Positions 1 to 64,000 of a stretch of 64,000 nt of DNA are shown one piece after another. Source of the stretch: Leptospirillum ferrooxidans C2-3 (GTDB lineage: Bacteria > Nitrospirota > Leptospirillia > Leptospirillales > Leptospirillaceae); NCBI RefSeq assembly GCF_000284315.1, contig NC_017094.1:775486-839485 (forward strand), given 5' to 3'. The position numbers were made by a program, and so were the translations under genes. How positions within the stretch are numbered: the stretch's first letter is position 1; the number at the start of each line of letters is the position of its first letter. Under the pieces are notes generated by a model that searched no databases, was not told the origin of the DNA, and worked only from the letters and a program-made list of their open reading frames with translations.

Positions 1-1275
1 CTCTTCAGATCGCTTGTGACCTTTTCGTTTGCGGCAACCTTGATTTTGGTTGCATTGATCCAGCTTCCATCGACACGTTTCATCGCAGACCGATTTTTTG
101 AGATGAAATTTTCAGATAACCGTTCGATTTATATCACCGTCACCGGAATAACACTTCTGTTTGGAATTCCCTTGTCAGGGCTTCTGATTTTTTGTCTGGA
201 CCTATCGCCTTTGGTCAGACTTTCCTTTTTCAATCTTCTGATTGTTCTCATGCTTCTCTGGGTAACGACATCACTGGTTTCCACGCTTCACGATTATGGT
301 GCGGTGGGGATGGCTTTTTTTTCAGGCTCCCTGGCCAGCGTTTTGGGGACTCTTTTGGGTGCACGTTATGGAGGGGTTGCCGGCGCCCTTCTTGGCTATC
401 TTATGGGCCAGGGGGTGATCGTAACACTATTGGCGGTCAGGATCTTTGTCGAGTTTCCGGGACCGATTTTCTGGAACAGGAGTTTCCTGCGTTTCTTGAA
501 AAAAAGATGGAATCTTGCTGTGCTTGGATTTGTGATGACGTTAGGGATCTGGATCGATAAAATTCTTTACTGGTATGCTCCGGGCTCGGAAAAAGTAGTC
601 GGGTTCATTCATATAAACCACATATATGATATCGGAATGTTTTTTGCGCTTCTGACGGTTATTCCGACGTTGGCCATGTTTGTCTTTTATTTTGAAACGG
701 GATTTTATGAACGATATCGAATGGTTTTTGTTCTTCTGGAAGGGAAGCGTCCATTCTTTGAAATTCTGGAAGCCAAGGAACAAATGGTTCGCTTCATCAG
801 GAGAGGGCTTGGATATATTCTGAAGATCCAGGGAGCGGTCACTTTTATGGTTGTTTTAAACGCCCAGGGAATACTTCGTTTTTTTCATGCGGATCTCATG
901 GCTCTTCCAGTATTTCGGATGGGAGCTCTTGGCGGATTGTGCCAGGTGGTTCTGACGATGGAATTTACCTTGCTTCTCTATTTCAATCAGCAAAAAAAAG
1001 TGGCTCGTCTGGCCTGGGTTCTTTTTCTTTTAAATGGATCCCTGACCAGTTTGGCTATCTTTCTCAGCCCTCGCTTCGAAGGATTCGGCTATCTCAGCGC
1101 ATGTCTTTTTTCTGCCGTATATGGATATCTTCTCCTCGATCAGGGAGTCAATGACTTTGAATTTACGGTTTTTATGCAGCCACCGGATTATTTGCCTGTC
1201 GAGGAATCGTCATCGGAAGGGACTTCACCCTTACTCGCTCCATCGTTATCTGCTATTCCACCGAAGGTTGGGTGA
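1..1275 (+). CDS. pelG: PelG-like exopolysaccharide export membrane protein (5' end missing)
   Basis: The reading frame is open from base 1, so the gene starts upstream and about 424 C-terminal residues are visible. They form repeated hydrophobic segments, consistent with the roughly 12-helix, MATE/Wzx-like PelG fold. PelG is the inner-membrane translocase of the Pel polysaccharide machine (known for the family). The GTG at base 16 is unlikely to be the real start because the frame continues upstream in similar sequence. The C-terminus is polar and Ser/Pro-rich. A PelA-like deacetylase follows 49 nt downstream in the same direction, which supports the assignment. Without pelD/E/F in view, another polysaccharide flippase remains possible. 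Confidence 0.7.
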   Translation, partial: LFRSLVTFSFAATLILVALIQLPSTRFIADRFFEMKFSDNRSIYITVTGITLLFGIPLSGLLIFCLDLSPLVRLSFFNLLIVLMLLWVTTSLVSTLHDYGAVGMAFFSGSLASVLGTLLGARYGGVAGALLGYLMGQGVIVTLLAVRIFVEFPGPIFWNRSFLRFLKKRWNLAVLGFVMTLGIWIDKILYWYAPGSEKVVGFIHINHIYDIGMFFALLTVIPTLAMFVFYFETGFYERYRMVFVLLEGKRPFFEILEAKEQMVRFIRRGLGYILKIQGAVTFMVVLNAQGILRFFHADLMALPVFRMGALGGLCQVVLTMEFTLLLYFNQQKKVARLAWVLFLLNGSLTSLAIFLSPRFEGFGYLSACLFSAVYGYLLLDQGVNDFEFTVFMQPPDYLPVEESSSEGTSPLLAPSLSAIPPKVG

Positions 1276-1324
1276 ATGAAACGCGCCAACCTATTGCCTG
1301 ACAACCTGATAGGGCTTTGCTGAT

Positions 1325-3502
1325 ATGAGAAAATTGCCTTTTTGGGTATTGATTCTGACATTGATGTTCTGTCCTGCCTTAAGGCCGAACGTATCGGGAG
1401 ATTCTCTTGAAAACGGATTGCCTGGGAACAAGACCGAATCACACCCTGCTCCAAAAACGTCTTTTGAGCGGTCCGTTCTTGTGATCTATTACGGTCGATA
1501 TCGTGAAACAAAGGATGAAAACAATTTTCGGAAATATTGGGATTTTCCCTTGAATGACCTTGGGTTGAAAGCACGATACCGCAATATGCGTGATGGGTTC
1601 CCGCATCTCAAGGAGCTTGATAGGACCAGGGCTGTTTTCTTTCAGTTTGATGACAATCCCGTTCCTCATCCACTGGCTTTATGGACTTTCATAAACGCTC
1701 TTTTGGAGAGACAGATCAAAGTGATCTTTCTGGAATCCTTTCCTGAAGATCCCCCGGATCAAGTGAACAGAAGTGATGTCAGGCAATCGAGGGAGAAGGC
1801 TCTTTCGCGGATGGGGCTTAAAATAGCTGGAGATTGGGATACAAACTCTTTCGGGCTCGATTATGTTGCGAAAGATTCAAAAATGGAAGGATTCGAATAC
1901 CCTCTTCCGAAGTTTCCCTCCGAGTTTAGGCCTTTAGTCAACATATCATCCAAAAATCAGGTATTTTTAAGCGTAAAAAGTACTCTTCCCAGAAACCAAG
2001 GCCTTCAAAGTGTTTACGCTATTTCGGGAAGCTGGGGTGGGATGGTCTTTGATCCGTTCATGATTCGGTGGCCCATCCTTGATAACACCCATACTCTATG
2101 GTTCGTAGATCCTTTTCGTTTTCTTGAAACAGTGCTGGCTGTCAGAAAGACTCCCCGAATGGACCTGACGACCCTTAACGGGATGCGTATCTTTTATAGT
2201 CAGGTTGATGGAGATGCTTTTGATACCCTCTCCCTCTATGAACGCCGGAGGATGTCTGCTGAAGTTCTTTATCAGAAAGTGTTCCAGAAGTTTGATCTTC
2301 CCTTTAGCGTATCTGTTATCACAAGTCAGATTGACCCGCACTACCAGGGATCAATGAACCGAGTTTTCTGGGCACGAAAAATTTTTGCATTACCCAATGT
2401 AGAGGCCGCTTCCCATACATTTTCACATCCTTTCTATTGGGAGCCGACAGAAAAGCAAAAAGATGAGGGACCGGTCCATATTGAGATTCCTCATTACAAA
2501 TTGAATTTCAGGATGGAGATAAACGGGTCAATCGACTGGATCAATCAAAATCTTTTGCCTCCGGGCAAGAAAGTCATGCTATTGCAATGGAGTGGGGACA
2601 CAAGACCAGGGCGGGCAGCTCTTGCTCAGCTTGCAACAACTTCCGTTTTGAATATCAACGGATCGGATACCCGATTTGATAATAATGCTCCATCCTATAC
2701 TTTTGTTTTTCCTTACTTTAGAAGAGTTGATGGATATACCCAATATTACAATAGTGATGTGAATGACTATATTTTGACAAATGACTGGAAAGGTCCATAT
2801 TTCGGTTATCTGAATGTTATCAAGACCTTTGAGCGGACCGATCGACCAAGGAGAGTGGATCCGATCGACGTCTATTTTCACTTTTATGCAGGGGAGAGGG
2901 AGTCTTCCCTGAATGCCTTGAAGCAAGTGTTGTCCTGGGTGTCTACCCAGAATATTGCTCCGATGTTTGCCTCTGGTTTTGTAAAGGTGGAACAGGGATA
3001 TATCAGTGCACATATTCAAAAGGAGGGTGCTGGAGAAGGGAATGGTTGGGTCATCGAGGATTATGGAAAGGATACGACCGTTCGCTTTGACCATGCTGAC
3101 CAGCTTTATCCGGAGATTTCATCCGGTGTGATCGGATTTCGTCACAGGATGGGCTGCCTCTATGTATATCTTGCACCGGATCAAAGAAAGGCAACCATAA
3201 AGCTATTGAAAAAGCCTCCCTTGGGACCGTGGTTATCAAAATCGACCGGATATGTTCGATTGCATGGACCGATTTCCCGGAAGATCTTTTCTTTTTCCTA
3301 TAATGGATGGGTCGCCAATGACAAGGTTGTCTGGAAGGGACTTTATCCATCGACTCCCTACCGATTGTCGCGTCAATCCCGAATAGGCAATAGAAAAAAC
3401 ACTGTTTTTTTGATGTCTGATAAGGGGGGAATGCTATCTGTCGCCCATATTGAAAATGCGGTCAGATATTCTCTCTCTGTTGGACGCTCAGGATCGGATT
3501 GA
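1325..3502 (+). CDS. PelA-like secreted polysaccharide deacetylase
   Basis: A 725-residue protein with an N-terminal hydrophobic signal segment (about residues 1-25), so probably periplasmic. The centre carries metal-dependent deacetylase signatures: the acidic QVDGDAF block near residues 293-299 and the metal-ligand HTFSH block at residues 364-368, as in the PelA deacetylase domain. PelA of Pseudomonas is near 950 residues and has an N-terminal glycoside hydrolase. Here only about 240 residues precede the deacetylase core, and I see no clear hydrolase motif, so that module looks absent or reduced. The gene follows pelG and probably modifies the same polymer during export. The start ATG at 1325 leads straight into the signal peptide. 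Confidence 0.7.
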   Translation: MRKLPFWVLILTLMFCPALRPNVSGDSLENGLPGNKTESHPAPKTSFERSVLVIYYGRYRETKDENNFRKYWDFPLNDLGLKARYRNMRDGFPHLKELDRTRAVFFQFDDNPVPHPLALWTFINALLERQIKVIFLESFPEDPPDQVNRSDVRQSREKALSRMGLKIAGDWDTNSFGLDYVAKDSKMEGFEYPLPKFPSEFRPLVNISSKNQVFLSVKSTLPRNQGLQSVYAISGSWGGMVFDPFMIRWPILDNTHTLWFVDPFRFLETVLAVRKTPRMDLTTLNGMRIFYSQVDGDAFDTLSLYERRRMSAEVLYQKVFQKFDLPFSVSVITSQIDPHYQGSMNRVFWARKIFALPNVEAASHTFSHPFYWEPTEKQKDEGPVHIEIPHYKLNFRMEINGSIDWINQNLLPPGKKVMLLQWSGDTRPGRAALAQLATTSVLNINGSDTRFDNNAPSYTFVFPYFRRVDGYTQYYNSDVNDYILTNDWKGPYFGYLNVIKTFERTDRPRRVDPIDVYFHFYAGERESSLNALKQVLSWVSTQNIAPMFASGFVKVEQGYISAHIQKEGAGEGNGWVIEDYGKDTTVRFDHADQLYPEISSGVIGFRHRMGCLYVYLAPDQRKATIKLLKKPPLGPWLSKSTGYVRLHGPISRKIFSFSYNGWVANDKVVWKGLYPSTPYRLSRQSRIGNRKNTVFLMSDKGGMLSVAHIENAVRYSLSVGRSGSD

Positions 3503-3562
3503 ATTCCCTGTCGCCAGTGGAAAAAAGTCAAACTTGTTTGAACCTGATGCTATTGTCCAATG

Positions 3563-3605
3563 GGTCCAAACCATCGGTGTGATCCAATGGTTTGGACCAT
3601 GGTCC
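3563..3605. promoter_or_regulatory. Nested palindromes after the pel locus
   Basis: A perfect 12-bp inverted repeat (3563-3574 with 3587-3598, 12-nt loop) is followed by an overlapping perfect 12-bp palindrome at 3594-3605. There is no downstream T-run, so an intrinsic terminator is not obvious. It lies between convergent genes (the pelA-like gene ends at 3502, the small His-rich gene at 3622). It may be a structured transcript end or a protein-binding site; the role is not determined. Confidence 0.4.
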
Positions 3606-3621
3606 TGCGGTATGGAGTCTG

Positions 3622-3864
3622 TTACTTTTTGTCACCAAACAGGGACGCGTGTTTTCTGCTGGCTTCATTTTGATGCTCTTCGGCAGAACTGGCATGCCCT
3701 GTCGCAGAGTGAGCATGGTGTGCAGCAGTCTTGTGGTCACCTGCTTCATACATCTTGCTGGCTTCCTTGTGATGCTTTGCCGCTTCTTCATGATGTTGAG
3801 CCGCTTCCTTGTGGTGTTCTTGCGGTTTCATTTTTGATTTGTCTTTTAATGTTTCAGTCATCAT
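3622..3864 (-). CDS. Small His/Ala/Glu/Lys-rich soluble protein
   Basis: An 80-residue, very hydrophilic protein with repeated HH and AAxHH patterns (for example HHEEAAKHHKEA) and no hydrophobic segment. Small His-rich proteins of this kind occur widely in proteobacteria and acidophiles without an assigned function; metal or proton buffering is only a guess. AAAGGAG lies 6 nt upstream of ATG 3864 (9 nt from a second ATG at 3861), which strongly supports translation. It is a single gene convergent with the pelA-like gene and sits just outside the left end of the island. Confidence 0.75.
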   Translation of the reverse strand: MMTETLKDKSKMKPQEHHKEAAQHHEEAAKHHKEASKMYEAGDHKTAAHHAHSATGHASSAEEHQNEASRKHASLFGDKK

Positions 3865-4178
3865 GGGAAACTCCTTTATGGGATGTGATGGGCCTAGTTT
3901 GAGCCAAATGGTAAGCTCGGATCGAGATTACAGTCTTTTTCCGGGGCTTTCTGTTCGTTATCACACATAGGGGATGGCGGGATTGGGTTGCGTGTCTTTT
4001 GTTGCCCATACTGGAAAACGAATAGGTACAGATCAAATTGAGAGAGGAGAACGACGGGATCTGTTTTCTGTTGTGAGGAATTGGGATGTTATGAAAAGGG
4101 AAGAGGATCCAGGTTGTTGTGATTTTGCCGTCTTTTTTGAGTGGAATAGGGAAGAGAGACTCATAATTGAGGGTTGTG
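3865..4178. other. Intergenic stretch left of the island
   Basis: About 310 bases between the His-rich gene and the left att repeat. The first bases hold that gene's ribosome binding site and presumably its promoter. An open frame crosses the stretch into the att repeat, but it has no ribosome binding site and no recognisable product. I see no RNA gene or strong repeat. Confidence 0.5.
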
Positions 4179-4226
4179 TGGTGAGCCGCCTGGGTTTCGA
4201 TCCCAGCACACTCGCCTTAAAAGGGC
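4179..4226. repeat. Left attachment site (48-bp tRNA-Lys 3' fragment)
   Basis: These 48 bases are identical to 14925-14972, which runs from the CCA end into the anticodon loop of the intact tRNA-Lys gene. Identity stops sharply at both ends (g/a before, a/g after). The 5' half of the tRNA is absent here, so this copy is not a tRNA gene. A duplicated tRNA 3' end with an integrase beside the intact copy is the classic footprint of tyrosine-recombinase integration. This is therefore the distal junction of the 4179-14972 island. Confidence 0.9.
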
Positions 4227-4545
4227 ACAACCCACACAACAAACCTATCCCGATTTTCCACGATTTCTTTATTTTGAGCCATTTTCCAATCTTGCACTAT
4301 ACCGATACTTTCCATATGGATCCCGGTTCCTGTCGGCAAACTAGCACAAATTTAGAACGACCCCTCACGAAAAAAACCGAGAACTCTGCTCAAAAAACTA
4401 CCTGATTACTCATGATCCTCCTCTGGCTATGTGCAATTTGTGGTTGAAACCCTCCAATCTGCAAGTTTGTAAACAATCGTTTTATGCAAGATCAAGATAT
4501 GGTTGACATACCCCTTCATCTGATATTCTGGGTCGTGTAAAAAAT
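4227..4545. other. Non-coding left end of the island
   Basis: About 320 bases between the att repeat and the hsdM remnant. I see no supported gene, RNA or repeat. The last part presumably once carried the hsdM promoter. Confidence 0.4.
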
Positions 4546-4899
4546 ATGCTTGGAGGTGACATGGCGGAAAACGGGAATGGACGGGCGACAACACTTGCGG
4601 ACTTCATCTGGAAAAACGCCGAAGATCTCCGGGGTGACTTCAAGCACACCGACTTCGAAAAGATCATCCTCCCGTTTGCCCTCCCGAGACGGCTCGAATG
4701 TGTTCTTGAGCCGATGCGGACGAAGGTTCGAGATTATCTTGAACATAAGGACAAGGAGATCGGCCGGGTCGACTACGAGATCAACTTCAACCGCTTCTTC
4801 TACAAATACGTTACGCCCCGCAAACTGGAAGAGATCGATACGGAACTCAAGCAGGTCGAGAAAAAAATTGCCGAGTTGCTTGGAGAGGTTACGGAATGA
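4546..4899 (+). pseudogene. hsdM: Type I restriction methyltransferase HsdM with its middle deleted
   Basis: A 117-residue frame joins two ends of a protein that is normally about 500 residues. Residues 15-60 match the HsdM N-terminus (LADFIWKNAEDLRGDFKHTD, then the RRLECVLEP stretch). From about residue 78 it is the extreme HsdM C-terminus (YEINFNRFFYKY, KLEEIDTELKQVE). The SAM-binding and NPPY catalytic motifs are gone, so it cannot methylate DNA. The join keeps the frame. The start could be ATG 4546 or the in-frame ATG 4561; GGAGG at 4551-4555 favours 4561. The next gene overlaps its stop (ATGA at 4896). Confidence 0.85.
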
Positions 4900-5384
4900 A
4901 GGATGTCGTCATTTACCGGACGGATCGGGGCTCCATCGAGGTCACGGTCTCAAATGATACTGTATGGCTGACTCAGGACCAGATCTCAGAGTTATTTGGC
5001 CGTGAACAATCGGTGATTACAAAGCACCTGCGCAATCTTTTCAATGAACGGGAACTGGATGAAAAATGCAATGTGCAAATTTTGCACATTGCTGGTTCGG
5101 ATAAGCCAGTCAGGTTCTACAACCTTGATGGCATTATCTCTGTTGGCTATCGGGTCAAGTCCCGTGAAGGGGTGCAGTTTCGCCAGTGGGCCAGCGGAAT
5201 TCTCAGACAACATCTTCTACGGGGATACACCCTGAATCAGACGAGATTCGAAGACAATGCCCGTGAACTGGAAAAGGCGCTAGTTCTGATTCAAAAGACG
5301 GCCGAAAGCTTAGCCCTGTCGGCCGATTCCGGAAAGGGTCTTGTGGATGTCGTCACCCGCTATACCCACACTTTCCTCTTGTGA
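4896..5384 (+). pseudogene. Truncated RhuM-family protein
   Basis: 162 residues matching the N-terminal half of RhuM/virulence-associated proteins: an IYRTDRGSIEV start, WLTQDQISELFG, then VGYRVKSREGVQFRQWA and LRQHLLRGY. Family members are usually about 300 residues or more and often continue into a Fic-like part. Here the frame stops soon after VDVVTRYTHTF, exactly where the second half would begin, so it looks truncated. RhuM genes often sit among type I restriction genes, which fits the hsdM remnant immediately upstream (4-nt overlap). Their function is not firmly established. Confidence 0.75.
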
Positions 5385-5462
5385 TTCTTTACCTGTGAAT
5401 CAATCTATCGTGACTTCTACCTCGACATCATAATCTCCTGATTTCCTATGGGGTCAGGGCTT

Positions 5463-6449
5463 TCACTGATCACACCCCGCATTTTCTCTTCCTTTCAGAC
5501 CCGATTCCGCCCGTCTGAGAAAAAAAGACCTTACCACCGGGCGCTGACACAGATTGTTAAAAATCAGGGCGAAAATCACCAGAAGAGAGCCCCAAACTTC
5601 TCCAGAGATCACTGGTTCACCCTTCATGGCTGAAATGCCGAGCGCGGTCACCGGCGTGAGGTTGATAAAGAGGACCCCGTTCACTGTCCCCAACAGGCGG
5701 TTCCCCGCATTCCATGCAAAAACTCCCAATATTCCAGCCAGCAAGATCATATAACCAAGATCCCATGTCACCTCATGAAGCTGTCCCCAGTTCGGGAGAC
5801 GAAGCCAGCCAGCCATCGTTCCGACCCACACGATCCCGTCGATGGAAAGACTTCCAAAAACGCAGGAGAGCGCAGTATATCTGAGAGGCGACCATCCGGA
5901 AAACTGGTTTCCACCCCAAGTATAGATGACCCAGCAAAAAGCGCCGGCCAATATGATCGCTTCCTCGGCAATGCGGGATCCCATCGATTTGAGCAGGCTC
6001 AGGTTACCTTTTGTGACCACAAGAAGAACACCGGTCAAGGCAAGAACGAGAGACAACATGGTATAGGACGCCGGCTTCTTTCCCGAGGCGAACCATGTCA
6101 CGAAAGCAGCCAGAAGCGGCAATGTGGCCACAATAACAGCCGCAACGACGACTCCATCATGTCCAGAAATTTTCTGCTGTCCCCAAAAGACCAGGAAACC
6201 GAAGCCTGCGAAACCCAGTGTTCCATAGACCCACAGAGAGATCCCCCGCCCTTCCAGGCTGAACGCCTGACGCCCCTCGAACACGAAAAGGATTGCCAAG
6301 AACAGAATGGAGGCGATCCCGTACCGGATCGCAGTCAAATAGAACGGGTCCATAAATTTCAAAGCATGTTCCATCACCGGAAACATTGCTCCCCACGAGG
6401 TGACCGCCAGAACACACATGAGAACACCCAAAAACACCCGACTTCCCAT
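5463..6449 (-). CDS. EamA/DMT-family drug/metabolite transporter
   Basis: 328 residues with about ten hydrophobic segments in two repeated halves, typical of two-EamA-domain exporters (usual length 290-330). A GALKFMDPFY-like first-half motif and the NLTPVTALGISA motif of the second repeat are visible. The substrate cannot be read from the sequence. The gene is divergent from a LysR regulator at 6572 with a 122-bp AT-rich gap, the usual arrangement for a LysR-controlled exporter. It is an intact member of the island cargo. Confidence 0.85.
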   Translation of the reverse strand: MGSRVFLGVLMCVLAVTSWGAMFPVMEHALKFMDPFYLTAIRYGIASILFLAILFVFEGRQAFSLEGRGISLWVYGTLGFAGFGFLVFWGQQKISGHDGVVVAAVIVATLPLLAAFVTWFASGKKPASYTMLSLVLALTGVLLVVTKGNLSLLKSMGSRIAEEAIILAGAFCWVIYTWGGNQFSGWSPLRYTALSCVFGSLSIDGIVWVGTMAGWLRLPNWGQLHEVTWDLGYMILLAGILGVFAWNAGNRLLGTVNGVLFINLTPVTALGISAMKGEPVISGEVWGSLLVIFALIFNNLCQRPVVRSFFLRRAESGLKGRENAGCDQ

Positions 6450-6571
6450 CAGAATCCTCCCTCAATGAATATCGTCTTCTTGTTCTTGCTGCCTGATTCA
6501 TTAAATGATAAAGTGCAAAACTGTATTAGTAAAATTAATGATTTTCATTGAACTCATGAGGGTTTTCTCAT
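6450..6571. promoter_or_regulatory. Divergent transporter/LysR promoter region
   Basis: A 122-bp AT-rich gap between the divergent EamA and LysR genes, in clear contrast to the GC-richer coding sequence. It contains imperfect dyads around TTCATTAAATGAT (about 6497-6511) and further TNA-rich repeats toward 6550. LysR regulators typically bind T-N11-A dyads in such gaps. The site assignment is inferred. Confidence 0.4.
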
Positions 6572-7459
6572 ATGACCATTATCCAGTTGCGCCTTCTGTT
6601 GGAGTTGAAGGATTTGGGAAATTTCACAGAGGCGGGCGAGCGTCTCGGAATCTCTCAATCGGCGGTTTCCCATGCCTTGGCATCTTTCGAAAGAGAAATA
6701 GGGATAGTCCTGTTCAACAGGGATCGACGGGGAATCTTTCCAACAGAAGCCGGAGAGCGGATTCTGGAACATGCAAGGGAAATCTTGCTTCGCGTGGATC
6801 GCATCAGGGAGGAGGCGGGGTCCTTTTCCAGCCTCAAGACAGGAAAAGTCAGAATCGGAACTCTTCAAAGCGCTGCAGTTCGGATCATTCCTGGCGTCAT
6901 CGGAGTCATGAGACAGAAGTTCCCGGGGATCGAGATCTCTGTATTCGAGGGAACCGATCAGGAAGTTCAGGAGTGGGTCGATTCCGACACAATCGATTTC
7001 GGGATTCTGACGACTCCATGCGACAGTCTGGAGATCATTCCTCTCTTTTCGGACCGGATGTTCGGAATCGTTCCGGAGAACCATCCTCTCGCGAGCCGAC
7101 AATCTCTTTCTTTCGACCAATTTGCATCGGAACCGGTCATCCAGTGTCTGGGAAGATGCGGTACTCTCGTAACATCGGGCTTTTCAAAGGCTGGGATTTC
7201 CCAAGGAATGAAAACGATTGAAGCGAGAAACATATCAACGGTCTTGGACATGGTCCGCTCCGGGGCCGGGTCCGCTATCTTGCCGGGACTGGCTCTGCCA
7301 AAGAACCGAACGGGGATCAGTGTCATCCCTCTTGAACCTTCCATTCTGCGAAATATCGCTCTTGCCGCCCAGAAATTCCAGTCTCTCTCTCCGGCTGCGA
7401 ATGTCTTTGTCAAATTTGTCCAGGAATGGGTCGAGAAACATCCAGAAGAATTAGTCTGA
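6572..7459 (+). CDS. LysR-family transcriptional regulator
   Basis: 295 residues, the normal LysR length. The N-terminal winged HTH (residues 1-60) carries LGISQSAVSHALASFE followed by the LFNRDRRGIFPTEAGE wing. The C-terminal substrate-binding domain begins near residue 90 (KVRIGTLQSAAVRIIPGVIG). The inducer is unknown. Divergent orientation suggests that it controls the neighbouring EamA exporter and itself. The gene is complete, unlike most of the island. Confidence 0.9.
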   Translation: MTIIQLRLLLELKDLGNFTEAGERLGISQSAVSHALASFEREIGIVLFNRDRRGIFPTEAGERILEHAREILLRVDRIREEAGSFSSLKTGKVRIGTLQSAAVRIIPGVIGVMRQKFPGIEISVFEGTDQEVQEWVDSDTIDFGILTTPCDSLEIIPLFSDRMFGIVPENHPLASRQSLSFDQFASEPVIQCLGRCGTLVTSGFSKAGISQGMKTIEARNISTVLDMVRSGAGSAILPGLALPKNRTGISVIPLEPSILRNIALAAQKFQSLSPAANVFVKFVQEWVEKHPEELV

Positions 7460-7841
7460 GAAGATGTCTTGTTCCGGAATAAGATCACTCCCAGAAATAT
7501 GGGAGGTCTTCCTGAGAAAGTAAACGTCCGAGAACCGTTCCAATCTATCGACGGTGATGCGATGACCTGATCCGATGGAGTCGCCTTCGCAAGACTTCAA
7601 AAGACCGAAGAGACGGAGAAAATCTTTCCGGATCCCAGAAGCCGACCTGACACTTCCGAAGGTCCTGAATCCAAAATAGAAGTGTCTTGAAATGAAGCAT
7701 CCGGTCTGTCCGTCCCCCTGCCGGCTCCACAACAAAGAAGCTGATGGAACGGGCCTGAAAATCAGGCAGTCACAAAACTCAGATCCAGATTTTTAACCAG
7801 GAACAATTTTGATCCGGATGCCTCATCAGATGATCTTCTTT
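7460..7841. other. Intergenic stretch after lysR
   Basis: About 380 bases between the convergent lysR and VOC genes. Short open frames exist on both strands, but none has a ribosome binding site or a recognisable product. No RNA gene, repeat or clear terminator was seen. Confidence 0.4.
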
Positions 7842-8786
7842 TCAGAGACTCATCTCCAATTGGAACAGACTGCCATCGGCCCCACCAATGTATGCTTTCC
7901 TGAGTGTCGCGATGTCGAGTTTCTTCATCCTGAGGAAGGCCTGCATGACGCGAGCGACCTTGTCGGGATCGTTCGAGCCCATCATCTCATCCATCGCGGC
8001 CGGAACGATCTGCCACGAAAGATTGTACTTGTCCTTGAGCCAGCCGCACTGTTCGGCGTCAGGAACCGCCGAAAGCTTCGTCCAGCAGTAGTCTATTTCC
8101 TCTTGGGTGTTGCATTGCACCGAAAAAGAGATCGCTTCGTTAAATGAAGAATCATGTTCTCTCGCGCTGTCCATGGCGGCGAACCACTGGTTTTCGAGCC
8201 TGAAGTCAGTGAACATGACCGTCCCTTCCCGGTGCGGGTCCATGCCCGCAGGATAGTGGACCATCCTTCCCCGTTTCGAACGCCCGAAGACCGAGAGATA
8301 GAAGTCGCTGGCCTCTTGTGCCTTCCCGTACACGGCCCCGGAAAACATCAGAGATGGAATGATGAACGGCCGTTCTTCGCCTTCTGGATTCGTCAGGATC
8401 AGTTGCCACGAAAGCCCGTACCGGTCCTGGATCCAGCCGTAGCGCTCGCTGAAAGGATATTTGTCGAGCGGCATTAGAACCTTGCCGTCCTGTGAGAGAC
8501 TTTTCCATAGCGTGTCGAGATTCTCCCGGGCCAGCCTGTCCTTCGATGGGTCGAAATTGAGGAGGAAGGAGACAGAAGGACTGAATCTGAACAAAGGACC
8601 GGCGCTGATCGCCATGAATTTCTGGCCCGAAAGCTCGAACCGGACGACGTCGCAGTCGCCCGAAGGCGTGTCATGAAGTCTGGTCACTCCGGTAACCTTC
8701 GAATCCGGAAAGACGGAACAATAAAATCCGGCCGCTTCCCGGGCTTCCCGGTCGAACCACAGGTGCGGGATGATCGTGACGCTCAT
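7842..8786 (-). CDS. Two-domain VOC protein (PhnB / 3-demethylubiquinone methyltransferase-like fold)
   Basis: 314 residues with two tandem copies of the PhnB-like VOC domain. Each has the TIIPHLWFDREAREAAGFY-type opening and a YGWIQDRYGLSWQLI (first) or CGWLKDKYNLSWQIV (second) signature. Despite the domain name, such proteins are not proven methyltransferases; roles in antibiotic or xenobiotic handling have been suggested. The frame is open to 9041, but the ATG at 8786 preceded by GAGGGGGAAG is the credible start. It lies 107 nt downstream of the second VOC gene on the same strand. Confidence 0.85.
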   Translation of the reverse strand: MSVTIIPHLWFDREAREAAGFYCSVFPDSKVTGVTRLHDTPSGDCDVVRFELSGQKFMAISAGPLFRFSPSVSFLLNFDPSKDRLARENLDTLWKSLSQDGKVLMPLDKYPFSERYGWIQDRYGLSWQLILTNPEGEERPFIIPSLMFSGAVYGKAQEASDFYLSVFGRSKRGRMVHYPAGMDPHREGTVMFTDFRLENQWFAAMDSAREHDSSFNEAISFSVQCNTQEEIDYCWTKLSAVPDAEQCGWLKDKYNLSWQIVPAAMDEMMGSNDPDKVARVMQAFLRMKKLDIATLRKAYIGGADGSLFQLEMSL

Positions 8787-8893
8787 GGTGCTTCCCCCTC
8801 TCAACGCAGCCTGTATAAACCGGTTCGCCCCGGGTCCGGATTCTGACCGACGCGCCGAAGAAAGCGCGGGAGTATTCGTCCGGGGCTCCCTCG

Positions 8894-9268
8894 TTATTTC
8901 ATTGAATGAAGTCCGATCATGTTTCCTTCCGTATCGAATACCAGCGCGATGAATCCGTATTGCCCGATGGAAAACTTTTCCTTGTCGACTTTTCCCCCGT
9001 GATCGGCAGCCCGCTTGGCCTGAACGGCGCAATCCTCGCAATCAAAATACACCAAGGTACTGTTTCCGCCAGAAGGAGCCCCTTCCATCCGGACGAGAGC
9101 GCCGGTAGACCCACAGCCCTTTTCTTCCATGGGGAAAGTCCAGTAGTCCATCTTCCCACCCGGACTTTCCAGCTTCGAGAGACGGGTTTCGAACACGGAT
9201 TCGTAGAATTTCTTGGCCCGGTTCATGTCCTGAACGTAAATTTCGAACCAGCAGACAGCGTTGTTCAT
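8894..9268 (-). CDS. Glyoxalase/bleomycin-resistance-like VOC protein
   Basis: 124 residues, a single-domain VOC protein: NAVCWFEIYVQDMNRAKKFY opening, a central FPMEEKGCG segment and the closing FDTEGNMIGLHS. GGAGGA lies upstream of ATG 9268. VOC proteins bind a metal and handle small electrophiles or act as binding proteins; the substrate is unknown. It probably forms an operon with the two-domain VOC gene downstream. Confidence 0.88.
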   Translation of the reverse strand: MNNAVCWFEIYVQDMNRAKKFYESVFETRLSKLESPGGKMDYWTFPMEEKGCGSTGALVRMEGAPSGGNSTLVYFDCEDCAVQAKRAADHGGKVDKEKFSIGQYGFIALVFDTEGNMIGLHSMK

Positions 9269-9825
9269 GGTATCCTCCAGATTGTTGGGTGTGAATGATC
9301 AAATGGTTCTTACGGAATCGATACCAGTGTACCGCGTCGGAGAAGAGGCTGCTTCTCTTATCTTGCTCTCGTCAGCCGAACCGGGTCCGGCCTTCCAAGA
9401 GTGGCCAGAAGGGCCAGAAGAATGGGCGGGTCGAGCGGGCCCGGGGGGCGAAGGGAGAGTTCGAGGCGTTCCGGATCGAACTCGAAGGCGAGAGCCGTTC
9501 GTCCCTGTACTCCCACAAACGAAGTGAGTAACCCGCTGCGTTCCGTTTGGATTCGGCCTGTAACAGCATCTATGGCCGATTGCACATAACGGTCCTTAAT
9601 ACGAGGGTTCACCTGGGTTCGCCCTTTTCTTCAGCCTGGCCCCCGATCCGCCTGATGCTGGCAGGTCCTGTTCGATCCTCACGGACTGAAAAGCCCATTT
9701 TCGGGAGGGTACGTTGTTCCGGAAGCTTCCGACCCGGCCGTTGACAGCCACGCCGGTTCCGGTAGGCTACCCGTCAGGGAAGACGGGGTTCTCTATGCAG
9801 GTAGAGACTGGCCTGCATTGAACAA
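9269..9825. other. GC-rich gap between VOC genes and transposase
   Basis: About 560 bases without a recognisable gene. A minus-strand frame at 9358-9612 (GTG start) has GC-rich third positions and could be a decayed gene, but I do not recognise the product and see no clear ribosome binding site. The part near 9770-9825 probably belonged to the missing 3' end of the transposase insertion sequence. Confidence 0.4.
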
Positions 9826-10965
9826 TCACTGCGACAGCTTTACACGTCGCACGGTCTGGATGTGCTCGTTTTCGATCTTCCACCTTGCCCGGCCGGCCTT
9901 GGCGAGAGCGACGAGGGTGTCTTCGGTGACCGGATGATCGGTGATCCAGGAATTGTGATAGAGAATCTGGCCTGTCTCCTCGTCGGTGACGGTGAGTTCG
10001 AACCAGTTCGCCAACAGAGCGTCGTCGGTGTCCCGGAGCGGGAGATCGGCCATAAAGCGAAAAGACCAGCACTCCCGGACGACCCTGGGTATCCGCTTGC
10101 CCTTGGCCTTTCCCTGGCTCCTGGCGATGATGACGCTGTGGGTTCCGATCGGGCCTGAACGGGCGAAGTCGACGACCCACTCGGTGATCGTTGGGTGGGA
10201 GGCGGGTTTGCAGGTGAAGAGAAAGTGGAATCCGGCATCCCGCGCTTTCTGGCAGAAGGGCTGGTGGGCATAGAGGTCGTCCCCCAGAAGAGTGACTCCC
10301 CAGGAAGCATAGTGGATCCCCCAGGTGTCGAGCCACCGGGAAGCCGCCCGGATCTCGCAGTCCTGTTTTTCCCGCCCGTCCTCCCGGACGACGAACTCCG
10401 GCGGGAGAGCCACGACCCTGGGCTCTCCGGGGGCCACCAGTGCCGGGGTCATCGCAATGTGACGGTGCAGGACGCTCCCGTCCGAACGGTTGGAAACATG
10501 ACAGGATGGGCAGAGGATCCCGCTGTCCGAGGAGAAAGTGTCGGTTCCGTCCAGAGCGATCAGGACGGTTCCGTTCAAAACCCGATAGTCCGACAGGCAT
10601 CCCTCGGCCCACAGAGCGTATCCGACTTCCTGAATCAGCGGAGCCACCTCCTTCGCCTTGACCGGATCGAGGATGTTCCGGATTTGGGGATCCGTTGGGA
10701 CATCGTGTACGCCGAAGAGGGACTGGACATTGTTCCGGCCGGTCGTCAGAGCAAGATTCCTCTGGAAGGACAGAAAGGAGGGAGACTGAGTGAAGAATAC
10801 GGAGAATGCCGAGCAGGCGGCATCATGCATCGAGTACTTCGTGTTGTTCCCGGGCTTCCGGCCGTCCGGAAGAGCCCGGAAGGCGGTGGAAATCCGGTCG
10901 ACAAGAGGCTGGGCCTTGCTGGGAATGGCATTCGGAGTGGGGTTCGGAATCCGAAGAGTGTCCAT
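9826..10965 (-). pseudogene. ISNCY-like DDE transposase, C-terminus lost
   Basis: 379 residues of an insertion-sequence transposase. Putative DDE residues lie in LIALDGTDTF, LLGDDLYAHQPF and RARWKIENEH. In related transposases the last motif is followed by some 60-80 residues with a His-rich stretch. Here the sequence turns unrelated after the IENE motif (TVRRVKLSQ) and stops, so the catalytic core is present but the end is gone. No terminal inverted repeats could be paired by eye. The exact IS family (ISNCY or related) is a tentative reading. Confidence 0.65.
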
Positions 10966-11148
10966 GTCCCAAGAATGCCGGAAAATATGCGATGTGTCCA
11001 GTGATTTCTACGTGTAAACGTAAGTGATTATTATTAAATCAGATTTCAAATTTTGAATTACTGTTAGAATAGGCTGACAGAACTATTGCCGAAGAGAGCC
11101 AGAAGAATGCTCATGGATTTTCTCGGATCTTGCAGGACTCAGGACATG

Positions 11149-11174
11149 AAAAAAGCCAGCATTTACGCTGGCTT
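11149..11174 (-). terminator. Rho-independent terminator (minus strand)
   Basis: A perfect 8-bp stem (AAGCCAGC/GCTGGCTT, 6-nt loop) is followed on the minus strand by a run of six T. It would end transcription coming leftward from the 11.6-13 kb minus-strand genes or protect the transposase gene from read-through. Confidence 0.6.
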
Positions 11175-11188
11175 GATTACTTTACCGG

Positions 11189-11593
11189 ATGATCTTGGAG
11201 TTCTTTGGATCTGGTAATGGTGGCGGCGGCAACGGCTACCGGGTGCGACTGTGGAAGATCGCGCTGCAGAGATTTGCAAACGAGTCCGGATTGCGTCTTT
11301 CGGTATGCCACTTCCCGCCCGGTACCAGCAAGTGGAACAAGATCGAACATCGCATGTTCAGCTATATCAGCATGAACTGGCGGGGGAAGCCTTTGACCAG
11401 CCATGAAGTCATTGTCAATCTCATTGGCAGCACGACCACGCGAAACGGATTGACGGTCACGGCTGAACTGGATACCAATCTTTACGAAAAGGGCCTTCGT
11501 ATCAGCGATGAGGAGTTGGCTGCCGTCAATCTCAAAAAAGCAGACTTTCACGGCGAATGGAATTATTCCATCGAAAATAACTGTTCAAGTTAA
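11189..11593 (+). pseudogene. ISAzo13-family transposase, C-terminal fragment
   Basis: About 130 residues that match only the last third of ISAzo13-type transposases: GNGYRVRLWK, CHFPPGTSKWNKIEHRMFSYIS and DFHGEWNYSI. Full-length members exceed 400 residues, and the upstream DDE region is absent. The first codons before the GGGGNGY stretch look unrelated. No target duplication or full IS ends were found, so this is a relic. Confidence 0.8.
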
Positions 11594-11607
11594 TATCGGA
11601 CTTGCCC

Positions 11608-11880
11608 TTAGTGGGCGGCCACCTTCGCCTCCAGAGCGGCCAAGCGTTCCCGGATTTCAAGGGCTGTTGTGAGCTTGTCGTCCAAGTGGTGGATTTCCGT
11701 TTTAATCTCGCCACGAACGGAATCGATCTTGTTATCCAGACGGGCAAGGCCGTTGTCGATCTTGTCGTCAAGTCGCTTGATCTCGACTTCGACGCGCGTC
11801 AAGCGTTCCCGAAGATCGCTGATGCCAGGGGCGACGGTTTCCTGGAGAATTTTCTGGATTGCTTCGATGGATGAGGCCAT
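11608..11880 (-). CDS. Small coiled-coil protein
   Basis: 90 residues almost entirely in heptad pattern (LTRVEVEIKRLDDKIDNGLA and onward), predicting one long coiled coil without membrane segment or signal peptide. AAAGGAG sits 5 nt before ATG 11880, so translation is likely. Similar short coiled-coil proteins are common in mobile regions, often without known role. It lies just downstream of an integrase tail on the same strand. Confidence 0.7.
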   Translation of the reverse strand: MASSIEAIQKILQETVAPGISDLRERLTRVEVEIKRLDDKIDNGLARLDNKIDSVRGEIKTEIHHLDDKLTTALEIRERLAALEAKVAAH

Positions 11881-11923
11881 GGGTTCTCCTTTTGGATGAT
11901 TCTACGGGAAGGGAGGCGCTATT

Positions 11924-12075
11924 TCAAGCTCTCTCCACCAAATCCTCCTCCCTCAAATGAGTGTACCTCGCCAACATCTGAAGCGTCTTGTGTCCGGTAA
12001 TCGTCCTGACCTCCATCGTATCAAAACCCTTCTCAAAAAGCCTGTTTGAGGCTTCGTGCTGGAGATCGATGAAGC
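11924..12075 (-). pseudogene. Tyrosine recombinase C-terminal fragment (second integrase relic)
   Basis: About 50 codons ending at TGA 11924 read SFIDLQHEASNRLFEKG, then TGHKTLQMLARYTHLREED. This is the C-terminal catalytic part of an integrase related to the one at 13789. The GH box and the YTHL tyrosine are present, but the HDLR motif has become IDLQ, so the catalytic His/Arg pair is lost. The upstream part is missing; it abuts the stop codon of hicB. Confidence 0.75.
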
Positions 12076-12291
12076 TTAGGGGAAAGAGAGGGCGGGAGTG
12101 TTGGGGAGGGGGATCGGACGACCTATTTCCTTTGCCGCTTCAATCCAAAGTTCAATGGCCGTTTCGACCTCTCTTAGAGCCGCATCACGGGTTCCTCCCC
12201 ATGCGGAGCACCCTTCCAGTTCGTGAACAAAGGCAATAAATCCCTTGTCCTCATCGCTCCAGAAAACTTCAACGGTATAGTGGTCTATCAT
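12076..12291 (-). CDS. hicB: HicB-family antitoxin
   Basis: 71 residues with the HicB partial RNase-H-like fold: VEVFWSDEDKGFIAFVHELE, then GCSAWGGTRDAALREVETAI and a short Pro-rich end. The length fits the short HicB class that has no C-terminal DNA-binding domain. In intact loci HicB neutralises the mRNA-cleaving toxin HicA. Here ATG 12291 overlaps the hicA stop (ATGA), the standard coupled arrangement, but hicA is broken, so this is an antitoxin whose cognate toxin appears dead. Confidence 0.85.
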   Translation of the reverse strand: MIDHYTVEVFWSDEDKGFIAFVHELEGCSAWGGTRDAALREVETAIELWIEAAKEIGRPIPLPNTPALSFP

Positions 12292-12505
12292 GATGAACTC
12301 CCAAATTTCTCAATCATCTTGATCAATTGTCTTGCTTGATATGCTGGAATTCTGCCACTCCGGTTCTGGAGATTCAAGATATCCTTGGTGTCTTTCCTCC
12401 CTTTTTCTCGAATCCCAAGGACATGGCTACCATGCAAGCATCATCGAAGCGAACATCGAGAGGGTTGTTCCGGACCGATTCCAGAAGCTTCCCGAGTTTG
12501 CTCAC
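12288..12505 (-). pseudogene. hicA: Broken HicA toxin gene
   Basis: GTG 12505 (GGAG 8 nt upstream) begins VSKLGKLLESVRNNPLDVRF, then FDDACMVAMSLGFEKKGGK, the HicA N-terminus. The frame then ends (TPRIS stop at 12374). The HicA C-terminus continues in another frame: DILNLQNRSGRIPAYQARQL and KMIEKFG, ending at 12288. Between the two halves about ten residues, including the GSH segment with the catalytic histidine, are missing. A small deletion plus frameshift therefore inactivates the toxin, while the overlap with hicB is preserved. Confidence 0.8.
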
Positions 12506-12549
12506 TTCAGGAGCTCCGCTAGATCTTCGGCTTTCAGGTGAGTCGAGTA
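12502..12549 (-). pseudogene. Integrase C-terminal tail after the group II intron (first relic)
   Basis: The codons following the intron 3' end read HLKAEDLAELLK and stop at TGA 12504-12502. This matches the end of YTHL-type tyrosine recombinases (compare THLKTEDIAEE in the integrase at 13789). The first three codons (YST) derive from the intron's own last bases. The stop overlaps the hicA start (GTGA). It appears to be the 3' exon of an integrase gene once interrupted by the intron. Confidence 0.6.
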
Positions 12550-12667
12550 GCAAGGAACTGTTGCCAGTTCCCCGCCCTCTAAGAACTGGCCGTGCGACTC
12601 TCACCGCAGCCAGCTCAAGCCTTTCAAGGGCCCGGTTTCCACCGGACCCGGCGTTTCCGGCTAGAGG
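12542..12667 (-). ncRNA. 3' fragment of a group II intron (domains V and VI)
   Basis: On the minus strand 12616-12583 forms a canonical 34-nt domain V: outer 8-bp helix GAGCTGGC/GCCAGTTC with the AGC catalytic triad, and an inner helix closed by a GAGA tetraloop. It is followed by domain VI (12582-12542): a GGAACTG/CAGTTCC stem with GCAA loop, an unpaired A in the CTAC strand as candidate branch point, and the end CTACTCGAC. A GC-rich hairpin upstream (about 12627-12652) may be the base of domain IV or III. Domain I and the reverse transcriptase are absent, so it cannot splice alone. Confidence 0.8.
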
Positions 12668-12970
12668 AAGAACGCTCGAAAGCATAACTGCCCCATGTTC
12701 TGTGAAAACATAAGGGAGCGTTCGGCGGCCACCCCAGGATCTTGATCTTGCAAATTGCAAGGTCAAGTTTGAAAACTCCTCGTGGGTGAGGCGAAAGGCG
12801 AATTTCTCTGGAAAACGGGCAGAATTGCGATTGACTTGTTGGAAGAGGCGTTCTGTCTTGACCCCGTATAATCCGGCCAAGTCTGAATCGATCATGACCT
12901 TCTGACCACGAATGAGAAAGATCCGGGAGGTGATGGTTTCGATGGGAACGAGAGAATCGGATTTGGGCAT
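12668..12970 (-). pseudogene. ORF6N-domain protein, 3' end replaced
   Basis: About 100 residues match the ORF6N DNA-binding domain of phage-type regulators: IFLIRGQKVMIDSDLAGLYG, TERLFQQVNRN, FPEKFAFRLT and FTEHGAVMLSSVL. At that point (12668) the frame runs into the intron fragment and then hicA. The frame stays open to 12374, but the product would be a meaningless chimera. The normal C-terminal part of such proteins is missing. The ATG at 12970 is only weakly preceded by a ribosome binding site. Confidence 0.75.
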
Positions 12971-13359
12971 AGGCTCATCAGAGATGGAGGAATTTCAATC
13001 AGGAAGTATGGATTAAGATTATAGAGCCGATTCTGAGAAGTCAATCATGAAAGTAGAATCTACATTAAAAGACAGGGATGGGGAGAAAATAGAAAATCAA
13101 TCACGGAATTCAGATACCCCAAAACTCATACTCGATAAGCAGAAGATCCTTCGGACACTTATGCTTGTCTTTTTGAGCCTCGGCCATTTTATGCTTGATT
13201 TTTCTCATCCAAGACTCTGATGGGAAGAGGTTAAAGCAGGTTTTTGGGCCAAATTATGCTTTTCTGTGAGGCCAAGAAATGGTTGTACTCACACATAAAG
13301 CCGCCAAACGTCCAAGTTACGATTGTTTCCACATCCATCGTGTGTCAGTAGCATCGTCA
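12971..13359. other. AT-rich gap with short repeated motif
   Basis: About 390 bases without a recognised gene. A plus-strand frame at 13047-13220 (57 codons) has no ribosome binding site and no recognised product. The 7-bp word TTATGCT occurs three times between about 13158 and 13260 within similar surroundings, perhaps remains of a duplication. Promoters for ORF6N could lie at the left edge. Confidence 0.35.
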
Positions 13360-13569
13360 TTAAACAGGGGCCACGTCCAGGCTCACTTGGAGAAGAGAGT
13401 TCAACCCTCCTGCTTTTTTTGAGGCATCTAAAATTTCGATGCCAACCATGTGACCTTCCTTGTCGTAGTCCAGAATAATGCCATCAGCCACTTCCTCACT
13501 ACTTTCAATGCTTTCACCGGTCAGATCCAGATAAATGGCGTCTGCCTGTGGATCTATTCTTACCCGCAT
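13360..13569 (-). CDS. DUF2283 family protein
   Basis: 69 residues with the DUF2283 pattern: the MRVRIDPQADAIYLDL opening, a central EEVADGIILDYD and VGIEILDAS. ACAGGAGGAAACC precedes ATG 13569. DUF2283 genes are often paired with DUF4258 genes in a toxin-antitoxin-like layout. Here the last codons of such a partner overlap its start. The molecular role is not established. Confidence 0.85.
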   Translation of the reverse strand: MRVRIDPQADAIYLDLTGESIESSEEVADGIILDYDKEGHMVGIEILDASKKAGGLNSLLQVSLDVAPV

Positions 13570-13640
13570 GGTTTCCTCCTGTCGAAATACGCGGTTATCA
13601 TATACTCGTGATCGTCTTCCCGTGTAACGACTCTCAACAT
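13560..13640 (-). pseudogene. DUF4258-like C-terminal remnant
   Basis: The last 26 codons read LRVVTREDDHEYMITAYFDR and RKPCG, which resembles the C-terminal strand of DUF4258 proteins (VVTREE...VITAYFDRRK). The stop overlaps the DUF2283 start by 10 nt, as in intact pairs. I do not find the N-terminal part upstream, so the gene appears truncated. The call rests on a short match. Confidence 0.5.
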
Positions 13641-13788
13641 CTTTCTTCTTTCAGAATAGCATTTTAAAAAGGAGCATTTGTTACCATTGGTCTCGATTTA
13701 TCCGGATTGGCGATCGTTTCTTCTACAAGGCTCGTCAGGATTTCCCGGCGGTTGATCTGAAAAAAGCGTGAGGATCGTAACGAATCAC

Positions 13789-14703
13789 TTAATGACCCGA
13801 ACTCTTCGTCTGGGCTTCGACCGTTTTCCCGGATCTTTCCTTTTTCAGTTTGTCAATTTCTTCAGCAATGTCTTCTGTCTTTAAATGAGTGTATCTGGAC
13901 AGCATCTGATAGGTTTTGTGACCGGTGATTTTTTTTACCTTTTCCGCGCTCAGCCCCAACTCGAACAGCCTTGACGTGGCTTCGTGCCGGAGATCATGAA
14001 AGGTGAGACCGTTAATCCCAGCCTTCTTGCAAGCGTGAATGAAGACCCAGGTAATGGAATGAGGATCCGTATATCCGAAGACTCTTCCATCTATTCGACG
14101 AGGAATACTCGATAGAATCCGAATAGCTTCTGACGATAAGGAAACGATCCGTACTTCTCCGGTTTTCGTTCCCGGAAGGGTGACTGTCCTCTTTTTTAAG
14201 TCTACATCATCCCAGGTCATTCCATCGATCTCCCCTCGCCTCATGGCGGTTTCAAGGGCAGGAAGGACAATATGAGGGAGGTCTCCTCCATATTTCTCGC
14301 AAGCATCCAGAAGAGCCGTTTCTTCCCCGGGGTTCAGGCGGCGATCCCGGGAAACTCCTCGACCGTAAGGTAGCCGGATGGCCTGGACGGGATTTCCAAG
14401 ACCTGACATGCCCCATTCCTTGCTGGCAACGGTGAAGAGATGCGAAAGGATGACAAGTTCTCTTCTGACAGTCGCTGGTGAGACGGTTGCGAGCCGTTCG
14501 TCACGATACTCTGCAATGTCTCTTCCTTGGATTGTCGCCAGAAATCGTTTTCCAAGACTGTGGATTTTAAGGTTTTCGATTTGCCGGGATTCCTGGTAGG
14601 AGCCTTTTTTCTTTTCCGTGATCTCTGTCAGATAACGATCCAGCGCTTCGGAAAGTGTCGTGTTCTCTGCTTCTTTTCTCGAAAAAAAAGCTCCCCGATC
14701 CAT
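13789..14703 (-). CDS. int: Tyrosine recombinase (island integrase) with an in-frame stop near its N-terminus
   Basis: 304 residues covering a core-binding domain (about 15-100) and a catalytic domain with the Arg in LETAMRRGEIDGMTWDDV, HDLRHEATSRLFE and GHKTYQMLSRYTHL (nucleophile Tyr). The family N-terminus lies upstream: from ATG 14835 the frame reads MAAIRERGSYQ, then TAA (14802-14800), then QAQVIRKGFPSQ into the known frame. A codon for an aromatic residue is usual at that place, so one base change could explain the stop. Restart at ATG 14703 would lack the 44-residue arm-binding part. The gene sits 220 bp from the att site in tRNA-Lys. Confidence 0.85.
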   Translation of the reverse strand: MDRGAFFSRKEAENTTLSEALDRYLTEITEKKKGSYQESRQIENLKIHSLGKRFLATIQGRDIAEYRDERLATVSPATVRRELVILSHLFTVASKEWGMSGLGNPVQAIRLPYGRGVSRDRRLNPGEETALLDACEKYGGDLPHIVLPALETAMRRGEIDGMTWDDVDLKKRTVTLPGTKTGEVRIVSLSSEAIRILSSIPRRIDGRVFGYTDPHSITWVFIHACKKAGINGLTFHDLRHEATSRLFELGLSAEKVKKITGHKTYQMLSRYTHLKTEDIAEEIDKLKKERSGKTVEAQTKSSGH

Positions 14704-14835
14704 TTCGCTTTCGATCAGTCGCGCCCATTTTTCCGCATCGGATTTATTGTTGAAAGTCTTGTATTGGGAGGGGAAGCCCTTTCGAATGACTTGGGCCTGT
14801 TATTGATAAGAACCACGTTCTCGAATTGCCGCCAT
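14704..14835 (-). pseudogene. Integrase 5' part carrying the stop codon
   Basis: 44 codons in frame with the integrase: 11 before the TAA stop at 14802-14800 and 32 after it, ending directly at ATG 14703. The encoded residues (RERGSYQ stop QAQVIRKG, YKTFNNKSDAEKWARLIESE) match the arm-binding beginning of this integrase family. This shows that the annotated 304-residue frame is not the original full gene. Confidence 0.8.
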
Positions 14836-14924
14836 AATTTTAGCCTCCGGAAAAGTGGATTCCGAACAAGCTTATTATGGCATAATTATGGCATAAAATA
14901 TTTTTTAAACAATGGCTTAAATAA

Positions 14925-14972
14925 TGGTGAGCCGCCTGGGTTTCGATCCCAGCACACTCGCCTTAAAAGGGC
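14925..14972. repeat. Right attachment site inside tRNA-Lys
   Basis: 48 bases identical to 4179-4226. It covers the CCA end, acceptor 3' strand, T-arm, variable region and anticodon-arm 3' side of tRNA-Lys. The integrase lies immediately inside the island. The intact tRNA is kept at this junction. Confidence 0.9.
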
Positions 14973-15000
14973 GATGCTCTACCGAATGAGCTAGCGGCTC
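14925..15000 (-). tRNA. tRNA-Lys(TTT)
   Basis: Cloverleaf readable on the minus strand: acceptor GAGCCGC/GCGGCTC, anticodon loop CTTTTAA with anticodon TTT, T-arm with GTTCGA-type loop (GATCGAA), and encoded CCA (14927-14925). Its 3' part is the integration target of the neighbouring island and remains intact. Confidence 0.93.
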
Positions 15001-15168
15001 GAGGGACATTCTGCCGTAAACAGCTTGTTTTGTCAATTGATTATTGGGTGATTGGTGATGGCTGTCTTGAGAGAGTTTTTTGAAGGTGCTCAAGAATTCC
15101 ATTGTGCAGGGGGAATTTCTATAACCATTGAACAAAGAATGAGTTTGGGGAAGTTCCTTTTGTCGGGA

Positions 15169-16218
15169 CTAATGTGGGTTTTCAGTTATGAGCAAATGGC
15201 GCCACACCTCCAGAAAAACCGACAAAATGATTGGCCCGATAAAAAGACCAATTAACCCAAATGTTTCAAGACCCCCAAGTACTCCCAAAAGAATCATGAG
15301 AAACGGGATATGGGATGTTCTGCCGATAAACATGGGTTTGACGAAATGCTCCATTCCACCAGAGACCAGAATGTTCCATGATGCAAAGACAACTGCAGTT
15401 ATGGGATGCCCTGTCGCAAGCAGGTAGATGGTGGCAGGAAGCCAGATGATGGCTGCCCCGATCGGGAACAGGGAAGTGATGAATATGGCTGTCGAGAGTA
15501 GCAGGATGTTTGGAACTCCTGCGATCTTCAAAGCTGGAGCAGCTAAAAGGGCTTGGGCAAGGGATGTAAAAAACAGTCCATAAATGATTCCTTTAGTGGT
15601 CGGTGGGATAACCCCCAACGGCCTTGTCAGGTTTTCGCCCGCAGCAGAATCGGACAGACGGGTGATCTGTTCCCAGACATTTTGTCCATGAAACAAAAAT
15701 GCAAATGTCCCGAGAAGCATGATCAGCAATTTGATCAGCCAGTGCCCCAAACCGGAAGCCAGGGATAAAAACTGGTTCCCGATTTCCATGAGGTGGGATT
15801 CAAGCTTCCCCGTTACACCCGTCAGCATCTGGGTATTGGTTTTCAAGCTGGTTGCCAAAAGGGCAATTTTATGGCCAATGAAGGGAAGGTTGATCAGCCA
15901 TTTTGGAAGAGTTGCAGATGGGTCCTGAAGAAAATCCCTGAGGGACAGTGTTTCTCGGAAGATTTCCTGCCCGATTGGAACAGCCAGAAGTGTCAGTGGC
16001 AAAAGAACCAGAAGGCAAAACAGGAAGACTGTTAGTAATGCTGCCATAAATGGTTGTGGAACCCATTTTTTGATGAATCGTTGTATGGGGGAGAGGGCGA
16101 AGGCCATAATCGCCCCCCAGACAAGCGGTTCCAGATAGGGAGCAATGACCCAGTATGCCAGAACCGTTGCCAGCCCAAACAACAAAAAAAGAGATCTTCC
16201 GCCTTCAGTTCGATTCAT
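15169..16218 (-). CDS. AI-2E/PerM-family membrane transporter
   Basis: 349 residues with the UPF0118/AI-2E family pattern: two N-terminal helices, a long amphipathic middle and C-terminal helices containing FPIGAAIIWLPA and GPIILSVFLEVW. Family members have been linked to export of autoinducer-2 or to Na+/H+ antiport, so the substrate here is open. ATG 16218 overlaps the leuD stop (ATGA), so it is co-transcribed with leuC-leuD. Confidence 0.85.
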   Translation of the reverse strand: MNRTEGGRSLFLLFGLATVLAYWVIAPYLEPLVWGAIMAFALSPIQRFIKKWVPQPFMAALLTVFLFCLLVLLPLTLLAVPIGQEIFRETLSLRDFLQDPSATLPKWLINLPFIGHKIALLATSLKTNTQMLTGVTGKLESHLMEIGNQFLSLASGLGHWLIKLLIMLLGTFAFLFHGQNVWEQITRLSDSAAGENLTRPLGVIPPTTKGIIYGLFFTSLAQALLAAPALKIAGVPNILLLSTAIFITSLFPIGAAIIWLPATIYLLATGHPITAVVFASWNILVSGGMEHFVKPMFIGRTSHIPFLMILLGVLGGLETFGLIGLFIGPIILSVFLEVWRHLLITENPH

Positions 16219-16841
16219 GCAGTCATGTCTGGAAAAAGCCAGGGAGCTTCTTTGCGTCGTCGATCTTCGTAGCTTGTGATCAGCGCTTTTTTCTCAAAAG
16301 TCAGGCTGATGTCATCAAGCCCCTCGAGAAGGCACTTCTTGAGGAAAGCGTCGATTTCAAAAGGAATCGTTCTTCCATCCGGAAGGAGAATCAACTGTGA
16401 TTCAAGGTTGATTTCAGCTTGGTATCCGGGTGTCCGGTCAATCTCCTTGAAGAGACCGTCAACAATCATCCGGTCAATGCGAATTGGCAAAATCCCGTTT
16501 TTAAAACAGTTATTATAGAAAATATCGGCAAAAGAAGGTGCGATTATGGCTTTTATGCCAAAATCCAGAAGGGCCCAGGGGGCATGTTCCCTGGAACTGC
16601 CTGAACCGAAGTTCTCTCTGGAAAGAAGTATCCTGCCTCCTTTGTATCGCGTCTGGTTGATTACAAAGTCAGGGTTTGGTGTGACTCCGTCGGAAAGGTA
16701 TCTCCAGTCATAGAAAAGACTTTTTCCAAGACCTGTCCTATGGATGGTTTTAAGAAACTGTTTGGGAATGATCGCATCTGTATCAACATTTGCGCGATCG
16801 ATGGGGATAACAATTGATTTGAGTGTTTTAAAGGCTTCCAT
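16215..16841 (-). CDS. leuD: 3-isopropylmalate dehydratase small subunit
   Basis: 208 residues, the usual LeuD length. Motifs: VIPIDRANVDTDAIIPKQFL, the GSGSSREHAPWAL swivel motif and FADIFYNNCFKNGILPI. With LeuC it isomerises 2-isopropylmalate to 3-isopropylmalate in leucine synthesis (cytoplasm). The frame is open further upstream, but ATG 16841 aligns with family N-termini and clears the leuC stop at 16858 by 16 nt. Confidence 0.97.
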   Translation of the reverse strand: MEAFKTLKSIVIPIDRANVDTDAIIPKQFLKTIHRTGLGKSLFYDWRYLSDGVTPNPDFVINQTRYKGGRILLSRENFGSGSSREHAPWALLDFGIKAIIAPSFADIFYNNCFKNGILPIRIDRMIVDGLFKEIDRTPGYQAEINLESQLILLPDGRTIPFEIDAFLKKCLLEGLDDISLTFEKKALITSYEDRRRKEAPWLFPDMTA

Positions 16842-16857
16842 CCTGTTTTTCCTTTTT

Positions 16858-18264
16858 TCAGTTCCAGTTTCGGATATCGACAAAGTGGCCGGTAATGGCC
16901 GCAGCGGCAGCCATCTCCGGGCTGACAAGATGGGTCCTGCCCCCTCTGCCCTGTCTTCCCTCAAAATTCCTGTTTGATGTTGACGCACAACGTTCTCCAG
17001 GCAACAACTGATCAGGATTCATTCCCAGACACATCGAACACCCCGGTTCTCGCCATTCAAATCCGGCTTCGAGAAAAATCTTGTCGAGACCTTCCTTTTC
17101 TGCCTGCTGGCCGACAAGACCAGATCCTGGTACAACCATGGCATTGACACTGGGAGAAACCTTGCGTCCCTTTATGATGCTTGCAGCTGCTCTCAGATCC
17201 TCTATCCTTCCATTGGTGCATGAACCGATAAAAACCCTGTCGATGGAAATCTCGCTTAATGGAGTTCCCGGCTCAAGTCCCATATATTTGAGGGCATTTT
17301 TCGCATTTTCTTTAGAGACTTCATCTTTAAAACTTTCGGGGGAGGGAATGGATCCTGTGACAGGAAGAACCATGCCCGGGTTTGTTCCCCATGTGATTTG
17401 GGGCTCGATCCTGGTGGCATCGATTTCAAGAACCCGGTCATATTTTGCATCAGGGTCAGAGTGCAGGGACTTCCAGGAGGAGACAGCCTTTTCCCAAAGG
17501 TCACCCTTGGGTGCCATCGGACGACCCTTGATATAAGAAAAGGTCACTTCGTCGGCTGCGATCATTCCGGCTCGGGCTCCTGCTTCTATCGCCATGTTGC
17601 AAAGCGTCATCCTGGCCTCCATGGAGAGTTCCCTGACGGCTTCTCCCGAGAATTCCAGAACATACCCTGTTCCGCCATCAGTTCCGATTTGACCGATGAT
17701 GTAAAGAATCAGATCTTTGGATGTCGAGCCTTTGGGGAGATGGCCGTTGACCTTTATGAGAAACGATTTCGGTTTCTTCTGAATAAGGGTTTGTGTGGCC
17801 ATGACATGTTCAACCTCTGACGTTCCCACGCCAAAGGCAAGTGCGCCAAAGGCTCCGTGGGTCGAGGTATGGCTGTCACCGCAGACGATGGTCATTCCTG
17901 GCAGGGTAAACCCCTGTTCAGGAGCGATCACGTGGACAACACCCTGTCGAATGTCGTCCATCGTAAAGATGGGGACAGAATACTCCATGGCGTTTTTGGT
18001 CAGTGTTTCAACCTGAAGGGCGCTGATAGGATCTTCAATCCCTTTCTTTCTTCCGGTTGTCGGAACATTATGGTCCGGAACCGCAAGTGTTGCCTGAGGT
18101 CGATGAACTGCCCTGCCAGCGATCTTTAGTCCTTCAAAGGCTTGTGGGCTGGTTACTTCATGGACAAGCTGCCTGTCTATATAGAGAAGGGTCGATCCGT
18201 CAGATTCTGTAACAACGTGATCATCCCAGATTTTTTCTAAGAGAGTTCGTCCCATTGTTGTCAT
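16858..18264 (-). CDS. leuC: 3-isopropylmalate dehydratase large subunit
   Basis: 468 residues, aconitase family. The three [4Fe-4S] cysteines sit in IGSCTNGR and [10 protein letters not shown]. Substrate-site motifs include DHNVPTTGR and [20 protein letters not shown] precedes ATG 18264; a second ATG three codons later is less well placed. It is first in the operon leuC-leuD-perM-like. It is divergent from rmlB with 101 bp between, which should hold both promoters. Confidence 0.97.
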
Positions 18265-18365
18265 GGCTCCTGTTTGGGTGCATGGGGTTTAAATAGATCA
18301 AATGAGAGGATATGATACCAAAAATTCTTTTTGAGTGCATGGACCAATTTTAAAAAGGATGCTTA

Positions 18366-19451
18366 ATGTCGAAACGATGGCTTGTAACGGGCGGGGCTGG
18401 GTTTATTGGATCAAACTTTGTGTTGGAGGCCCGGAAGAAAAATCTGGCTAAAGTCTTGACTCTGGATCTTTTGACGTATGCCGGGAACCGAACGAATCTT
18501 TCTGCCATTGAGAAAGATCCGGACCATGAATTTGTTCATGGAGACATTTCCGATCCCTCTTTGGTCAGGTCTCTTATTGAGTCATTCAAGCCAACGGCGA
18601 TCTTTCATTTTGCGGCTGAGTCCCATGTGGACAGATCGATTGACCATCCGGGCATTTTTCTGAAGACGAATGTGGAAGGGACATTTGTTCTTCTTGACGA
18701 AGCCCGCAAATATCTTTCAGGAGGTGGGGGAGATCCCGGTGAGCCATTCCGATTCATCCATGTCTCGACTGATGAGGTTTTTGGGAGTCTGGGGGCGGAA
18801 GACCCTCCCTTTACGGAGACAACACCATATGCTCCAAACTCTCCTTATGCAGCTTCAAAAGCAGCCTCCGACCACCTCGCCAGAGCCTATTTTCACACAT
18901 ATGGCCTGCCGGTCATTACGACAAATTGTTCCAATAATTTTGGTCCCTGGCAATTTCCCGAAAAATTGATTCCGACTGTCGTCTTGGCAGCAATAGAGGG
19001 GAAAGAGATTCCGTTATATGGAGATGGGCTCAATATCAGGGATTGGCTATATGTGGGAGATCATGTTCAAGCCATCCTGCGCATTCATGAAGCAGGCATC
19101 CCAGGGGAAACTTACAATATTGGCGGCAACAGCGAACGGACCAACCAAAGGGTGATCGAGACGATACTATCAATCCTTGATCAGGAAAGACCAAGATCAG
19201 ACGGGCATTCTTATTCTGGACAGGTCCGCCATGTTACCGATCGCCCTGGACATGATCGACGCTATGCCATGGATGCAAGTCGCTTGAAGCGCGAACTCGG
19301 TTGGACTCCAGAGTTTTCTTTTGAGTCGGCAATAGGGGAAACGGTGAGATGGTATCTGGCAAATGAAGAATGGTGGAGGGAGATCCGTTCACGGAAATAC
19401 GCTGGCGAGAGGCTGGGTGTATTGCCCCCTTTGAAAAAGGGGGCAAAATGA
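18366..19451 (+). CDS. rmlB: dTDP-glucose 4,6-dehydratase
   Basis: 361 residues, extended [16 protein letters not shown] binds [13 protein letters not shown] and the [15 protein letters not shown] box hold the catalytic residues. It makes dTDP-4-keto-6-deoxyglucose in dTDP-rhamnose synthesis for cell-surface polysaccharide. AAAAGGA lies 7 nt upstream of ATG. The stop overlaps the rmlA start (ATGA). Confidence 0.96.
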
Positions 19452-20326
19452 GAGGAATCATTCTGGCAGGAGGTGCCGGTACACGGCTTCACCCATTGAC
19501 TTATGTCGTAAGCAAGCAGCTTATGCCTGTTTATGACAAACCCATGATCTACTATCCCCTTGTAACTCTGATGCTGTCGGGTATCAGGGAAATCATGATC
19601 ATTTCAACTCCGGCTGATCTCCCCCTTTTCAAGGCGCTCCTTGGAGATGGTTCTGCTCTTGGTCTTTCCTTCTCCTATGAGGTTCAACCCACACCTGCCG
19701 GACTTGCCCAAGCATTTTTGATTGGTGAAAAGTTTATCAGGAAAGAGCCTGTGGCTCTTGTTTTGGGAGACAATATTTTTTTCGGGCATGGATTGTCAGA
19801 GGTCCTGCAAAAGTCGGCATGTCTTGAAAGAGGAGCCCTGATTTTTGGATACATGGTGAAAGATCCTGAAAGATATGGTGTTTTGTCATTTGACCCGGAG
19901 GGAAGGGTTCTTGAGATTCTGGAAAAGCCCAAGGAGCCGCCTTCGCGCTATGCCGTGCCTGGACTCTACTTCTATGACGGAATGGTTTCAGAGTATGCCA
20001 GGTCGCTTCGTCCATCGGACAGGGGAGAGCTTGAGATTACGGATCTGAACAGGTTGTATCTCGCCAACGGAGATTTACGCGTCGAGCGATTGGGCAGAGG
20101 GACAGCTTGGCTTGATACAGGAACGCATGAAGCTCTTCTTGAGGCATCGAATTTTATTGCCGCGATTGAAAATCGGCAAGGATTGAAAGTGGCTTGCCCG
20201 GAAGAAGTTGCCTATAGGATGGGGTATATTTCACGGGAAGATATTTTGAGAACCGGTCGTTCAATGTCCAAAAATGGGTATGGCCAATATCTGATTTCTT
20301 TGGCAGAGGAGGATCTTTTTTCATGA
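19448..20326 (+). CDS. rmlA: Glucose-1-phosphate thymidylyltransferase
   Basis: 292 residues. The nucleotide-binding signature [20 protein letters not shown] opens the protein, followed by [15 protein letters not shown] and GDNIFFGHG. It couples glucose-1-phosphate with dTTP to give dTDP-glucose. The frame is open for 26 more codons upstream, but ATG 19448 is the family start and overlaps the rmlB stop. Short form typical of RmlA. Confidence 0.96.
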
Positions 20327-20874
20327 GAGTGATTGAAACGAATCTTCCCGGGGTTCTCCGGGTGATCCCTGACCTGTTCAAGGATCCCAGGGGATTTTTC
20401 ATGGAGACCTACCATGCTGAGAAGTTCAAGGCCTTGGGACTTCCAGAAATTTTTCTGCAAGACAACCATTCCCGATCAGGAAAAGGGATTCTGAGAGGTC
20501 TTCACTTTCAGAAGACTCGTCAGCAGGGAAAACTTGTCAGGGTAGTAGCCGGATCCCTGTTTGATGTGGCGGTGGACATACGACAGGGATCCCCGACTTT
20601 CGGGCAGTGGTATGGTCAGGTCTTGACCTCTGAGAATCCTGAGTTTATTTATATTCCAGAGGGATTTGCTCATGGATTTTATTCTCTTGAGGAGAATACT
20701 GAGCTTGTTTATAAGTGTACAGAACTGTATGACCCTTCTGATGAAGGGGGAATCCTTTGGAGCGATCCGGATATTGGTATCGACTGGCCAGGAAGGACTC
20801 CGACCGTCTCAGCAAAAGATGCCTTGTATCCTTTATTGAAGGAGCTTTCTGCAGAGCATCTTCCCAAAATATAA
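20323..20874 (+). CDS. rmlC: dTDP-4-dehydrorhamnose 3,5-epimerase
   Basis: 183 residues, cupin fold. Signature residues: [20 protein letters not shown] (catalytic His), [20 protein letters not shown] and [13 protein letters not shown]. It epimerises the RmlB product. ATG 20323 overlaps the rmlA stop by 4 nt. The reductase gene rmlD, needed for the last step, does not follow here and must be elsewhere. Confidence 0.96.
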
Positions 20875-20890
20875 GCGGGATGAATCTGTT

Positions 20891-20927
20891 GCGGAGATTG
20901 TCTTTTCAAAGGAGAAGTCATCTCCGC
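20891..20927 (+). terminator. Stem-loop after rmlC
   Basis: A perfect 8-bp inverted repeat (GCGGAGAT/ATCTCCGC) with a 21-nt loop begins 16 nt after the rmlC stop. No strong T-run follows, so it could be a transcript-stabilising hairpin rather than a true intrinsic terminator. Confidence 0.35.
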
Positions 20928-21099
20928 TGTGATTCCTGTTTTGCATCGCTTCTGCCGTTCAGATAAGGATCTTATTTCTTTATTGATCGGAGAGATCTAG
21001 TCTTTTTTCAGGGAGATCCCCAATCAGTCCAAGAGATTTCAATATTTTTATATAACTCCGGATTTTTTGAGGAATTCCTTTAAGAATAAGGAGTTTTGA

Positions 21100-21612
21100 A
21101 TGGATCTTGTTCTTTGGAGACATGCTAAAGCAGAGGAACTTTCTGTATTGGCAGATAGCTCTGGGGAGCCGATGCGGGATCTTGACCGTCCTTTGACGGA
21201 TAAAGGCTGGAGGGATGCCAAAAAAGTTTCAGGGCGGATAGAGAAGCGACTGGATTCGTCTTTCGTAATCTTTTCAAGCCCTGCACTGAGAACCATCCAA
21301 ACCGCTCAGTGCCTTGGCCGAAAGATAAAGGTTCTTGATCTTCTGTACCAGGGTTCCGCGAAACAGATTTTCTCTTTCCTTCATTGGCCGGAACTTCAGT
21401 CGTCGACAGTCATTGTTGGACATCAACCCTCGATTGGCCGTCTTGCTTCCTTGATCCTGACGGGAGAGGATTTTCCTCTGGTGGTGGAACCAGGGGCATT
21501 TTTCTGGTTTCGTTGGAAAACGGGGTATTCGGGTGGGCAACCGGCGCTAGTTTGGGCCATGACTCCGGGTTGTTTGAAAAAAAACTCCAGGAAAAATGAA
21601 AAGAATGATTGA
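21100..21612 (+). CDS. sixA: SixA-type phosphohistidine phosphatase
   Basis: 170 residues, histidine phosphatase superfamily. LVLWRHAKAE carries the phospho-accepting His. SPALRTIQTAQ and VIVGHQPSIGRL hold the second Arg and His. SixA removes phosphate from His in phosphorelay proteins. AAGGAG sits 6 nt before ATG. The C-terminal tail is Lys/Asn-rich and not conserved. It is a stand-alone gene, convergent with an XRE regulator. Confidence 0.88.
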   Translation: MDLVLWRHAKAEELSVLADSSGEPMRDLDRPLTDKGWRDAKKVSGRIEKRLDSSFVIFSSPALRTIQTAQCLGRKIKVLDLLYQGSAKQIFSFLHWPELQSSTVIVGHQPSIGRLASLILTGEDFPLVVEPGAFFWFRWKTGYSGGQPALVWAMTPGCLKKNSRKNEKND

Positions 21613-21634
21613 CATTCCTTTTGAACCCTCAAAA

Positions 21635-22012
21635 TCAGCTGATACGGTGGCTGGCGAGCTCGGCAAGCCGCATTGCAAGCTCCTTTATCAATGTCCTGTC
21701 CTTTCGGTCAAGTTGGCGAATAAGAATCATTAGCTGCCGGTCTTCGTTCGACTGGAGTGAAGGTTCGCTGACAACCGTTTCTGAAGATTGATCCCTTTCT
21801 CCCAAAACAAGCCAGTCCAGAGAGACATGAAATTCCATTGCGATGGCAGTTAAAAGCGTTATGGGCGGTATCCTGCTGCCGGACTCGTAGCGCGAAATAT
21901 CCGTTTGGGAAATCCCGAGACGATGAGCCAATATCGCTTGTGAAAGAGCTCCTCTCAAGAAACGGATCCTTTGTGCGATACCAGAGGCGTGATGGTTGAT
22001 ATTTATACCCAT
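21635..22012 (-). CDS. XRE-family HTH regulator
   Basis: 125 residues with an N-terminal Cro/CI-type HTH: QAILAHRLGISQTDISRYES, then GSRIPPITLLTAIAMEFHVS. The C-terminal about 50 residues form a charged helix region (LIRQLDRKDRTLIKELAMRL), perhaps for oligomerisation. It is divergent from a second, smaller HTH gene at 22086 with an AT-rich 73-bp gap, a lambda cI/cro-like layout. The target is unknown. Confidence 0.85.
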   Translation of the reverse strand: MGININHHASGIAQRIRFLRGALSQAILAHRLGISQTDISRYESGSRIPPITLLTAIAMEFHVSLDWLVLGERDQSSETVVSEPSLQSNEDRQLMILIRQLDRKDRTLIKELAMRLAELASHRIS

Positions 22013-22085
22013 TAAGTATAATATTTTCCTTTTATGAAAATTTGGAATATATTGTTAAATAAAAGAAAATTAGGGGATTATAAGA

Positions 22086-22280
22086 TTGGATCTATTAACG
22101 GTCAAGCAAATCAAACTTGCTCTTTTACTCCGGGATTGGACGTTGGCTGATCTTGCCCAAATGATCGGGATTACACCATCGTATCTTTCGATGGTTCTTA
22201 ACGGAAAAAGAAAGGGGCAGTGGGTTTGGGAGGCCGCTTCGAGAGAGCTCTCAGGTTGCTTGTCGCAATTTCGGATCTGA
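22086..22280 (+). CDS. Very small HTH protein (Cro-like)
   Basis: 64 residues with one HTH: LLRDWTLADLAQMIGITPSY, then LSMVLNGKRKG, typical of XRE/Cro DNA-binding domains. The start is TTG 22086 with AGGGGA upstream; no better start exists. It may be an autoregulated antagonist of the divergent XRE gene, or a phage-derived remnant. No phage genes adjoin it. Confidence 0.6.
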   Translation: MDLLTVKQIKLALLLRDWTLADLAQMIGITPSYLSMVLNGKRKGQWVWEAASRELSGCLSQFRI

Positions 22281-22647
22281 GCCGAATCTTGTTTGTCTGA
22301 GGAGCTAAGATTCTCATGTTGGATGTGATCCTGATCGGCTGGTGTGAGGCATCACCCGAATAATAATTTTATGGCTGCCGGAATAGACTGCTTGTTTCTT
22401 TCCGATGGACATATTTTCTGTATTTATAATATATCTTTATGATTTTAAAAATTGATTTTTTATGGCAAACTGTCCAAGAATCATCTCCTCTCTTTATTGA
22501 AAGTGTAAGTTCTATCTGAATCATCACATCCCTAATCTTTATGGATGCTCACGGTTCTCCGAACGATAAGATCTTGTGTCCCTTGGCCTTCTTTTCATTG
22601 GAAATTCTCTTGTCATTTTTTAGACTTTGTCCTGATGGGAGTGTTTG
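22281..22647. other. Intergenic stretch before the GGDEF gene
   Basis: About 365 bases with no supported gene or RNA. An AT-rich part around 22405-22500 may contain the promoter of the downstream diguanylate cyclase. The ribosome binding site GGGAG lies near 22638. Confidence 0.4.
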
Positions 22648-24489
22648 ATGAGTCAAGATTCCATGGATGGGTTTGATCCATTGAACAAGGATTTCTTCGA
22701 ATCTGTATTCAATTGGACGGGTATAGGTATCGGTGTTGTGGATCTTTACGGGTCTTACTGGAAGATCAATGATGCTTGGGCACAGATGCTGGGTTATACG
22801 AACGAAGAGCTTCTGAGTAAGAGTATCCGGGATATTTCACATCCGGATGACACCGAAAAGAGTTACTCCTCTCTTCAGGCAATGATAAGGGGGGAGATTG
22901 ACTCCTACCGATTTGAAAAACGCTTTGTTCGGAAAGACCAGACGGAAATTTATTGTGATCTGATTGCCACGCCATTTAAAAATAGTCATGGCGAAACCGT
23001 TGGTGTCATTGGAGTCATGATCGATATTTCTGATCGGAAAATGTTGTCCCAACAGCTTCTGTCATTGAAGAATCTTTATGCCGGTTCCGCTCTGGTCCAT
23101 CAAAACCTGCTTCAAGAAAAAGACTTGGGATCTCTTTTGGAGGAGGTCTGCAGGATTGGGGTCTCTTATGGAGGATTTGTTGCTGCGATGGTTGCCGATC
23201 TTGATCGGACCACCCGACAACTTCATATCAAGACAACTGCTTGTCCTGATCCTGTGATCAAGAAAATGCTGGATGTCCTTGAGCTTTCCTCCGACCCCGA
23301 GTCACCCGCCGGTATCGGTACGGTCGGTGAGTCTGTCCGAACGGGGAGGCCTGTCTTTATCAATGACTTTATAGCTCACCCGAACACGGGGCAATGGAAA
23401 GAGAGGGCCAAATATGCGAACGTGCGATCGGTGGCATCATTCCCTTTAAAGAAGAAAGGGAATGTCATTGGAACACTGATTGTCCTGTCGGACAAGATTG
23501 GCTATTTCCATTCTGAAGTCCTTTCTCTCCTGACATCGATGGCAGAAAGCATTTCTTACTGTATCGACAGTCTTGATCACCGGGAGAACCTGCTATTGTC
23601 CTCAACTGTCTTCAGGGAAGCGATTGAAGGGGTCATTATTGCCGACTATCATGGAAAAGTGCTGATGGCGAACAGAAGCTTCCATGAAATTACCGGATTT
23701 TTGCCGGAAGATATTCTTGGAAAAGATATCAAGGTGTTCCATTCTGATTCCCATGATCGTAATCTTTTCAGAAAAATCTTTAAGTCCGTTGCAACCACTG
23801 GAAAGTGGGAGGGAGAAGTATGGAACAGGCGACAAAGCGGTCAGATCAGGCTCCACCGACTTTCAGTTGTGGGAATAAGCTCTAAAGAAGGTATGTTAAC
23901 TCATTTTATCGGATTCCTCTCCGATATCACCGCTCAACGGGAAGAGGAAGACCGGATGCGACGCTTGGCTTTTCATGATCCATTGACGGGACTTCCTAAC
24001 AGGATGCTTTTTCATGATCGCCTTGATCAGGCATTGAGGGGAGCAAAACGATCTGATTCGGCAGTTGCTATCTGTTATCTGGATCTTGATGAGTTTAAGC
24101 CTGTGAATGATCGGTACGGACATCAGGTGGGAGATGAGCTTTTGAAAGAAGTGGCTCTCCGGCTTGAGCGGTCAATCCGTGAAGCGGATACAGTCTGCCG
24201 TATTGGGGGGGATGAGTTTATTATTTTGTTTCCCAATATTTTGGATGAAAATGAGATTGAGCGACTTGGAGAACAACTCCTTCAGGAAGTTTCCAAACCA
24301 TTTGCATGGGGAGATGAACTCCTTTATGTTACGGCAAGTGCGGGATTGGCCTTATATCCGAATGATGGTGCGGAGTTAACGGACCTGCTCACCCAAGCGG
24401 ATTGGGCGATGTATCAGGCTAAAAAATATGGTCGGAATCGCCTGTTCTGGAAGGTTAGTCCATCGGCACCAAATGACAGTGAGTTCTAA
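22648..24489 (+). CDS. PAS-GAF-PAS-GGDEF diguanylate cyclase
   Basis: 613 residues. PAS domain 1 (about 12-130, MLGYTNEELLSKSIRDISHP), a GAF domain (about 145-310), PAS domain 2 (about 320-430, NRSFHEITGFLPEDILGKD) and a GGDEF domain (about 435-600). The active loop is intact (RIGGDEFIILF) and an RxxD inhibitory site (READ) lies exactly five residues before it. An active, product-inhibited enzyme making c-di-GMP is therefore expected. No transmembrane segment, so sensing is cytoplasmic. No EAL domain. c-di-GMP classically drives Pel secretion, which may connect it to the locus at the window start. ATG 22648 is preferred over the preceding TTG. Confidence 0.93.
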   Translation: MSQDSMDGFDPLNKDFFESVFNWTGIGIGVVDLYGSYWKINDAWAQMLGYTNEELLSKSIRDISHPDDTEKSYSSLQAMIRGEIDSYRFEKRFVRKDQTEIYCDLIATPFKNSHGETVGVIGVMIDISDRKMLSQQLLSLKNLYAGSALVHQNLLQEKDLGSLLEEVCRIGVSYGGFVAAMVADLDRTTRQLHIKTTACPDPVIKKMLDVLELSSDPESPAGIGTVGESVRTGRPVFINDFIAHPNTGQWKERAKYANVRSVASFPLKKKGNVIGTLIVLSDKIGYFHSEVLSLLTSMAESISYCIDSLDHRENLLLSSTVFREAIEGVIIADYHGKVLMANRSFHEITGFLPEDILGKDIKVFHSDSHDRNLFRKIFKSVATTGKWEGEVWNRRQSGQIRLHRLSVVGISSKEGMLTHFIGFLSDITAQREEEDRMRRLAFHDPLTGLPNRMLFHDRLDQALRGAKRSDSAVAICYLDLDEFKPVNDRYGHQVGDELLKEVALRLERSIREADTVCRIGGDEFIILFPNILDENEIERLGEQLLQEVSKPFAWGDELLYVTASAGLALYPNDGAELTDLLTQADWAMYQAKKYGRNRLFWKVSPSAPNDSEF

Positions 24490-24495
24490 CAGGAA

Positions 24496-24535
24496 TCGAC
24501 ATCTTTCCTCTCTGATCTCTTGATGTCGGATTTTT
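24496..24535 (+). terminator. Intrinsic terminator of the GGDEF gene
   Basis: A CGACATC/GATGTCG stem (24497-24503 with 24522-24528) with an 18-nt loop is followed by GATTTTT, directly after the stop codon at 24489. Confidence 0.6.
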
Positions 24536-24592
24536 ATTGGTAGCTGTTGATTTTTTAAAAATACATCCTGTATGATGGGCGGATCATTTCGT

Positions 24593-24668
24593 GGCGGTGT
24601 AGCTCAGACGGTAGAGCAGGTGAATCATAATCACTCGGTCGGGGGTTCGAGTCCCTCCGCCGCCACCA
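24593..24668 (+). tRNA. tRNA-Met(CAT)
   Basis: Acceptor GGCGGTG/CGCCGCC, anticodon loop ATCATAA with anticodon CAT, T-loop GTTCGAGTC, CCA encoded. The body resembles elongator tRNA-Met. A tRNA-Ile2 whose CAT is modified to lysidine cannot be fully excluded from sequence alone; an initiator is unlikely because the acceptor is fully paired. Confidence 0.92.
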
Positions 24669-24923
24669 TAATCTCAATTGTGTTTCTATTCGTCCTTATT
24701 CCGTTAAAAATTCTTTTTCACAAGATCTTCCCTCAAAAATTTGAGACTTAGGACAAGTGCATGATTTTGACTCCTGATGTGAAAGGTCTTATCGTGAGAG
24801 CATTTACTCATAAGGTTTCCTTGGGGAATTTTCACTTTCTTTTGAAAAAGTTATAGATTGAAGCAGTTGCTTAAGAGATCGTTGAACATGAACTCAAGTT
24901 TTGAGATGTCAAAAGGGGGAACT

Positions 24924-25505
24924 ATGCTTAAAAGATCCAGAGCAAGTTTTTTTGCTGGAAAGTGCTTTTTATTGGCCATTGGCGTTGCGGTTGGGATCAC
25001 CTGCCTGTCCAATTCAAAGAAGGCGGAAGCCGCTATCCTTCCAGTCAGCCTTTCGGTCCAGGGGATCGGCGTCGATGTTCTCTCTGGTCAAAGTACGGTT
25101 TTGGGGAATACGAACAGTTACAGTGGTTTGGGTCTTGGTGGAGGCGCAATGGTCGAGCTTAATCTTCCGGGACCTTTATCGCTTCGTGCTCAGGCCAATT
25201 ATATCCATTTTGCCGGTACTCCTGTTTTCAATATTCTGCCAATAACAGGCGGTGTCCAGATGGATCTTTTTAGTCTCCTGCCTTTTACTGTTTATCTCGC
25301 AGGAGATGCCGGATATAACGAAACAACTGGTTTAGGAACATCTGGCGGTAACTTTACCTGGGATGCCGGTGTCGGTGTCAGTTTCGGACCTGTTTATGTA
25401 GAAGGTCGGTACACTTATATTGCTGGACCAATCATGTCAACCTCCCAGGGAACAATGGGAGGTATGTCCTATATCCCGATCGTTGTAGGTTTTACATTCT
25501 TTTAG
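24924..25505 (+). CDS. Small outer-membrane beta-barrel protein
   Basis: 193 residues with a signal peptide (positively charged start, hydrophobic residues about 13-32, cleavage near KKAEA/AIL). The rest alternates hydrophobic and polar residues in Gly-rich strands (for example SLRAQANYIHF, VYVEGRYTYIAGP) and ends in GFTFF, the aromatic C-terminus of outer-membrane proteins. AAGGGGGAACT precedes ATG 24924; upstream in-frame starts lack this. Function unknown; an 8-strand barrel is plausible. Confidence 0.8.
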   Translation: MLKRSRASFFAGKCFLLAIGVAVGITCLSNSKKAEAAILPVSLSVQGIGVDVLSGQSTVLGNTNSYSGLGLGGGAMVELNLPGPLSLRAQANYIHFAGTPVFNILPITGGVQMDLFSLLPFTVYLAGDAGYNETTGLGTSGGNFTWDAGVGVSFGPVYVEGRYTYIAGPIMSTSQGTMGGMSYIPIVVGFTFF

Positions 25506-25587
25506 AAAAAAAATTCAAGGGGCTCTTTTATCGGACATCTTTTATGGAGGCATCTCTTCTCAGGAGAACTGTCTCCAAGGAGGTGTC

Positions 25588-25596
25588 TTTTTTTTT
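25588..25596 (+). terminator. T-run, possible terminator after the outer-membrane gene
   Basis: Nine T residues follow a GC-rich stretch with a short hairpin (GGAGA-ACTG-TCTCC at about 25563-25576). The stem is not directly adjacent to the T-run, so the assignment is weak. Confidence 0.3.
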
Positions 25597-25764
25597 GAGG
25601 ACTTATTGGTGGAAGAAAAATAGCGGCCTAATGAAACTTTTTAGTTAAGTGTTAGAGAGATACAGATCAGATCATGGGTTATCAAGCAATATGAGTGGTG
25701 ACAGCAGGCGATGGATTGTAGATTGAAGGGTTGGAATGAATCCGTCATTAAAGATTGGAAACAA

Positions 25765-25850
25765 TGGTGCCGAAGGCGGGACTCGAACCCGCACGGGGTT
25801 GCCCCCACTAGACCCTGAACCTAGCGTGTCTACCATTTCACCACTTCGGC
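25765..25850 (-). tRNA. tRNA-Leu(CAG)
   Basis: A class II tRNA with long variable arm on the minus strand. Acceptor GCCGAAG/CTTCGGC, anticodon loop TTCAGGG with anticodon CAG, T-loop GTTCGAGTC, CCA encoded. Confidence 0.93.
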
Positions 25851-26177
25851 TGGATCAAAAAAGCCTAACCCGCGAATCCTACGAAAAAAATGCATAAAAG
25901 TCAAAAAAGATTTTTTTAATACTGATAAATCAATAAGTCAGATGTGTTGGATCCATATTTTTTGTACACAAAATGCTTTCGATTATTCTGGAATAGTTTG
26001 TTTGCCTGGATTACAAACACATTCGGTAGACTTCGCTCCTCAATGGGCACTGAATCCTGATCCTAGGAAGGCTCCTGACTGGGAAGAGAATCAAAAATCG
26101 CATTGCAATCCAGATGTTCAATATGCGTAATGCTCATTTTGGTGTTTGATATTTTATGCTTGAAACGGCAAGGAGTA

Positions 26178-26254
26178 TGGTGCGCCTGACTGGAATCGAA
26201 CCAGTGACCTACAGCTTAGAAGGCTGTTGCTCTATCCGATTGAGCTACAGGCGC
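26178..26254 (-). tRNA. tRNA-Arg(TCT)
   Basis: Minus-strand cloverleaf: acceptor GCGCCTG/CAGGCGC, anticodon loop CTTCTAA with anticodon TCT, T-loop GTTCGATTC, CCA encoded. It lies 18 nt downstream of the cbtB-like gene on the same strand. Confidence 0.93.
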
Positions 26255-26272
26255 CAGAATGGAAATGAGAAA

Positions 26273-26473
26273 TTAATGGCACATTACAAAGCTGAACGCA
26301 TGACGGACAGGGTGAATAGCATCATGGATCATTGGAAGAGGTGCAAACAATAGCAAGTAAAGGGTTATTGGCACCCATACACCAAGTAAACCTGCTACAA
26401 GAACTTTTACCCAAAGACTGCTGTCTGCCTTTGCTCCGGTAACATTCCCCCAAACTGCCTGTTCATTCTTCAA
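26273..26473 (-). CDS. CbtB-like small membrane protein (cobalt transport family)
   Basis: 66 residues from TTG 26473 (AAAGGGA 5 nt upstream): one transmembrane helix (LVAGLLGVWVPITLYLLLF) and a His-rich end, HDAIHPVRHAFSFVMCH. That tail matches the CbtB family pattern HDxxHxxRHxxxxxCH, proposed metal ligands in a cobalt uptake system with CbtA. Longer frames upstream overlap the glutaredoxin gene and a palindrome, so I reject them. No cbtA is adjacent, so the role is inferred only. Confidence 0.55.
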   Translation of the reverse strand: MKNEQAVWGNVTGAKADSSLWVKVLVAGLLGVWVPITLYLLLFAPLPMIHDAIHPVRHAFSFVMCH

Positions 26474-26491
26474 TGCAATCCCTTTCAACAA

Positions 26492-26515
26492 GAAGCCCAT
26501 CAATTGATGGGCTTC
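26492..26515. promoter_or_regulatory. Perfect 24-bp palindrome between glutaredoxin and cbtB-like genes
   Basis: GAAGCCCATCAA is followed immediately by its exact reverse complement. A 12-bp stem without loop could act as terminator (CCAGTTTTT follows on the plus strand) or be a dimeric regulator site. It lies 56 nt after the glutaredoxin stop and 19 nt before the preferred cbtB-like start. Confidence 0.45.
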
Positions 26516-26570
26516 CCAGTTTTTACCAACGATCCCCCAGCCGCGTTTCGTGCAACATGGAGAACTTGTT

Positions 26571-26888
26571 TTAATGGCTTTCACACCCTCTATCAAGAGG
26601 AGTATTGTCGCTGGTTTCAACCGCTTTTACGAGGTGGTTGGAGAGAAGATATGCCTCTACCTCTTCACCGCTGACATCCGCAAGTACTTTACCGTTGACT
26701 TCAACTGTGGGAGACATGCGTTGTCCGGACTTCCTGACCATCTCCGAATAGGCCATGGGATCGGCAAGGATGTTGATATCTTCAAATTCAATATTATATT
26801 TTCTAAAAACTGCCCTGACTCCACCACTCCAGCCACATGTTGGTTTCAGATAAGCTTTTACCGTCAATTTTTCTGTTTGGGTTTCCAT
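26571..26888 (-). CDS. Glutaredoxin family protein
   Basis: 105 residues with thioredoxin-fold glutaredoxin pattern: KAYLKPTCGWSGGVRAVF (active-site Cys in CGWS, a monothiol-like C-x-x-S), a cis-Pro region RMSPTVEVNGKVLADV and C-terminal helix. AAAGGAGG precedes ATG 26888. The CGWS site differs from the CPYC or CGFS of classical glutaredoxins, so redox versus Fe-S transfer role is unclear. Confidence 0.8.
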   Translation of the reverse strand: METQTEKLTVKAYLKPTCGWSGGVRAVFRKYNIEFEDINILADPMAYSEMVRKSGQRMSPTVEVNGKVLADVSGEEVEAYLLSNHLVKAVETSDNTPLDRGCESH

Positions 26889-27047
26889 ATTGTGATCCTC
26901 CTTTGATTCAGTCCCACATTCTACATGAGTCTGACCATGTTCTCAAGACCGATTGGCAATATTGGAGTATCGATCGCAATGTGCCGTCCTGACGAAAATG
27001 TTTCCACAATCGGTCCACAAGTTTGTTCTATTCCCTGTGGGAAATTT

Positions 27048-27941
27048 TTACGGCCTGGCGTTTGCTTCAAGATAGGCTTCCAGTGGATAAGGGGATACGT
27101 TCAGGACTGTTACCAAATGATTTTCTTTGGCAACATTGTCCGACAGCGCCATGCGGATCATCTCCCGTGTCAGAAAAGGGGTTGGAAGCAGTTTTTCCTG
27201 AAAAAAGGCCGATATCGCAAGCATGGACGGTGGCTGGGACATAATCAACGCATTTACTTTTAAAGATGACTTGATGGTTTCCATCAACTCCCTATAAGTA
27301 TAGATTCTTGGACCACCAATTTCGAGAATGGTTGGCTTGATGGTTCTATCTGTGTTCAGTTTCGAAAGGGAGGTGACCAAATCCCCCACCCAAATGGGGT
27401 GGACAAGATTTTTTCCGGATCCGATCAGGGGAAGAATATGTAAGCCTCTAGCCAATCCCGCAAACAAATTGATGAATTTGTCGCGTCTCCCAAACACAAC
27501 GCTTGGTCGGACAATTGAAACATCCAGTCCAGAAGAAAGGATTTCATCTTCCATAACCGCTTTTGTTTTATGATATCGTGATTGCGCACTATGAGAGGCA
27601 CCTATTGCGGATACAGCAATAATTGTTTTTACGCCTGCCATCTTGGCTGCTTTCAGCATGGATCGGGTTCCCTGAACATGGACTTTTTCATAAGTCTGTG
27701 TGCGGGTTTCGGCCAAGATTCCGGTCAGGTGAAAAATGGTGTCGACTCCGGCCATGGCGGAGACAAGATCCGAATATGAGGATACATCTCCTGTATAGGA
27801 CTCAACGCCATCAGGAAGTTTTGAGGTTGGCCCTTTTCTGGAAAATAGACGTATTGTCCCGTTAAAACGATCCGTCTTGAGCTGTTCCATGAGTGCCTGT
27901 CCAATAAACCCGGTTCCGCCTGTCAGTAATGCTGTGTGCAT
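27048..27941 (-). CDS. NAD(P)-dependent epimerase, NDUFA9-like SDR
   Basis: 297 residues. LLTGGTGFIGQALMEQL is the Rossmann NAD(P) site; IIAVSAIGA and the YHKTKAVME box correspond to the SDR active region. The overall pattern fits the atypical SDR group near NDUFA9, proteins that often bind quinone or NADPH without a known reaction. ATG 27941 follows GGAGGGC and starts immediately after the stop of the NifS-like gene, so it is the third gene of one operon. Confidence 0.82.
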   Translation of the reverse strand: MHTALLTGGTGFIGQALMEQLKTDRFNGTIRLFSRKGPTSKLPDGVESYTGDVSSYSDLVSAMAGVDTIFHLTGILAETRTQTYEKVHVQGTRSMLKAAKMAGVKTIIAVSAIGASHSAQSRYHKTKAVMEDEILSSGLDVSIVRPSVVFGRRDKFINLFAGLARGLHILPLIGSGKNLVHPIWVGDLVTSLSKLNTDRTIKPTILEIGGPRIYTYRELMETIKSSLKVNALIMSQPPSMLAISAFFQEKLLPTPFLTREMIRMALSDNVAKENHLVTVLNVSPYPLEAYLEANARP

Positions 27942-27942
27942 A

Positions 27943-29136
27943 TTAAGCCCTCCGAAAACGTTGCAAGCCCTTCGGTGACAATGCCATGAGTTCCTCAAGT
28001 ACAGCAGGAAAAGCTTCCTGAAACAATTTCATATCTGATGGAGTTGAATTCCACGAGAGAGATACAACGACTGATCCTTGTCCTAAAAGTGAAGAAACAC
28101 CCAATGCTCTCAGAACATGAGACACTTTAAGGGATTGGGAAGAGCAAGATGAACCAGTGCCCGTCTGAATGCCCTTGAGATCAAGTTTTGAGACTGCTGC
28201 CTGACCGTCGATTCCAGGAACAAGCATGTTCAGTATTCCGGGAAGACGAGGCTCATCAGAAGCAGGGATCACAACATCGGGAATTGTATCCTTGACCCAT
28301 TGAAGGAGATCATTTGTCAGAGTCTCAATCCTTCTTCTTTCCTGATCAACATGTTCATTCCAGTGTTGAATGGCTTTTTTCCAACCTTCGGCGAGAAACA
28401 CAGGGATCATTCCTCCACGGCGCCCACCTTCCTGGGACCCCCCAAAGATCAATGGCTTGATACGAATTCCTTTTCGAACATATAGGGCAGAAATACCGGG
28501 AGGGCCACCCATCGCATTCGATGAGATTGTCATCATATCGATAGGAAAATCCTTGACCTTGATCCGTTGGGTTCGTTGAGCAGTGACAAAATCAACGTGG
28601 AAAACTCCTCCCCCTGCCTTTACCTCTTTTCCAATTCTTTCAACCGGAGTGATAACACCAACCTCAGGATCAGCCCAGACAAATGAGGATAGTGTCCGTT
28701 CAAGTTTATTCAAACTGAGAGATGTGATCGATTCATATATTTTGGGCCGCAGTTCCTGAAACGGAATGTGATCTCTTTTAGCTCTTGATGACATGGCATT
28801 AATGGCAGATATGTGATTGGTTTGCCCACCCACAAGTCCTTCAAAGGAGAGTGAGGTTCCTAGGTCGGCACACATGATTGCCCAAGTGTTGGACTCTGAT
28901 GCATTTGATGTAAAGAAAATTTCGGAAGTATCGGCTCCAATCATTTTCGCCACTTCTTCGCGGCACGATTCAAGGCATTGGGCATAATACCGGGCTGAAG
29001 CATACCGGGCGTCAGGATTTGCAAGAGATGAAAGGCTGTTTGAGATCGCTTCCTGGACGCCAGGACGAAGGGGAGTCAGACTATCTCCGTCGAGGTGGGT
29101 TACTGATGGAGTATTCTGGATTCTGTTATCAGTCAA
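27943..29136 (-). CDS. Class-V aminotransferase (NifS/cysteine desulfurase-like) lacking the PLP lysine
   Basis: About 397 residues, the length and order of NifS/IscS proteins: TSNASESNTWAI, WADPEVGVITPVERIGKEVK, FHVDFVTAQRT (PLP Asp), ALYVRKG, and a C-terminal GTGSSCSSQSL with the persulfide-type Cys, then SHVLRALG. At the place of the usual SAHK motif it has SSNA (Ala codon 28515-28513), so the Schiff-base lysine and the preceding His are replaced. A normal desulfurase reaction is then unlikely. The start is probably TTG 29136 (GAGGAG 5 nt upstream), less likely GTG 29142; it overlaps the DUF3501 gene. Confidence 0.8.
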   Translation of the reverse strand: MTDNRIQNTPSVTHLDGDSLTPLRPGVQEAISNSLSSLANPDARYASARYYAQCLESCREEVAKMIGADTSEIFFTSNASESNTWAIMCADLGTSLSFEGLVGGQTNHISAINAMSSRAKRDHIPFQELRPKIYESITSLSLNKLERTLSSFVWADPEVGVITPVERIGKEVKAGGGVFHVDFVTAQRTQRIKVKDFPIDMMTISSNAMGGPPGISALYVRKGIRIKPLIFGGSQEGGRRGGMIPVFLAEGWKKAIQHWNEHVDQERRRIETLTNDLLQWVKDTIPDVVIPASDEPRLPGILNMLVPGIDGQAAVSKLDLKGIQTGTGSSCSSQSLKVSHVLRALGVSSLLGQGSVVVSLSWNSTPSDMKLFQEAFPAVLEELMALSPKGLQRFRRA

Positions 29137-29716
29137 GGTCACTCCTCAAGCTTGAAAGAAGTGGAAGAGGGAGTTGGACCATCGCTGAATAGGCTGGGTG
29201 GTCTGCTAATAGAAAAGCCTTTTCATCCTCTTTCATGTTTTTGAGTAAAGATGCCCCTGTATTTCCCAAAGGAAATCGAATGTAGTGGACGGAACTCATT
29301 TTTGAGTCTTCGGAACGATCTGACTCGAAAATGGCACTGATCTTTCCGGAAGGAAAAACCAGATGAATCGATGGCTGGCGATCGATTCCCCGAAGTCTGT
29401 CAAGCGTTTCCCGAACCTTGTCTTCGCTCGTAATCTCAATGAACAATACTGCACTAAGCTCATTTTTAGCGGGTAAAAGCTCATTGTATGTATCGATCTC
29501 TTCTTGTACTTTTTGGGGGTCACTGATGCCTTCTACCAGAAGCATTTCTTGAATCTGGAAAAGAACCGTATCATGGTTTTCAAAAACGATGCGCAATAAA
29601 GGCCCCAGATTGATGGATCGATCTTTTTTGATCGAAATAATTCTTTTTCTGGCTTCTGCACGTTGATCACTATAAATATTGTTTGGCAGAATCTCTGTTG
29701 CGGATACTTTCTTCAT
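29129..29716 (-). CDS. DUF3501 family protein
   Basis: 195 residues. It begins with the DUF3501 pattern (ATEILPNNIYSDQRAEARKR) and contains FENHDTVLFQIQEMLLVEGI and a YNELLPAKNELSAVLFIEI block. No biochemical role is established; such genes occur with rubrerythrin or Fe-S proteins and have been associated with oxidative stress by context. ATG 29716 (AGGAAG upstream) is preferred to the longer open frame. First gene of the operon with the NifS-like and SDR genes. Confidence 0.85.
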   Translation of the reverse strand: MKKVSATEILPNNIYSDQRAEARKRIISIKKDRSINLGPLLRIVFENHDTVLFQIQEMLLVEGISDPQKVQEEIDTYNELLPAKNELSAVLFIEITSEDKVRETLDRLRGIDRQPSIHLVFPSGKISAIFESDRSEDSKMSSVHYIRFPLGNTGASLLKNMKEDEKAFLLADHPAYSAMVQLPLPLLSSLRSDLD

Positions 29717-29964
29717 GAATTGATCTTCCTTCTTTAAAGAATAACGATGATGGGTTCCTTTGATAGCTTCCAGCATCATCAACCAAATCGATGCTTTGAT
29801 TTCCTGTCCGTTTTCCTTGACAGCGATGAACCCATTGCTTGTAATATCATCATCGAAGTGGATGTCCGGGATCAATCCAACTCCCCCTCTTGGCGAAAAA
29901 GAAATGAGGGGTTCTTGTCTGGATTGATTCTTGATCGGAAAAAACGCTTGACCAGGAGTTTATA
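29717..29964. promoter_or_regulatory. Divergent promoter region DUF3501 / CoA-binding gene
   Basis: About 250 bases between divergent genes, so it should carry promoters in both directions. An open frame continues upstream of DUF3501 to 29875 but does not match the family. No operator or RNA element was recognised. Confidence 0.35.
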
Positions 29965-30432
29965 ATGTTGACGCCTTCCTCGCCATTTTATTTACCAGAT
30001 GAGGTTATTCTTGATCTTCTGGACTCATCCAGGACTATTGCCGTTGTGGGGATCAGCGATAAGCTTGGAAGACCATCCCTTACAGTCGCAAGCTACCTTA
30101 AGGATCATGGCTATGATGTCTGGCCGGTCAATCCCCTATTGAAGGAAGTTGGCCATGTGGCTTGCTATCCGGATCTTTTTTCATTGCCAGGTGTTCCTGA
30201 CATGGTTGTTGTTTTTCGAAAATCTGCTGATATTCCGGATGTCATCGATGAAGCTGCCAGAGCCAAGGTTACCAGAGTATGGGTTCAGGAAGGAATCAAG
30301 AGCCCGGAAGGATGGGCAAAAGCAAAATCCTCTGGTTTATCCATCGCGATGGATGTCTGTATCATGAAGGAATACATGCGATTGAAGAGTTCAGGGTCAA
30401 ATGTCTGCAATCTCATTAATAAAGGGAACTGA
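29965..30432 (+). CDS. CoA-binding domain protein (YccU-like)
   Basis: 155 residues, a single Rossmann CoA_binding domain: RTIAVVGISDKLGRPSLTVA, GYDVWPVNPLLKEV, the VVVFRKSADIPDVIDEA segment and VWVQEGIKS. Family members bind CoA; no reaction is known. AGGAGTTTATA precedes ATG 29965. It is convergent with arsB. Confidence 0.9.
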   Translation: MLTPSSPFYLPDEVILDLLDSSRTIAVVGISDKLGRPSLTVASYLKDHGYDVWPVNPLLKEVGHVACYPDLFSLPGVPDMVVVFRKSADIPDVIDEAARAKVTRVWVQEGIKSPEGWAKAKSSGLSIAMDVCIMKEYMRLKSSGSNVCNLINKGN

Positions 30433-30499
30433 TTACCCTTTGTTGTGATGCGTCAATTCCGGATATCCTGTTCTGGTTGTTTTTATGGGTGGTTTGTTT

Positions 30500-31813
30500 T
30501 CACGAATGGAGAAAGCGAAGCCACCCATAAAGGGCGACGAGCGTCATGAAAAGGACCGGAATGGTTAGGATGAATCCCGCCCGGATATACTCTCCGGTGG
30601 AGATCTTCTCTCCTTTTTTTTCCAATACATGAAGCCATAAAAGTGTTGCCAGACTTCCGATGGGGGTCATTTTCGGTCCAAGGTCACATCCGATAATATT
30701 TGCATAGATCATGCTCTCTTTGACGAGAGGGGACAGGTGAAGTGCCTGATGGATCCCGATCGCTCCAATTAAAACTGTCGGCAGGTTATTCATGGCTGCA
30801 GATAGAAACGCAAACATGAATCCGCTCCCAATCGTTGCTGCAAAGCTTCCCATATTTGACATGGAGGTCAGAAGGTGGCCAACTTCCATCGTAAGTCCCT
30901 GATTCTTTAAGCCGTAGACAACAAGATACATCCCCAGGCTGAATAGAACAATTTGCCAGGGAGCTTCCCTTAAGACTTTCCAAACAGGAATAACTGCACC
31001 TTTTCCTTTCTTCCACCATCGACCTGCAATTGCGAGCCAGAGTATGGCTCCTGCACCAGTTACAAGCGAAACAGGTATTTTTGTGCCTGCAGTCATGAAA
31101 TATGCAGCCAATAAAAGGATCAGTAGTGGAAAGGTTGCCAAAAAGACCAGTCTGTCGTGGATTTTGGTTATTGGAGGGGGGAGCCCCATCAGGTTATAAC
31201 TTGCAGGGAGAGATCTTTTGAAATAGATCCATGAAATCAGAAGAGTTGATCCTAATGCGGCAAAGTTGACAGGGACCATGACTTTTGCATATTCACCAAA
31301 GCTCTTATGAAAGTAATCGGCAGACAAGATATTTACAAGGTTTGATATCACCAAAGGCAAGCTTGTTGAATCAGCCACAAATCCTGTTGCAAGAATGAAG
31401 GCCAAGGCATTTTTTGGGGAAAAACCCAGTGACAAAAGAACGGAAAGAACAATGGGCGTCAGGATCAGTGCTGTTCCGTCATTTGCAAAGATAGCGGAAA
31501 CGCTCGCTCCCAGCAAAATGATCAGCAGGAATAATTTTGTTCCATTGCCTTTTCCCCATAGAGCAACATGGATGGCGCACCAGGCAAAAAAACCTGCTTC
31601 ATCAAGGAGCAGAGAGATGACGATTAGACCGATAAAAGTCATCGTGGGATCCCAGATGATTGACCAAACAGCGGAAATGTCCTGGGTATGGACAACTCCA
31701 AAAAGAAGAGCGAATGCTGCTCCGGCAAGAGCACTCCATCCAATGCCGAGTCCACGGGGCTGCCATAAGACAAAAATCAGGGTCAATACAAAAATGAGGA
31801 TTGCGGTGATCAA
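30500..31813 (-). CDS. arsB: ArsB-type arsenite efflux permease
   Basis: 437 residues, about 12 membrane segments. Family motifs: LWQPRGLGIGWSALAGAAFA near the start, SAIFANDGTALILTPIVL and AAMNNLPTVLIGAIG in the two conserved half-loops, and GCDLGPKMTPIGSLATLLWL near the end. ArsB expels As(III)/Sb(III), alone or with ArsA, as expected in metal-rich habitats. No arsR, arsA or arsC is adjacent. Confidence 0.92.
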   Translation of the reverse strand: MITAILIFVLTLIFVLWQPRGLGIGWSALAGAAFALLFGVVHTQDISAVWSIIWDPTMTFIGLIVISLLLDEAGFFAWCAIHVALWGKGNGTKLFLLIILLGASVSAIFANDGTALILTPIVLSVLLSLGFSPKNALAFILATGFVADSTSLPLVISNLVNILSADYFHKSFGEYAKVMVPVNFAALGSTLLISWIYFKRSLPASYNLMGLPPPITKIHDRLVFLATFPLLILLLAAYFMTAGTKIPVSLVTGAGAILWLAIAGRWWKKGKGAVIPVWKVLREAPWQIVLFSLGMYLVVYGLKNQGLTMEVGHLLTSMSNMGSFAATIGSGFMFAFLSAAMNNLPTVLIGAIGIHQALHLSPLVKESMIYANIIGCDLGPKMTPIGSLATLLWLHVLEKKGEKISTGEYIRAGFILTIPVLFMTLVALYGWLRFLHS

Positions 31814-32031
31814 AATGGCTCCGTTTTTAATGGATCCCTGAGTTGGCTGGTCTTGCTGTCAGGGGATTGTCTGGATTCAAGTGTTTTGGTGGACACGAAG
31901 ATTGCTTGATCGATTGCTTCAACCCTAAATTCTTTTTTGAATGGTCAAACATCGTAATGATTGACCACTCTGCCTATCGGAAGTGTGGCTTTTCTGTGAA
32001 TCAGTCGCCATCAGCAATCAGGGGGGAATCA

Positions 32032-33096
32032 TTATCCAGCTTTTAAAATGGAAGATAGTGTTTTTGTCAGGATTTCACATTCTTCTTCTGTTCCAATGGT
32101 TATCCGAAGATACTGATTGATTTTAGGATCAGTAAAGTGCCTGACCAAAATGCCCTTATCTCTAAGCATCTGGTGGAGTCTCTTCCCATCATGCTCTGGA
32201 TGTCTGGCAAAAAGAAAGTTGGTTTTCGATGGTAGGACAAAAAAACCAAGATTCTCCAACTTTTTTGAAAGCTGTTCTCTTGTTTCGATGATTTTTTGTC
32301 TGGTTTTTTCAAAATGGTTTCGGTCCAGAATGGATGCAGTGGCACCTGCAATGGCCAGACGGTCCAGAGGGTAAGAGTTGAAGCTGTTCTTGACACGCTC
32401 AAGAGCTTCTATCAGTGGTAAGGATCCGATCGCAAATCCAACTCGCAGACCAGCAAGGGAGCGTGATTTGGAGAGCGTCTGGACTACAAGAAGGTTCTCA
32501 TATTTTTTTGTCAGGGGGATCGCCGACTCTCCGCCGAAATCGATATAGGCTTCGTCAACGACAACAATTGAGTCCGGATTCTGTTTCAGCAGGTTTTCGA
32601 TTTCCTCGATTGGACGAATGCATCCCGTTGGGGCATTCGGATTGGGAAAAATAATTCCTCCATTAGGTCTTATGTAGTCGCCCAGTCTGATTTGAAAGGA
32701 GCCATCAAGGGGAATTTTTTCAAACGTAATATCGTAGAGAGCGCAATAAACTGGGTAAAAACTGTAAGTGATTTCAGGAAAGAGAATAGGCAGATCATGT
32801 TTTAAAAGTCCATGAAATATGTGGGCAAGGATTTCATCTGATCCATTTCCACCCACAAAAATATTTTCTCTTGAAACCTCATAAACCTTTGAAATGGCAT
32901 CTTTGAGAATATCGGCGTTAGGGTCAGGGTATAAACGGAGACGATCCATTTCCCCAATCATTGCTTCTTTGATCATTGGAGATGGAGGGTAGGGATTTTC
33001 ATTCGTGTTGAGTTTGATTACATTTTGCTGTTTTGGTTGCTCTCCCGGAATATAGGGAGTGAGTCTATCGATTAAGGAACTCCAGTAGCGGCTCAT
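32032..33096 (-). CDS. hisC: Histidinol-phosphate aminotransferase
   Basis: 354 residues, class-II aminotransferase fold. Motifs: [12 protein letters not shown] near the N-terminus, [10 protein letters not shown], and the PLP lysine in [18 protein letters not shown]; Arg near the C-terminus in [12 protein letters not shown]. It converts imidazole-acetol phosphate to histidinol phosphate. No other his gene is adjacent; some homologues also act on aromatic amino acids. Confidence 0.93.
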
Positions 33097-33398
33097 CAGA
33101 ACAATCCCCGTTTTTTTTGCTTGACTCTGTTTTTCTTGGTTCGATACTGATTTTTTGTGATGCCAGCGGGGTATTGTACCTTGAGAGCGGGATTATCTAA
33201 AGAGGCGATGTTTTTTTGATCGATTGACGGGAGGTATCGATAATGCTTAGAGGGGCGTCTTTATCCTGAAGAGGTCGATATTCCCTGAGGAGGCCAACTC
33301 TGTAGTTGGCTAATTTATCCCGTACCATTCTTTGGCGGGATCAGAAAGAAATTCGGGCAAAAAATTTTTCTGGAAAGAGGACCGTACCGGATAAAATA
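33097..33398. promoter_or_regulatory. Intergenic stretch upstream of hisC with hairpin
   Basis: About 300 bases between hisC and tRNA-Arg(CCG). A 7-bp stem-loop GCCAACT-ctgt-AGTTGGC lies at 33293-33310, possibly a terminator of the tRNA transcript. No T-box or his-leader peptide was recognised. Confidence 0.35.
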
Positions 33399-33476
33399 TG
33401 GCGCGCCTGGAGAGATTTGAACTCCCGGCACTCGGAACCGGAATCCGATGCTCTATCCGGACTGAGCTACAGGCGC
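33399..33476 (-). tRNA. tRNA-Arg(CCG)
   Basis: Minus-strand cloverleaf: acceptor GCGCCTG/CAGGCGC, anticodon loop TTCCGGT with anticodon CCG, T-loop GTTCAAATC, discriminator G, CCA encoded. Confidence 0.92.
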
Positions 33477-33574
33477 ATTTTTAACAACACCCATTCTAAT
33501 GAATCCGGCCAAATAGTTCAAGGAGATCGGCTCATTCCTGGAAAAATCTGGCAAGCGGATTCGAGCTTTTTTTC

Positions 33575-34183
33575 CTATGTTGATGAGTGAGTGTTCCTTT
33601 TTTGGGATTGAAGCTTCCTGATATCTTCGAGAACCTGTTTTGAGTGTCTGTCAGGGTCAACATCGAGATATCGCTTTGCAATTTTTCCTTGCGGGTCAAT
33701 TAAAAAAGTATAGCGGTGATCAAACCCCAAAAATCCACCGGCCGCTCCGTAGGCTTTTGCGATCGTTCCTGTATGGTCCGCAAGGAGAGGAAAGGGAATG
33801 TGGTATTTTTTTGCAAAATGTTCCTGGCTTTCCCTGTCGTCCATGCTAACGCCAACGACGCTTGCTCCTATTTTTTTGAGCTTCATGATCCCGTCTCTGA
33901 ACGTACAGGCCTCAGTTGTGCAACCGGGAGTGTCCGCTTTTGGAAAGAAATATAAAATGAGCCACTGATGTCGATAGTCGGAAAGCTTATGTGTATCACC
34001 ATCCTGGTCTTTTCCGATAAAGTTTGGTGCAGGCATTCCCTCAGACGCGGCTTGCTCGGCGAATGCCTTGTGAATGGGCAGGGAAATCCCTGTAAGAATT
34101 ATGAACACAGTTGCGATCATGGTCATGACAACCCGTATCTTTTTGACTGATGCGATTTTTCTATTCTTAAAATATCTTTCCAT
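33575..34183 (-). CDS. Exported Bcp-like peroxiredoxin
   Basis: 202 residues: an N-terminal signal sequence (about 16-42, ending KAFAEQ) and a thioredoxin-fold AhpC-TSA domain. PKADTPGCTTEACTFRDG shows the peroxidatic Cys with a second Cys five residues later, as in BCP/PrxQ atypical 2-Cys enzymes. It should detoxify peroxides in the periplasm, which is unusual for BCP and fits an iron-rich, peroxide-generating habitat. Confidence 0.88.
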   Translation of the reverse strand: MERYFKNRKIASVKKIRVVMTMIATVFIILTGISLPIHKAFAEQAASEGMPAPNFIGKDQDGDTHKLSDYRHQWLILYFFPKADTPGCTTEACTFRDGIMKLKKIGASVVGVSMDDRESQEHFAKKYHIPFPLLADHTGTIAKAYGAAGGFLGFDHRYTFLIDPQGKIAKRYLDVDPDRHSKQVLEDIRKLQSQKRNTHSST

Positions 34184-34251
34184 TTTTTCATGCCCCCTGC
34201 AGATTGTTTAAAAAAAGAATCATGTGTCGGGATGAGAATGGTGTGTGGTTC

Positions 34252-35973
34252 TTAAAGCCTGGAGGCCCATTCCCCCTGAAAAATATCTGTTCTGGAAAGT
34301 CCCCCAACAACTCTTTGTGGGTCCAGATCCGATACAACCGGGAGAAAATCAAGATCATGCCGATTCATTCTCCCAATCGCATCTTGAATGGTATCAGACT
34401 CCCGGACTGTGATCACCTTGTTGACCATGACTGAATCGATAAGTTCTTTCTCCCAATCGGACTGATGGATCTTTTCAACGTCCTGAACCGAGACAATGCC
34501 AATCAGTGATCCGGTTTTTGAGAGGACCGGGTAGGTGCGATGGAAGTATCTCATAAGAAAATTTTCCCTGAACTGCTGAATGGTAATGCCTGCAGGGACG
34601 ACAATAACTGTTTTGGACATCGCCTGTAGGACTTTCAGGTGAAAACGTCGGGACAGATGGATATCTTCACGGTCCCTCTGATGGGAGGAAATAGATGTTG
34701 CTCCTGATGTGACATAGGCAAAAACGGTTGCCATCAGCCCAGGGATCAGGTATGCGGAACTATGTGTCGACTCGGCGATAAAGACCACCGATGCCAAGGG
34801 AGTTTTATATCCGGCCGCCAAAAAGGAGGACATGCCCATGACCACACCGAAGTCGAATGGTTCAAGGGATCCGATATTTGCAATCAAACCTCCTGTAGCG
34901 GCTCCAAGACAAAGAAGGGGAAAGAATGATCCACCCATGCCTCCAGCGGAGAACGTAAAGATAATGGCCATGGTCTTGAGAAGCAGTAAAAGCAGGAGAT
35001 TGAAAAAAGTTTCATGATTGGATAAGAGATGTTGTATGAAGGTGTACCCGGGGCCCAGAGGGAGTGCTTCGCCAAAATGTTTTTGGGCGATAAATCCAGT
35101 CATCCCCAAGATGAATGCCGCCAGCAGATTTTTCCAGGATAGAACTGCCGGACCGGAGAGAAACCATACTTTGGTGGCACGGTAGGCTTTTAAAAAGAGC
35201 CTCGCGAGGATCCCGCACAGCGATCCGATCAGAATGGCTATGATGAGATCTCTCGTGTGAAATTGTGTTTTGGCGGCCATTGTGAAAAGGGGAGCAGTTC
35301 CCTTGACGGAAACCATTGCCAGATAAGAAGCAACAGATGCAACCACAGTCGGTAAAAGAGCATTGGGTGCCAAATCACCTCTGAATGGAACCTGGAGCAT
35401 AAAGATCGCTCCAGTCAGTGGCGCCTTGAACATTGCTGAAAGTCCGGCACCAGCGCCTGCTAGCAGAAGAACTCGCTGATCTTCAGCCGTAACATTGAGC
35501 AAGCCCAGAATCTTGGAGGAGAGGGAGCTGACCGCTCCTCCAATATAGGTTGATATACCTTCCATGCCGGCGCTGCCACCAAATCCAAGTGTGCAAATGT
35601 ATGCAGGAATTTTATAAAGGACGCTGGATAGCCTGATCTTTCCCCGAAACTCATGGTAGCTTTTGACAACCTCTTCTGTTCCCCCCATCCCATCAATTCC
35701 ACCCTGAAGGAGGATGACTCTTGTCATGAGGACACCAATCATGGGAATAAGAATCACGATCCAGGAGTTTTGGAACAGATGATTGTAAAGAGTGAGGAAG
35801 AGAATATGGTAGACAACTGTTTCTGTAATTGAGACCAAAAATCCGGTAATGATTCCGATAATTGCTGAAATAATGAGAATGCTCCAATAGTTGCTGACTC
35901 TCCGGAGTTCTCCCAGAATGGCTGTGGGTGTCAACCATCTTGGTGGGCTTAAGTGTTTTATGAAGGGAATCAA
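34252..35973 (-). CDS. ClC-family chloride channel with C-terminal CBS pair
   Basis: About 573 residues: ClC core (residues 20-420) followed by two CBS domains (about 445-570). The filter region GFGGSAGMEGISTYIGG keeps the gating Glu. At the internal proton Glu site the motif FIIEE of exchangers is FMLQV, which resembles channel-type ClC proteins. GSGIP is not preserved (GGIDGMGGTEE). The start is uncertain: a TTG at 35973 overlaps the stop of the upstream gene (TTGA); the frame is open to 36027. Coupled to the small EamA gene. Confidence 0.85.
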   Translation of the reverse strand: MIPFIKHLSPPRWLTPTAILGELRRVSNYWSILIISAIIGIITGFLVSITETVVYHILFLTLYNHLFQNSWIVILIPMIGVLMTRVILLQGGIDGMGGTEEVVKSYHEFRGKIRLSSVLYKIPAYICTLGFGGSAGMEGISTYIGGAVSSLSSKILGLLNVTAEDQRVLLLAGAGAGLSAMFKAPLTGAIFMLQVPFRGDLAPNALLPTVVASVASYLAMVSVKGTAPLFTMAAKTQFHTRDLIIAILIGSLCGILARLFLKAYRATKVWFLSGPAVLSWKNLLAAFILGMTGFIAQKHFGEALPLGPGYTFIQHLLSNHETFFNLLLLLLLKTMAIIFTFSAGGMGGSFFPLLCLGAATGGLIANIGSLEPFDFGVVMGMSSFLAAGYKTPLASVVFIAESTHSSAYLIPGLMATVFAYVTSGATSISSHQRDREDIHLSRRFHLKVLQAMSKTVIVVPAGITIQQFRENFLMRYFHRTYPVLSKTGSLIGIVSVQDVEKIHQSDWEKELIDSVMVNKVITVRESDTIQDAIGRMNRHDLDFLPVVSDLDPQRVVGGLSRTDIFQGEWASRL

Positions 35974-36395
35974 GATTTTCTCATGAGGACAATGACGCCC
36001 GCACAAATCAGTGAAATGCCTGCCCATCGGAGGGGAGGGACTGCTTCATGAAGAAAGATGTTCGCAAAAATGGGGGTGAGGATATATCCAAGGGATGTCA
36101 GGGGAATGATGAAGGAAACGTCAGATAACGACAAAAGCTCAAGAAGAAATCCGAAGTGCACCGCCTCAAATGCCGTGCCAGATAAGATGGCAGGCGATGT
36201 GACGATTGTTTTGAGAAGCTGTGCAATCGCGGTGGATGAAAAAAATGCATGAAAGGCTGAAGAGTGCTCAAAACCTTTTCGGATGAGGACAAACCCGATT
36301 CCTTCCGATACAAGCCCCCCAGCAAGTAAGGATAACACCCAAGGCATTTTATGTTTTTTGGGGATAGATGGATTGATTTCAGCTTGTTCATTCAA
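35970..36395 (-). CDS. Small single-domain EamA-type membrane protein
   Basis: 141 residues, about four membrane helices, one EamA domain (half the size of the usual exporters): LSLLAGGLVSEGIGFVLIRK, SFIIPLTSLGYILTPIFANI and a C-terminal helix ending VLMRKS. Such half-size proteins may work as dimers, as in the SMR family. Substrate unknown. It precedes and overlaps the ClC gene. Confidence 0.8.
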   Translation of the reverse strand: MNEQAEINPSIPKKHKMPWVLSLLAGGLVSEGIGFVLIRKGFEHSSAFHAFFSSTAIAQLLKTIVTSPAILSGTAFEAVHFGFLLELLSLSDVSFIIPLTSLGYILTPIFANIFLHEAVPPLRWAGISLICAGVIVLMRKS

Positions 36396-36748
36396 AATGC
36401 AATTTCCTCAATCCGATGGTGGTCTTGTGTCATTGCTTGCTTTGTCATTGTTTTTTCCCAGATTATTCCTTGGTATTATAAGCGGAATGTTGAATGAAGT
36501 GAACCGATTGCTATTTCCCGTTTCAATTGCGTTTTTTAGAATTACCACTGCGAAATGGATTGGTTTTCCGAATGCTTCCAGTTCGTTCTCATGTCTTGAA
36601 GACGAGCATTATCGAGGACATTGAGCTCCTTGATTTCGAAGCTTCAGGCGGTTGTTGTATCTTTAAAGACGGAAGAAGATTTTGGTGCAATATTCTTCTT
36701 ATGAAAAATAGTATTGTCTGAAGCAAAAAGCCGTTTTTCGGAGGAACC
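36396..36748. other. Intergenic stretch before the cytochrome peroxidase gene
   Basis: About 350 bases between divergent genes. It should contain both promoters. Open frames crossing it lack ribosome binding sites. GGAGGAACC precedes the peroxidase ATG at 36749. No RNA or repeat seen. Confidence 0.35.
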
Positions 36749-37753
36749 ATGCATAATCATGATCGTTTTCAAATGAAAGTTTTTTCATTTGCTTCATTTC
36801 TTGCCTCATTTCTCGTTTTTCCGATCTCTTCATGGGCGGGTGCCTTGGTGCCCCTTCCACCTAATCCGGATATTCCATCAGCGAATTTGCAAAGTGCGCA
36901 AAAGATTTCTCTTGGAAAGGAGTTGTTTTTTGATCCCAGGCTATCTGCTAATGGAAAGATCAGTTGCGCGTCCTGCCATGTTCCTTCAAAAGGTTATGCA
37001 GATCCCAGAGCTGTTTCGATTGGGGTTGGTGGTAAACATGGGACGAGAAATGCCCCATCAGCCTTGAATGCCGCTTATTTCTCTCGTCAGTTTTGGGATG
37101 GTCGAGCCGGAAGCCTCGAAGAGCAGGGGATTGGCCCCCTGACAAATCCTGTAGAGATGGCTAACCCCTCAAACCAGAGTGTTGTGCGTCGCCTTCAGAA
37201 GGAGTCACGATACCGCCGTTCTTTTGAAGCTGTGTTTGGAGGTCAAGTCTCCATTGACCGGATCGCAAAGGCTATTGCAGCCTATGAGAGAACTTTGGTA
37301 ACACCAATGTCAGCCTATGATCAGTTTCTGATGGGGAACAAAACCGCCTTGACGCCACAGGAACAACATGGTTTTGCTCTTTTTAAGGGTAAGGGAAGGT
37401 GTGTTTTGTGTCACAATGGTGCATTGCTTAGCGATCAGGAATATCATAATCTTGGTGTGGCGGGGTCAAAAGATGTGGGACGGTATGCCGTTTCTCATGA
37501 TCCGATTGACAAGGGGCGCTTCAGAACTCCCGGACTCAGGAATGTTGCCCTAACGGCTCCCTACATGCATGATGGGTCTGTGAAAACCTTGATGGATGTT
37601 GTTGAGTTCTATAATCAGGGTGGAGGGAAAAATCCCTATCCCAAAGATGCCCTCCTTATTCCTCTCCATCTGACCAAGTCGGACGAGCGGGATCTTGTTG
37701 CTTTTTTAAATGCCCTGACAGGTGAGACGAAGCATGAAATGTCCATGAAATAA
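36749..37753 (+). CDS. Diheme cytochrome c peroxidase (CcpA/MauG family)
   Basis: 334 residues with a signal peptide (hydrophobic about 12-28, cleavage near SSWAGA). Two c-heme sites are visible: CASCH (near residue 73) and CVLCH (near 218). FFDPRLSANGKISCASCH and RFRTPGLRNVALTAPYMHDG are family hallmarks, the latter supplying the distal heme ligand Met. It reduces H2O2 in the periplasm with electrons from small cytochromes. The short spacing to a peroxiredoxin gene (76 nt) suggests a shared peroxide-defence role. Confidence 0.93.
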   Translation: MHNHDRFQMKVFSFASFLASFLVFPISSWAGALVPLPPNPDIPSANLQSAQKISLGKELFFDPRLSANGKISCASCHVPSKGYADPRAVSIGVGGKHGTRNAPSALNAAYFSRQFWDGRAGSLEEQGIGPLTNPVEMANPSNQSVVRRLQKESRYRRSFEAVFGGQVSIDRIAKAIAAYERTLVTPMSAYDQFLMGNKTALTPQEQHGFALFKGKGRCVLCHNGALLSDQEYHNLGVAGSKDVGRYAVSHDPIDKGRFRTPGLRNVALTAPYMHDGSVKTLMDVVEFYNQGGGKNPYPKDALLIPLHLTKSDERDLVAFLNALTGETKHEMSMK

Positions 37754-37829
37754 TTCCAGCATTTTGTTACGTTAAAGTTTTTTGTGAACCAAGACCAGTT
37801 GACCATTCAAATTGTTGAAAGGGGATTCT

Positions 37830-38432
37830 ATGTCTCATTTAATCGGAACAGCAGCTCCTGATTTTACTGCCCAGGCAGTTATGGGTGATGGCTCTATTAA
37901 TGAAAAATTTCAGTTTTCGCAATATTTGAAGGGATCTATTGGAGTTCTCTTTTTTTGGCCTCTTGATTTCACCTTTGTCTGCCCGACCGAAATCATCGCA
38001 TTTGATCATAGACTGGCGGAATTTGAGAAACGTGGTGTCAAAGTGGTTGGTGCCAGCGTTGACTCTGTTTTTACACATGCAGCATGGAGAAATACCCCCG
38101 TCAATATGGGAGGGATCGGTCCTGTGAAATTTCCGATAGTGGCAGACCTTTCCAAATCTGTTTCTCGCGCATACGGTGTATTGTTGAATGATGAGGTTGC
38201 ATTGAGAGGAACATTTCTGATCGATGCGAAAGGAATCATTCGCCATCAGCTTGTCAATGACCTCCCCCTCGGAAGGGAGATCGGCGAAACTCTTCGAATG
38301 GTGGATGCACTGAAGTTTCATGAGGAACATGGTGAAGTGTGTCCGGCAGGCTGGCAAAAAGGTCAAGAAGCGATTAAAGCGACAGAAGCCGGAATTAAAA
38401 GCTATCTGAAGGATCATGCTGCTTCCTTGTGA
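37830..38432 (+). CDS. Typical 2-Cys peroxiredoxin (AhpC/Prx1 type)
   Basis: 200 residues. LDFTFVCPTEIIAFD holds the peroxidatic Cys and HGEVCPAGWQKG the resolving Cys, the classical 2-Cys arrangement. AAAGGGG precedes ATG 37830; a start six codons upstream is less likely. Cytoplasmic peroxide reduction is expected; the reductant (AhpF or thioredoxin) is not encoded here. Confidence 0.94.
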   Translation: MSHLIGTAAPDFTAQAVMGDGSINEKFQFSQYLKGSIGVLFFWPLDFTFVCPTEIIAFDHRLAEFEKRGVKVVGASVDSVFTHAAWRNTPVNMGGIGPVKFPIVADLSKSVSRAYGVLLNDEVALRGTFLIDAKGIIRHQLVNDLPLGREIGETLRMVDALKFHEEHGEVCPAGWQKGQEAIKATEAGIKSYLKDHAASL

Positions 38433-38447
38433 TTTTTTTAAGGTATT

Positions 38448-38496
38448 GAACAGGATGGGGGGATTAAGCTTTTGTCGCTTGGTCGCCCCATTGTTC
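38448..38496 (+). promoter_or_regulatory. Stem-loop between peroxiredoxin and mtn operon
   Basis: GAACA-(gg)-ATGGGG pairs with CCCCAT-TGTTC, an 11-bp stem with a 2-nt bulge and 25-nt loop, followed by TTTAATG. It may end the peroxiredoxin transcript or sit in the mtnD leader; the consensus of SAM riboswitches was not recognised. Confidence 0.4.
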
Positions 38497-38553
38497 TTTA
38501 ATGTTCTGCCATTTTGTAGGCAAGCGTTGCATTAGATTCTGCTGGAGGATTTT

Positions 38554-39093
38554 TTGGCTACCATTTCAACAACATCTGGTTATGCGACTGACGATACGGT
38601 TGCCATAAATCGTTATCTTGAATCCATTGAGGTTTTCTTTTCAAATTGGCCAATTCCTGCTGCAATGGAAGCATCGAAGTTGCGAAAAACGCCCTCCTTG
38701 GATGAATTGGAAAAAAAGAACCTCCTTGAAGGCTTTGAGGAGATATTTCTCCGTCTCCAAAAAGAGATGGGCATGAAAAGTCGGGACTTGATCGTTCTAC
38801 ATCCAGGAACCCCAGGACTTTCTGAAATGTTGGACCGATTTTCTCCGTGCCATACGCATGATGATGAAGAGGTGCGCTATATCATTGATGGCGAGGGAGA
38901 ATTTGGTTTTGTTCTGCCAACAGGTGAACAGGCCCTATTGAAGATTGGACCAGGAGACTTTATTCGTATACCAAAAAATACAGAGCACTGGTTTGTCCTG
39001 ACAGAAAAACGTTGTATTAAGGCGATCCGTTATTTTTCAGATACCGCTGGATGGGTGCCCAAATATACTTCAACAAAGGTAAAGATCTCTTGA
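38554..39093 (+). CDS. mtnD: Acireductone dioxygenase
   Basis: 179 residues, cupin fold. Metal ligands are visible in HTHDDEEVRYIIDGEGEFGF (His, His, Glu) and in KNTEHWFVL (His). With Fe2+ the enzyme gives formate and the methionine precursor 2-keto-4-methylthiobutyrate; with Ni2+ it goes off-pathway. TTG 38554 with GGAGGA is the start. First gene of the mtnD-W-X-B-hemY operon; its stop overlaps the next start (TTGA). Confidence 0.94.
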   Translation: MATISTTSGYATDDTVAINRYLESIEVFFSNWPIPAAMEASKLRKTPSLDELEKKNLLEGFEEIFLRLQKEMGMKSRDLIVLHPGTPGLSEMLDRFSPCHTHDDEEVRYIIDGEGEFGFVLPTGEQALLKIGPGDFIRIPKNTEHWFVLTEKRCIKAIRYFSDTAGWVPKYTSTKVKIS

Positions 39094-40208
39094 TCTCAAA
39101 TGACTCCAAAATTCGTGTCACCTATCGCTTCCCAGCCGGAACCGATCTTGAAAAAATGGCCAGAATGGTTGCCATCGGTCAATCTGCAGGGACTTGGAGC
39201 CCCAAGTTTGAAAGCCGGAAAGATCATCTCTCCGGACATTTGGCAGAAGTTGTTGCGCTTTTCCCGAGTGATAATGGGGGTGGACTGGCGACCATCGATT
39301 ATCCGGTCTCAAATTGCCCGGATTCGACGGGGGCCCTGTTGACGGCCATCATGGGCAAGTATTCGATGGCTTTTCCGATGAAAGTCGTTGATTTGCTGCT
39401 ACCGGAGAGATATGGCGTTCTCCCGGCCTTCGGGATTCAGGGAATTCGCCGGTCTCTGGAGATATTTGATCGTCCGCTTTTAATGGCTATTTTTAAACCT
39501 TCTTTGGGTTTGACAGCCAGAGAGCATGGGGAAATCTTCAGGGAAGCTGCATTTGCCGGTATCGACCTGATGAAGGATGACGAGATTTTGCCGGATATTC
39601 CGGAATGCACGGCTCTTGATCGCTTGGCTTCCATTCGAGTGGTGGTCGACGAACTTTGGCGGGTTCATCGACGAAGGGTCCTGTACGCAGTCAATCTTTC
39701 CGGACGAGCCGATCAGTTAATCGAAAAAGCCAGAATCCTGGTCTCGGAAGGAGCAAATGCGTTACTTTTGAATGTTTTTGCCTACGGGTACCCCGTTTTG
39801 GAGTCGTTGGCGGCTGATCCTCTTATCAATGTCCCATTGTTTTGTCATCCAGCGTTGTCGGGTGTTTATACCGGTCCGTCCGATTACGGGTTTTCTGCGC
39901 GTGTCGTTTTGGGGACATTGATGGCTCATGCAGGTGGAGATGCAGTGCTCTTTCCAACCCGTTTCGGCAATTTTCCTGTCTTGCCGGAAGAGGAGTCTTC
40001 TTTGGTCGATACTCTTCACAAATCTTCCATTTTCCCTGTTCCATCCGGGGGAGTGAATCCAGGATCTGTTTTTCCTTTGGTTCAAGCTTATGGAACCAAT
40101 CAGATCATTAATGCAGGCACAGCTATTATGGATCATCCTGATGGAGTTTCCGCAGGGGTTCGTGCGTTTCAAATCGCGCTTTCTGAAGCGGGTTTCAAAG
40201 TACAATAG
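39090..40208 (+). CDS. mtnW: RuBisCO-like protein, methionine-salvage enolase type
   Basis: 372 residues of form IV RuBisCO-like type. KPSLGLT keeps the first active-site Lys but not the second Lys of true RuBisCO. LMKDDE holds the carbamylated Lys, Asp and Glu; FCHPALSG and PSGGVNPGS line the phosphate site. The loop-6 region needed for CO2 fixation is unlike RuBisCO (FPTRFGNF), so it should act as 2,3-diketo-5-methylthiopentyl-1-phosphate enolase, as neighbours indicate. The start is TTG 39090 in the mtnD stop. A 53-bp tandem duplication creates the TAG stop; without it the protein would be ten residues longer. Confidence 0.9.
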   Translation: MISNDSKIRVTYRFPAGTDLEKMARMVAIGQSAGTWSPKFESRKDHLSGHLAEVVALFPSDNGGGLATIDYPVSNCPDSTGALLTAIMGKYSMAFPMKVVDLLLPERYGVLPAFGIQGIRRSLEIFDRPLLMAIFKPSLGLTAREHGEIFREAAFAGIDLMKDDEILPDIPECTALDRLASIRVVVDELWRVHRRRVLYAVNLSGRADQLIEKARILVSEGANALLLNVFAYGYPVLESLAADPLINVPLFCHPALSGVYTGPSDYGFSARVVLGTLMAHAGGDAVLFPTRFGNFPVLPEEESSLVDTLHKSSIFPVPSGGVNPGSVFPLVQAYGTNQIINAGTAIMDHPDGVSAGVRAFQIALSEAGFKVQ

Positions 40209-40259
40209 GGGTTCGTGCGTTTCAAATCGCGCTTTCTGAAGCGGGTTTCAAAGTACAAT
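40154..40259. repeat. Perfect 53-bp tandem duplication at the RLP 3' end
   Basis: 40154-40206 and 40207-40259 are identical. The first copy encodes the C-terminus ending FKVQ; the junction makes the TAG stop at 40206-40208. Because 53 is not a multiple of three, the second copy is outside the frame. It lies between mtnW and mtnX. Perfect identity implies a recent event. Confidence 0.95.
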
Positions 40260-40297
40260 CTCCTTCGCCTTTACACAAGATCGGAGAATAAGAATCG

Positions 40298-40954
40298 ATG
40301 TCGGATAAGTGGGTTATTCTCTGTGATTTTGATGGAACCATCACCTTTGATGAAACATTTGTGGCCATTCTTACTCGCTTTGCTCCTGTTCTTGCATCAG
40401 AGCTTATTCCCCAGATGTATGATTTGACCCTGACGTTAAAAGAGGGTGTTCGTAGAATCATGGAGTCCATTGAGAGCGTTCATTATCCTGAAATGCTCGA
40501 AATGATCTCTGCCGCTCCGATCCGAAAGGGGTTTTTTGAAATGCTTGGTGGTTTGGCTGCATGCCACATCCCTTTTCTGATTGTCACGGGGGGTGTTTCC
40601 GAGTTTGTTCGTGCAGCTCTTAAAGGAGTTCCTGAAGGCGTTTCTTCCATTTATGGGATGACTGTTGACCACTCTGGTCCTTTTTTAAAAATCAGTTCTA
40701 ATTTGGAAAGCGAATCGGAACTTGTTGCAAAGGTCCGTCTTCTAGATCAATTTCCCGGCTCCCGTTTTATTTGCATCGGTGATTCGGTAACGGATCTGCA
40801 ACTCGCTCTTCGATGCGATATTGTTTTTTCAAGAGGAAGGCTTTCTTCTTACCTTGAAGACAGAAAAATTGATTTTTTTCCATTTGAGAATTTTTTTGAT
40901 ATTGCAAGGATTCTGGACAGGATCATTTGCCAACCTTCGTTGGAGATCTCTTGA
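40298..40954 (+). CDS. mtnX: 2-hydroxy-3-keto-5-methylthiopentenyl-1-phosphate phosphatase
   Basis: 218 residues, HAD superfamily of the PSP-like group. ILCDFDGTITFDET is motif I, LIVTGGVSEFVR motif II and ICIGDSVTDLQLAL motif IV. Placed between the RLP and mtnB genes, it should dephosphorylate the enolase product to acireductone, as MtnX does in Bacillus. With MtnW it replaces the bifunctional MtnC. The stop overlaps the mtnB TTG. Confidence 0.9.
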   Translation: MSDKWVILCDFDGTITFDETFVAILTRFAPVLASELIPQMYDLTLTLKEGVRRIMESIESVHYPEMLEMISAAPIRKGFFEMLGGLAACHIPFLIVTGGVSEFVRAALKGVPEGVSSIYGMTVDHSGPFLKISSNLESESELVAKVRLLDQFPGSRFICIGDSVTDLQLALRCDIVFSRGRLSSYLEDRKIDFFPFENFFDIARILDRIICQPSLEIS

Positions 40955-41616
40955 GTATTTCGCAATGGACGGCAGAAAAAGATGAGCTTATAAGGGTTTC
41001 CAGTCATTTTTATCATAAGGGCTGGATGGTCGGAACGTCGGGTAACCTTTCTGTCAGGGTTGCTCCCGATACCTTTTTGATCACGGCAAGCGGAAGACCC
41101 AAAGGAATGTTGGGAGACGAAGATCTTGTGAGCGTCAAAGGGCTTTATGAGCTGCCGGGTCCATCCGGAAATGGGAGGAAGCCTTCTGCAGAGGTTTCCA
41201 TTCATCAGGCAATATATTCCGAATTGAGAGAGGCCAATGCTGTTTTTCATATCCATTCGGTTGAATCCAATATCGTGTCGGAATGGGCGTCAGATCATTC
41301 CGTTTTATTGCCCCCTCTTGAAATGATCAAAGGTTTAGGCGTTAAGGATCCGTCCTTGGGGTACCGAATTGATGTCCTTGAAAATCATTTGGATGTTTCT
41401 CGGATAGCACTCGATCTCAAAAGACTTTTTGCTCAAGATCAAGTCTTCAATGAGTTCCATTTGCCAGCATTCCTGATTCGCCATCATGGGCTGACTGTTT
41501 GGGGAAATGATGTGCTTGAAGCTTTTCATAGAATTGAACTTCTGGAATATGTTTTCAGGTTTATGGTTGCGATGGGCCCGTCTGGCTCGACTCCACCGAT
41601 GGCAGGGTTCCATTGA
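40951..41616 (+). CDS. mtnB: Methylthioribulose-1-phosphate dehydratase
   Basis: 221 residues, class-II aldolase/adducin fold. Zinc ligands appear in VFHIHSVESN (His-x-His) and in RHHGLTVWG; GNLSVRVAPDTFLITASGRPKG binds phosphate. The start is TTG 40951 with GGAGA 5 nt upstream, inside the mtnX stop (TTGA). It provides the substrate of the RLP enolase. The remaining salvage genes (MTA phosphorylase, mtnA) are not in the window. Confidence 0.92.
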   Translation: MSISQWTAEKDELIRVSSHFYHKGWMVGTSGNLSVRVAPDTFLITASGRPKGMLGDEDLVSVKGLYELPGPSGNGRKPSAEVSIHQAIYSELREANAVFHIHSVESNIVSEWASDHSVLLPPLEMIKGLGVKDPSLGYRIDVLENHLDVSRIALDLKRLFAQDQVFNEFHLPAFLIRHHGLTVWGNDVLEAFHRIELLEYVFRFMVAMGPSGSTPPMAGFH

Positions 41617-43001
41617 GTACGGTGTTCAGATGTGATGTCCTTATTGTCGGTGGGGGGATTTCAGGGCTGGCTGCAGCGATGGTGCTTCATCAGGCCGGGA
41701 AGAACATTCTTCTTGTTGAGTCCAGAGGCTATCTTGGTGGGGCAATACGCTCGGTTGAGGATAGTGGTTACCTCCTGGAAATGGGGCCAAACTCGATGAT
41801 GTTGGGGCCAGAAGATCCCATCAATGTCTGGCTGGATAAACTGGGACTTTCCGAAAAACTTTTAAAAGCCTCACCAGAGGCTCAAAACAGGTATGTGTGG
41901 TGTCAGGGAAAACTCATTCCCGTGCCGCTTTCGCCATCCTCTTTTTTGACAACGCCTCTTTTTTCACTTAGTGAAAAGATGCGGGTTGCCAAAGAGTTTT
42001 TTATCTCGCCGGGTTCCGGGTTGCCTGAAGGTTCAGACGAAACTGTCGGGCATTTTGTTCGACGACGGTTGGGTAACGAATTTCTTGAAAAACTGATTGA
42101 TCCATTTGTAAAAGGGGTGTATGCCTCCCACCCCGATCTTCTTTCTCTTAATTCGGCTTTTCCTCTTCTTGCGAGACTTGAGCAGGAAAGTGGGGGTCTG
42201 ATTCGAGGTGCAATACGACTTTCCAGGGAGAAAAAAAGAAAGAAAGCTAACCTTACTGGCCCCCCTGGGGGGCTCTATTCATTTTCTGGGGGTCTTGGGG
42301 AAATGGTCAGGGCCTTTTCCGGATACTTAAAAGATGAATCCTTGATTCATGGTGAATTGATCCACTGGAATCGGCTTCCTTCTGGCGAGTTCCAATGTGT
42401 CCTTCTTCAGGATGAAGAGAGGGTGGAGGTCATTTCCCAAAAAATGATTTTGGCGACATCACCAGCGGATGCTGGAAGAATTCTGGAGAAGAACCAACCT
42501 GAAATTGCATCCGTTTTGTCTTCGATCCCGATGGCACCCATTGCAATTGCCTATATAGGGGTCGACCGAAAGGCTTTGCCAGGATATTTGCCAGGGTTTG
42601 GTGTTTTATTTCCAACGAGTGAAAAACGCAAAATTCTTGGGATCATTCAAAACTCGGACCTCTTTCCGAATCGGTCTCCCGACGGAAAAGTCCTTTTGAC
42701 CATTTTTGCAGGTGGAATGCTCAGTCCCAAAATAGCCATGTCCTTTGATGAGGATTTCGAGCAGATTGTTCTTGGAGAGCTTAAAACGGTTTTTGGTTTA
42801 GACTCCCGACCAGAGTTTTTCAGAATACAGCGTTGGGCTGAAGGTATTTCCCAATACTCTCCTGGTCATGCTTCGCGAATTCAGCGGATAAGAGATCTAA
42901 CACCTGAGGGAATGATTCTGACTGGAAACTATTTGGGAGGAATTTCTGTTTTGAAGACATTTACCAATGGATTAGAGGCCGGAAAGGCATTCTTATCATA
43001 A
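41613..43001 (+). CDS. hemY: Oxygen-dependent protoporphyrinogen oxidase
   Basis: 462 residues, FAD amine-oxidase family. VLIVGGGISGLAAAMVLHQA is the dinucleotide fold; GYLGGAIRSVEDSGYLLEMG and GLYSFSGGLGEMV are PPO motifs; the end ILTGNYLGGISVLKTFTNG closes the FAD site. It oxidises protoporphyrinogen IX in heme synthesis. TTG 41613 overlaps the mtnB stop, so translation is coupled to methionine salvage although the pathways are unrelated. Confidence 0.93.
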   Translation: MSTVFRCDVLIVGGGISGLAAAMVLHQAGKNILLVESRGYLGGAIRSVEDSGYLLEMGPNSMMLGPEDPINVWLDKLGLSEKLLKASPEAQNRYVWCQGKLIPVPLSPSSFLTTPLFSLSEKMRVAKEFFISPGSGLPEGSDETVGHFVRRRLGNEFLEKLIDPFVKGVYASHPDLLSLNSAFPLLARLEQESGGLIRGAIRLSREKKRKKANLTGPPGGLYSFSGGLGEMVRAFSGYLKDESLIHGELIHWNRLPSGEFQCVLLQDEERVEVISQKMILATSPADAGRILEKNQPEIASVLSSIPMAPIAIAYIGVDRKALPGYLPGFGVLFPTSEKRKILGIIQNSDLFPNRSPDGKVLLTIFAGGMLSPKIAMSFDEDFEQIVLGELKTVFGLDSRPEFFRIQRWAEGISQYSPGHASRIQRIRDLTPEGMILTGNYLGGISVLKTFTNGLEAGKAFLS

Positions 43002-43008
43002 AAGTGCC

Positions 43009-43680
43009 TTATTTGGGGATCCCCTGATATTCAAAAATTAGCATATCCTCGAGTCGGATCGCAGATAGTTTTCCTGTCCGGTAGCATCCTGTGTCAACTA
43101 ATATGATCCCATCCTGAACGGATCCTGCCTGTGGAACAATTGAGTGGCCAGAGATAATTGTGCGTCCATCATAGGATGGGCACAGTTTTGGCGGACGAAA
43201 CCAGAGACAGGCATGATAGCCCGTTATGGGTTCAAGTCTTTTATCGCAAAGTTCTGTGTCCCCCATTCGAGATCCCTGAATGGAAGGAAGCCCCCCGTGA
43301 ACGATAATTCGACCTGATTTTTCTAGGAATAGGGGCCAACTCTCAATCCAGTTGATGATCTCTTTCCTTTCCGAGGTTCTGGACAGGGCCTCCAATGTTT
43401 TTTTTCCTCCAAATTCAGAATCGACACATAGAAGATGGCTCTTGGGGTTTTTCAGGTGTCGAAGCAAAACTTCTTCATGATTTCCCTTGACGGAACTGAA
43501 CCATCCATCCCGGGCACCAGCGAATAAAAAACGCAGGAGCTCTCCCGTGTTCTCTCCCCGATCGATCACATCGCCCACTGCAATCAAGTGATCTCTACCT
43601 GGTGAAAAGGAGACTTTGGACAGGAGTCCTTCCAAAATATGGATTTGCCCATGAAGGTCTCCCACTATGTAAGTTGCCAC
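43009..43680 (-). CDS. PPP-family serine/threonine phosphatase or ApaH-like
   Basis: 223 residues. The calcineurin-like metal motifs are complete: VGDLHGQIHILEG, AVGDVIDRGENT and KGNHEEVLL, with later His in IVHGGLP and ISGHSIV. Its size fits bacterial PPP phosphatases such as PrpA/PrpE or symmetrical Ap4A hydrolases; the substrate cannot be chosen. GTG 43680 with AAGGAGG 5 nt upstream shares one base with the stop of the upstream gene. Confidence 0.87.
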   Translation of the reverse strand: MATYIVGDLHGQIHILEGLLSKVSFSPGRDHLIAVGDVIDRGENTGELLRFLFAGARDGWFSSVKGNHEEVLLRHLKNPKSHLLCVDSEFGGKKTLEALSRTSERKEIINWIESWPLFLEKSGRIIVHGGLPSIQGSRMGDTELCDKRLEPITGYHACLWFRPPKLCPSYDGRTIISGHSIVPQAGSVQDGIILVDTGCYRTGKLSAIRLEDMLIFEYQGIPK

Positions 43681-44690
43681 TAATCCTCCTTAAGATCCAT
43701 GGAAAGGACAATTCTTCCATGATGATGTCCGGATTCAAGGAGATCCATCGCCTTTGCCACCTGTTTAAGCAGAAAAACCTGACCGATTTGAACAGAGAGT
43801 TTTCCTTCATCAGCCAGTATTGCCCCTTTCTTCAGAATATCGGTTTGAGCTTTCTGGAGATGCTCAAGCTTTAAAATGTTTGGAGTAAGCGCCTGTATCC
43901 AGTGGAGGGTGAGGTTTTTTCTTTTTGAAGTCGTGGCATCTTCCATGGATACATGTTCCTCCAATAGTGTCACAAGCCTTCCGTATGGAGCCAGAAGGGA
44001 GAGACTTCTGGAAGTGAAGGACCCTCCAATGGTATCCAGAATCAAGTCAGGGCCATGGCCTCCTGATTTTTCAAGAAATTGTTCTTCGAACTGTTCGGAA
44101 TCAAGGAGAATGGCTTGTTTTTGATGAAGAATGATTTGTTTGTTTTCTTCCCCTCGGACGCTGGTGAAGATTTGTGCACCTGAGCATTTCGCGAGCTGGA
44201 TTGCCATTTGTCCAACTCCGCCAGCCCCGGCATGGATCAGGATCTTGTCATTTTTGGTGATTTTTCCTCTTGTATGAAGGGATTCCCATGCGGTGATCAG
44301 TGTCAGAGGAAAGCATGCGGCCTGTTCCATGGTCATCGTTGATGGCTTTTTGCAAAGAGAGGTTTCAGGAACGATTGTATACTCGGCAAATGTACCAGGA
44401 GTTGTGCCAAACCCTCCATACATAAAGACAACCTGGTCGCCCGGGGAAAATCCTGTTACGCCCGGACCAACCGCTTGAACAACTCCTGATCCCTCACAGC
44501 CTGGCACAATCGGAAGGTTTTCAGGAAACAGGGACCCTTTTTTCTGGAGTTTGCAATCAATGGGATTAACACCTGCTGCATGAACACGAACAAGAATTTC
44601 GTTTGCGGCCCGGATTTCTGGTATGGGGAGATCGGTGTATTGAAGTGACGACCACCGATCTCCGGGAGCGACTAACCTAATGGCTTTCAT
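43680..44690 (-). CDS. MDR-family NADP-dependent oxidoreductase (quinone-reductase-like)
   Basis: 336 residues. N-terminal GroES-like domain with NPIDCKLQKKG and VPGCEGSGVVQAVG, then the Rossmann GAGGVGQMAIQLAK. The catalytic zinc ligands of true alcohol dehydrogenases are absent, placing it with zinc-free quinone oxidoreductases or enoyl reductases. It overlaps the phosphatase gene by one base, so the two are translationally linked; no functional link is apparent. Confidence 0.88.
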   Translation of the reverse strand: MKAIRLVAPGDRWSSLQYTDLPIPEIRAANEILVRVHAAGVNPIDCKLQKKGSLFPENLPIVPGCEGSGVVQAVGPGVTGFSPGDQVVFMYGGFGTTPGTFAEYTIVPETSLCKKPSTMTMEQAACFPLTLITAWESLHTRGKITKNDKILIHAGAGGVGQMAIQLAKCSGAQIFTSVRGEENKQIILHQKQAILLDSEQFEEQFLEKSGGHGPDLILDTIGGSFTSRSLSLLAPYGRLVTLLEEHVSMEDATTSKRKNLTLHWIQALTPNILKLEHLQKAQTDILKKGAILADEGKLSVQIGQVFLLKQVAKAMDLLESGHHHGRIVLSMDLKED

Positions 44691-44745
44691 TTATTCTTTG
44701 AAGACTGTGTTGTTTCAGGCTCAAATATATTGGTGCAGCTGGAGT

Positions 44746-45774
44746 TCATCCTGCAGGTATCAGACTCGATATGGAACGTATGGTATTTTTGATGCTTGAT
44801 GTCGCATCTGAAACAGCTGATGGTTCAAAGCCACAGTGGACCATGCAGTCCTGGCATCTCGGGTTTCCACTTTTATGACCGTATTGATCCCAATCAGTTG
44901 TTTCCATGAGTTCATTAAAGCTTGATGCATAGCCATCGTTAAGAAGATAACAAGGTTTTTGCCATCCCAATACAGAGTAGTTCGGACTGCCCCAGGGGGT
45001 GCAGTCATAGTCCCTTGCTCCTTCGAGAAAATCCAAGTAGAAGGGGCTGTGATTGAAATTCCACTGTTTTGTGTTCCCTTTCTCATGCATTGGAGCAAAA
45101 ATCTTCCGGAAAAACTCCTTGGTGCGTTCTCTTCTCAGAAAATGGGCCTGATCAGGAGCCCAAGCGTAGGAATAACCCGGGGAAATCATCATGCCATCAG
45201 TTTTGAGAGTGGAAACAAAATCAAAAAATTTATGAAGGTCTTCGGGGTTTTCTCCCTCAAAGACAGTGGAATTTGTTGTCACCTTGAAGCCTTTTGATTT
45301 TGCATCTTTTATGGCTCTGACAGCCACATCAAAAATGCCATTTCTGCAAACAAGGCGGTCATGGTCTTCCTTAAGTCCGTCAAGATGAACCGAGAGTGTC
45401 AGATATGGGGAAGGTTTCAGTTTGTGAAGGTGTTTTTCAAGCAAGATGGCATTGGTGCATAGATAGACAAACTTTTTCTTTGCCACAATTCCTTCAACGA
45501 TTTCGCTGATCTCCTGATGAATGAGTGGTTCTCCACCTGCAATGGTAACCACCGGTGCTCCGCATTCATCAACAGCCTTGAAACATTCTTCAGGGGATAA
45601 TCTTTTGTTCAGGATTTCCTCGGGATACTGAATCTTTCCGCATCCAGCGCATTCAAGATTACATCTGAAAAGAGGTTCAAGCATCAGTACAAGAGGAAAT
45701 TTGCGGCGTCCACGTAGTTTTTGACTAAGAATATAGGAACCAACCTTAACGGCTTGGTGAAGGGATATTGCCAT
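44746..45774 (-). CDS. hpnH: Adenosylhopene transferase (radical SAM)
   Basis: 342 residues. [18 protein letters not shown] holds the CxxxCxxC Fe-S motif, with [10 protein letters not shown] and the conserved [14 protein letters not shown] of HpnH. C-terminal Cys cluster ([11 protein letters not shown]). HpnH joins adenosine to diploptene, the first step to extended hopanoids, which stabilise membranes against acid. ATG 45774 ([12 protein letters not shown]) is the family start; a longer frame to 45813 is less likely. No other hpn gene adjoins. Confidence 0.93.
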
Positions 45775-45993
45775 TTTTATTTTCCAATCGTTTGGTCTAT
45801 CAAGGAAAGACAAAGCCCCAAAGGTCCGACCACAATGGAATAAATGACTTTTTGGACCAAAAGGGCTATTCTCATATCGTTATCATATGGGCGCCTTATT
45901 GGGGCTGTCAAGATAATTCATAAACTTTGTGAAGCTGTAAAGCGATTTTCATTCACCGTGCAGAACACTTTAACGGAAGGTGGAGGGCTTGAA

Positions 45994-47046
45994 ATGGCAC
46001 AACCTTTGGTTCTTGTGGGCGATATTGGTGGGACAAAAACTTCCCTGGCACTTTTTTCTTTGGCAGAAAGAGGCTCGAGGGAGCACTTTGTTCCGCTTTG
46101 TCCTGCGGTATATCCTAGCAAAAGGTACGATTCTCTAGAGCCGATGATTCAGGAATACCTCTCATGGGTCCGTGAGCGTCTTGTGGGTGATCCGAATATT
46201 GTTGCCGCAACATTCGGTGTTGCAGGTCCTGTTACAGGACGTGTCTGCAGGACAACCAACCTGCCTTGGATCGTTGATGCCGGTTCACTTGAGAAGCTTA
46301 TTTCTGTTCAGGAAGGAAATGTCAACCTCCTGAACGATCTTGAAGCTTTGGCCTGGAGTGTTGGCGGTGATCCTCTGATCCCTTTGGCAACAATCCAGGA
46401 AGGGGAGCCGGGCACCTCAACGACGATGGTCCTTGTCGCTCCCGGGACAGGATTGGGGGAGGCCGTCCTTTGTGGCAGGGACGAGAACTTTTTTGCTCTT
46501 CCTTCAGAGGGGGGGCATGCTGACTGGGCTCCTGTTAATAAGGAGCAGGCACGTCTCCTTGAATATTTGTGGGAGGAGTTTTCCCATGTAAGTGTGGAAA
46601 GGGTCCTTTCCGGGATGGGGATTGTGCGATTGTATACTTTCCTGGCGAAGGACATTCCTGCTCCCAATCGTCCCCTTCCGATTCCAAAGGCGGAACCACC
46701 TGCAGATTTTCCCTCTCAAATTTCTCAAAAGGCACTCGATGAAAAAGATCCTGTGTGCATGAAGGCTCTTGAAATGTTTGCCGAAATTTTGGCACAGGAG
46801 GCATCCAATATGGTCTTGAAGGTTTTGGCCAGAGGGGGGTGTTTCATTGGTGGGGGTATCCCGATTCGGATCAGGCCATTTCTTGAGTCCGTGGCTTTCC
46901 GCAGGAGATTTGTAGAAAAGGGGCGATATTCTGAACTATTGGCGAAGGTGCCGGTCTGGATTATTCTGGATCCTGAAGCGCCTCTGGTCGGGTCAGCTTT
47001 TTATGCGAGTCGCCATGTCCTTTCATATAGGGGAGAGATTGCATGA
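45994..47046 (+). CDS. glk: Glucokinase
   Basis: 350 residues, ROK-unrelated Glk family. VLVGDIGGTKTSLALF is the ATP-binding P1 motif; ATFGVAGPVTGR, LNDLEALAWSV (catalytic Asp) and SEGGHADWAP (sugar binding) follow, and GGCFIGGGIPIRI near the end. It phosphorylates glucose. GGAGGGC precedes ATG 45994; the frame opens 50 codons earlier but without support. Its stop overlaps pgl (ATGA). Confidence 0.93.
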   Translation: MAQPLVLVGDIGGTKTSLALFSLAERGSREHFVPLCPAVYPSKRYDSLEPMIQEYLSWVRERLVGDPNIVAATFGVAGPVTGRVCRTTNLPWIVDAGSLEKLISVQEGNVNLLNDLEALAWSVGGDPLIPLATIQEGEPGTSTTMVLVAPGTGLGEAVLCGRDENFFALPSEGGHADWAPVNKEQARLLEYLWEEFSHVSVERVLSGMGIVRLYTFLAKDIPAPNRPLPIPKAEPPADFPSQISQKALDEKDPVCMKALEMFAEILAQEASNMVLKVLARGGCFIGGGIPIRIRPFLESVAFRRRFVEKGRYSELLAKVPVWIILDPEAPLVGSAFYASRHVLSYRGEIA

Positions 47047-47867
47047 CAACAGGAACTGATTCAACCCATTCAGCAAAAGATCATCAGGATCCAGGGATGA
47101 TTCCTGTTTTTAGAATGTGGGAAACTCCTGTGGATCTTGCGAGAGAAGGTGCTGTTTTATTCAGGGATCTTTTGAAAAAGGATGTGTTGGCGAGAAAAAC
47201 GGCTTCAGTTGTTCTCTCGGGGGGGAATTCTCCAAGAGGTCTTTTCAGCGAAATCGGGCACCTTTTATCCGTTGGATGCGAGGGCTGGGTCGGAAACGTG
47301 GAATGGTTTGAGGGCGATGAGCGAATGGTTCCTCCGACTCATATTCGGAGTAACTTTCGGATGATGAAGGAAACACTGTTTAATCCACTTGCAATTTCTC
47401 CCGAACGGATACACAGGATTTTGGGAGAAGCTCCTGTCGCTTCGGAAGAAGCATTGAGATATGCGCATGAAATCATGCAGGTCTTGGGTGCGCCTGGCCC
47501 GCATCTTCCTGTCCTGGACTATGTCTTCTTGGGGATTGGTCCGGATGGGCATACTGCGAGCCTTTTCCCGGGTACTTTCCCTGAACTTGAACACCATCAG
47601 CTTGTTGTGAGTTCATCTGCCACAAAAGAGAGAGAAGCCCGGGTTTCGATGGGGTATCATTTACTCGCTCATGCCCGCCATCTGATTTTTCTGGTAATGG
47701 GAGAAGATAAACGGCCAATTCTTGAGGATATCCTTCTTCGGATGAAACCGTCTCCCGTTCAGGAACTTCTTTTGCTCCGGGCAGAAATCGGTGAGTCGGC
47801 TACATTTTGGGTCGACAGGGCTGCTCTCTCGAATGACTTGGAGCGTGTTGTCAAAATGATGTATTGA
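47043..47867 (+). CDS. pgl: 6-phosphogluconolactonase
   Basis: 274 residues, NagB-like fold. VVLSGGNSPRGLFSEI, WFEGDERMVPPTHIRSNFRM and LGIGPDGHTASLFPG are standard Pgl signatures. It hydrolyses 6-phosphogluconolactone made by Zwf. ATG 47043 overlaps the glk stop by 4 nt; about 20 residues more than usual at the N-terminus. Confidence 0.93.
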   Translation: MTTGTDSTHSAKDHQDPGMIPVFRMWETPVDLAREGAVLFRDLLKKDVLARKTASVVLSGGNSPRGLFSEIGHLLSVGCEGWVGNVEWFEGDERMVPPTHIRSNFRMMKETLFNPLAISPERIHRILGEAPVASEEALRYAHEIMQVLGAPGPHLPVLDYVFLGIGPDGHTASLFPGTFPELEHHQLVVSSSATKEREARVSMGYHLLAHARHLIFLVMGEDKRPILEDILLRMKPSPVQELLLLRAEIGESATFWVDRAALSNDLERVVKMMY

Positions 47868-48006
47868 TTTTTGTCTGTATCAATTCCCCGGAAAGAACTG
47901 TTCCTATAAAAATAGGTCAATATAGGGATCCGTTTTTTATTCGAAGCGCTTCTTTTGTAATGCCAAGGAATCTGTCGAAGTTTTGGATGATAAAATGAGG
48001 AGTGTG

Positions 48007-50058
48007 ATGATGGGTGAAGTAGAAAGTCCAAATAATAACCTTGAACTGAATTCGATCAATACGATCAGGATGCTTGCGCTCGATGCCGTTGAGGCAGCGA
48101 ACTCTGGTCACCCCGGGACACCGATGGGTTTTGCCTCTGCTGCGTACGTTTTGTGGACGGAATTCCTGCGTCATAGTCCAGAACATCCGAATTGGCCTAA
48201 CCGGGATCGTTTTGTTTTATCGGCCGGCCATGCGTCAATGCTGCTGTATTCCCTCCTTCATCTTACGGGTTATCCTCTGTCCATTTCTGACCTGAAAAAT
48301 TTCAGACAATGGGGAAGCTTGACTCCGGGACATCCGGAACATGGCCATACAGTGGGAGTTGAGGCAACCACAGGACCGTTAGGTCAAGGTGTTGGAATGG
48401 GAATCGGAATGGCTTTGGGGTTGAGACGTCTTGCCTCGGTTTTTAATCGTCCGGGATTTGATTTGTTTAATGGACGGGTTTTTATAGTGGCGGGAGATGG
48501 TTGCATGATGGAAGGTGTGGCACAGGAGGCCGCTTCCTTCGCAGGTCATCAGAAGCTGTCAAACGTCATACTGCTCTACGACAATAATCATATCACGATT
48601 GATGGGCCGACGAACCTAGCTTTTTCGGAAGATGTTCCTGCTCGATATGAGTCGATGGGTTGGGCGGTCAGACATGTTCTTGACGGAAATAACCTGACAG
48701 AGCTTCGTGCGGCATATTCCTGGGCAACAGATCCAACTCTTCAGACAGAGGGTGAAAGGAATCGTCCAAAATTTATCTCGATCAGAACATTGATTGGTTT
48801 TGGCAGCCCAGCTTATGAAAATACGGCTCATGCCCACGGGAGCGCTTTTGGATCAGAGGAAACCCGAAAAACAAAGATTAATCTTGGATGGCCAACAGAA
48901 CCTTCCTTTCTTGTACCGGATGATGTTCGGCAGTCGTTTTTGTCCAAAACAGAACGTCGGTCAGCTTCGTTCAAAACATGGTCAGACATGAAGAGCCAAT
49001 ATGCGCAGTCTTTTCCATCTGAGGCGGCAGAGCTGGAACGATGGCAGCATTCAGAACAGATCGACAAACCACTTCAAAACATCAAGCCCTACCCCGCTGA
49101 TACAAAAGGAATGGCAACAAGACAGGCTTTTGGGGAGATCCTGCAGGGAGCATTCAAATCTGTACCGGGTTTGTTTGGTGGATCGGCAGATCTTGCTCCA
49201 TCGAATAACACCCTTATCAAGGGAGAATCTGCCTGCTCTCCAGAGACTCCCGCCGGTCCCAATCTGCATTTTGGCATAAGGGAACACGGGATGTCAGCCA
49301 TTCTAAACGGTTTGGCATTAACAGGATATTTTAGGGTTTATGGTGGAACCTTTCTTGTTTTCAGTGATTACATGAGGGGAGGAATGAGATTATCCAGCCT
49401 CATGAAGCTTCCTATTCTCTATGTATTAACACATGACAGTATCGCACTGGGGGAAGATGGGCCCACACATCAACCTGTAGAGCATCTCGTTGGACTTCGT
49501 TCCATTCCACGGATGACTGTTATTCGACCTGCTGATGCAAATGAAACACTCGCAGCTCTCGACTGGTTCTGGAGTGGCCACAATGGTCCGCTTTCATTGA
49601 TTCTGACTAGACAGAAGCTTCCTGTCCTAGGAGATCTTCCTTATCAGAAACTTTCTGATGGTGTCCGGAAAGGCGGTTATGTATTAAGAGAAACCGTCCT
49701 TCCTGTAAGGATTGTTCTTGTTGGATCCGGCTCAGAGGTCTCTCTTTTGCTATCGGTATCGGATGCTCTTCTTGAGCAGGGTATCGGGAGCCGGGTGGTT
49801 TCTATCCCATCAACGACACTTTTCAACCTTCAATCGGTTGAATACCGTCGAAGTGTTCTTTTAGAGGGACTTCCACGCGTTTTTGTTGAAGCCCTTTCTC
49901 CCCTTACATGGGCTCCTTATTCAAACGATGGGGATCTTTTAATTGGAATGACTGATTTTGGAGCTTCTGCTCCGGGAGAAGTTCTCATGAAAGAGTTTGG
50001 TTTTTCCCGAGACGGAATTCTCGTGCGTATAAAGTCCCAATTCAAAGACCTGTTTTGA
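48007..50058 (+). CDS. tkt: Transketolase
   Basis: About 683 residues. The TPP motif GDGCMMEGVAQEA and DNNHITIDGPT, the N-terminal ANSGHPGTPMG and GPLGQGVG, and the pyrimidine-domain GIREHGMSAILNG, DSIALGEDGPTHQPVEHL are all present. ATG 48007 follows GAGGAG; an ATG three nucleotides later is equally possible, and the longer frame from 47983 is less likely. It shuttles two-carbon units in the pentose phosphate and, where present, carbon-fixation cycles. Confidence 0.95.
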   Translation: MMGEVESPNNNLELNSINTIRMLALDAVEAANSGHPGTPMGFASAAYVLWTEFLRHSPEHPNWPNRDRFVLSAGHASMLLYSLLHLTGYPLSISDLKNFRQWGSLTPGHPEHGHTVGVEATTGPLGQGVGMGIGMALGLRRLASVFNRPGFDLFNGRVFIVAGDGCMMEGVAQEAASFAGHQKLSNVILLYDNNHITIDGPTNLAFSEDVPARYESMGWAVRHVLDGNNLTELRAAYSWATDPTLQTEGERNRPKFISIRTLIGFGSPAYENTAHAHGSAFGSEETRKTKINLGWPTEPSFLVPDDVRQSFLSKTERRSASFKTWSDMKSQYAQSFPSEAAELERWQHSEQIDKPLQNIKPYPADTKGMATRQAFGEILQGAFKSVPGLFGGSADLAPSNNTLIKGESACSPETPAGPNLHFGIREHGMSAILNGLALTGYFRVYGGTFLVFSDYMRGGMRLSSLMKLPILYVLTHDSIALGEDGPTHQPVEHLVGLRSIPRMTVIRPADANETLAALDWFWSGHNGPLSLILTRQKLPVLGDLPYQKLSDGVRKGGYVLRETVLPVRIVLVGSGSEVSLLLSVSDALLEQGIGSRVVSIPSTTLFNLQSVEYRRSVLLEGLPRVFVEALSPLTWAPYSNDGDLLIGMTDFGASAPGEVLMKEFGFSRDGILVRIKSQFKDLF

Positions 50059-50157
50059 AAACCTTTTGAGGGAAAATTATTTGACAGTTGATTGGTGTAA
50101 CCTCGGCGCTACCCATGCTTCTTTTTATCCGAAGACATCTTTCTGGAGGCTTTGCCT

Positions 50158-51669
50158 TTGATCCGAATCGAACCAAATATGGCGGCTCACCATGAGCCTC
50201 CGCCGCTTATTTTTGTTATTTTTGGGGCATCCGGGGATTTGACGCATCGAAAACTTTTGCCCGCTTTATATGAGCTTCACCGCAAGGGGGACATTCATCC
50301 AAAAACGAGAATCATCGGTGTTGCCAGAAAGGACAAGTCTTCACAGGGCTTTAGAAAAGAAGCGGTTGACGGGATCAGGTCTTTTTCTCGTCATTTGCCA
50401 GAGGATCCAAAAGACGATCCGGAAGATCTGAAGGCATTTCTTGAACGTATTCATTACTTTCCCCTATCGTTTGAGAGGTCCGATGACTTTGACCGTTTGG
50501 CTGAATACCTCCTGGATCCAGAAATTTTGAAGGTTGTCAACGGAAATATTCTGTTTTATCTTGCAACTCCTCCTGCTTTCTTTATTCCTATTGTGGAACA
50601 GATAGGACGTATTCGTCCAAGGCTAGATTCCTCCGGCAGAAACGGATTTACACGGTTGGTTATAGAAAAACCCTTTGGTCATGATCTTCCGTCTGCAAAA
50701 GCACTGAACAAGTCGGTGCTTAGTGTGTTTCGTGAGGAGGAAGTCCACAGGATCGATCATTATCTTGGGAAAGAAACAGTCCAGAATATACTCATCCTTC
50801 GTCTGGCCAACCCCGTTTTTGGTGCGTTGTGGAGTCGGGATGTGATCAGTTGTGTCGAAATCCGTGTATTTGAGACCATCGGGATTGAAGGCAGAGGTGC
50901 TTACTTTGAAAAAGCCGGCATTTTAAGGGATATGGTTCAGAACCACCTGTTCCAGCTTTTGACATTAACGGCGATGGAGCCACCAGTTTCTTTTGATGCG
51001 GATAGTATCAGAGATGAAAAAGTCAAAGTTTTACGAGCCTTGGTTCCCTGGAAGGGGGGGGCGCCATCCGAATCCATCTTGTTCGGGCAATATGCTGAAG
51101 GAGGAGTTCTTGATGAACCGGTGATGGCATACCGACAGGAGAAGGGGGTTGAAGCAGGGTCAGTTGTCGAAACATATGCAGCGATGAAGGTTGAAATACA
51201 GAATATGCGTTGGGCTGGCGTTCCCTTTCACTTGGTGGCCGGAAAACGTATGAGCAGAAAGGCAACAGAGATTGTTCTTCACTACAGAAAGCCTCCTGTG
51301 GCACTTTTTCGGCTGGCCGGGTGTCATGATGATACAGAGAATGTTTTGACATTGTCGATTCAACCAAATGAGGGAATATCTCTTCGATTTGGTATTAAAA
51401 GGCCAGGCTCTCCGCTAAGGATTGATCAGGCTGATCTCACTTTTGCCTATAATCAGATCTATCCCGACGACCCACCGGAAGCTTATTCCCGGTTGATCTA
51501 TGACGTTATGATCGGGGATGCGACCTTGTTTGCCAGAAATGATGAAGTCGAAAAAGCTTGGGCTTTTATGGAGGCATTTCTTTCTTTGAATCGCGACCCC
51601 AAGCTTTATCCTGCTGGAGCCGACGGCCCTCAGGAAGTCGTTGACTTTTTTTCCATTGATCTCTCCTGA
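50158..51669 (+). CDS. zwf: Glucose-6-phosphate dehydrogenase
   Basis: About 503 residues. IFGASGDLTHRKLLPALYEL binds NADP; VIEKPFGHD and RIDHYLGKETVQNI are the active-site signature. It makes 6-phosphogluconolactone and NADPH. The start is probably TTG 50158 (GGAGG 8 nt upstream); TTG 50152 is too close to the site and ATG 50179 lacks one. With glk, pgl and tkt it forms an oxidative pentose phosphate cluster; gnd is not in view. Confidence 0.94.
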   Translation: MIRIEPNMAAHHEPPPLIFVIFGASGDLTHRKLLPALYELHRKGDIHPKTRIIGVARKDKSSQGFRKEAVDGIRSFSRHLPEDPKDDPEDLKAFLERIHYFPLSFERSDDFDRLAEYLLDPEILKVVNGNILFYLATPPAFFIPIVEQIGRIRPRLDSSGRNGFTRLVIEKPFGHDLPSAKALNKSVLSVFREEEVHRIDHYLGKETVQNILILRLANPVFGALWSRDVISCVEIRVFETIGIEGRGAYFEKAGILRDMVQNHLFQLLTLTAMEPPVSFDADSIRDEKVKVLRALVPWKGGAPSESILFGQYAEGGVLDEPVMAYRQEKGVEAGSVVETYAAMKVEIQNMRWAGVPFHLVAGKRMSRKATEIVLHYRKPPVALFRLAGCHDDTENVLTLSIQPNEGISLRFGIKRPGSPLRIDQADLTFAYNQIYPDDPPEAYSRLIYDVMIGDATLFARNDEVEKAWAFMEAFLSLNRDPKLYPAGADGPQEVVDFFSIDLS

Positions 51670-51679
51670 AAAGACGCTT

Positions 51680-53332
51680 ATGACATTTTATTGCCAACAA
51701 CTTTCTCAACGGGTGCTGTTTGCGTTTTTTCTTTTCTTGACGGCATTCCTTTCCGCTTGTGCAAGCTTTCCGGATGAAAGGGAAAAAGGGATTCTATGGC
51801 AATCCTCCCCACAAGTTCCTGTCTGGGTATCCCATCAGTTGAAAACAACTTCCGATCTGATTTGGTTTGTCGGGAAAGGGACATCCAGTACATCTAAGCG
51901 GATTGCCTTGTCTCGGGCGCGATCTGCTGCATTCGGAAGAGTATGGGAATGGTTTTCCCAAAGAGGGATACGGGTCCTTCCTGCAGAGAGACAATTCATT
52001 GAATCTGATTGGAGCAAGACTGTTCCTGTTTCGCCATTTACCAGCCTTTCTTTGGAAAATTGTCACAATCCCCACTCACCCACTATTTGTGATAAATGGT
52101 TCGTTCAAAGATCTATACACCCTGAAACACGGGAAGCTTGGGTACTGGTTTCAGTTGAAACAGTGTTTCTCAAAAAATTGGAAGGAGTATTTCTTCTTGA
52201 GGATAAAAATCGGTTAACAAACATGTTTGTTCGTGATCATGAAGTTGCGAAACAGTTATCAAATGGAAATGCTTTGTCAGCCATCCTTTCCCTTGAAAAA
52301 AATCAATTATCCTCTTCTCGTTTTCACTCACAGAAATTGATGTCTTCCTTTCGTAGAAAACAACTTGACAAGTTGAGTCAAAAAACTTTTATGGAGTTAT
52401 GGATGATAAGGAGATCCATCACTCTTTCTCCTTACAAAGTTTCTCAAAAATCACTGATTGTTCCTGTTGGAAAAAAAATTAGCATTCCTTATGACTGGAC
52501 ACTCTCTTTCCGGATGAATCGAAAAATATATTTTGTCAGAGGTCTGTCTTTAGATCTTTTTCTGGATCCTTCGCGGCATTTCCCGGATTTCCCTTTCACC
52601 TTTTTATTTCCCCCATCGGGTTTTTCGGAAAAGAAGATCCTATGGACTTATCAAGGCCTTATTTCAAGTGCGGACTTGGCTTCTTTGGAGAAAATCAGGA
52701 GATCCTCCTGGATCGAAAGGAAATGTGGCGTCACGAATGAGGATGGAATCTCTCACTGTGTATTGACCCATATTCTTGTGCTCAGGCACAAAGGGAGAAT
52801 ATGTGTTCGTCCTGTTGCCAACAGTCAACAAATTCTCCCTAATGTTTTCAAAGGAATGATTTCATGCCTTCCCGTTTCTTTTTACCATCGACGGGAACTC
52901 CATGGGATTGCCCTGAGTCTTAAGGCTGATCGAAAACTGCATCAGCCATTTTCCCTAAAATTGTCAGACAATCTTAAAGAAAAGGGTTTTTTAATCAAGA
53001 AGTCTGCATTGAACAATCTTATTGGCACTCTAAATATGCGTTCAGCGAGTTATAAAAGCTTTGGGGGCGCAACTCTCTACTCTGAATCCCTACTATTTAC
53101 AGGGAAGTTTGTTGATCAGAATGGAGTTGTTCGATGGGGACGGAGGTTTGTTTCCCGAGGTTTTGGTTTTACTAAAGAAGAGGCTGAAAAGGATTCGGTC
53201 AACAGGATAATTATTCGTATTGTGAGAAGTATTAACCTTTCTGTTCGTGTATATAATGATCCGATAACTTCATCGTTTCAGGGTCGTATGATTCCCATTC
53301 AAAATGCTTTGCTGGGTTGGGTCTCCAGATAG
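51680..53332 (+). CDS. Large lipoprotein of unknown function
   Basis: About 550 residues. A signal peptide with lipobox (AFLSAC, Cys near residue 27) predicts a lipid-anchored protein. The first part, PVWVSHQLKTTSDLIWFVGK with SKRIALSRARSAAFGRV, recalls LPP20/FlgT-like lipoprotein domains where a P-W...G-x-G and a repeated Ala helix occur. The remainder is basic and unrecognised. It begins within the 3' end of zwf but the ribosome binding site is weak. Confidence 0.6.
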   Translation: MTFYCQQLSQRVLFAFFLFLTAFLSACASFPDEREKGILWQSSPQVPVWVSHQLKTTSDLIWFVGKGTSSTSKRIALSRARSAAFGRVWEWFSQRGIRVLPAERQFIESDWSKTVPVSPFTSLSLENCHNPHSPTICDKWFVQRSIHPETREAWVLVSVETVFLKKLEGVFLLEDKNRLTNMFVRDHEVAKQLSNGNALSAILSLEKNQLSSSRFHSQKLMSSFRRKQLDKLSQKTFMELWMIRRSITLSPYKVSQKSLIVPVGKKISIPYDWTLSFRMNRKIYFVRGLSLDLFLDPSRHFPDFPFTFLFPPSGFSEKKILWTYQGLISSADLASLEKIRRSSWIERKCGVTNEDGISHCVLTHILVLRHKGRICVRPVANSQQILPNVFKGMISCLPVSFYHRRELHGIALSLKADRKLHQPFSLKLSDNLKEKGFLIKKSALNNLIGTLNMRSASYKSFGGATLYSESLLFTGKFVDQNGVVRWGRRFVSRGFGFTKEEAEKDSVNRIIIRIVRSINLSVRVYNDPITSSFQGRMIPIQNALLGWVSR

Positions 53333-53350
53333 TTTAATATAGGGGGTGGA

Positions 53351-54646
53351 GTGATTCCTTCCGGGAAGGACTTGTTATCATTGGATCACGAATATGATGT
53401 TATCGTTGCTGGGGCGGGTCCGGGTGGATTGACCTTATCCTGTTTTCTGGGCAAACGTGGTTTTCGTGTCCTTCTGGTCGATCCCCGGGAATCGATGAGT
53501 CCGCTTGGTAGGGGCGAGTTGATTCAACCGTTGGGGCTCGGGATCCTCGAAGATCTTGGCTTGTTGGGTCCTCTTTTGTTGCAGGAGCATGTCCGGTACG
53601 ATCAGTTTCATTTTTTTGGATTTGACAGAAAGCCGCTGATGACCTCCTCTTATCAGGGGAAGGGTCTTACTTATGATTGGGCACTCTCTGTAGAACCATA
53701 TTTGCAGGATAGCCTGATGTGGAAGATGCTCGAGAGTTTGCCTTCAGTTACCCTGTTCCCGGGGGGACGATACCTGAGCCATGAAACACGGGATAATGGT
53801 GTCTATGTTCAGATTGAAAAACGGGGAGGAGTACAAACCATCCAGGGAAAAGTCCTTGTAGGGGATGATGGGAGAGATTCTAGGCTAAGGAAGAATCTAG
53901 CTCTTCCCGGGGTTGTAAAAGAGTATAAAGATTCCTATGTGTCTTGGTCATTTGAGATTCCGGAGAATCTCTCCCTTGAATCACCGGCATCGGACATGTC
54001 CGCTCGGTACTATCTGGGACCAGGGGAAATCTTTTTCCTATTTGCAACCTCTTCCCGCAAAAGATTTTTCCTCTATATGCTGAAAGATCGAAAAATTGAT
54101 GAATTCGTGTCGAGGGGAAATTCCGATTTTCTGAAACGTGTGGATCAGTGTATTCCCGGGTTGGGGGATGTTTTGATCTCTGCAGGATTCCCTGGCGTAT
54201 CTGCTTTAAAAGAGTGGGTTATTCAGAAGGTTGATCTTGAGCAGTGGGCTAAGGATTATGCTGTTGTAATCGGTGACGCTGCCCATGCAACGAACCCTCA
54301 TGTTGCCCAAGGAAGGAATCAGGCCATGGAGGATGGGAGACTCCTTGCTTCTCATCTGGAGACAGCACTCAGTAATCCATCCACTTCACTCTTAGATGAG
54401 TTAAGAAAGTTTGAGAACATCCGGATTACAAAGACGAAAGCACTTCATCATCTAGCGGATGAAATGTGTTTTGTATGGAATTCCGACAATCCTCTTATTG
54501 TGTGGGGGCGTGAGCAAGTTTTTCGGGGGATCTCAAAAACTCCATCCCTGAATAGAAAGATTGTCAGGACAATTGCAGGTGAAGATTTTCTTCCGTTGTC
54601 GCTTTTTGATCGGATAAATGCTTTTTTAAAGGGTCTAATGCAGTGA
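53351..54646 (+). CDS. FAD-dependent monooxygenase / geranylgeranyl reductase-like oxidoreductase
   Basis: 431 residues, group A flavoprotein fold. DVIVAGAGPGGLTLSCFLGK is the FAD ADP-binding site; VLVGDDGRDSRLRK the DG motif; VVIGDAAHATNPHVAQGRNQAMEDG the GD motif. Both hydroxylases of the UbiH type and isoprenoid reductases share these. GTG 53351 with AGGGGGTGGA. Substrate unknown; quinone or carotenoid/lipid modification possible. Confidence 0.85.
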   Translation: MIPSGKDLLSLDHEYDVIVAGAGPGGLTLSCFLGKRGFRVLLVDPRESMSPLGRGELIQPLGLGILEDLGLLGPLLLQEHVRYDQFHFFGFDRKPLMTSSYQGKGLTYDWALSVEPYLQDSLMWKMLESLPSVTLFPGGRYLSHETRDNGVYVQIEKRGGVQTIQGKVLVGDDGRDSRLRKNLALPGVVKEYKDSYVSWSFEIPENLSLESPASDMSARYYLGPGEIFFLFATSSRKRFFLYMLKDRKIDEFVSRGNSDFLKRVDQCIPGLGDVLISAGFPGVSALKEWVIQKVDLEQWAKDYAVVIGDAAHATNPHVAQGRNQAMEDGRLLASHLETALSNPSTSLLDELRKFENIRITKTKALHHLADEMCFVWNSDNPLIVWGREQVFRGISKTPSLNRKIVRTIAGEDFLPLSLFDRINAFLKGLMQ

Positions 54647-54874
54647 ACTTTTTTCTTTTTAGTTGATGTTGATCAATATTATTATTTCTCAGTAGGGTTC
54701 AATGTATTCTCCTGATGAAATATGTTTTTTTAGTGAAATAAATGAAAAGGACTAGTGCACTTTCTCTTGAGACAGATCTTGTTTATAATGGAACGATGAG
54801 TTTTGTTTTTAATGGGAGAGGGTCGCTCTTCTCGGTCTTTGATACAATACAATAGAAGAAGGGGTTCCAATTTG

Positions 54875-56257
54875 ATGCAGGTTGATGTTGAGGGCAGTGC
54901 CGGAGTGCAACGACGATATACCGTCAATATTCCAGGCGAAGATGTTTCTAAAAAAGTCCGTGACAGCATCCGCCGGGTGAATGGTCAACTGAAAGTTCCA
55001 GGGTATAGACCAGGTCACGTTCCTGAAGCGATTGTTCGCCGTAATAAAGACATTCTTCGCTCAATTCATTCTGATGTTCTTGATGAGTTGCACAGAAATG
55101 CGATGGATGAGTTAGTAGTAGCCGTGAAGGGAACGATTGTTCACCTGGCTCCAGATCAAGTCGTTCTCGATTCGAAGGCAGAGAAAGATGGGCTGACGTT
55201 AAGTGGTGAGCTGGAAGTTTTTGTCCTTCCGGAAAAAGTATCTCCTTATGGAGTTGTCCTGTCTCCTGAAGAGAGTCTTGAGGTGTCAGATGAAGAAGTC
55301 AAGGTGGAGCTTTCCCGCTTGTGCCTGATCCTGTCATCAGATTTTGATCAGAATCTCCCTTCAGACGCGACTGTTGCTGCAGGTGATTTTGTGAAAATTG
55401 AGATGAAGACATCCCATCCAGTTAGCGGAGCCCCGCTTTCAGCAGAGCAAGTTGTTGAAGTGGAGGGAGAAAATATCCCGGAAGAGCTCAATCGGGCTTT
55501 GACAGGTCGTTCTCAAGGTGAATCTTTTGAAGCCACAATCCCCCTTTCTATCTCTGATCCATCTTTTTCAAGGGGAACCAGAGTTGAAAGGCTTCCAGCC
55601 AATCTGACAATTCTTGAAATACAAAGACGAATCCCTTTAACGCTAGAGCAACTCATTTCGAGGATGCAGTCAAATTCTCAGGAGCCCTCTGTAAAAGAAG
55701 AAGATGTCCTTGCAGATATTAAAAAAACCGTTATGGCTCGCAAGGTTGTTGCGATGATTGACCGGAAGGTCAGGGAATTGAGGAAGGAAGTTATCTCTTC
55801 ATGGGGGATTGCTGTCCCGGAGAAACGAATTGCTTACGAGATGCAGGAAATTGGTGGAAAACTTTCCGAATCAGAAAAAGAAGATTTGCGTCAGTTGCTT
55901 CTATGGAGAATGACATTAGATGAAATTGTTTTCTCAGAGCAAATCCATCCTGACTATGATGTTGTCAGTCGAGAGTATCAGCAGATCCTGAGTGCCAAGG
56001 GCGAGAAAATGGGTCGGGAAATTAACCGTCAGGCGGCAGATCAAGCGCTGGAAAAAGCCAGACGGGTCAAAATGGAAGAAATTATGCTGAGACGCGCAAC
56101 TTTTGGTGGCAGTGACTTGTATTTTGGAGAAGGCGGATACTTTGATCAAGTTGGTTTTTCAAAGTTCGGGATTCCTGCCATTCCCCCAGGAGCCAATGGC
56201 GATGATCACGACCACGAGCATGATCATAACCATGAACATGCTGGCCATAATCACTGA
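54875..56257 (+). CDS. tig: Trigger factor
   Basis: About 460 residues. The ribosome-binding loop motif appears as VPGYRPGHVPEAIV (family GFRxGKxP). The middle PPIase-like region (about 160-245) contains GDFVKIEMKT. The C-terminal chaperone arms follow. The last about 20 residues are a His/Asp/Glu-rich tail (DHDHEHDHNHEH), a possible metal-binding extension. ATG 54875 is the family-consistent start. It precedes clpP and clpX, the common tig-clpP-clpX order. Confidence 0.94.
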   Translation: MQVDVEGSAGVQRRYTVNIPGEDVSKKVRDSIRRVNGQLKVPGYRPGHVPEAIVRRNKDILRSIHSDVLDELHRNAMDELVVAVKGTIVHLAPDQVVLDSKAEKDGLTLSGELEVFVLPEKVSPYGVVLSPEESLEVSDEEVKVELSRLCLILSSDFDQNLPSDATVAAGDFVKIEMKTSHPVSGAPLSAEQVVEVEGENIPEELNRALTGRSQGESFEATIPLSISDPSFSRGTRVERLPANLTILEIQRRIPLTLEQLISRMQSNSQEPSVKEEDVLADIKKTVMARKVVAMIDRKVRELRKEVISSWGIAVPEKRIAYEMQEIGGKLSESEKEDLRQLLLWRMTLDEIVFSEQIHPDYDVVSREYQQILSAKGEKMGREINRQAADQALEKARRVKMEEIMLRRATFGGSDLYFGEGGYFDQVGFSKFGIPAIPPGANGDDHDHEHDHNHEHAGHNH

Positions 56258-56322
56258 TGATCGGTTGACCTGTTCCCATTAAATGAGTGTTTTTCCTTAA
56301 AAAGGATAGAAGAGGGCCCGAT

Positions 56323-56925
56323 ATGCTGATACCGATGGTTGTTGAACATACCAGTCGTGGAGAACGATCTTACGATATTTACTCAAGACTTTTGAAAGAA
56401 CGAATTATTTTTCTGGGAACTCCGATTGACGATAATGTTGCGAATCTCGTCATAGCCCAGTTGCTTTTTCTGGAGTCGGAGGATGCATCAAAGGATATTA
56501 ATATATACATCAATTCCCCTGGTGGTGTTGTCACTGCGGGTTTTGCTATTTACGATACCATGCAGTATATAAAGCCCGATGTTTCAACCATCTGTGTCGG
56601 TCAAGCTGCCAGTATGGGGGCATTTCTCCTTGCTGCCGGTGCAAAAGGGAAACGTTTTGCCCTCCCCAATGCAAGAGTGATGATTCATCAGCCCTTGGGC
56701 GGTTTTCAGGGGCAGGCAACAGATATTGCAATTCATGCCAAAGAAATTCTGAAAATGAAGTCTCACCTGAATGAGTTGCTCGCCCATCATACGGGCCAGG
56801 CACTCCAAAGGATTGAGCAGGATACGGAGAGGGATTACTTTTTATCAGCTGATGAGTCGAAAGATTATGGGTTGGTTGATAAGGTCATGAGCTCACACGG
56901 ATTAACGGAAACTCCTTCTGTATAA
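56323..56925 (+). CDS. clpP: ATP-dependent Clp protease proteolytic subunit
   Basis: 200 residues. Catalytic Ser in [15 protein letters not shown], His in VMIHQPLGG and Asp in [12 protein letters not shown]. The N-terminus [20 protein letters not shown] is standard. GAGGGCC precedes ATG 56323; the frame runs 12 codons further up without support. It forms the tetradecameric protease with ClpX encoded 29 nt downstream. Confidence 0.96.
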
Positions 56926-56954
56926 TGGTCCGTCTTTATTGGAGGTATCGCTAA

Positions 56955-58238
56955 ATGGCTGGCAAAGAAAAAAAAGACAAGTCTGACGGGAGTGGGGTAA
57001 CTTGCTCTTTCTGTGGAAAGCCAAGGGAAGACGTACGGAAGATGGTTTCCGGCCCGGGGGTTTTTATCTGCGATGAATGTATAGACCAATGCTCCTCAAT
57101 TATGTCCGAAACATGGGAAGAGGAGAAGGAGCCATCAGGTGCTGCACTTTTAAAGCCTGTAGAGATCAATCGGATACTTGACCAATATGTAGTTGGTCAG
57201 GAGCGGGCGAAGAAAGTCTTGTCTGTTGCCGTTTATAATCACTATAAACGAATCAATGCAAACCAGAACTCAGATGATGTTGAGCTTCAAAAAGGCAATA
57301 TCCTAATGATTGGCCCAACAGGTACAGGAAAAACTCTTCTGGCTCAGACTTTGGCAAGAATTCTGGATGTTCCGTTTGCGATAGCGGATGCTACGACTCT
57401 GACCGAAGCTGGTTATGTCGGAGAAGATGTTGAGAATATCATTCTTAAGCTCTTGCAATCAGCCGATTATGACGTTGAAAAGGCTGAAAAGGGCATCATC
57501 TATATTGATGAAATCGATAAGATCTCAAGAAAGTCCGAAAATCCATCTATCACGAGAGATGTTTCGGGAGAGGGAGTTCAACAGGCTTTGCTCAAGCTTG
57601 TCGAGGGGACTGTTGCGAATGTTCCTCCTCAAGGTGGTCGCAAACATCCTCATCAAGAATTTATTCAGGTTGACACCACAAATATTCTTTTTATTTGTGG
57701 TGGAGCATTCATAGGTTTGGACAACATTGTTTCCCAAAGAATTTCCAATAAGAATCTTGGGTTCGGTGCAGATATCCGAACTGTTGAAGACCGTAAGAAA
57801 GTTGGGGAGCTTCTTGTTAAGTCTCGCCCGGACGATCTCTTGAAGTATGGTCTGATACCAGAGTTCGTGGGTCGTTTCCCTGTGATGGCCGTTCTCGAAG
57901 ACTTAGATGAGGATGCCTTCCTGAGAATTCTGACAGAGCCTAAAAATGCCCTTATTAAACAGTTTGAAAAACTTTTTTCAATTGAGCATGTTCAGCTCAC
58001 ATTTACTCTCGATGCCCTGAAGGCTATTGCCCACAAGGCTTTTGTCCAGAAAACCGGAGCTCGCGGATTGCGTTCCATTCTGGAAGAAGTCATGCTCGAT
58101 TTGATGTATGACATCCCTTCTGTAACAAATGTCCGTGAGGTCATTATTTCTGAGGAAACCATCAATAATGGAGCCTTGCCAAAGATCATTAGAGATGATT
58201 CTCCGAAGAAAACTGCTTCCGGAGCAATGAGTGCCTGA
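56955..58238 (+). CDS. clpX: ClpX unfoldase subunit
   Basis: 427 residues. N-terminal C4 zinc finger ([22 protein letters not shown]), Walker [16 protein letters not shown], Walker [13 protein letters not shown], the pore-type region and the IGF-like loop (RFPVMAVL region nearby), and the sensor-2 end [17 protein letters not shown]. It unfolds tagged proteins for ClpP. The start is ATG 56955 with TTGGAGGTATCGCTAA upstream. Confidence 0.97.
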
Positions 58239-58239
58239 G

Positions 58240-58887
58240 TTAGCTTTTTTGTGGAGTTGCTTTAGCGGGAAGTTTCTTGATTTGAAATATGATGGGTGGC
58301 AGTATCTTCCCGTTTATTGAAAGCTGGGTTAGCCTGATATCGAAAGAATCCGGTCTGCTTCTAATAAGGGGAAAAGCGACAATCCCCTCTCTTGAGTAGT
58401 TAGGGAAAACACGCGCTGGGGGGAGGTAGACTTGGTCTACCATCTTCCTGGTTCTGTTTAGTCTCGCCATCGTTCCTGGAGCCATAGCTGTGCCCAAAAG
58501 GCTTGATGAGAGGGCTTCGCTGATTTCGGATTGATCAAATGGTCGTGAGGTCATGCTGCCCGGCAACTCCATATAAAAGTCCATTGGCTGGTAGTCAATA
58601 AAGCTTTTTCCATTGTTTGTGATCGTGACTACGAAAATCGTATAGTCCGCACTCATGACAGGGCTGTAATATGGTGATCCCTCCCTAACAAAATCCATCT
58701 GGATTGTAATTCCATCGACTGACTCTTTTTTTTGGGTGAACTGGTAAACGGCGTCTTCTGTTTTGAGATCTTTTAAATAGAAGAGGCCAGCGAGACGATT
58801 GATGGCTGATGCGCCAATGAGTGTGGCAAGTATGGCGACGAATCCCCATTGAAATGTTTTCTTCCAGTTTAGGGCCATTATTTCCAT
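58240..58887 (-). CDS. Membrane-anchored protein of unknown function
   Basis: 215 residues. One N-terminal hydrophobic segment (about 14-34, probably an uncleaved anchor), then a mainly beta-type soluble region (YTIFVVTITNNGKSFIDYQP, GIVAFPLI) that resembles DUF4352-like or other Ig-type extracytoplasmic domains only loosely. Its stop lies 1 nt from the clpX stop, a tight convergent pair. The start may be 58887 or ATG 58878. I do not recognise the family. Confidence 0.6.
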   Translation of the reverse strand: MEIMALNWKKTFQWGFVAILATLIGASAINRLAGLFYLKDLKTEDAVYQFTQKKESVDGITIQMDFVREGSPYYSPVMSADYTIFVVTITNNGKSFIDYQPMDFYMELPGSMTSRPFDQSEISEALSSSLLGTAMAPGTMARLNRTRKMVDQVYLPPARVFPNYSREGIVAFPLIRSRPDSFDIRLTQLSINGKILPPIIFQIKKLPAKATPQKS

Positions 58888-58971
58888 CCAAGATGATCAG
58901 GTTTATAGTATAAGTTCTGGAAAATTTCGGAGGGATGTTACTGATGGGTCCATGGAGAGAAATCATATCAT

Positions 58972-60282
58972 ATGTTAAAGATGATTCAATATAGAGCTTT
59001 TCTTTTGACGCTATGTCTATTTTTTCAGAGTTGTTCCTCAGTGCCTCCTCCTTCAGAAGAACTCTCGGGTGCGGTGTTATTTATGGGAGTTAGAGTTGAT
59101 GCAGGGGAGAGCTTCCAGCAAAATCCTTTCAACGCTTATGTTTCAGATCGTTTTTCCCATTTTGCCCACTCTGCTTTGCTTCTTTCTGGGGAGAAGCTCA
59201 ATCGTACCCAGAATGCAAAATCCCTTCCTTTAGTCTGTCGTTCCATAAGGTGCGAATCAAAAGAGGCGCGATCATTGCATGTTCCCCATTTACTAGATAT
59301 TCATATATCCCCGTCTTCCACACCAGGGACCCTCTTTCTGACTCTAACGACTTGGAATGTGTCACCATTGACCTTGGAGCGTATGGTCAGCCGTCGTATT
59401 CTCCTTTCCCAGCAGGCAGCATTTGACGCACTTCCTGCAGCAATGGAAGAGTTGGTGTCAACAAGAGGGCTATATTTTTCTATAAAGGATACTCAACCTG
59501 AATCAGGGCCGGGAAAAACGATTTTGCATATGATCTCAAGGGGACAGACGGAAAGAGCTTTGGCTCTCGGAGAAAAAACACTGAATAGCCAACCTGTTCA
59601 ATCCCCGACTTTTTTTAACGGGTATTTTCAGGCACTTGTTTTATCAGGGCAGGCAGAGAAGGCCACTTTGATTGGAGAAACTGCAATTCAGCAACATGCA
59701 GTTACACCACAATTGATTGTCGGTCTCAGAAGGCTTGAGAAAGATCTTGGGCATTCCGGAAAAGCGCGTAGTGTTTTATATCGGGGGCTCATGGAGCTTC
59801 CTGATAGTAGATTGCTTTGGTCTTATGTCATTGAAGATCAGGTGAAGAGAAAAAACAATCATGAGGCTCTTCGCCTTGCGAACCTTTTCATTGAGAAGCA
59901 TCCTGGGAAGAAAATTCCGGAGAGGATGATTGGTGCAATTTATGCTGCCTATGTTTTTTCTGATCAAGGACAAACGGCTGACGATTGGGCCAGCTCACAT
60001 AATATTATTAATAACCAACGTATGAAACCTGAGCTGGTCAAGCATGCAATTCTGTTTAGGCTTCTACAAAAAGGGCAATATGAAAAAGTGGTTGTTCTGG
60101 CAAGGAAATGGATTTTGAGAGGTCCAGCCAGCTCTCATTTGTTTCAGGACCTCATGATTGCTGAGGGCGGGTTGAATGAGCCAATATCAGAAGCTCGGAC
60201 AGCAAGAAATGCAATTGCATCTGGTCACTCAAACTCCTGGATTCTGAGCAGGTTATCTGATCTTGCAGTGAGAGGTTACTAG
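58972..60282 (+). CDS. Putative lipoprotein with TPR-like helices
   Basis: 436 residues. Signal peptide with a lipobox-like LFFQSC (Cys about residue 22). The first 180 residues are of mixed type with a Pro-rich start. From about 190 there are helical repeats (TERALALGEKTLN, GQAEKATLIGETAIQ, GHSGKARSVLYRGLM, NHEALRLANLFIEK) typical of TPR. Such lipoproteins often help assemble envelope complexes; no specific function visible. ATG 58972 or ATG 58981. Confidence 0.6.
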   Translation: MLKMIQYRAFLLTLCLFFQSCSSVPPPSEELSGAVLFMGVRVDAGESFQQNPFNAYVSDRFSHFAHSALLLSGEKLNRTQNAKSLPLVCRSIRCESKEARSLHVPHLLDIHISPSSTPGTLFLTLTTWNVSPLTLERMVSRRILLSQQAAFDALPAAMEELVSTRGLYFSIKDTQPESGPGKTILHMISRGQTERALALGEKTLNSQPVQSPTFFNGYFQALVLSGQAEKATLIGETAIQQHAVTPQLIVGLRRLEKDLGHSGKARSVLYRGLMELPDSRLLWSYVIEDQVKRKNNHEALRLANLFIEKHPGKKIPERMIGAIYAAYVFSDQGQTADDWASSHNIINNQRMKPELVKHAILFRLLQKGQYEKVVVLARKWILRGPASSHLFQDLMIAEGGLNEPISEARTARNAIASGHSNSWILSRLSDLAVRGY

Positions 60283-60283
60283 T

Positions 60284-60832
60284 TTGCCTCAAGGAGTCAA
60301 TCTTCCCAATTCCCTTACTGTTTTTCGTATATTTTTGACACCCTTTTTGCTTGGATTGATTGTATATGGAAAAATGCGTGAGGCATTCTGGTTTTTTCTG
60401 ATAGGGAGCTTGTCCGATGCGTTAGATGGAATGATGGCAAGACTTTTGGGTCAGAAAACAGAACTTGGAAGATTTTTGGATCCTGCGGCAGACAAGATAT
60501 TATTATCGACTACACTTCTGACGTTGGTTATCCTCGAAAAGATTCCGGTCTGGATTGCAATCGCTCTTGTTAGCAGGGATATGATCATTATTTTTGGGTT
60601 TGTTGTGTTAAGGTTGGTTGATACTCCGATGCCTATTAATCCGACAAGGTTGGGGAAGATTTCTACGACACTGGAAATGGTTTACTTGTTTTTTATTCTC
60701 TCAGGGCTTGCAGGATATTTAAATATTTCTGAAACGGGATATATCGGTGACCTTGCAGTAGGTTTGTCATTAGTTTCTGGTGGATATTATGTTTCACAAG
60801 GCTTCTATTGGTATCACCACTATAAAGAGTGA
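60284..60832 (+). CDS. pgsA: CDP-diacylglycerol-glycerol-3-phosphate 3-phosphatidyltransferase
   Basis: 182 residues, several helices. The CDP-alcohol phosphotransferase motif DG-x2-AR-x8-G-x3-D-x3-D is visible as SDALDGMMARLLGQKTELGR then FLDPAADK. NLPNSLTVFRIFLTPF is the typical beginning. It makes phosphatidylglycerol phosphate in the inner membrane. TTG 60284 starts one base after the preceding stop, so co-transcription is likely. Confidence 0.92.
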   Translation: MPQGVNLPNSLTVFRIFLTPFLLGLIVYGKMREAFWFFLIGSLSDALDGMMARLLGQKTELGRFLDPAADKILLSTTLLTLVILEKIPVWIAIALVSRDMIIIFGFVVLRLVDTPMPINPTRLGKISTTLEMVYLFFILSGLAGYLNISETGYIGDLAVGLSLVSGGYYVSQGFYWYHHYKE

Positions 60833-60853
60833 ATAAGGTTATTGGAGGATATG

Positions 60854-62239
60854 ATGGGGCAAGGAGTTGTTATAAGGGAGGTCATTGAAGGGTCTTTGGG
60901 AGAGCAGCTTGGAATGCTTTCTGGGGACCGCCTGATTTCAATCAATGGCCAACCAGTGAGGGATCTTATTGATATAGAGTTTTATCAAGCAGAGTCAGAA
61001 GTTTTTATGGTATGGGAAAATATCCGCGGGGAAAGACAAGAGTTCGCCCTTGATAAGGATCCGGATGAAAGTCTTGGTCTTGTCGCTGATCCTCCGGCAA
61101 TCAAGCGATGTCCGAACAAATGTGATTTCTGTTTTGTGGATCAAATGCCCCAAGGGCAAAGAAAAACTCTTTATATAAGAGATGAGGACTACCGTTACAG
61201 CTTTTTGTACGGGAACTTTATCACGTTGACTAATTTATCGGAAAAGGATTTTCAACGGGTCATTGAACAAAGACTGTCACCCTTGTATATCTCGGTGCAT
61301 GCGACTGATCCCGATGTGAGAAAAATTCTTTTGAGAAACGATCATGCTCCGAATATTCTGGATATGATTGATAAATTAATTGCAGGTGGAATTCGATTGA
61401 ATACACAGATTGTTTTAATGCCGGGTGTTAATGATGGTGATATTTTGGACAGATCGATTAAAGATCTATCTTCTCGCTATCCCGGAGTAAATTCCTTGGC
61501 AGTTGTGCCAGTGGGTCTTACTAACCATCGAGACAACCTCCCATCTGTCCGTTCAATTGATATGTCTTATGCCAGAAAAGCTCTGAGAAAGATTACTCAA
61601 GTACAACAAGAGATGAATGAGCGCTTGGGAGATCCGTTTATCTTTCCTGCAGATGAATGGTATATTCTTGCTGAAAAAAAGTTCCCTTCGGTCTCTCGCT
61701 ATGGAACCCTCCCCCAGATAGGTAATGGTGTGGGGATGGTTCCGCTTTTTGAGAGTGAGTGGAAGAGATGGATTCGGCGACTGAAATCGCAAGAAACTCT
61801 CTCTCCCCCGTTACCATGGGTTCTTGTGACAGGAAAAGCTTTCTCGGAAGTTTTGCGTTCTTTGATAAGTTTGCTTGAGGAGCGACTCCCTTCATGGAGG
61901 GGAGCTTTTGAAGTTTGTGAAGTAGAAAACCAGTTGTTTGGACCTTCTGTTACTGTTGCAGGTTTGCTCGCTGCAGGGGATATTATTTCCGGTGTTCAAA
62001 AGTATCTCTCTTGTCGGACGGATAAAATGCTTCCTATTTCAGGCGTATTGATTCCTGATGTCGTTTTAAAGTCAGATTCAGAAGTTTTTCTGGATGATGG
62101 GTGTCTTGATGATGTCCGTAATGGATTAGGAGTTACTGTTTACCAAGTTCCCTCTGACGCGAGAGGATTCTCAAACTGGATCGCTCAAATGATGCAATCC
62201 CCTGAATCGAGTTGGCAACCTATGGTTCTTTCATTGTGA
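60854..62239 (+). CDS. DUF512 radical-SAM protein with PDZ domain
   Basis: About 461 residues. N-terminal PDZ (EGSLGEQLGMLSGDRLISIN, GQPVRDLIDIEFY), radical-SAM-type motif KRCPNKCDFCFVDQMPQG with CxxxCxxC, and the DUF512 C-terminus (PADEWYILAEKKFP). The family is widespread, often near der/engA; its substrate is unknown. GGAGG lies 5 nt before ATG 60854; ATG 60851 is too close. The stop overlaps ispE (GTGA). Confidence 0.92.
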   Translation: MGQGVVIREVIEGSLGEQLGMLSGDRLISINGQPVRDLIDIEFYQAESEVFMVWENIRGERQEFALDKDPDESLGLVADPPAIKRCPNKCDFCFVDQMPQGQRKTLYIRDEDYRYSFLYGNFITLTNLSEKDFQRVIEQRLSPLYISVHATDPDVRKILLRNDHAPNILDMIDKLIAGGIRLNTQIVLMPGVNDGDILDRSIKDLSSRYPGVNSLAVVPVGLTNHRDNLPSVRSIDMSYARKALRKITQVQQEMNERLGDPFIFPADEWYILAEKKFPSVSRYGTLPQIGNGVGMVPLFESEWKRWIRRLKSQETLSPPLPWVLVTGKAFSEVLRSLISLLEERLPSWRGAFEVCEVENQLFGPSVTVAGLLAAGDIISGVQKYLSCRTDKMLPISGVLIPDVVLKSDSEVFLDDGCLDDVRNGLGVTVYQVPSDARGFSNWIAQMMQSPESSWQPMVLSL

Positions 62240-63129
62240 GTGAAATGATTGAGTTTTTTTTACCTGCCAAAATTAATTTATTTTTATTGATATGCGGGAA
62301 AAGAGCTGATAATTATCATGAGATAATTACCAGAATGGTGATGATCTCATGCTTTGATCGACTGCATTTGCAAATGGAGAGCCATACAGCCGAAGAATCC
62401 TCAAGTGCTATCACTTTGCAGTTAAAGGGCAGGGTGATTGATGGGGATCCAGGCTCAAACCTGATTGTTCGTGCAGCTCAGATGGTTTTGAATCGGTATG
62501 CCCTCAAGAGTATTCCCAGAATATCAATCATGCTGGAGAAAAATATTCCAGTTGGGGCCGGGCTTGGCGGTGGATCCTCTGATGCTGCCGGAACTTTATT
62601 TGCTGTTAACCGCTTGTTAGGCTCACAACTTTCCTTGTCGGAATTGTCTGAAATGGCAAGTGAATTAGGAAGTGATGTTCCATTTTTTTTAGGGAATTCT
62701 CATGCGTTATGCTGGGGGAGAGGAGAGAAAATCATCCCTCTGTCACCAATGGAGCCTAAAATTATCGTTCTTTGGAACCCAGGCTTCTCTTTATCAACGG
62801 GACTTGTATACCAAAGTCTTCATGCCAGCGAGTCTGAAGAGTTGACAGAATCAGCTGCAATCTCTAAGATTGAAGGTCTTTTGCGGGAGGATGAATGTGT
62901 GAATGACCTTGAGTCAGTCGCGTTTAACCTCCACCCGATTCTTTTTACTGTTAAAGAGAGTCTTTATGAATTTGGGGCAAAGAAAGCAATGCTAAGCGGT
63001 TCGGGCCCAACGTTATTTGGGATTTACTCCGATAGGGCCCAAGCAGAAAAGGCGTCCAGACATCTTCAGGAAAAATTTGGTGGGTGGTCTGATGTGTTTG
63101 AAACCCTGGAGGTGTCGCCACTGTTTTGA
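62236..63129 (+). CDS. ispE: 4-diphosphocytidyl-2-C-methyl-D-erythritol kinase
   Basis: About 297 residues, GHMP kinase. LPAKINLFLLICGKRADNYHEI at the start, the ATP motif VGAGLGGGSSDAAG, and SGSGPTLFGIY near the end. It phosphorylates CDP-ME in the MEP isoprenoid pathway (which also feeds hopanoids and quinones). The start is GTG 62236 inside the DUF512 stop, or ATG 62245. It is followed by tRNA-Gln and prs, an order also seen in other bacteria. Confidence 0.93.
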   Translation: MSEMIEFFLPAKINLFLLICGKRADNYHEIITRMVMISCFDRLHLQMESHTAEESSSAITLQLKGRVIDGDPGSNLIVRAAQMVLNRYALKSIPRISIMLEKNIPVGAGLGGGSSDAAGTLFAVNRLLGSQLSLSELSEMASELGSDVPFFLGNSHALCWGRGEKIIPLSPMEPKIIVLWNPGFSLSTGLVYQSLHASESEELTESAAISKIEGLLREDECVNDLESVAFNLHPILFTVKESLYEFGAKKAMLSGSGPTLFGIYSDRAQAEKASRHLQEKFGGWSDVFETLEVSPLF

Positions 63130-63159
63130 TTTTGGGTGTCATGTTAGTATGTATTCCAT

Positions 63160-63234
63160 TGGGGCGTCGACAAGCGGCAAGTCACGAGAATTTGGATCTC
63201 GCATTCCCAGGTTCGAATCCTGGCGCCCCAACCA
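63160..63234 (+). tRNA. tRNA-Gln(TTG)
   Basis: Acceptor TGGGGCG/CGCCCCA, anticodon loop ATTTGGA with anticodon TTG, T-loop GTTCGAATC, CCA encoded. It lies 30 nt after ispE. Confidence 0.93.
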
Positions 63235-63425
63235 TTAACTTTTGCAGACATGATTGATGAACCTGATTTGACTGGATATGGAATTTCCTAAAGCTCTTTG
63301 GATGGCCTTGATCCCTATCCTGTTGTTCCTTGTCGGGAAGCCTATGATTTCTTCCTGCTTGTTAGACTTTTGATATGAGTGGATATTTCCGCGTCAGATT
63401 CAGACCTGAATAGAAAGGTAATCCG

Positions 63426-64000
63426 TTGCGGGCCGTTAAGATTTTTTCGGGAAATGCCAATGTTCCTTTGGCCTTAGAGATTGCCCGCTATTTAAATACA
63501 AGTTTGGGGCAGGCGACAGTTACCTCGTTTTCAGATGGTGAAACAAGGGTAAGGGTTGATGAAAACGTTCGCGGAGACGATGTTTTTGTTATCCAGTCTC
63601 TTTCAGACCCGGTTAACAATCATCTAATGGAACTTCTTGTCATGATTGATGCTCTCAAAAGGGCATCTGCTCAGCGCATAACGGCTGTCCTTCCGTATTA
63701 TGCATATGCCCGTCAGGACAGGAAAGATCAGCCCCGCGTCCCGATCACAGCAAAACTTGTTGCAGACCTGATCACGACTGCTGGTGCGACCAGAGCGTTG
63801 ACTCTGGATCTTCATACAGGTCAATTACAAGGTTTTTTTAATATTCCGGTTGACCATCTCCATGGTACTCCAATCCTCCTGGAGCCTTTGAGGAAAATTC
63901 TTCTTTCAGAAAAGCTGGTCATGTTATCGCCCGACGCAGGCGGGGTTGAACGTACTAGAGCTTTCGCCAAAAGACTGCAAGCCCCGTTGGCCATTATCGA
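63426..64000 (+). CDS. prs: Ribose-phosphate pyrophosphokinase (3' end beyond window)
   Basis: 191 codons are visible from TTG 63426 (AAAGG upstream) to the window edge. The start reads [19 protein letters not shown], followed by [56 protein letters not shown] and [12 protein letters not shown], all diagnostic for PRPP synthetase. The final residues ([18 protein letters not shown]) precede the ribose-5-phosphate loop. Prs supplies PRPP for nucleotides, His and Trp. Confidence 0.95.

Follow-up and report, generated by a model that had tools for sequence, protein, structure and literature searches.

The window, a stretch of 64,000 nucleotides from the iron-oxidising bacterium Leptospirillum ferrooxidans C2-3, encodes a NifS/IscS-like class-V protein in which the PLP lysine is missing and the loop cysteine is kept. 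The best explanation for this protein, to which we would give roughly even chances of being right, is that it is a paralogue of NifS/IscS which has ceased to be a PLP-dependent desulfurase, and whose cysteine and protein surfaces have been preserved for use as a thiol-only scaffold or sulfur relay. Judging from its sequence, it is very unlikely to perform the normal desulfurase reaction, because the PLP lysine and Arg354 (E. coli IscS numbering) have both been lost.

The gene (27943..29142, minus strand) starts with GTG and encodes 399 amino acids. Pfam Aminotran_5 (PF00266) covers residues 17–368 with 116 bits, which indicates a full-length class-V aminotransferase fold. The NifS model TIGR03402 matches residues 17–390 with 229 bits, far below its cut-off of 530.75 bits, and the curated IscS model scores 169 bits, also below its cut-off of 643. 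When the protein is aligned to E. coli IscS, the SxHK block is found to be replaced by S207-S208-N209-A210, with the codon for Ala210, at the position of PLP-Lys206, at 28513..28515 (minus strand). This bears out a sequence-only reading of the window, which had reported an alanine codon at 28515-28513 in an SSNA block instead of SAHK, and had noted that the PLP aspartate and the cysteine were retained. Both residues are indeed present in all 18 orthologous sequences: Asp184, within FHVDFV (28591..28593), corresponds to the PLP-ring Asp180, and Cys333, within GSSCSSQ (28144..28146), to the persulfide Cys328. The ring-stacking His104 is likewise kept throughout, as His110 (28813..28815), and the Ser203 position is retained and invariant. 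(All of these codons, and the two that follow, are on the minus strand.) The conserved Arg354 is replaced by Val359 (28066..28068) and Arg359 by Trp364 (28051..28053), in 18/18 sequences in each case; further changes in the window protein are His205 to Asn209, Asn155 to Pro and Gln183 to Thr. The protein thus resembles the NifS/IscS desulfurases in its full-length homology and in the four residues Asp180, His104, Ser203 and Cys328, but differs from them in lacking the PLP lysine and Arg354 and in falling below the family cut-off.

Is the loss of the lysine a peculiarity of this one gene? Family f1 comprises 21 genomes, including the window genome (a single 2.56 Mb contig), and 17 of them have a full-length orthologue, giving 18 sequences. 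The PLP-Lys column holds Ala, Ser, Arg or Val, and Lys in none of the 18, so that a sequencing error or an isolated mutation, which an intact SAHK in close relatives would have indicated, is ruled out: the lysine was lost clade-wide, while the cysteine is strictly conserved. The column before the lysine site holds Asn, Ala, Gly, Ser, Pro or Thr, so that nothing specific has taken over from the catalytic pair. The cysteine loop, GTG[SA]SCS..SL.V, is unchanged in the f1 proteins, and there are 69 invariant columns in the 18 sequences, which include Cys333, Asp184, His110, Val359 and Trp364. Pairwise pN/pS values are 0.18–0.28; for the same genome pair, pN/pS is 0.26 for the NifS-like gene and 0.03 for the IscS gene of the ISC operon. 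The NifS-like genes therefore evolve faster than ISC IscS, yet under purifying selection, and these values, together with the synteny described below, rule out a pseudogene. Among 246 genomes sampled from the phylum, the clade is restricted to f1, with scores of 236 bits or more for its members and 201 for the best outsider. A genome-wide pattern scan returned one locus, matching G002.

The gene lies in a conserved cluster on the minus strand. Directly downstream is a gene for an NDUFA9-like NAD(P)-binding SDR (27048..27941), a constant neighbour in f1 by synteny, whose best PDB matches are NDUFA9 and related NAD-dependent epimerases. Then follow genes for a glutaredoxin-like protein (26571..26888; PF00462), with a CGWS motif in 12/12 loci, and for a CbtB-like small membrane protein (26273..26620; PF09489) in a conserved position, the true start of which is probably downstream of the listed ORF start. 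A divergent gene for a CoA-binding-domain protein (29965..30432, plus strand; PF13380) is a conserved upstream neighbour. Where the flanks of an f1 locus are long enough to judge, the order NifS-like–SDR–glutaredoxin–CbtB, with the divergent CoA-binding gene, is almost always found. The glutaredoxin (in the 26273-26888 region of the window) has a conserved ADVSGEEVExYL stretch besides CGWS, and the adjoining CbtB-like product ends in HPVRHAFSxxMCH; this pair is present in all f1 loci with enough flank. In genus g3, a LigB/DODA-type dioxygenase gene sits between the SDR and glutaredoxin genes (L034:3026-3796, with equivalents in L035-L040).

Between the CoA-binding gene and the NifS-like gene, the window has a gene for a 195-aa DUF3501 protein (29129..29716, minus strand; PF12007, 209 bits), with its ATG at 29716. 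Phmmer matches it to 3fjv (E 4.5e-23), and the predicted structure (pLDDT 72) matched 3fjv alone, a protein whose own function is unknown. The sequence-only reading had described the DUF3501, NifS-like and SDR genes as overlapping. DUF3501 does overlap the NifS-like start by 14 nt, but the best SDR start is the ATG at 27941, 1 nt past the NifS-like stop, so that there is no overlap at that junction. DUF3501 is immediately upstream of the NifS-like gene in 6/6 f1 genomes that have it, and is missing in 11/17 genomes with the NifS-like gene, where the SDR, CGWS glutaredoxin and CbtB genes are retained. This rules out DUF3501 as an obligate partner; it is a dispensable neighbour, an accessory that can be lost. 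Of the 246 genomes sampled, a further 80 outside f1 have DUF3501. It belongs to a rubrerythrin-DUF3501-RFO cluster that was described in 2016 and is related to oxidative stress (PMC5114695). The window shares DUF3501 with that cluster, and in four related genomes (G003, G005, G006 and G007) the Fe-S oxidoreductase RFO is adjacent, upstream of DUF3501. In the window, on the other hand, neither RFO nor rubrerythrin is adjacent, and the locus has four additional genes, for the NifS-like protein, the SDR, the glutaredoxin and CbtB. RFO has been lost in the window genus and the rubrerythrin of the window genome is elsewhere (G000:C1:445452); in genus g3, where 11 genomes carry the NifS-like gene, RFO and DUF3501 are both absent at the locus.

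The closest known proteins are archaeal. In the PDB, the window protein is matched best by structures of Archaeoglobus fulgidus IscS2, 4eb5 among the top ones, and these structures (4eb5, 4eb7 and 4hvk) combine, as the window protein does, an IscS fold and a retained loop cysteine with replacement of the lysine; they also have Asn at the His205 site, a lost Arg354 and a replaced Gln183. (A further A. fulgidus IscS2 entry, 4r5f, has a lysine at the site.) A. fulgidus IscS has Asp for Lys and no desulfurase activity, and its cysteine is a ligand to the [2Fe-2S] cluster on IscU (PMC7585200). Methanosarcina acetivorans IscS1, also of the IscS fold and with its PLP lysine replaced, is grouped with A. 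fulgidus IscS2 as closest known. These archaeal proteins are paired with IscU, whereas the window clade is found without IscU and with SDR, glutaredoxin and CbtB; the window clade has in addition lost Arg359 (to Trp), and has GGP[PAS]G instead of YGPKG. A search of open-access papers found nothing relevant on a Lys-less IscS from bacteria, or on TusA together with IscS in the Nitrospirota. Proteins of this kind are thus known from archaea; what the literature searched does not contain is the bacterial lineage, the gene setting or the further losses. The suggestion that the locus is an undescribed sulfur or Fe-S module accordingly holds for the combination of genes, but not for the protein as a type.

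Lys-less IscS-like proteins of other Nitrospirota (of the AHQFYGPKG and SAQPFYGPKG types) also resemble the window protein in having lost Arg354 and kept Cys328, with Lys replaced by Gln, Leu, Ile, Glu, Arg, Pro or Ser. They differ in their setting, usually IscR-TusA-IscS-IscU operons or with TusA following them. In a tree from all columns, one branch (SH-aLRT 90.8) separated the f1 NifS-like proteins, together with the other Lys-less proteins and A. fulgidus IscS2, from the rest, which agreed with the f1 proteins simply descending from the Lys-less IscS found elsewhere in the Nitrospirota. The support for this origin is gone when the active-site columns are removed: the other Lys-less Nitrospirota sequences, 25 in number, still group (98/94), and the f1 clade, on a long branch, falls outside them (AU p 0.046; 0.077 with A. 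fulgidus). Judging from these alignments, the protein may represent one old lineage or a repeated loss of the lysine, both being compatible with the trees.

How would such a protein work? Since its best PDB match, A. fulgidus IscS2, is Lys-less and inactive and uses its cysteine as a ligand, the window protein is taken to be a thiol-only scaffold or relay. Cys333 would hold a persulfide that it receives from another protein or, by analogy with A. fulgidus IscS, ligate a nascent [2Fe-2S] cluster. The most plausible partner for exchange of the cargo would be the CGWS glutaredoxin of the same gene cluster, and the SDR and (where present) RFO/DUF3501 would supply redox functions, both roles being suggested by gene order. 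In favour of this reading are a lysine site that never holds Lys, the retention of Cys328 and the change of Arg354 to Val in 18/18 sequences, the purifying selection, the conserved cluster with CGWS in 12/12 glutaredoxins, the inactivity of E. coli IscS with the K206A substitution (PMC9978102), and the occurrence in other Nitrospirota of Lys-less IscS-like genes beside TusA and IscU. Two observations count against it. Neither IscU nor TusA is in the cluster: no IscU was found next to the NifS-like gene in any flanked f1 locus, and no TusA in the cluster at the f1 loci. Furthermore, Asp180 and His104, known to hold PLP, are still invariant. In addition, because the f1 clade is not placed with the Lys-less IscS once the active-site columns are left out, a mechanism shared by descent is unproven. 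A carrier, scaffold or regulator acting with DUF3501 had been proposed from the sequence; a role other than desulfurase is still the most economical reading, but not the tie to DUF3501, which most of the genomes with the gene lack.

The invariant PLP-binding positions raise the question of whether PLP or PMP might be bound non-covalently and support a different or weak reaction, with a lysine possibly provided by a partner or from elsewhere in the chain. Other PLP folds work with His in place of Lys, as in the ColD dehydratase, and Ser203 is invariant along with Asp180 and His104. Moreover, E. coli IscS K206A, which has the same substitution as the window protein, is inactive and yet has not lost all of its PLP, which absorbs at 430 nm (PMC9978102). 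However, Arg354 and Arg359 have been lost and the His205 and Gln183 positions replaced, and with a variable residue at the lysine site there is no sign of a new residue dedicated to catalysis. (The R354K variant of E. coli IscS keeps its activity (PMC9978102), so what counts at this site seems to be the charge, not the particular residue.) We consider non-covalent PLP chemistry quite unlikely. The protein might alternatively be a PLP-free structural or regulatory subunit, in which Cys333 acts as a redox switch that signals oxidative stress to the SDR, the glutaredoxin or RFO and carries no sulfur. The mixture of redox genes in the cluster (SDR, glutaredoxin, RFO) would fit such a role, as would the membership of DUF3501 and RFO in the oxidative-stress rubrerythrin cluster (PMC5114695), but it is the entire persulfide loop that is conserved, cysteine included, as expected for the handling of sulfur or clusters; a switch of this sort is unlikely, though not implausible.

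A strict sulfur carrier is a special case of the thiol-only scaffold or relay: Cys333 would be loaded with persulfide by a rhodanese, a TusA-like protein or a true desulfurase, and would pass it on without ligating a cluster. There are three TusA-family genes in the window genome, and elsewhere in the phylum TusA adjoins Lys-less IscS-like genes, but the f1 cluster itself is without TusA, and this narrower version seems distinctly improbable. As for a decaying paralogue without function, the fast evolution relative to ISC IscS is what such a gene would display; the preservation of an intact gene in 17 genomes, under purifying selection, with its invariant columns and gene order, leaves very little room for it. 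Of the readings considered, the thiol-only scaffold or relay is the one that we prefer.

The NifS-like protein is not the only one of its kind in these genomes. The ISC operon of f1 has the order IscR-IscS-IscU-HscB-HscA, and its IscS in the window genome (L027:1945-3159; G000:C1:1896944-1898158) reads NAHLIYGPKG and has no PLP lysine either. In all f1 genomes examined, this IscS has Leu for Lys, Asn for Asp180, Ile or Gly for His104 and Tyr for Gln183, and keeps Arg354 and the Cys328 of the cysteine loop. It groups with E. coli IscS, so the lysine was lost separately from the loss in the NifS-like protein. A single intact NifS with the lysine is encoded in the window genome, in a neighbourhood that we read as a nif cluster. 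A second Lys-bearing desulfurase homologue (AGHKFYAPKG) is interrupted there by a frameshift (L029:1631-2711; G000:C1:1271630-1272710), and genus g3 has intact homologues. A family search in ten f1 genomes found no Lys-bearing NifS, IscS or SufS in G006 (99% complete) or G004 (95%); these two hold only the two Lys-less proteins, a Lys-bearing aminotransferase without the cysteine loop (GSQKALMLPPG) and distant matches. With IscS and the NifS-like protein of f1 both Lys-less, some members are apparently left without a canonical cysteine desulfurase. In Leptospirillum sp. CF-1, desulfurase activity in extracts has been credited to IscS as the sole desulfurase (PMC9628965), which conflicts with the Lys-less ISC IscS in every f1 member examined; a search of the text of that paper found no mention of the lysine or of PLP.

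It is possible, though we hold this only tentatively, that the IscS/NifS-fold proteins used for Fe-S cluster assembly in f1, and in many other Nitrospirota, are not PLP desulfurases, in which case ISC IscS and the NifS-like protein would both be thiol-only scaffolds or relays, fed by, for example, TusA-type carriers, and some members would do without a canonical desulfurase. The window protein and its orthologues carry the idea of a PLP-less IscS beyond a few archaea, to bacteria of a family that inhabits acid mine drainage and to a new gene setting, and the source of sulfur for Fe-S clusters in f1 bacteria becomes a concrete, testable question. Many Lys-less IscS-like proteins were found in other Nitrospirota, mostly with Gln at the site, Arg354 also lost and Cys328 kept; they were collected by similarity to the window protein, so that their share is not a census. 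Pfam confirmed TusA next to these genes.

Operons of the order IscR–TusA-like–IscS (Gln or Glu for Lys)–IscU occur in several Nitrospirota families (L169:3821-6081, L171:4066-6367, L172:4198-6475, L173:4205-6591, L200:2240-4485, L201:106-2558 and L041:4567-7095). This arrangement suggests that sulfur is brought by TusA rather than made by IscS. Lys-less IscS-like genes of another type, with SAQPFYGPKG or a similar sequence and with GSSCS.DAL, are followed directly by TusA, often with an overlap (L194:3904-5319, L195:4355-5766, L196:4155-5572, L166:3785-5199 and L193:5733-7194). In two other Nitrospirota families (G182 and G156; L165:2023-5980 and L193:5733-10334), a different Lys-less IscS-like gene adjoins RBR-RFO-DUF3501 in convergent orientation, which means that the association of a Lys-less IscS-like gene with DUF3501 is not unique to f1, though rare.
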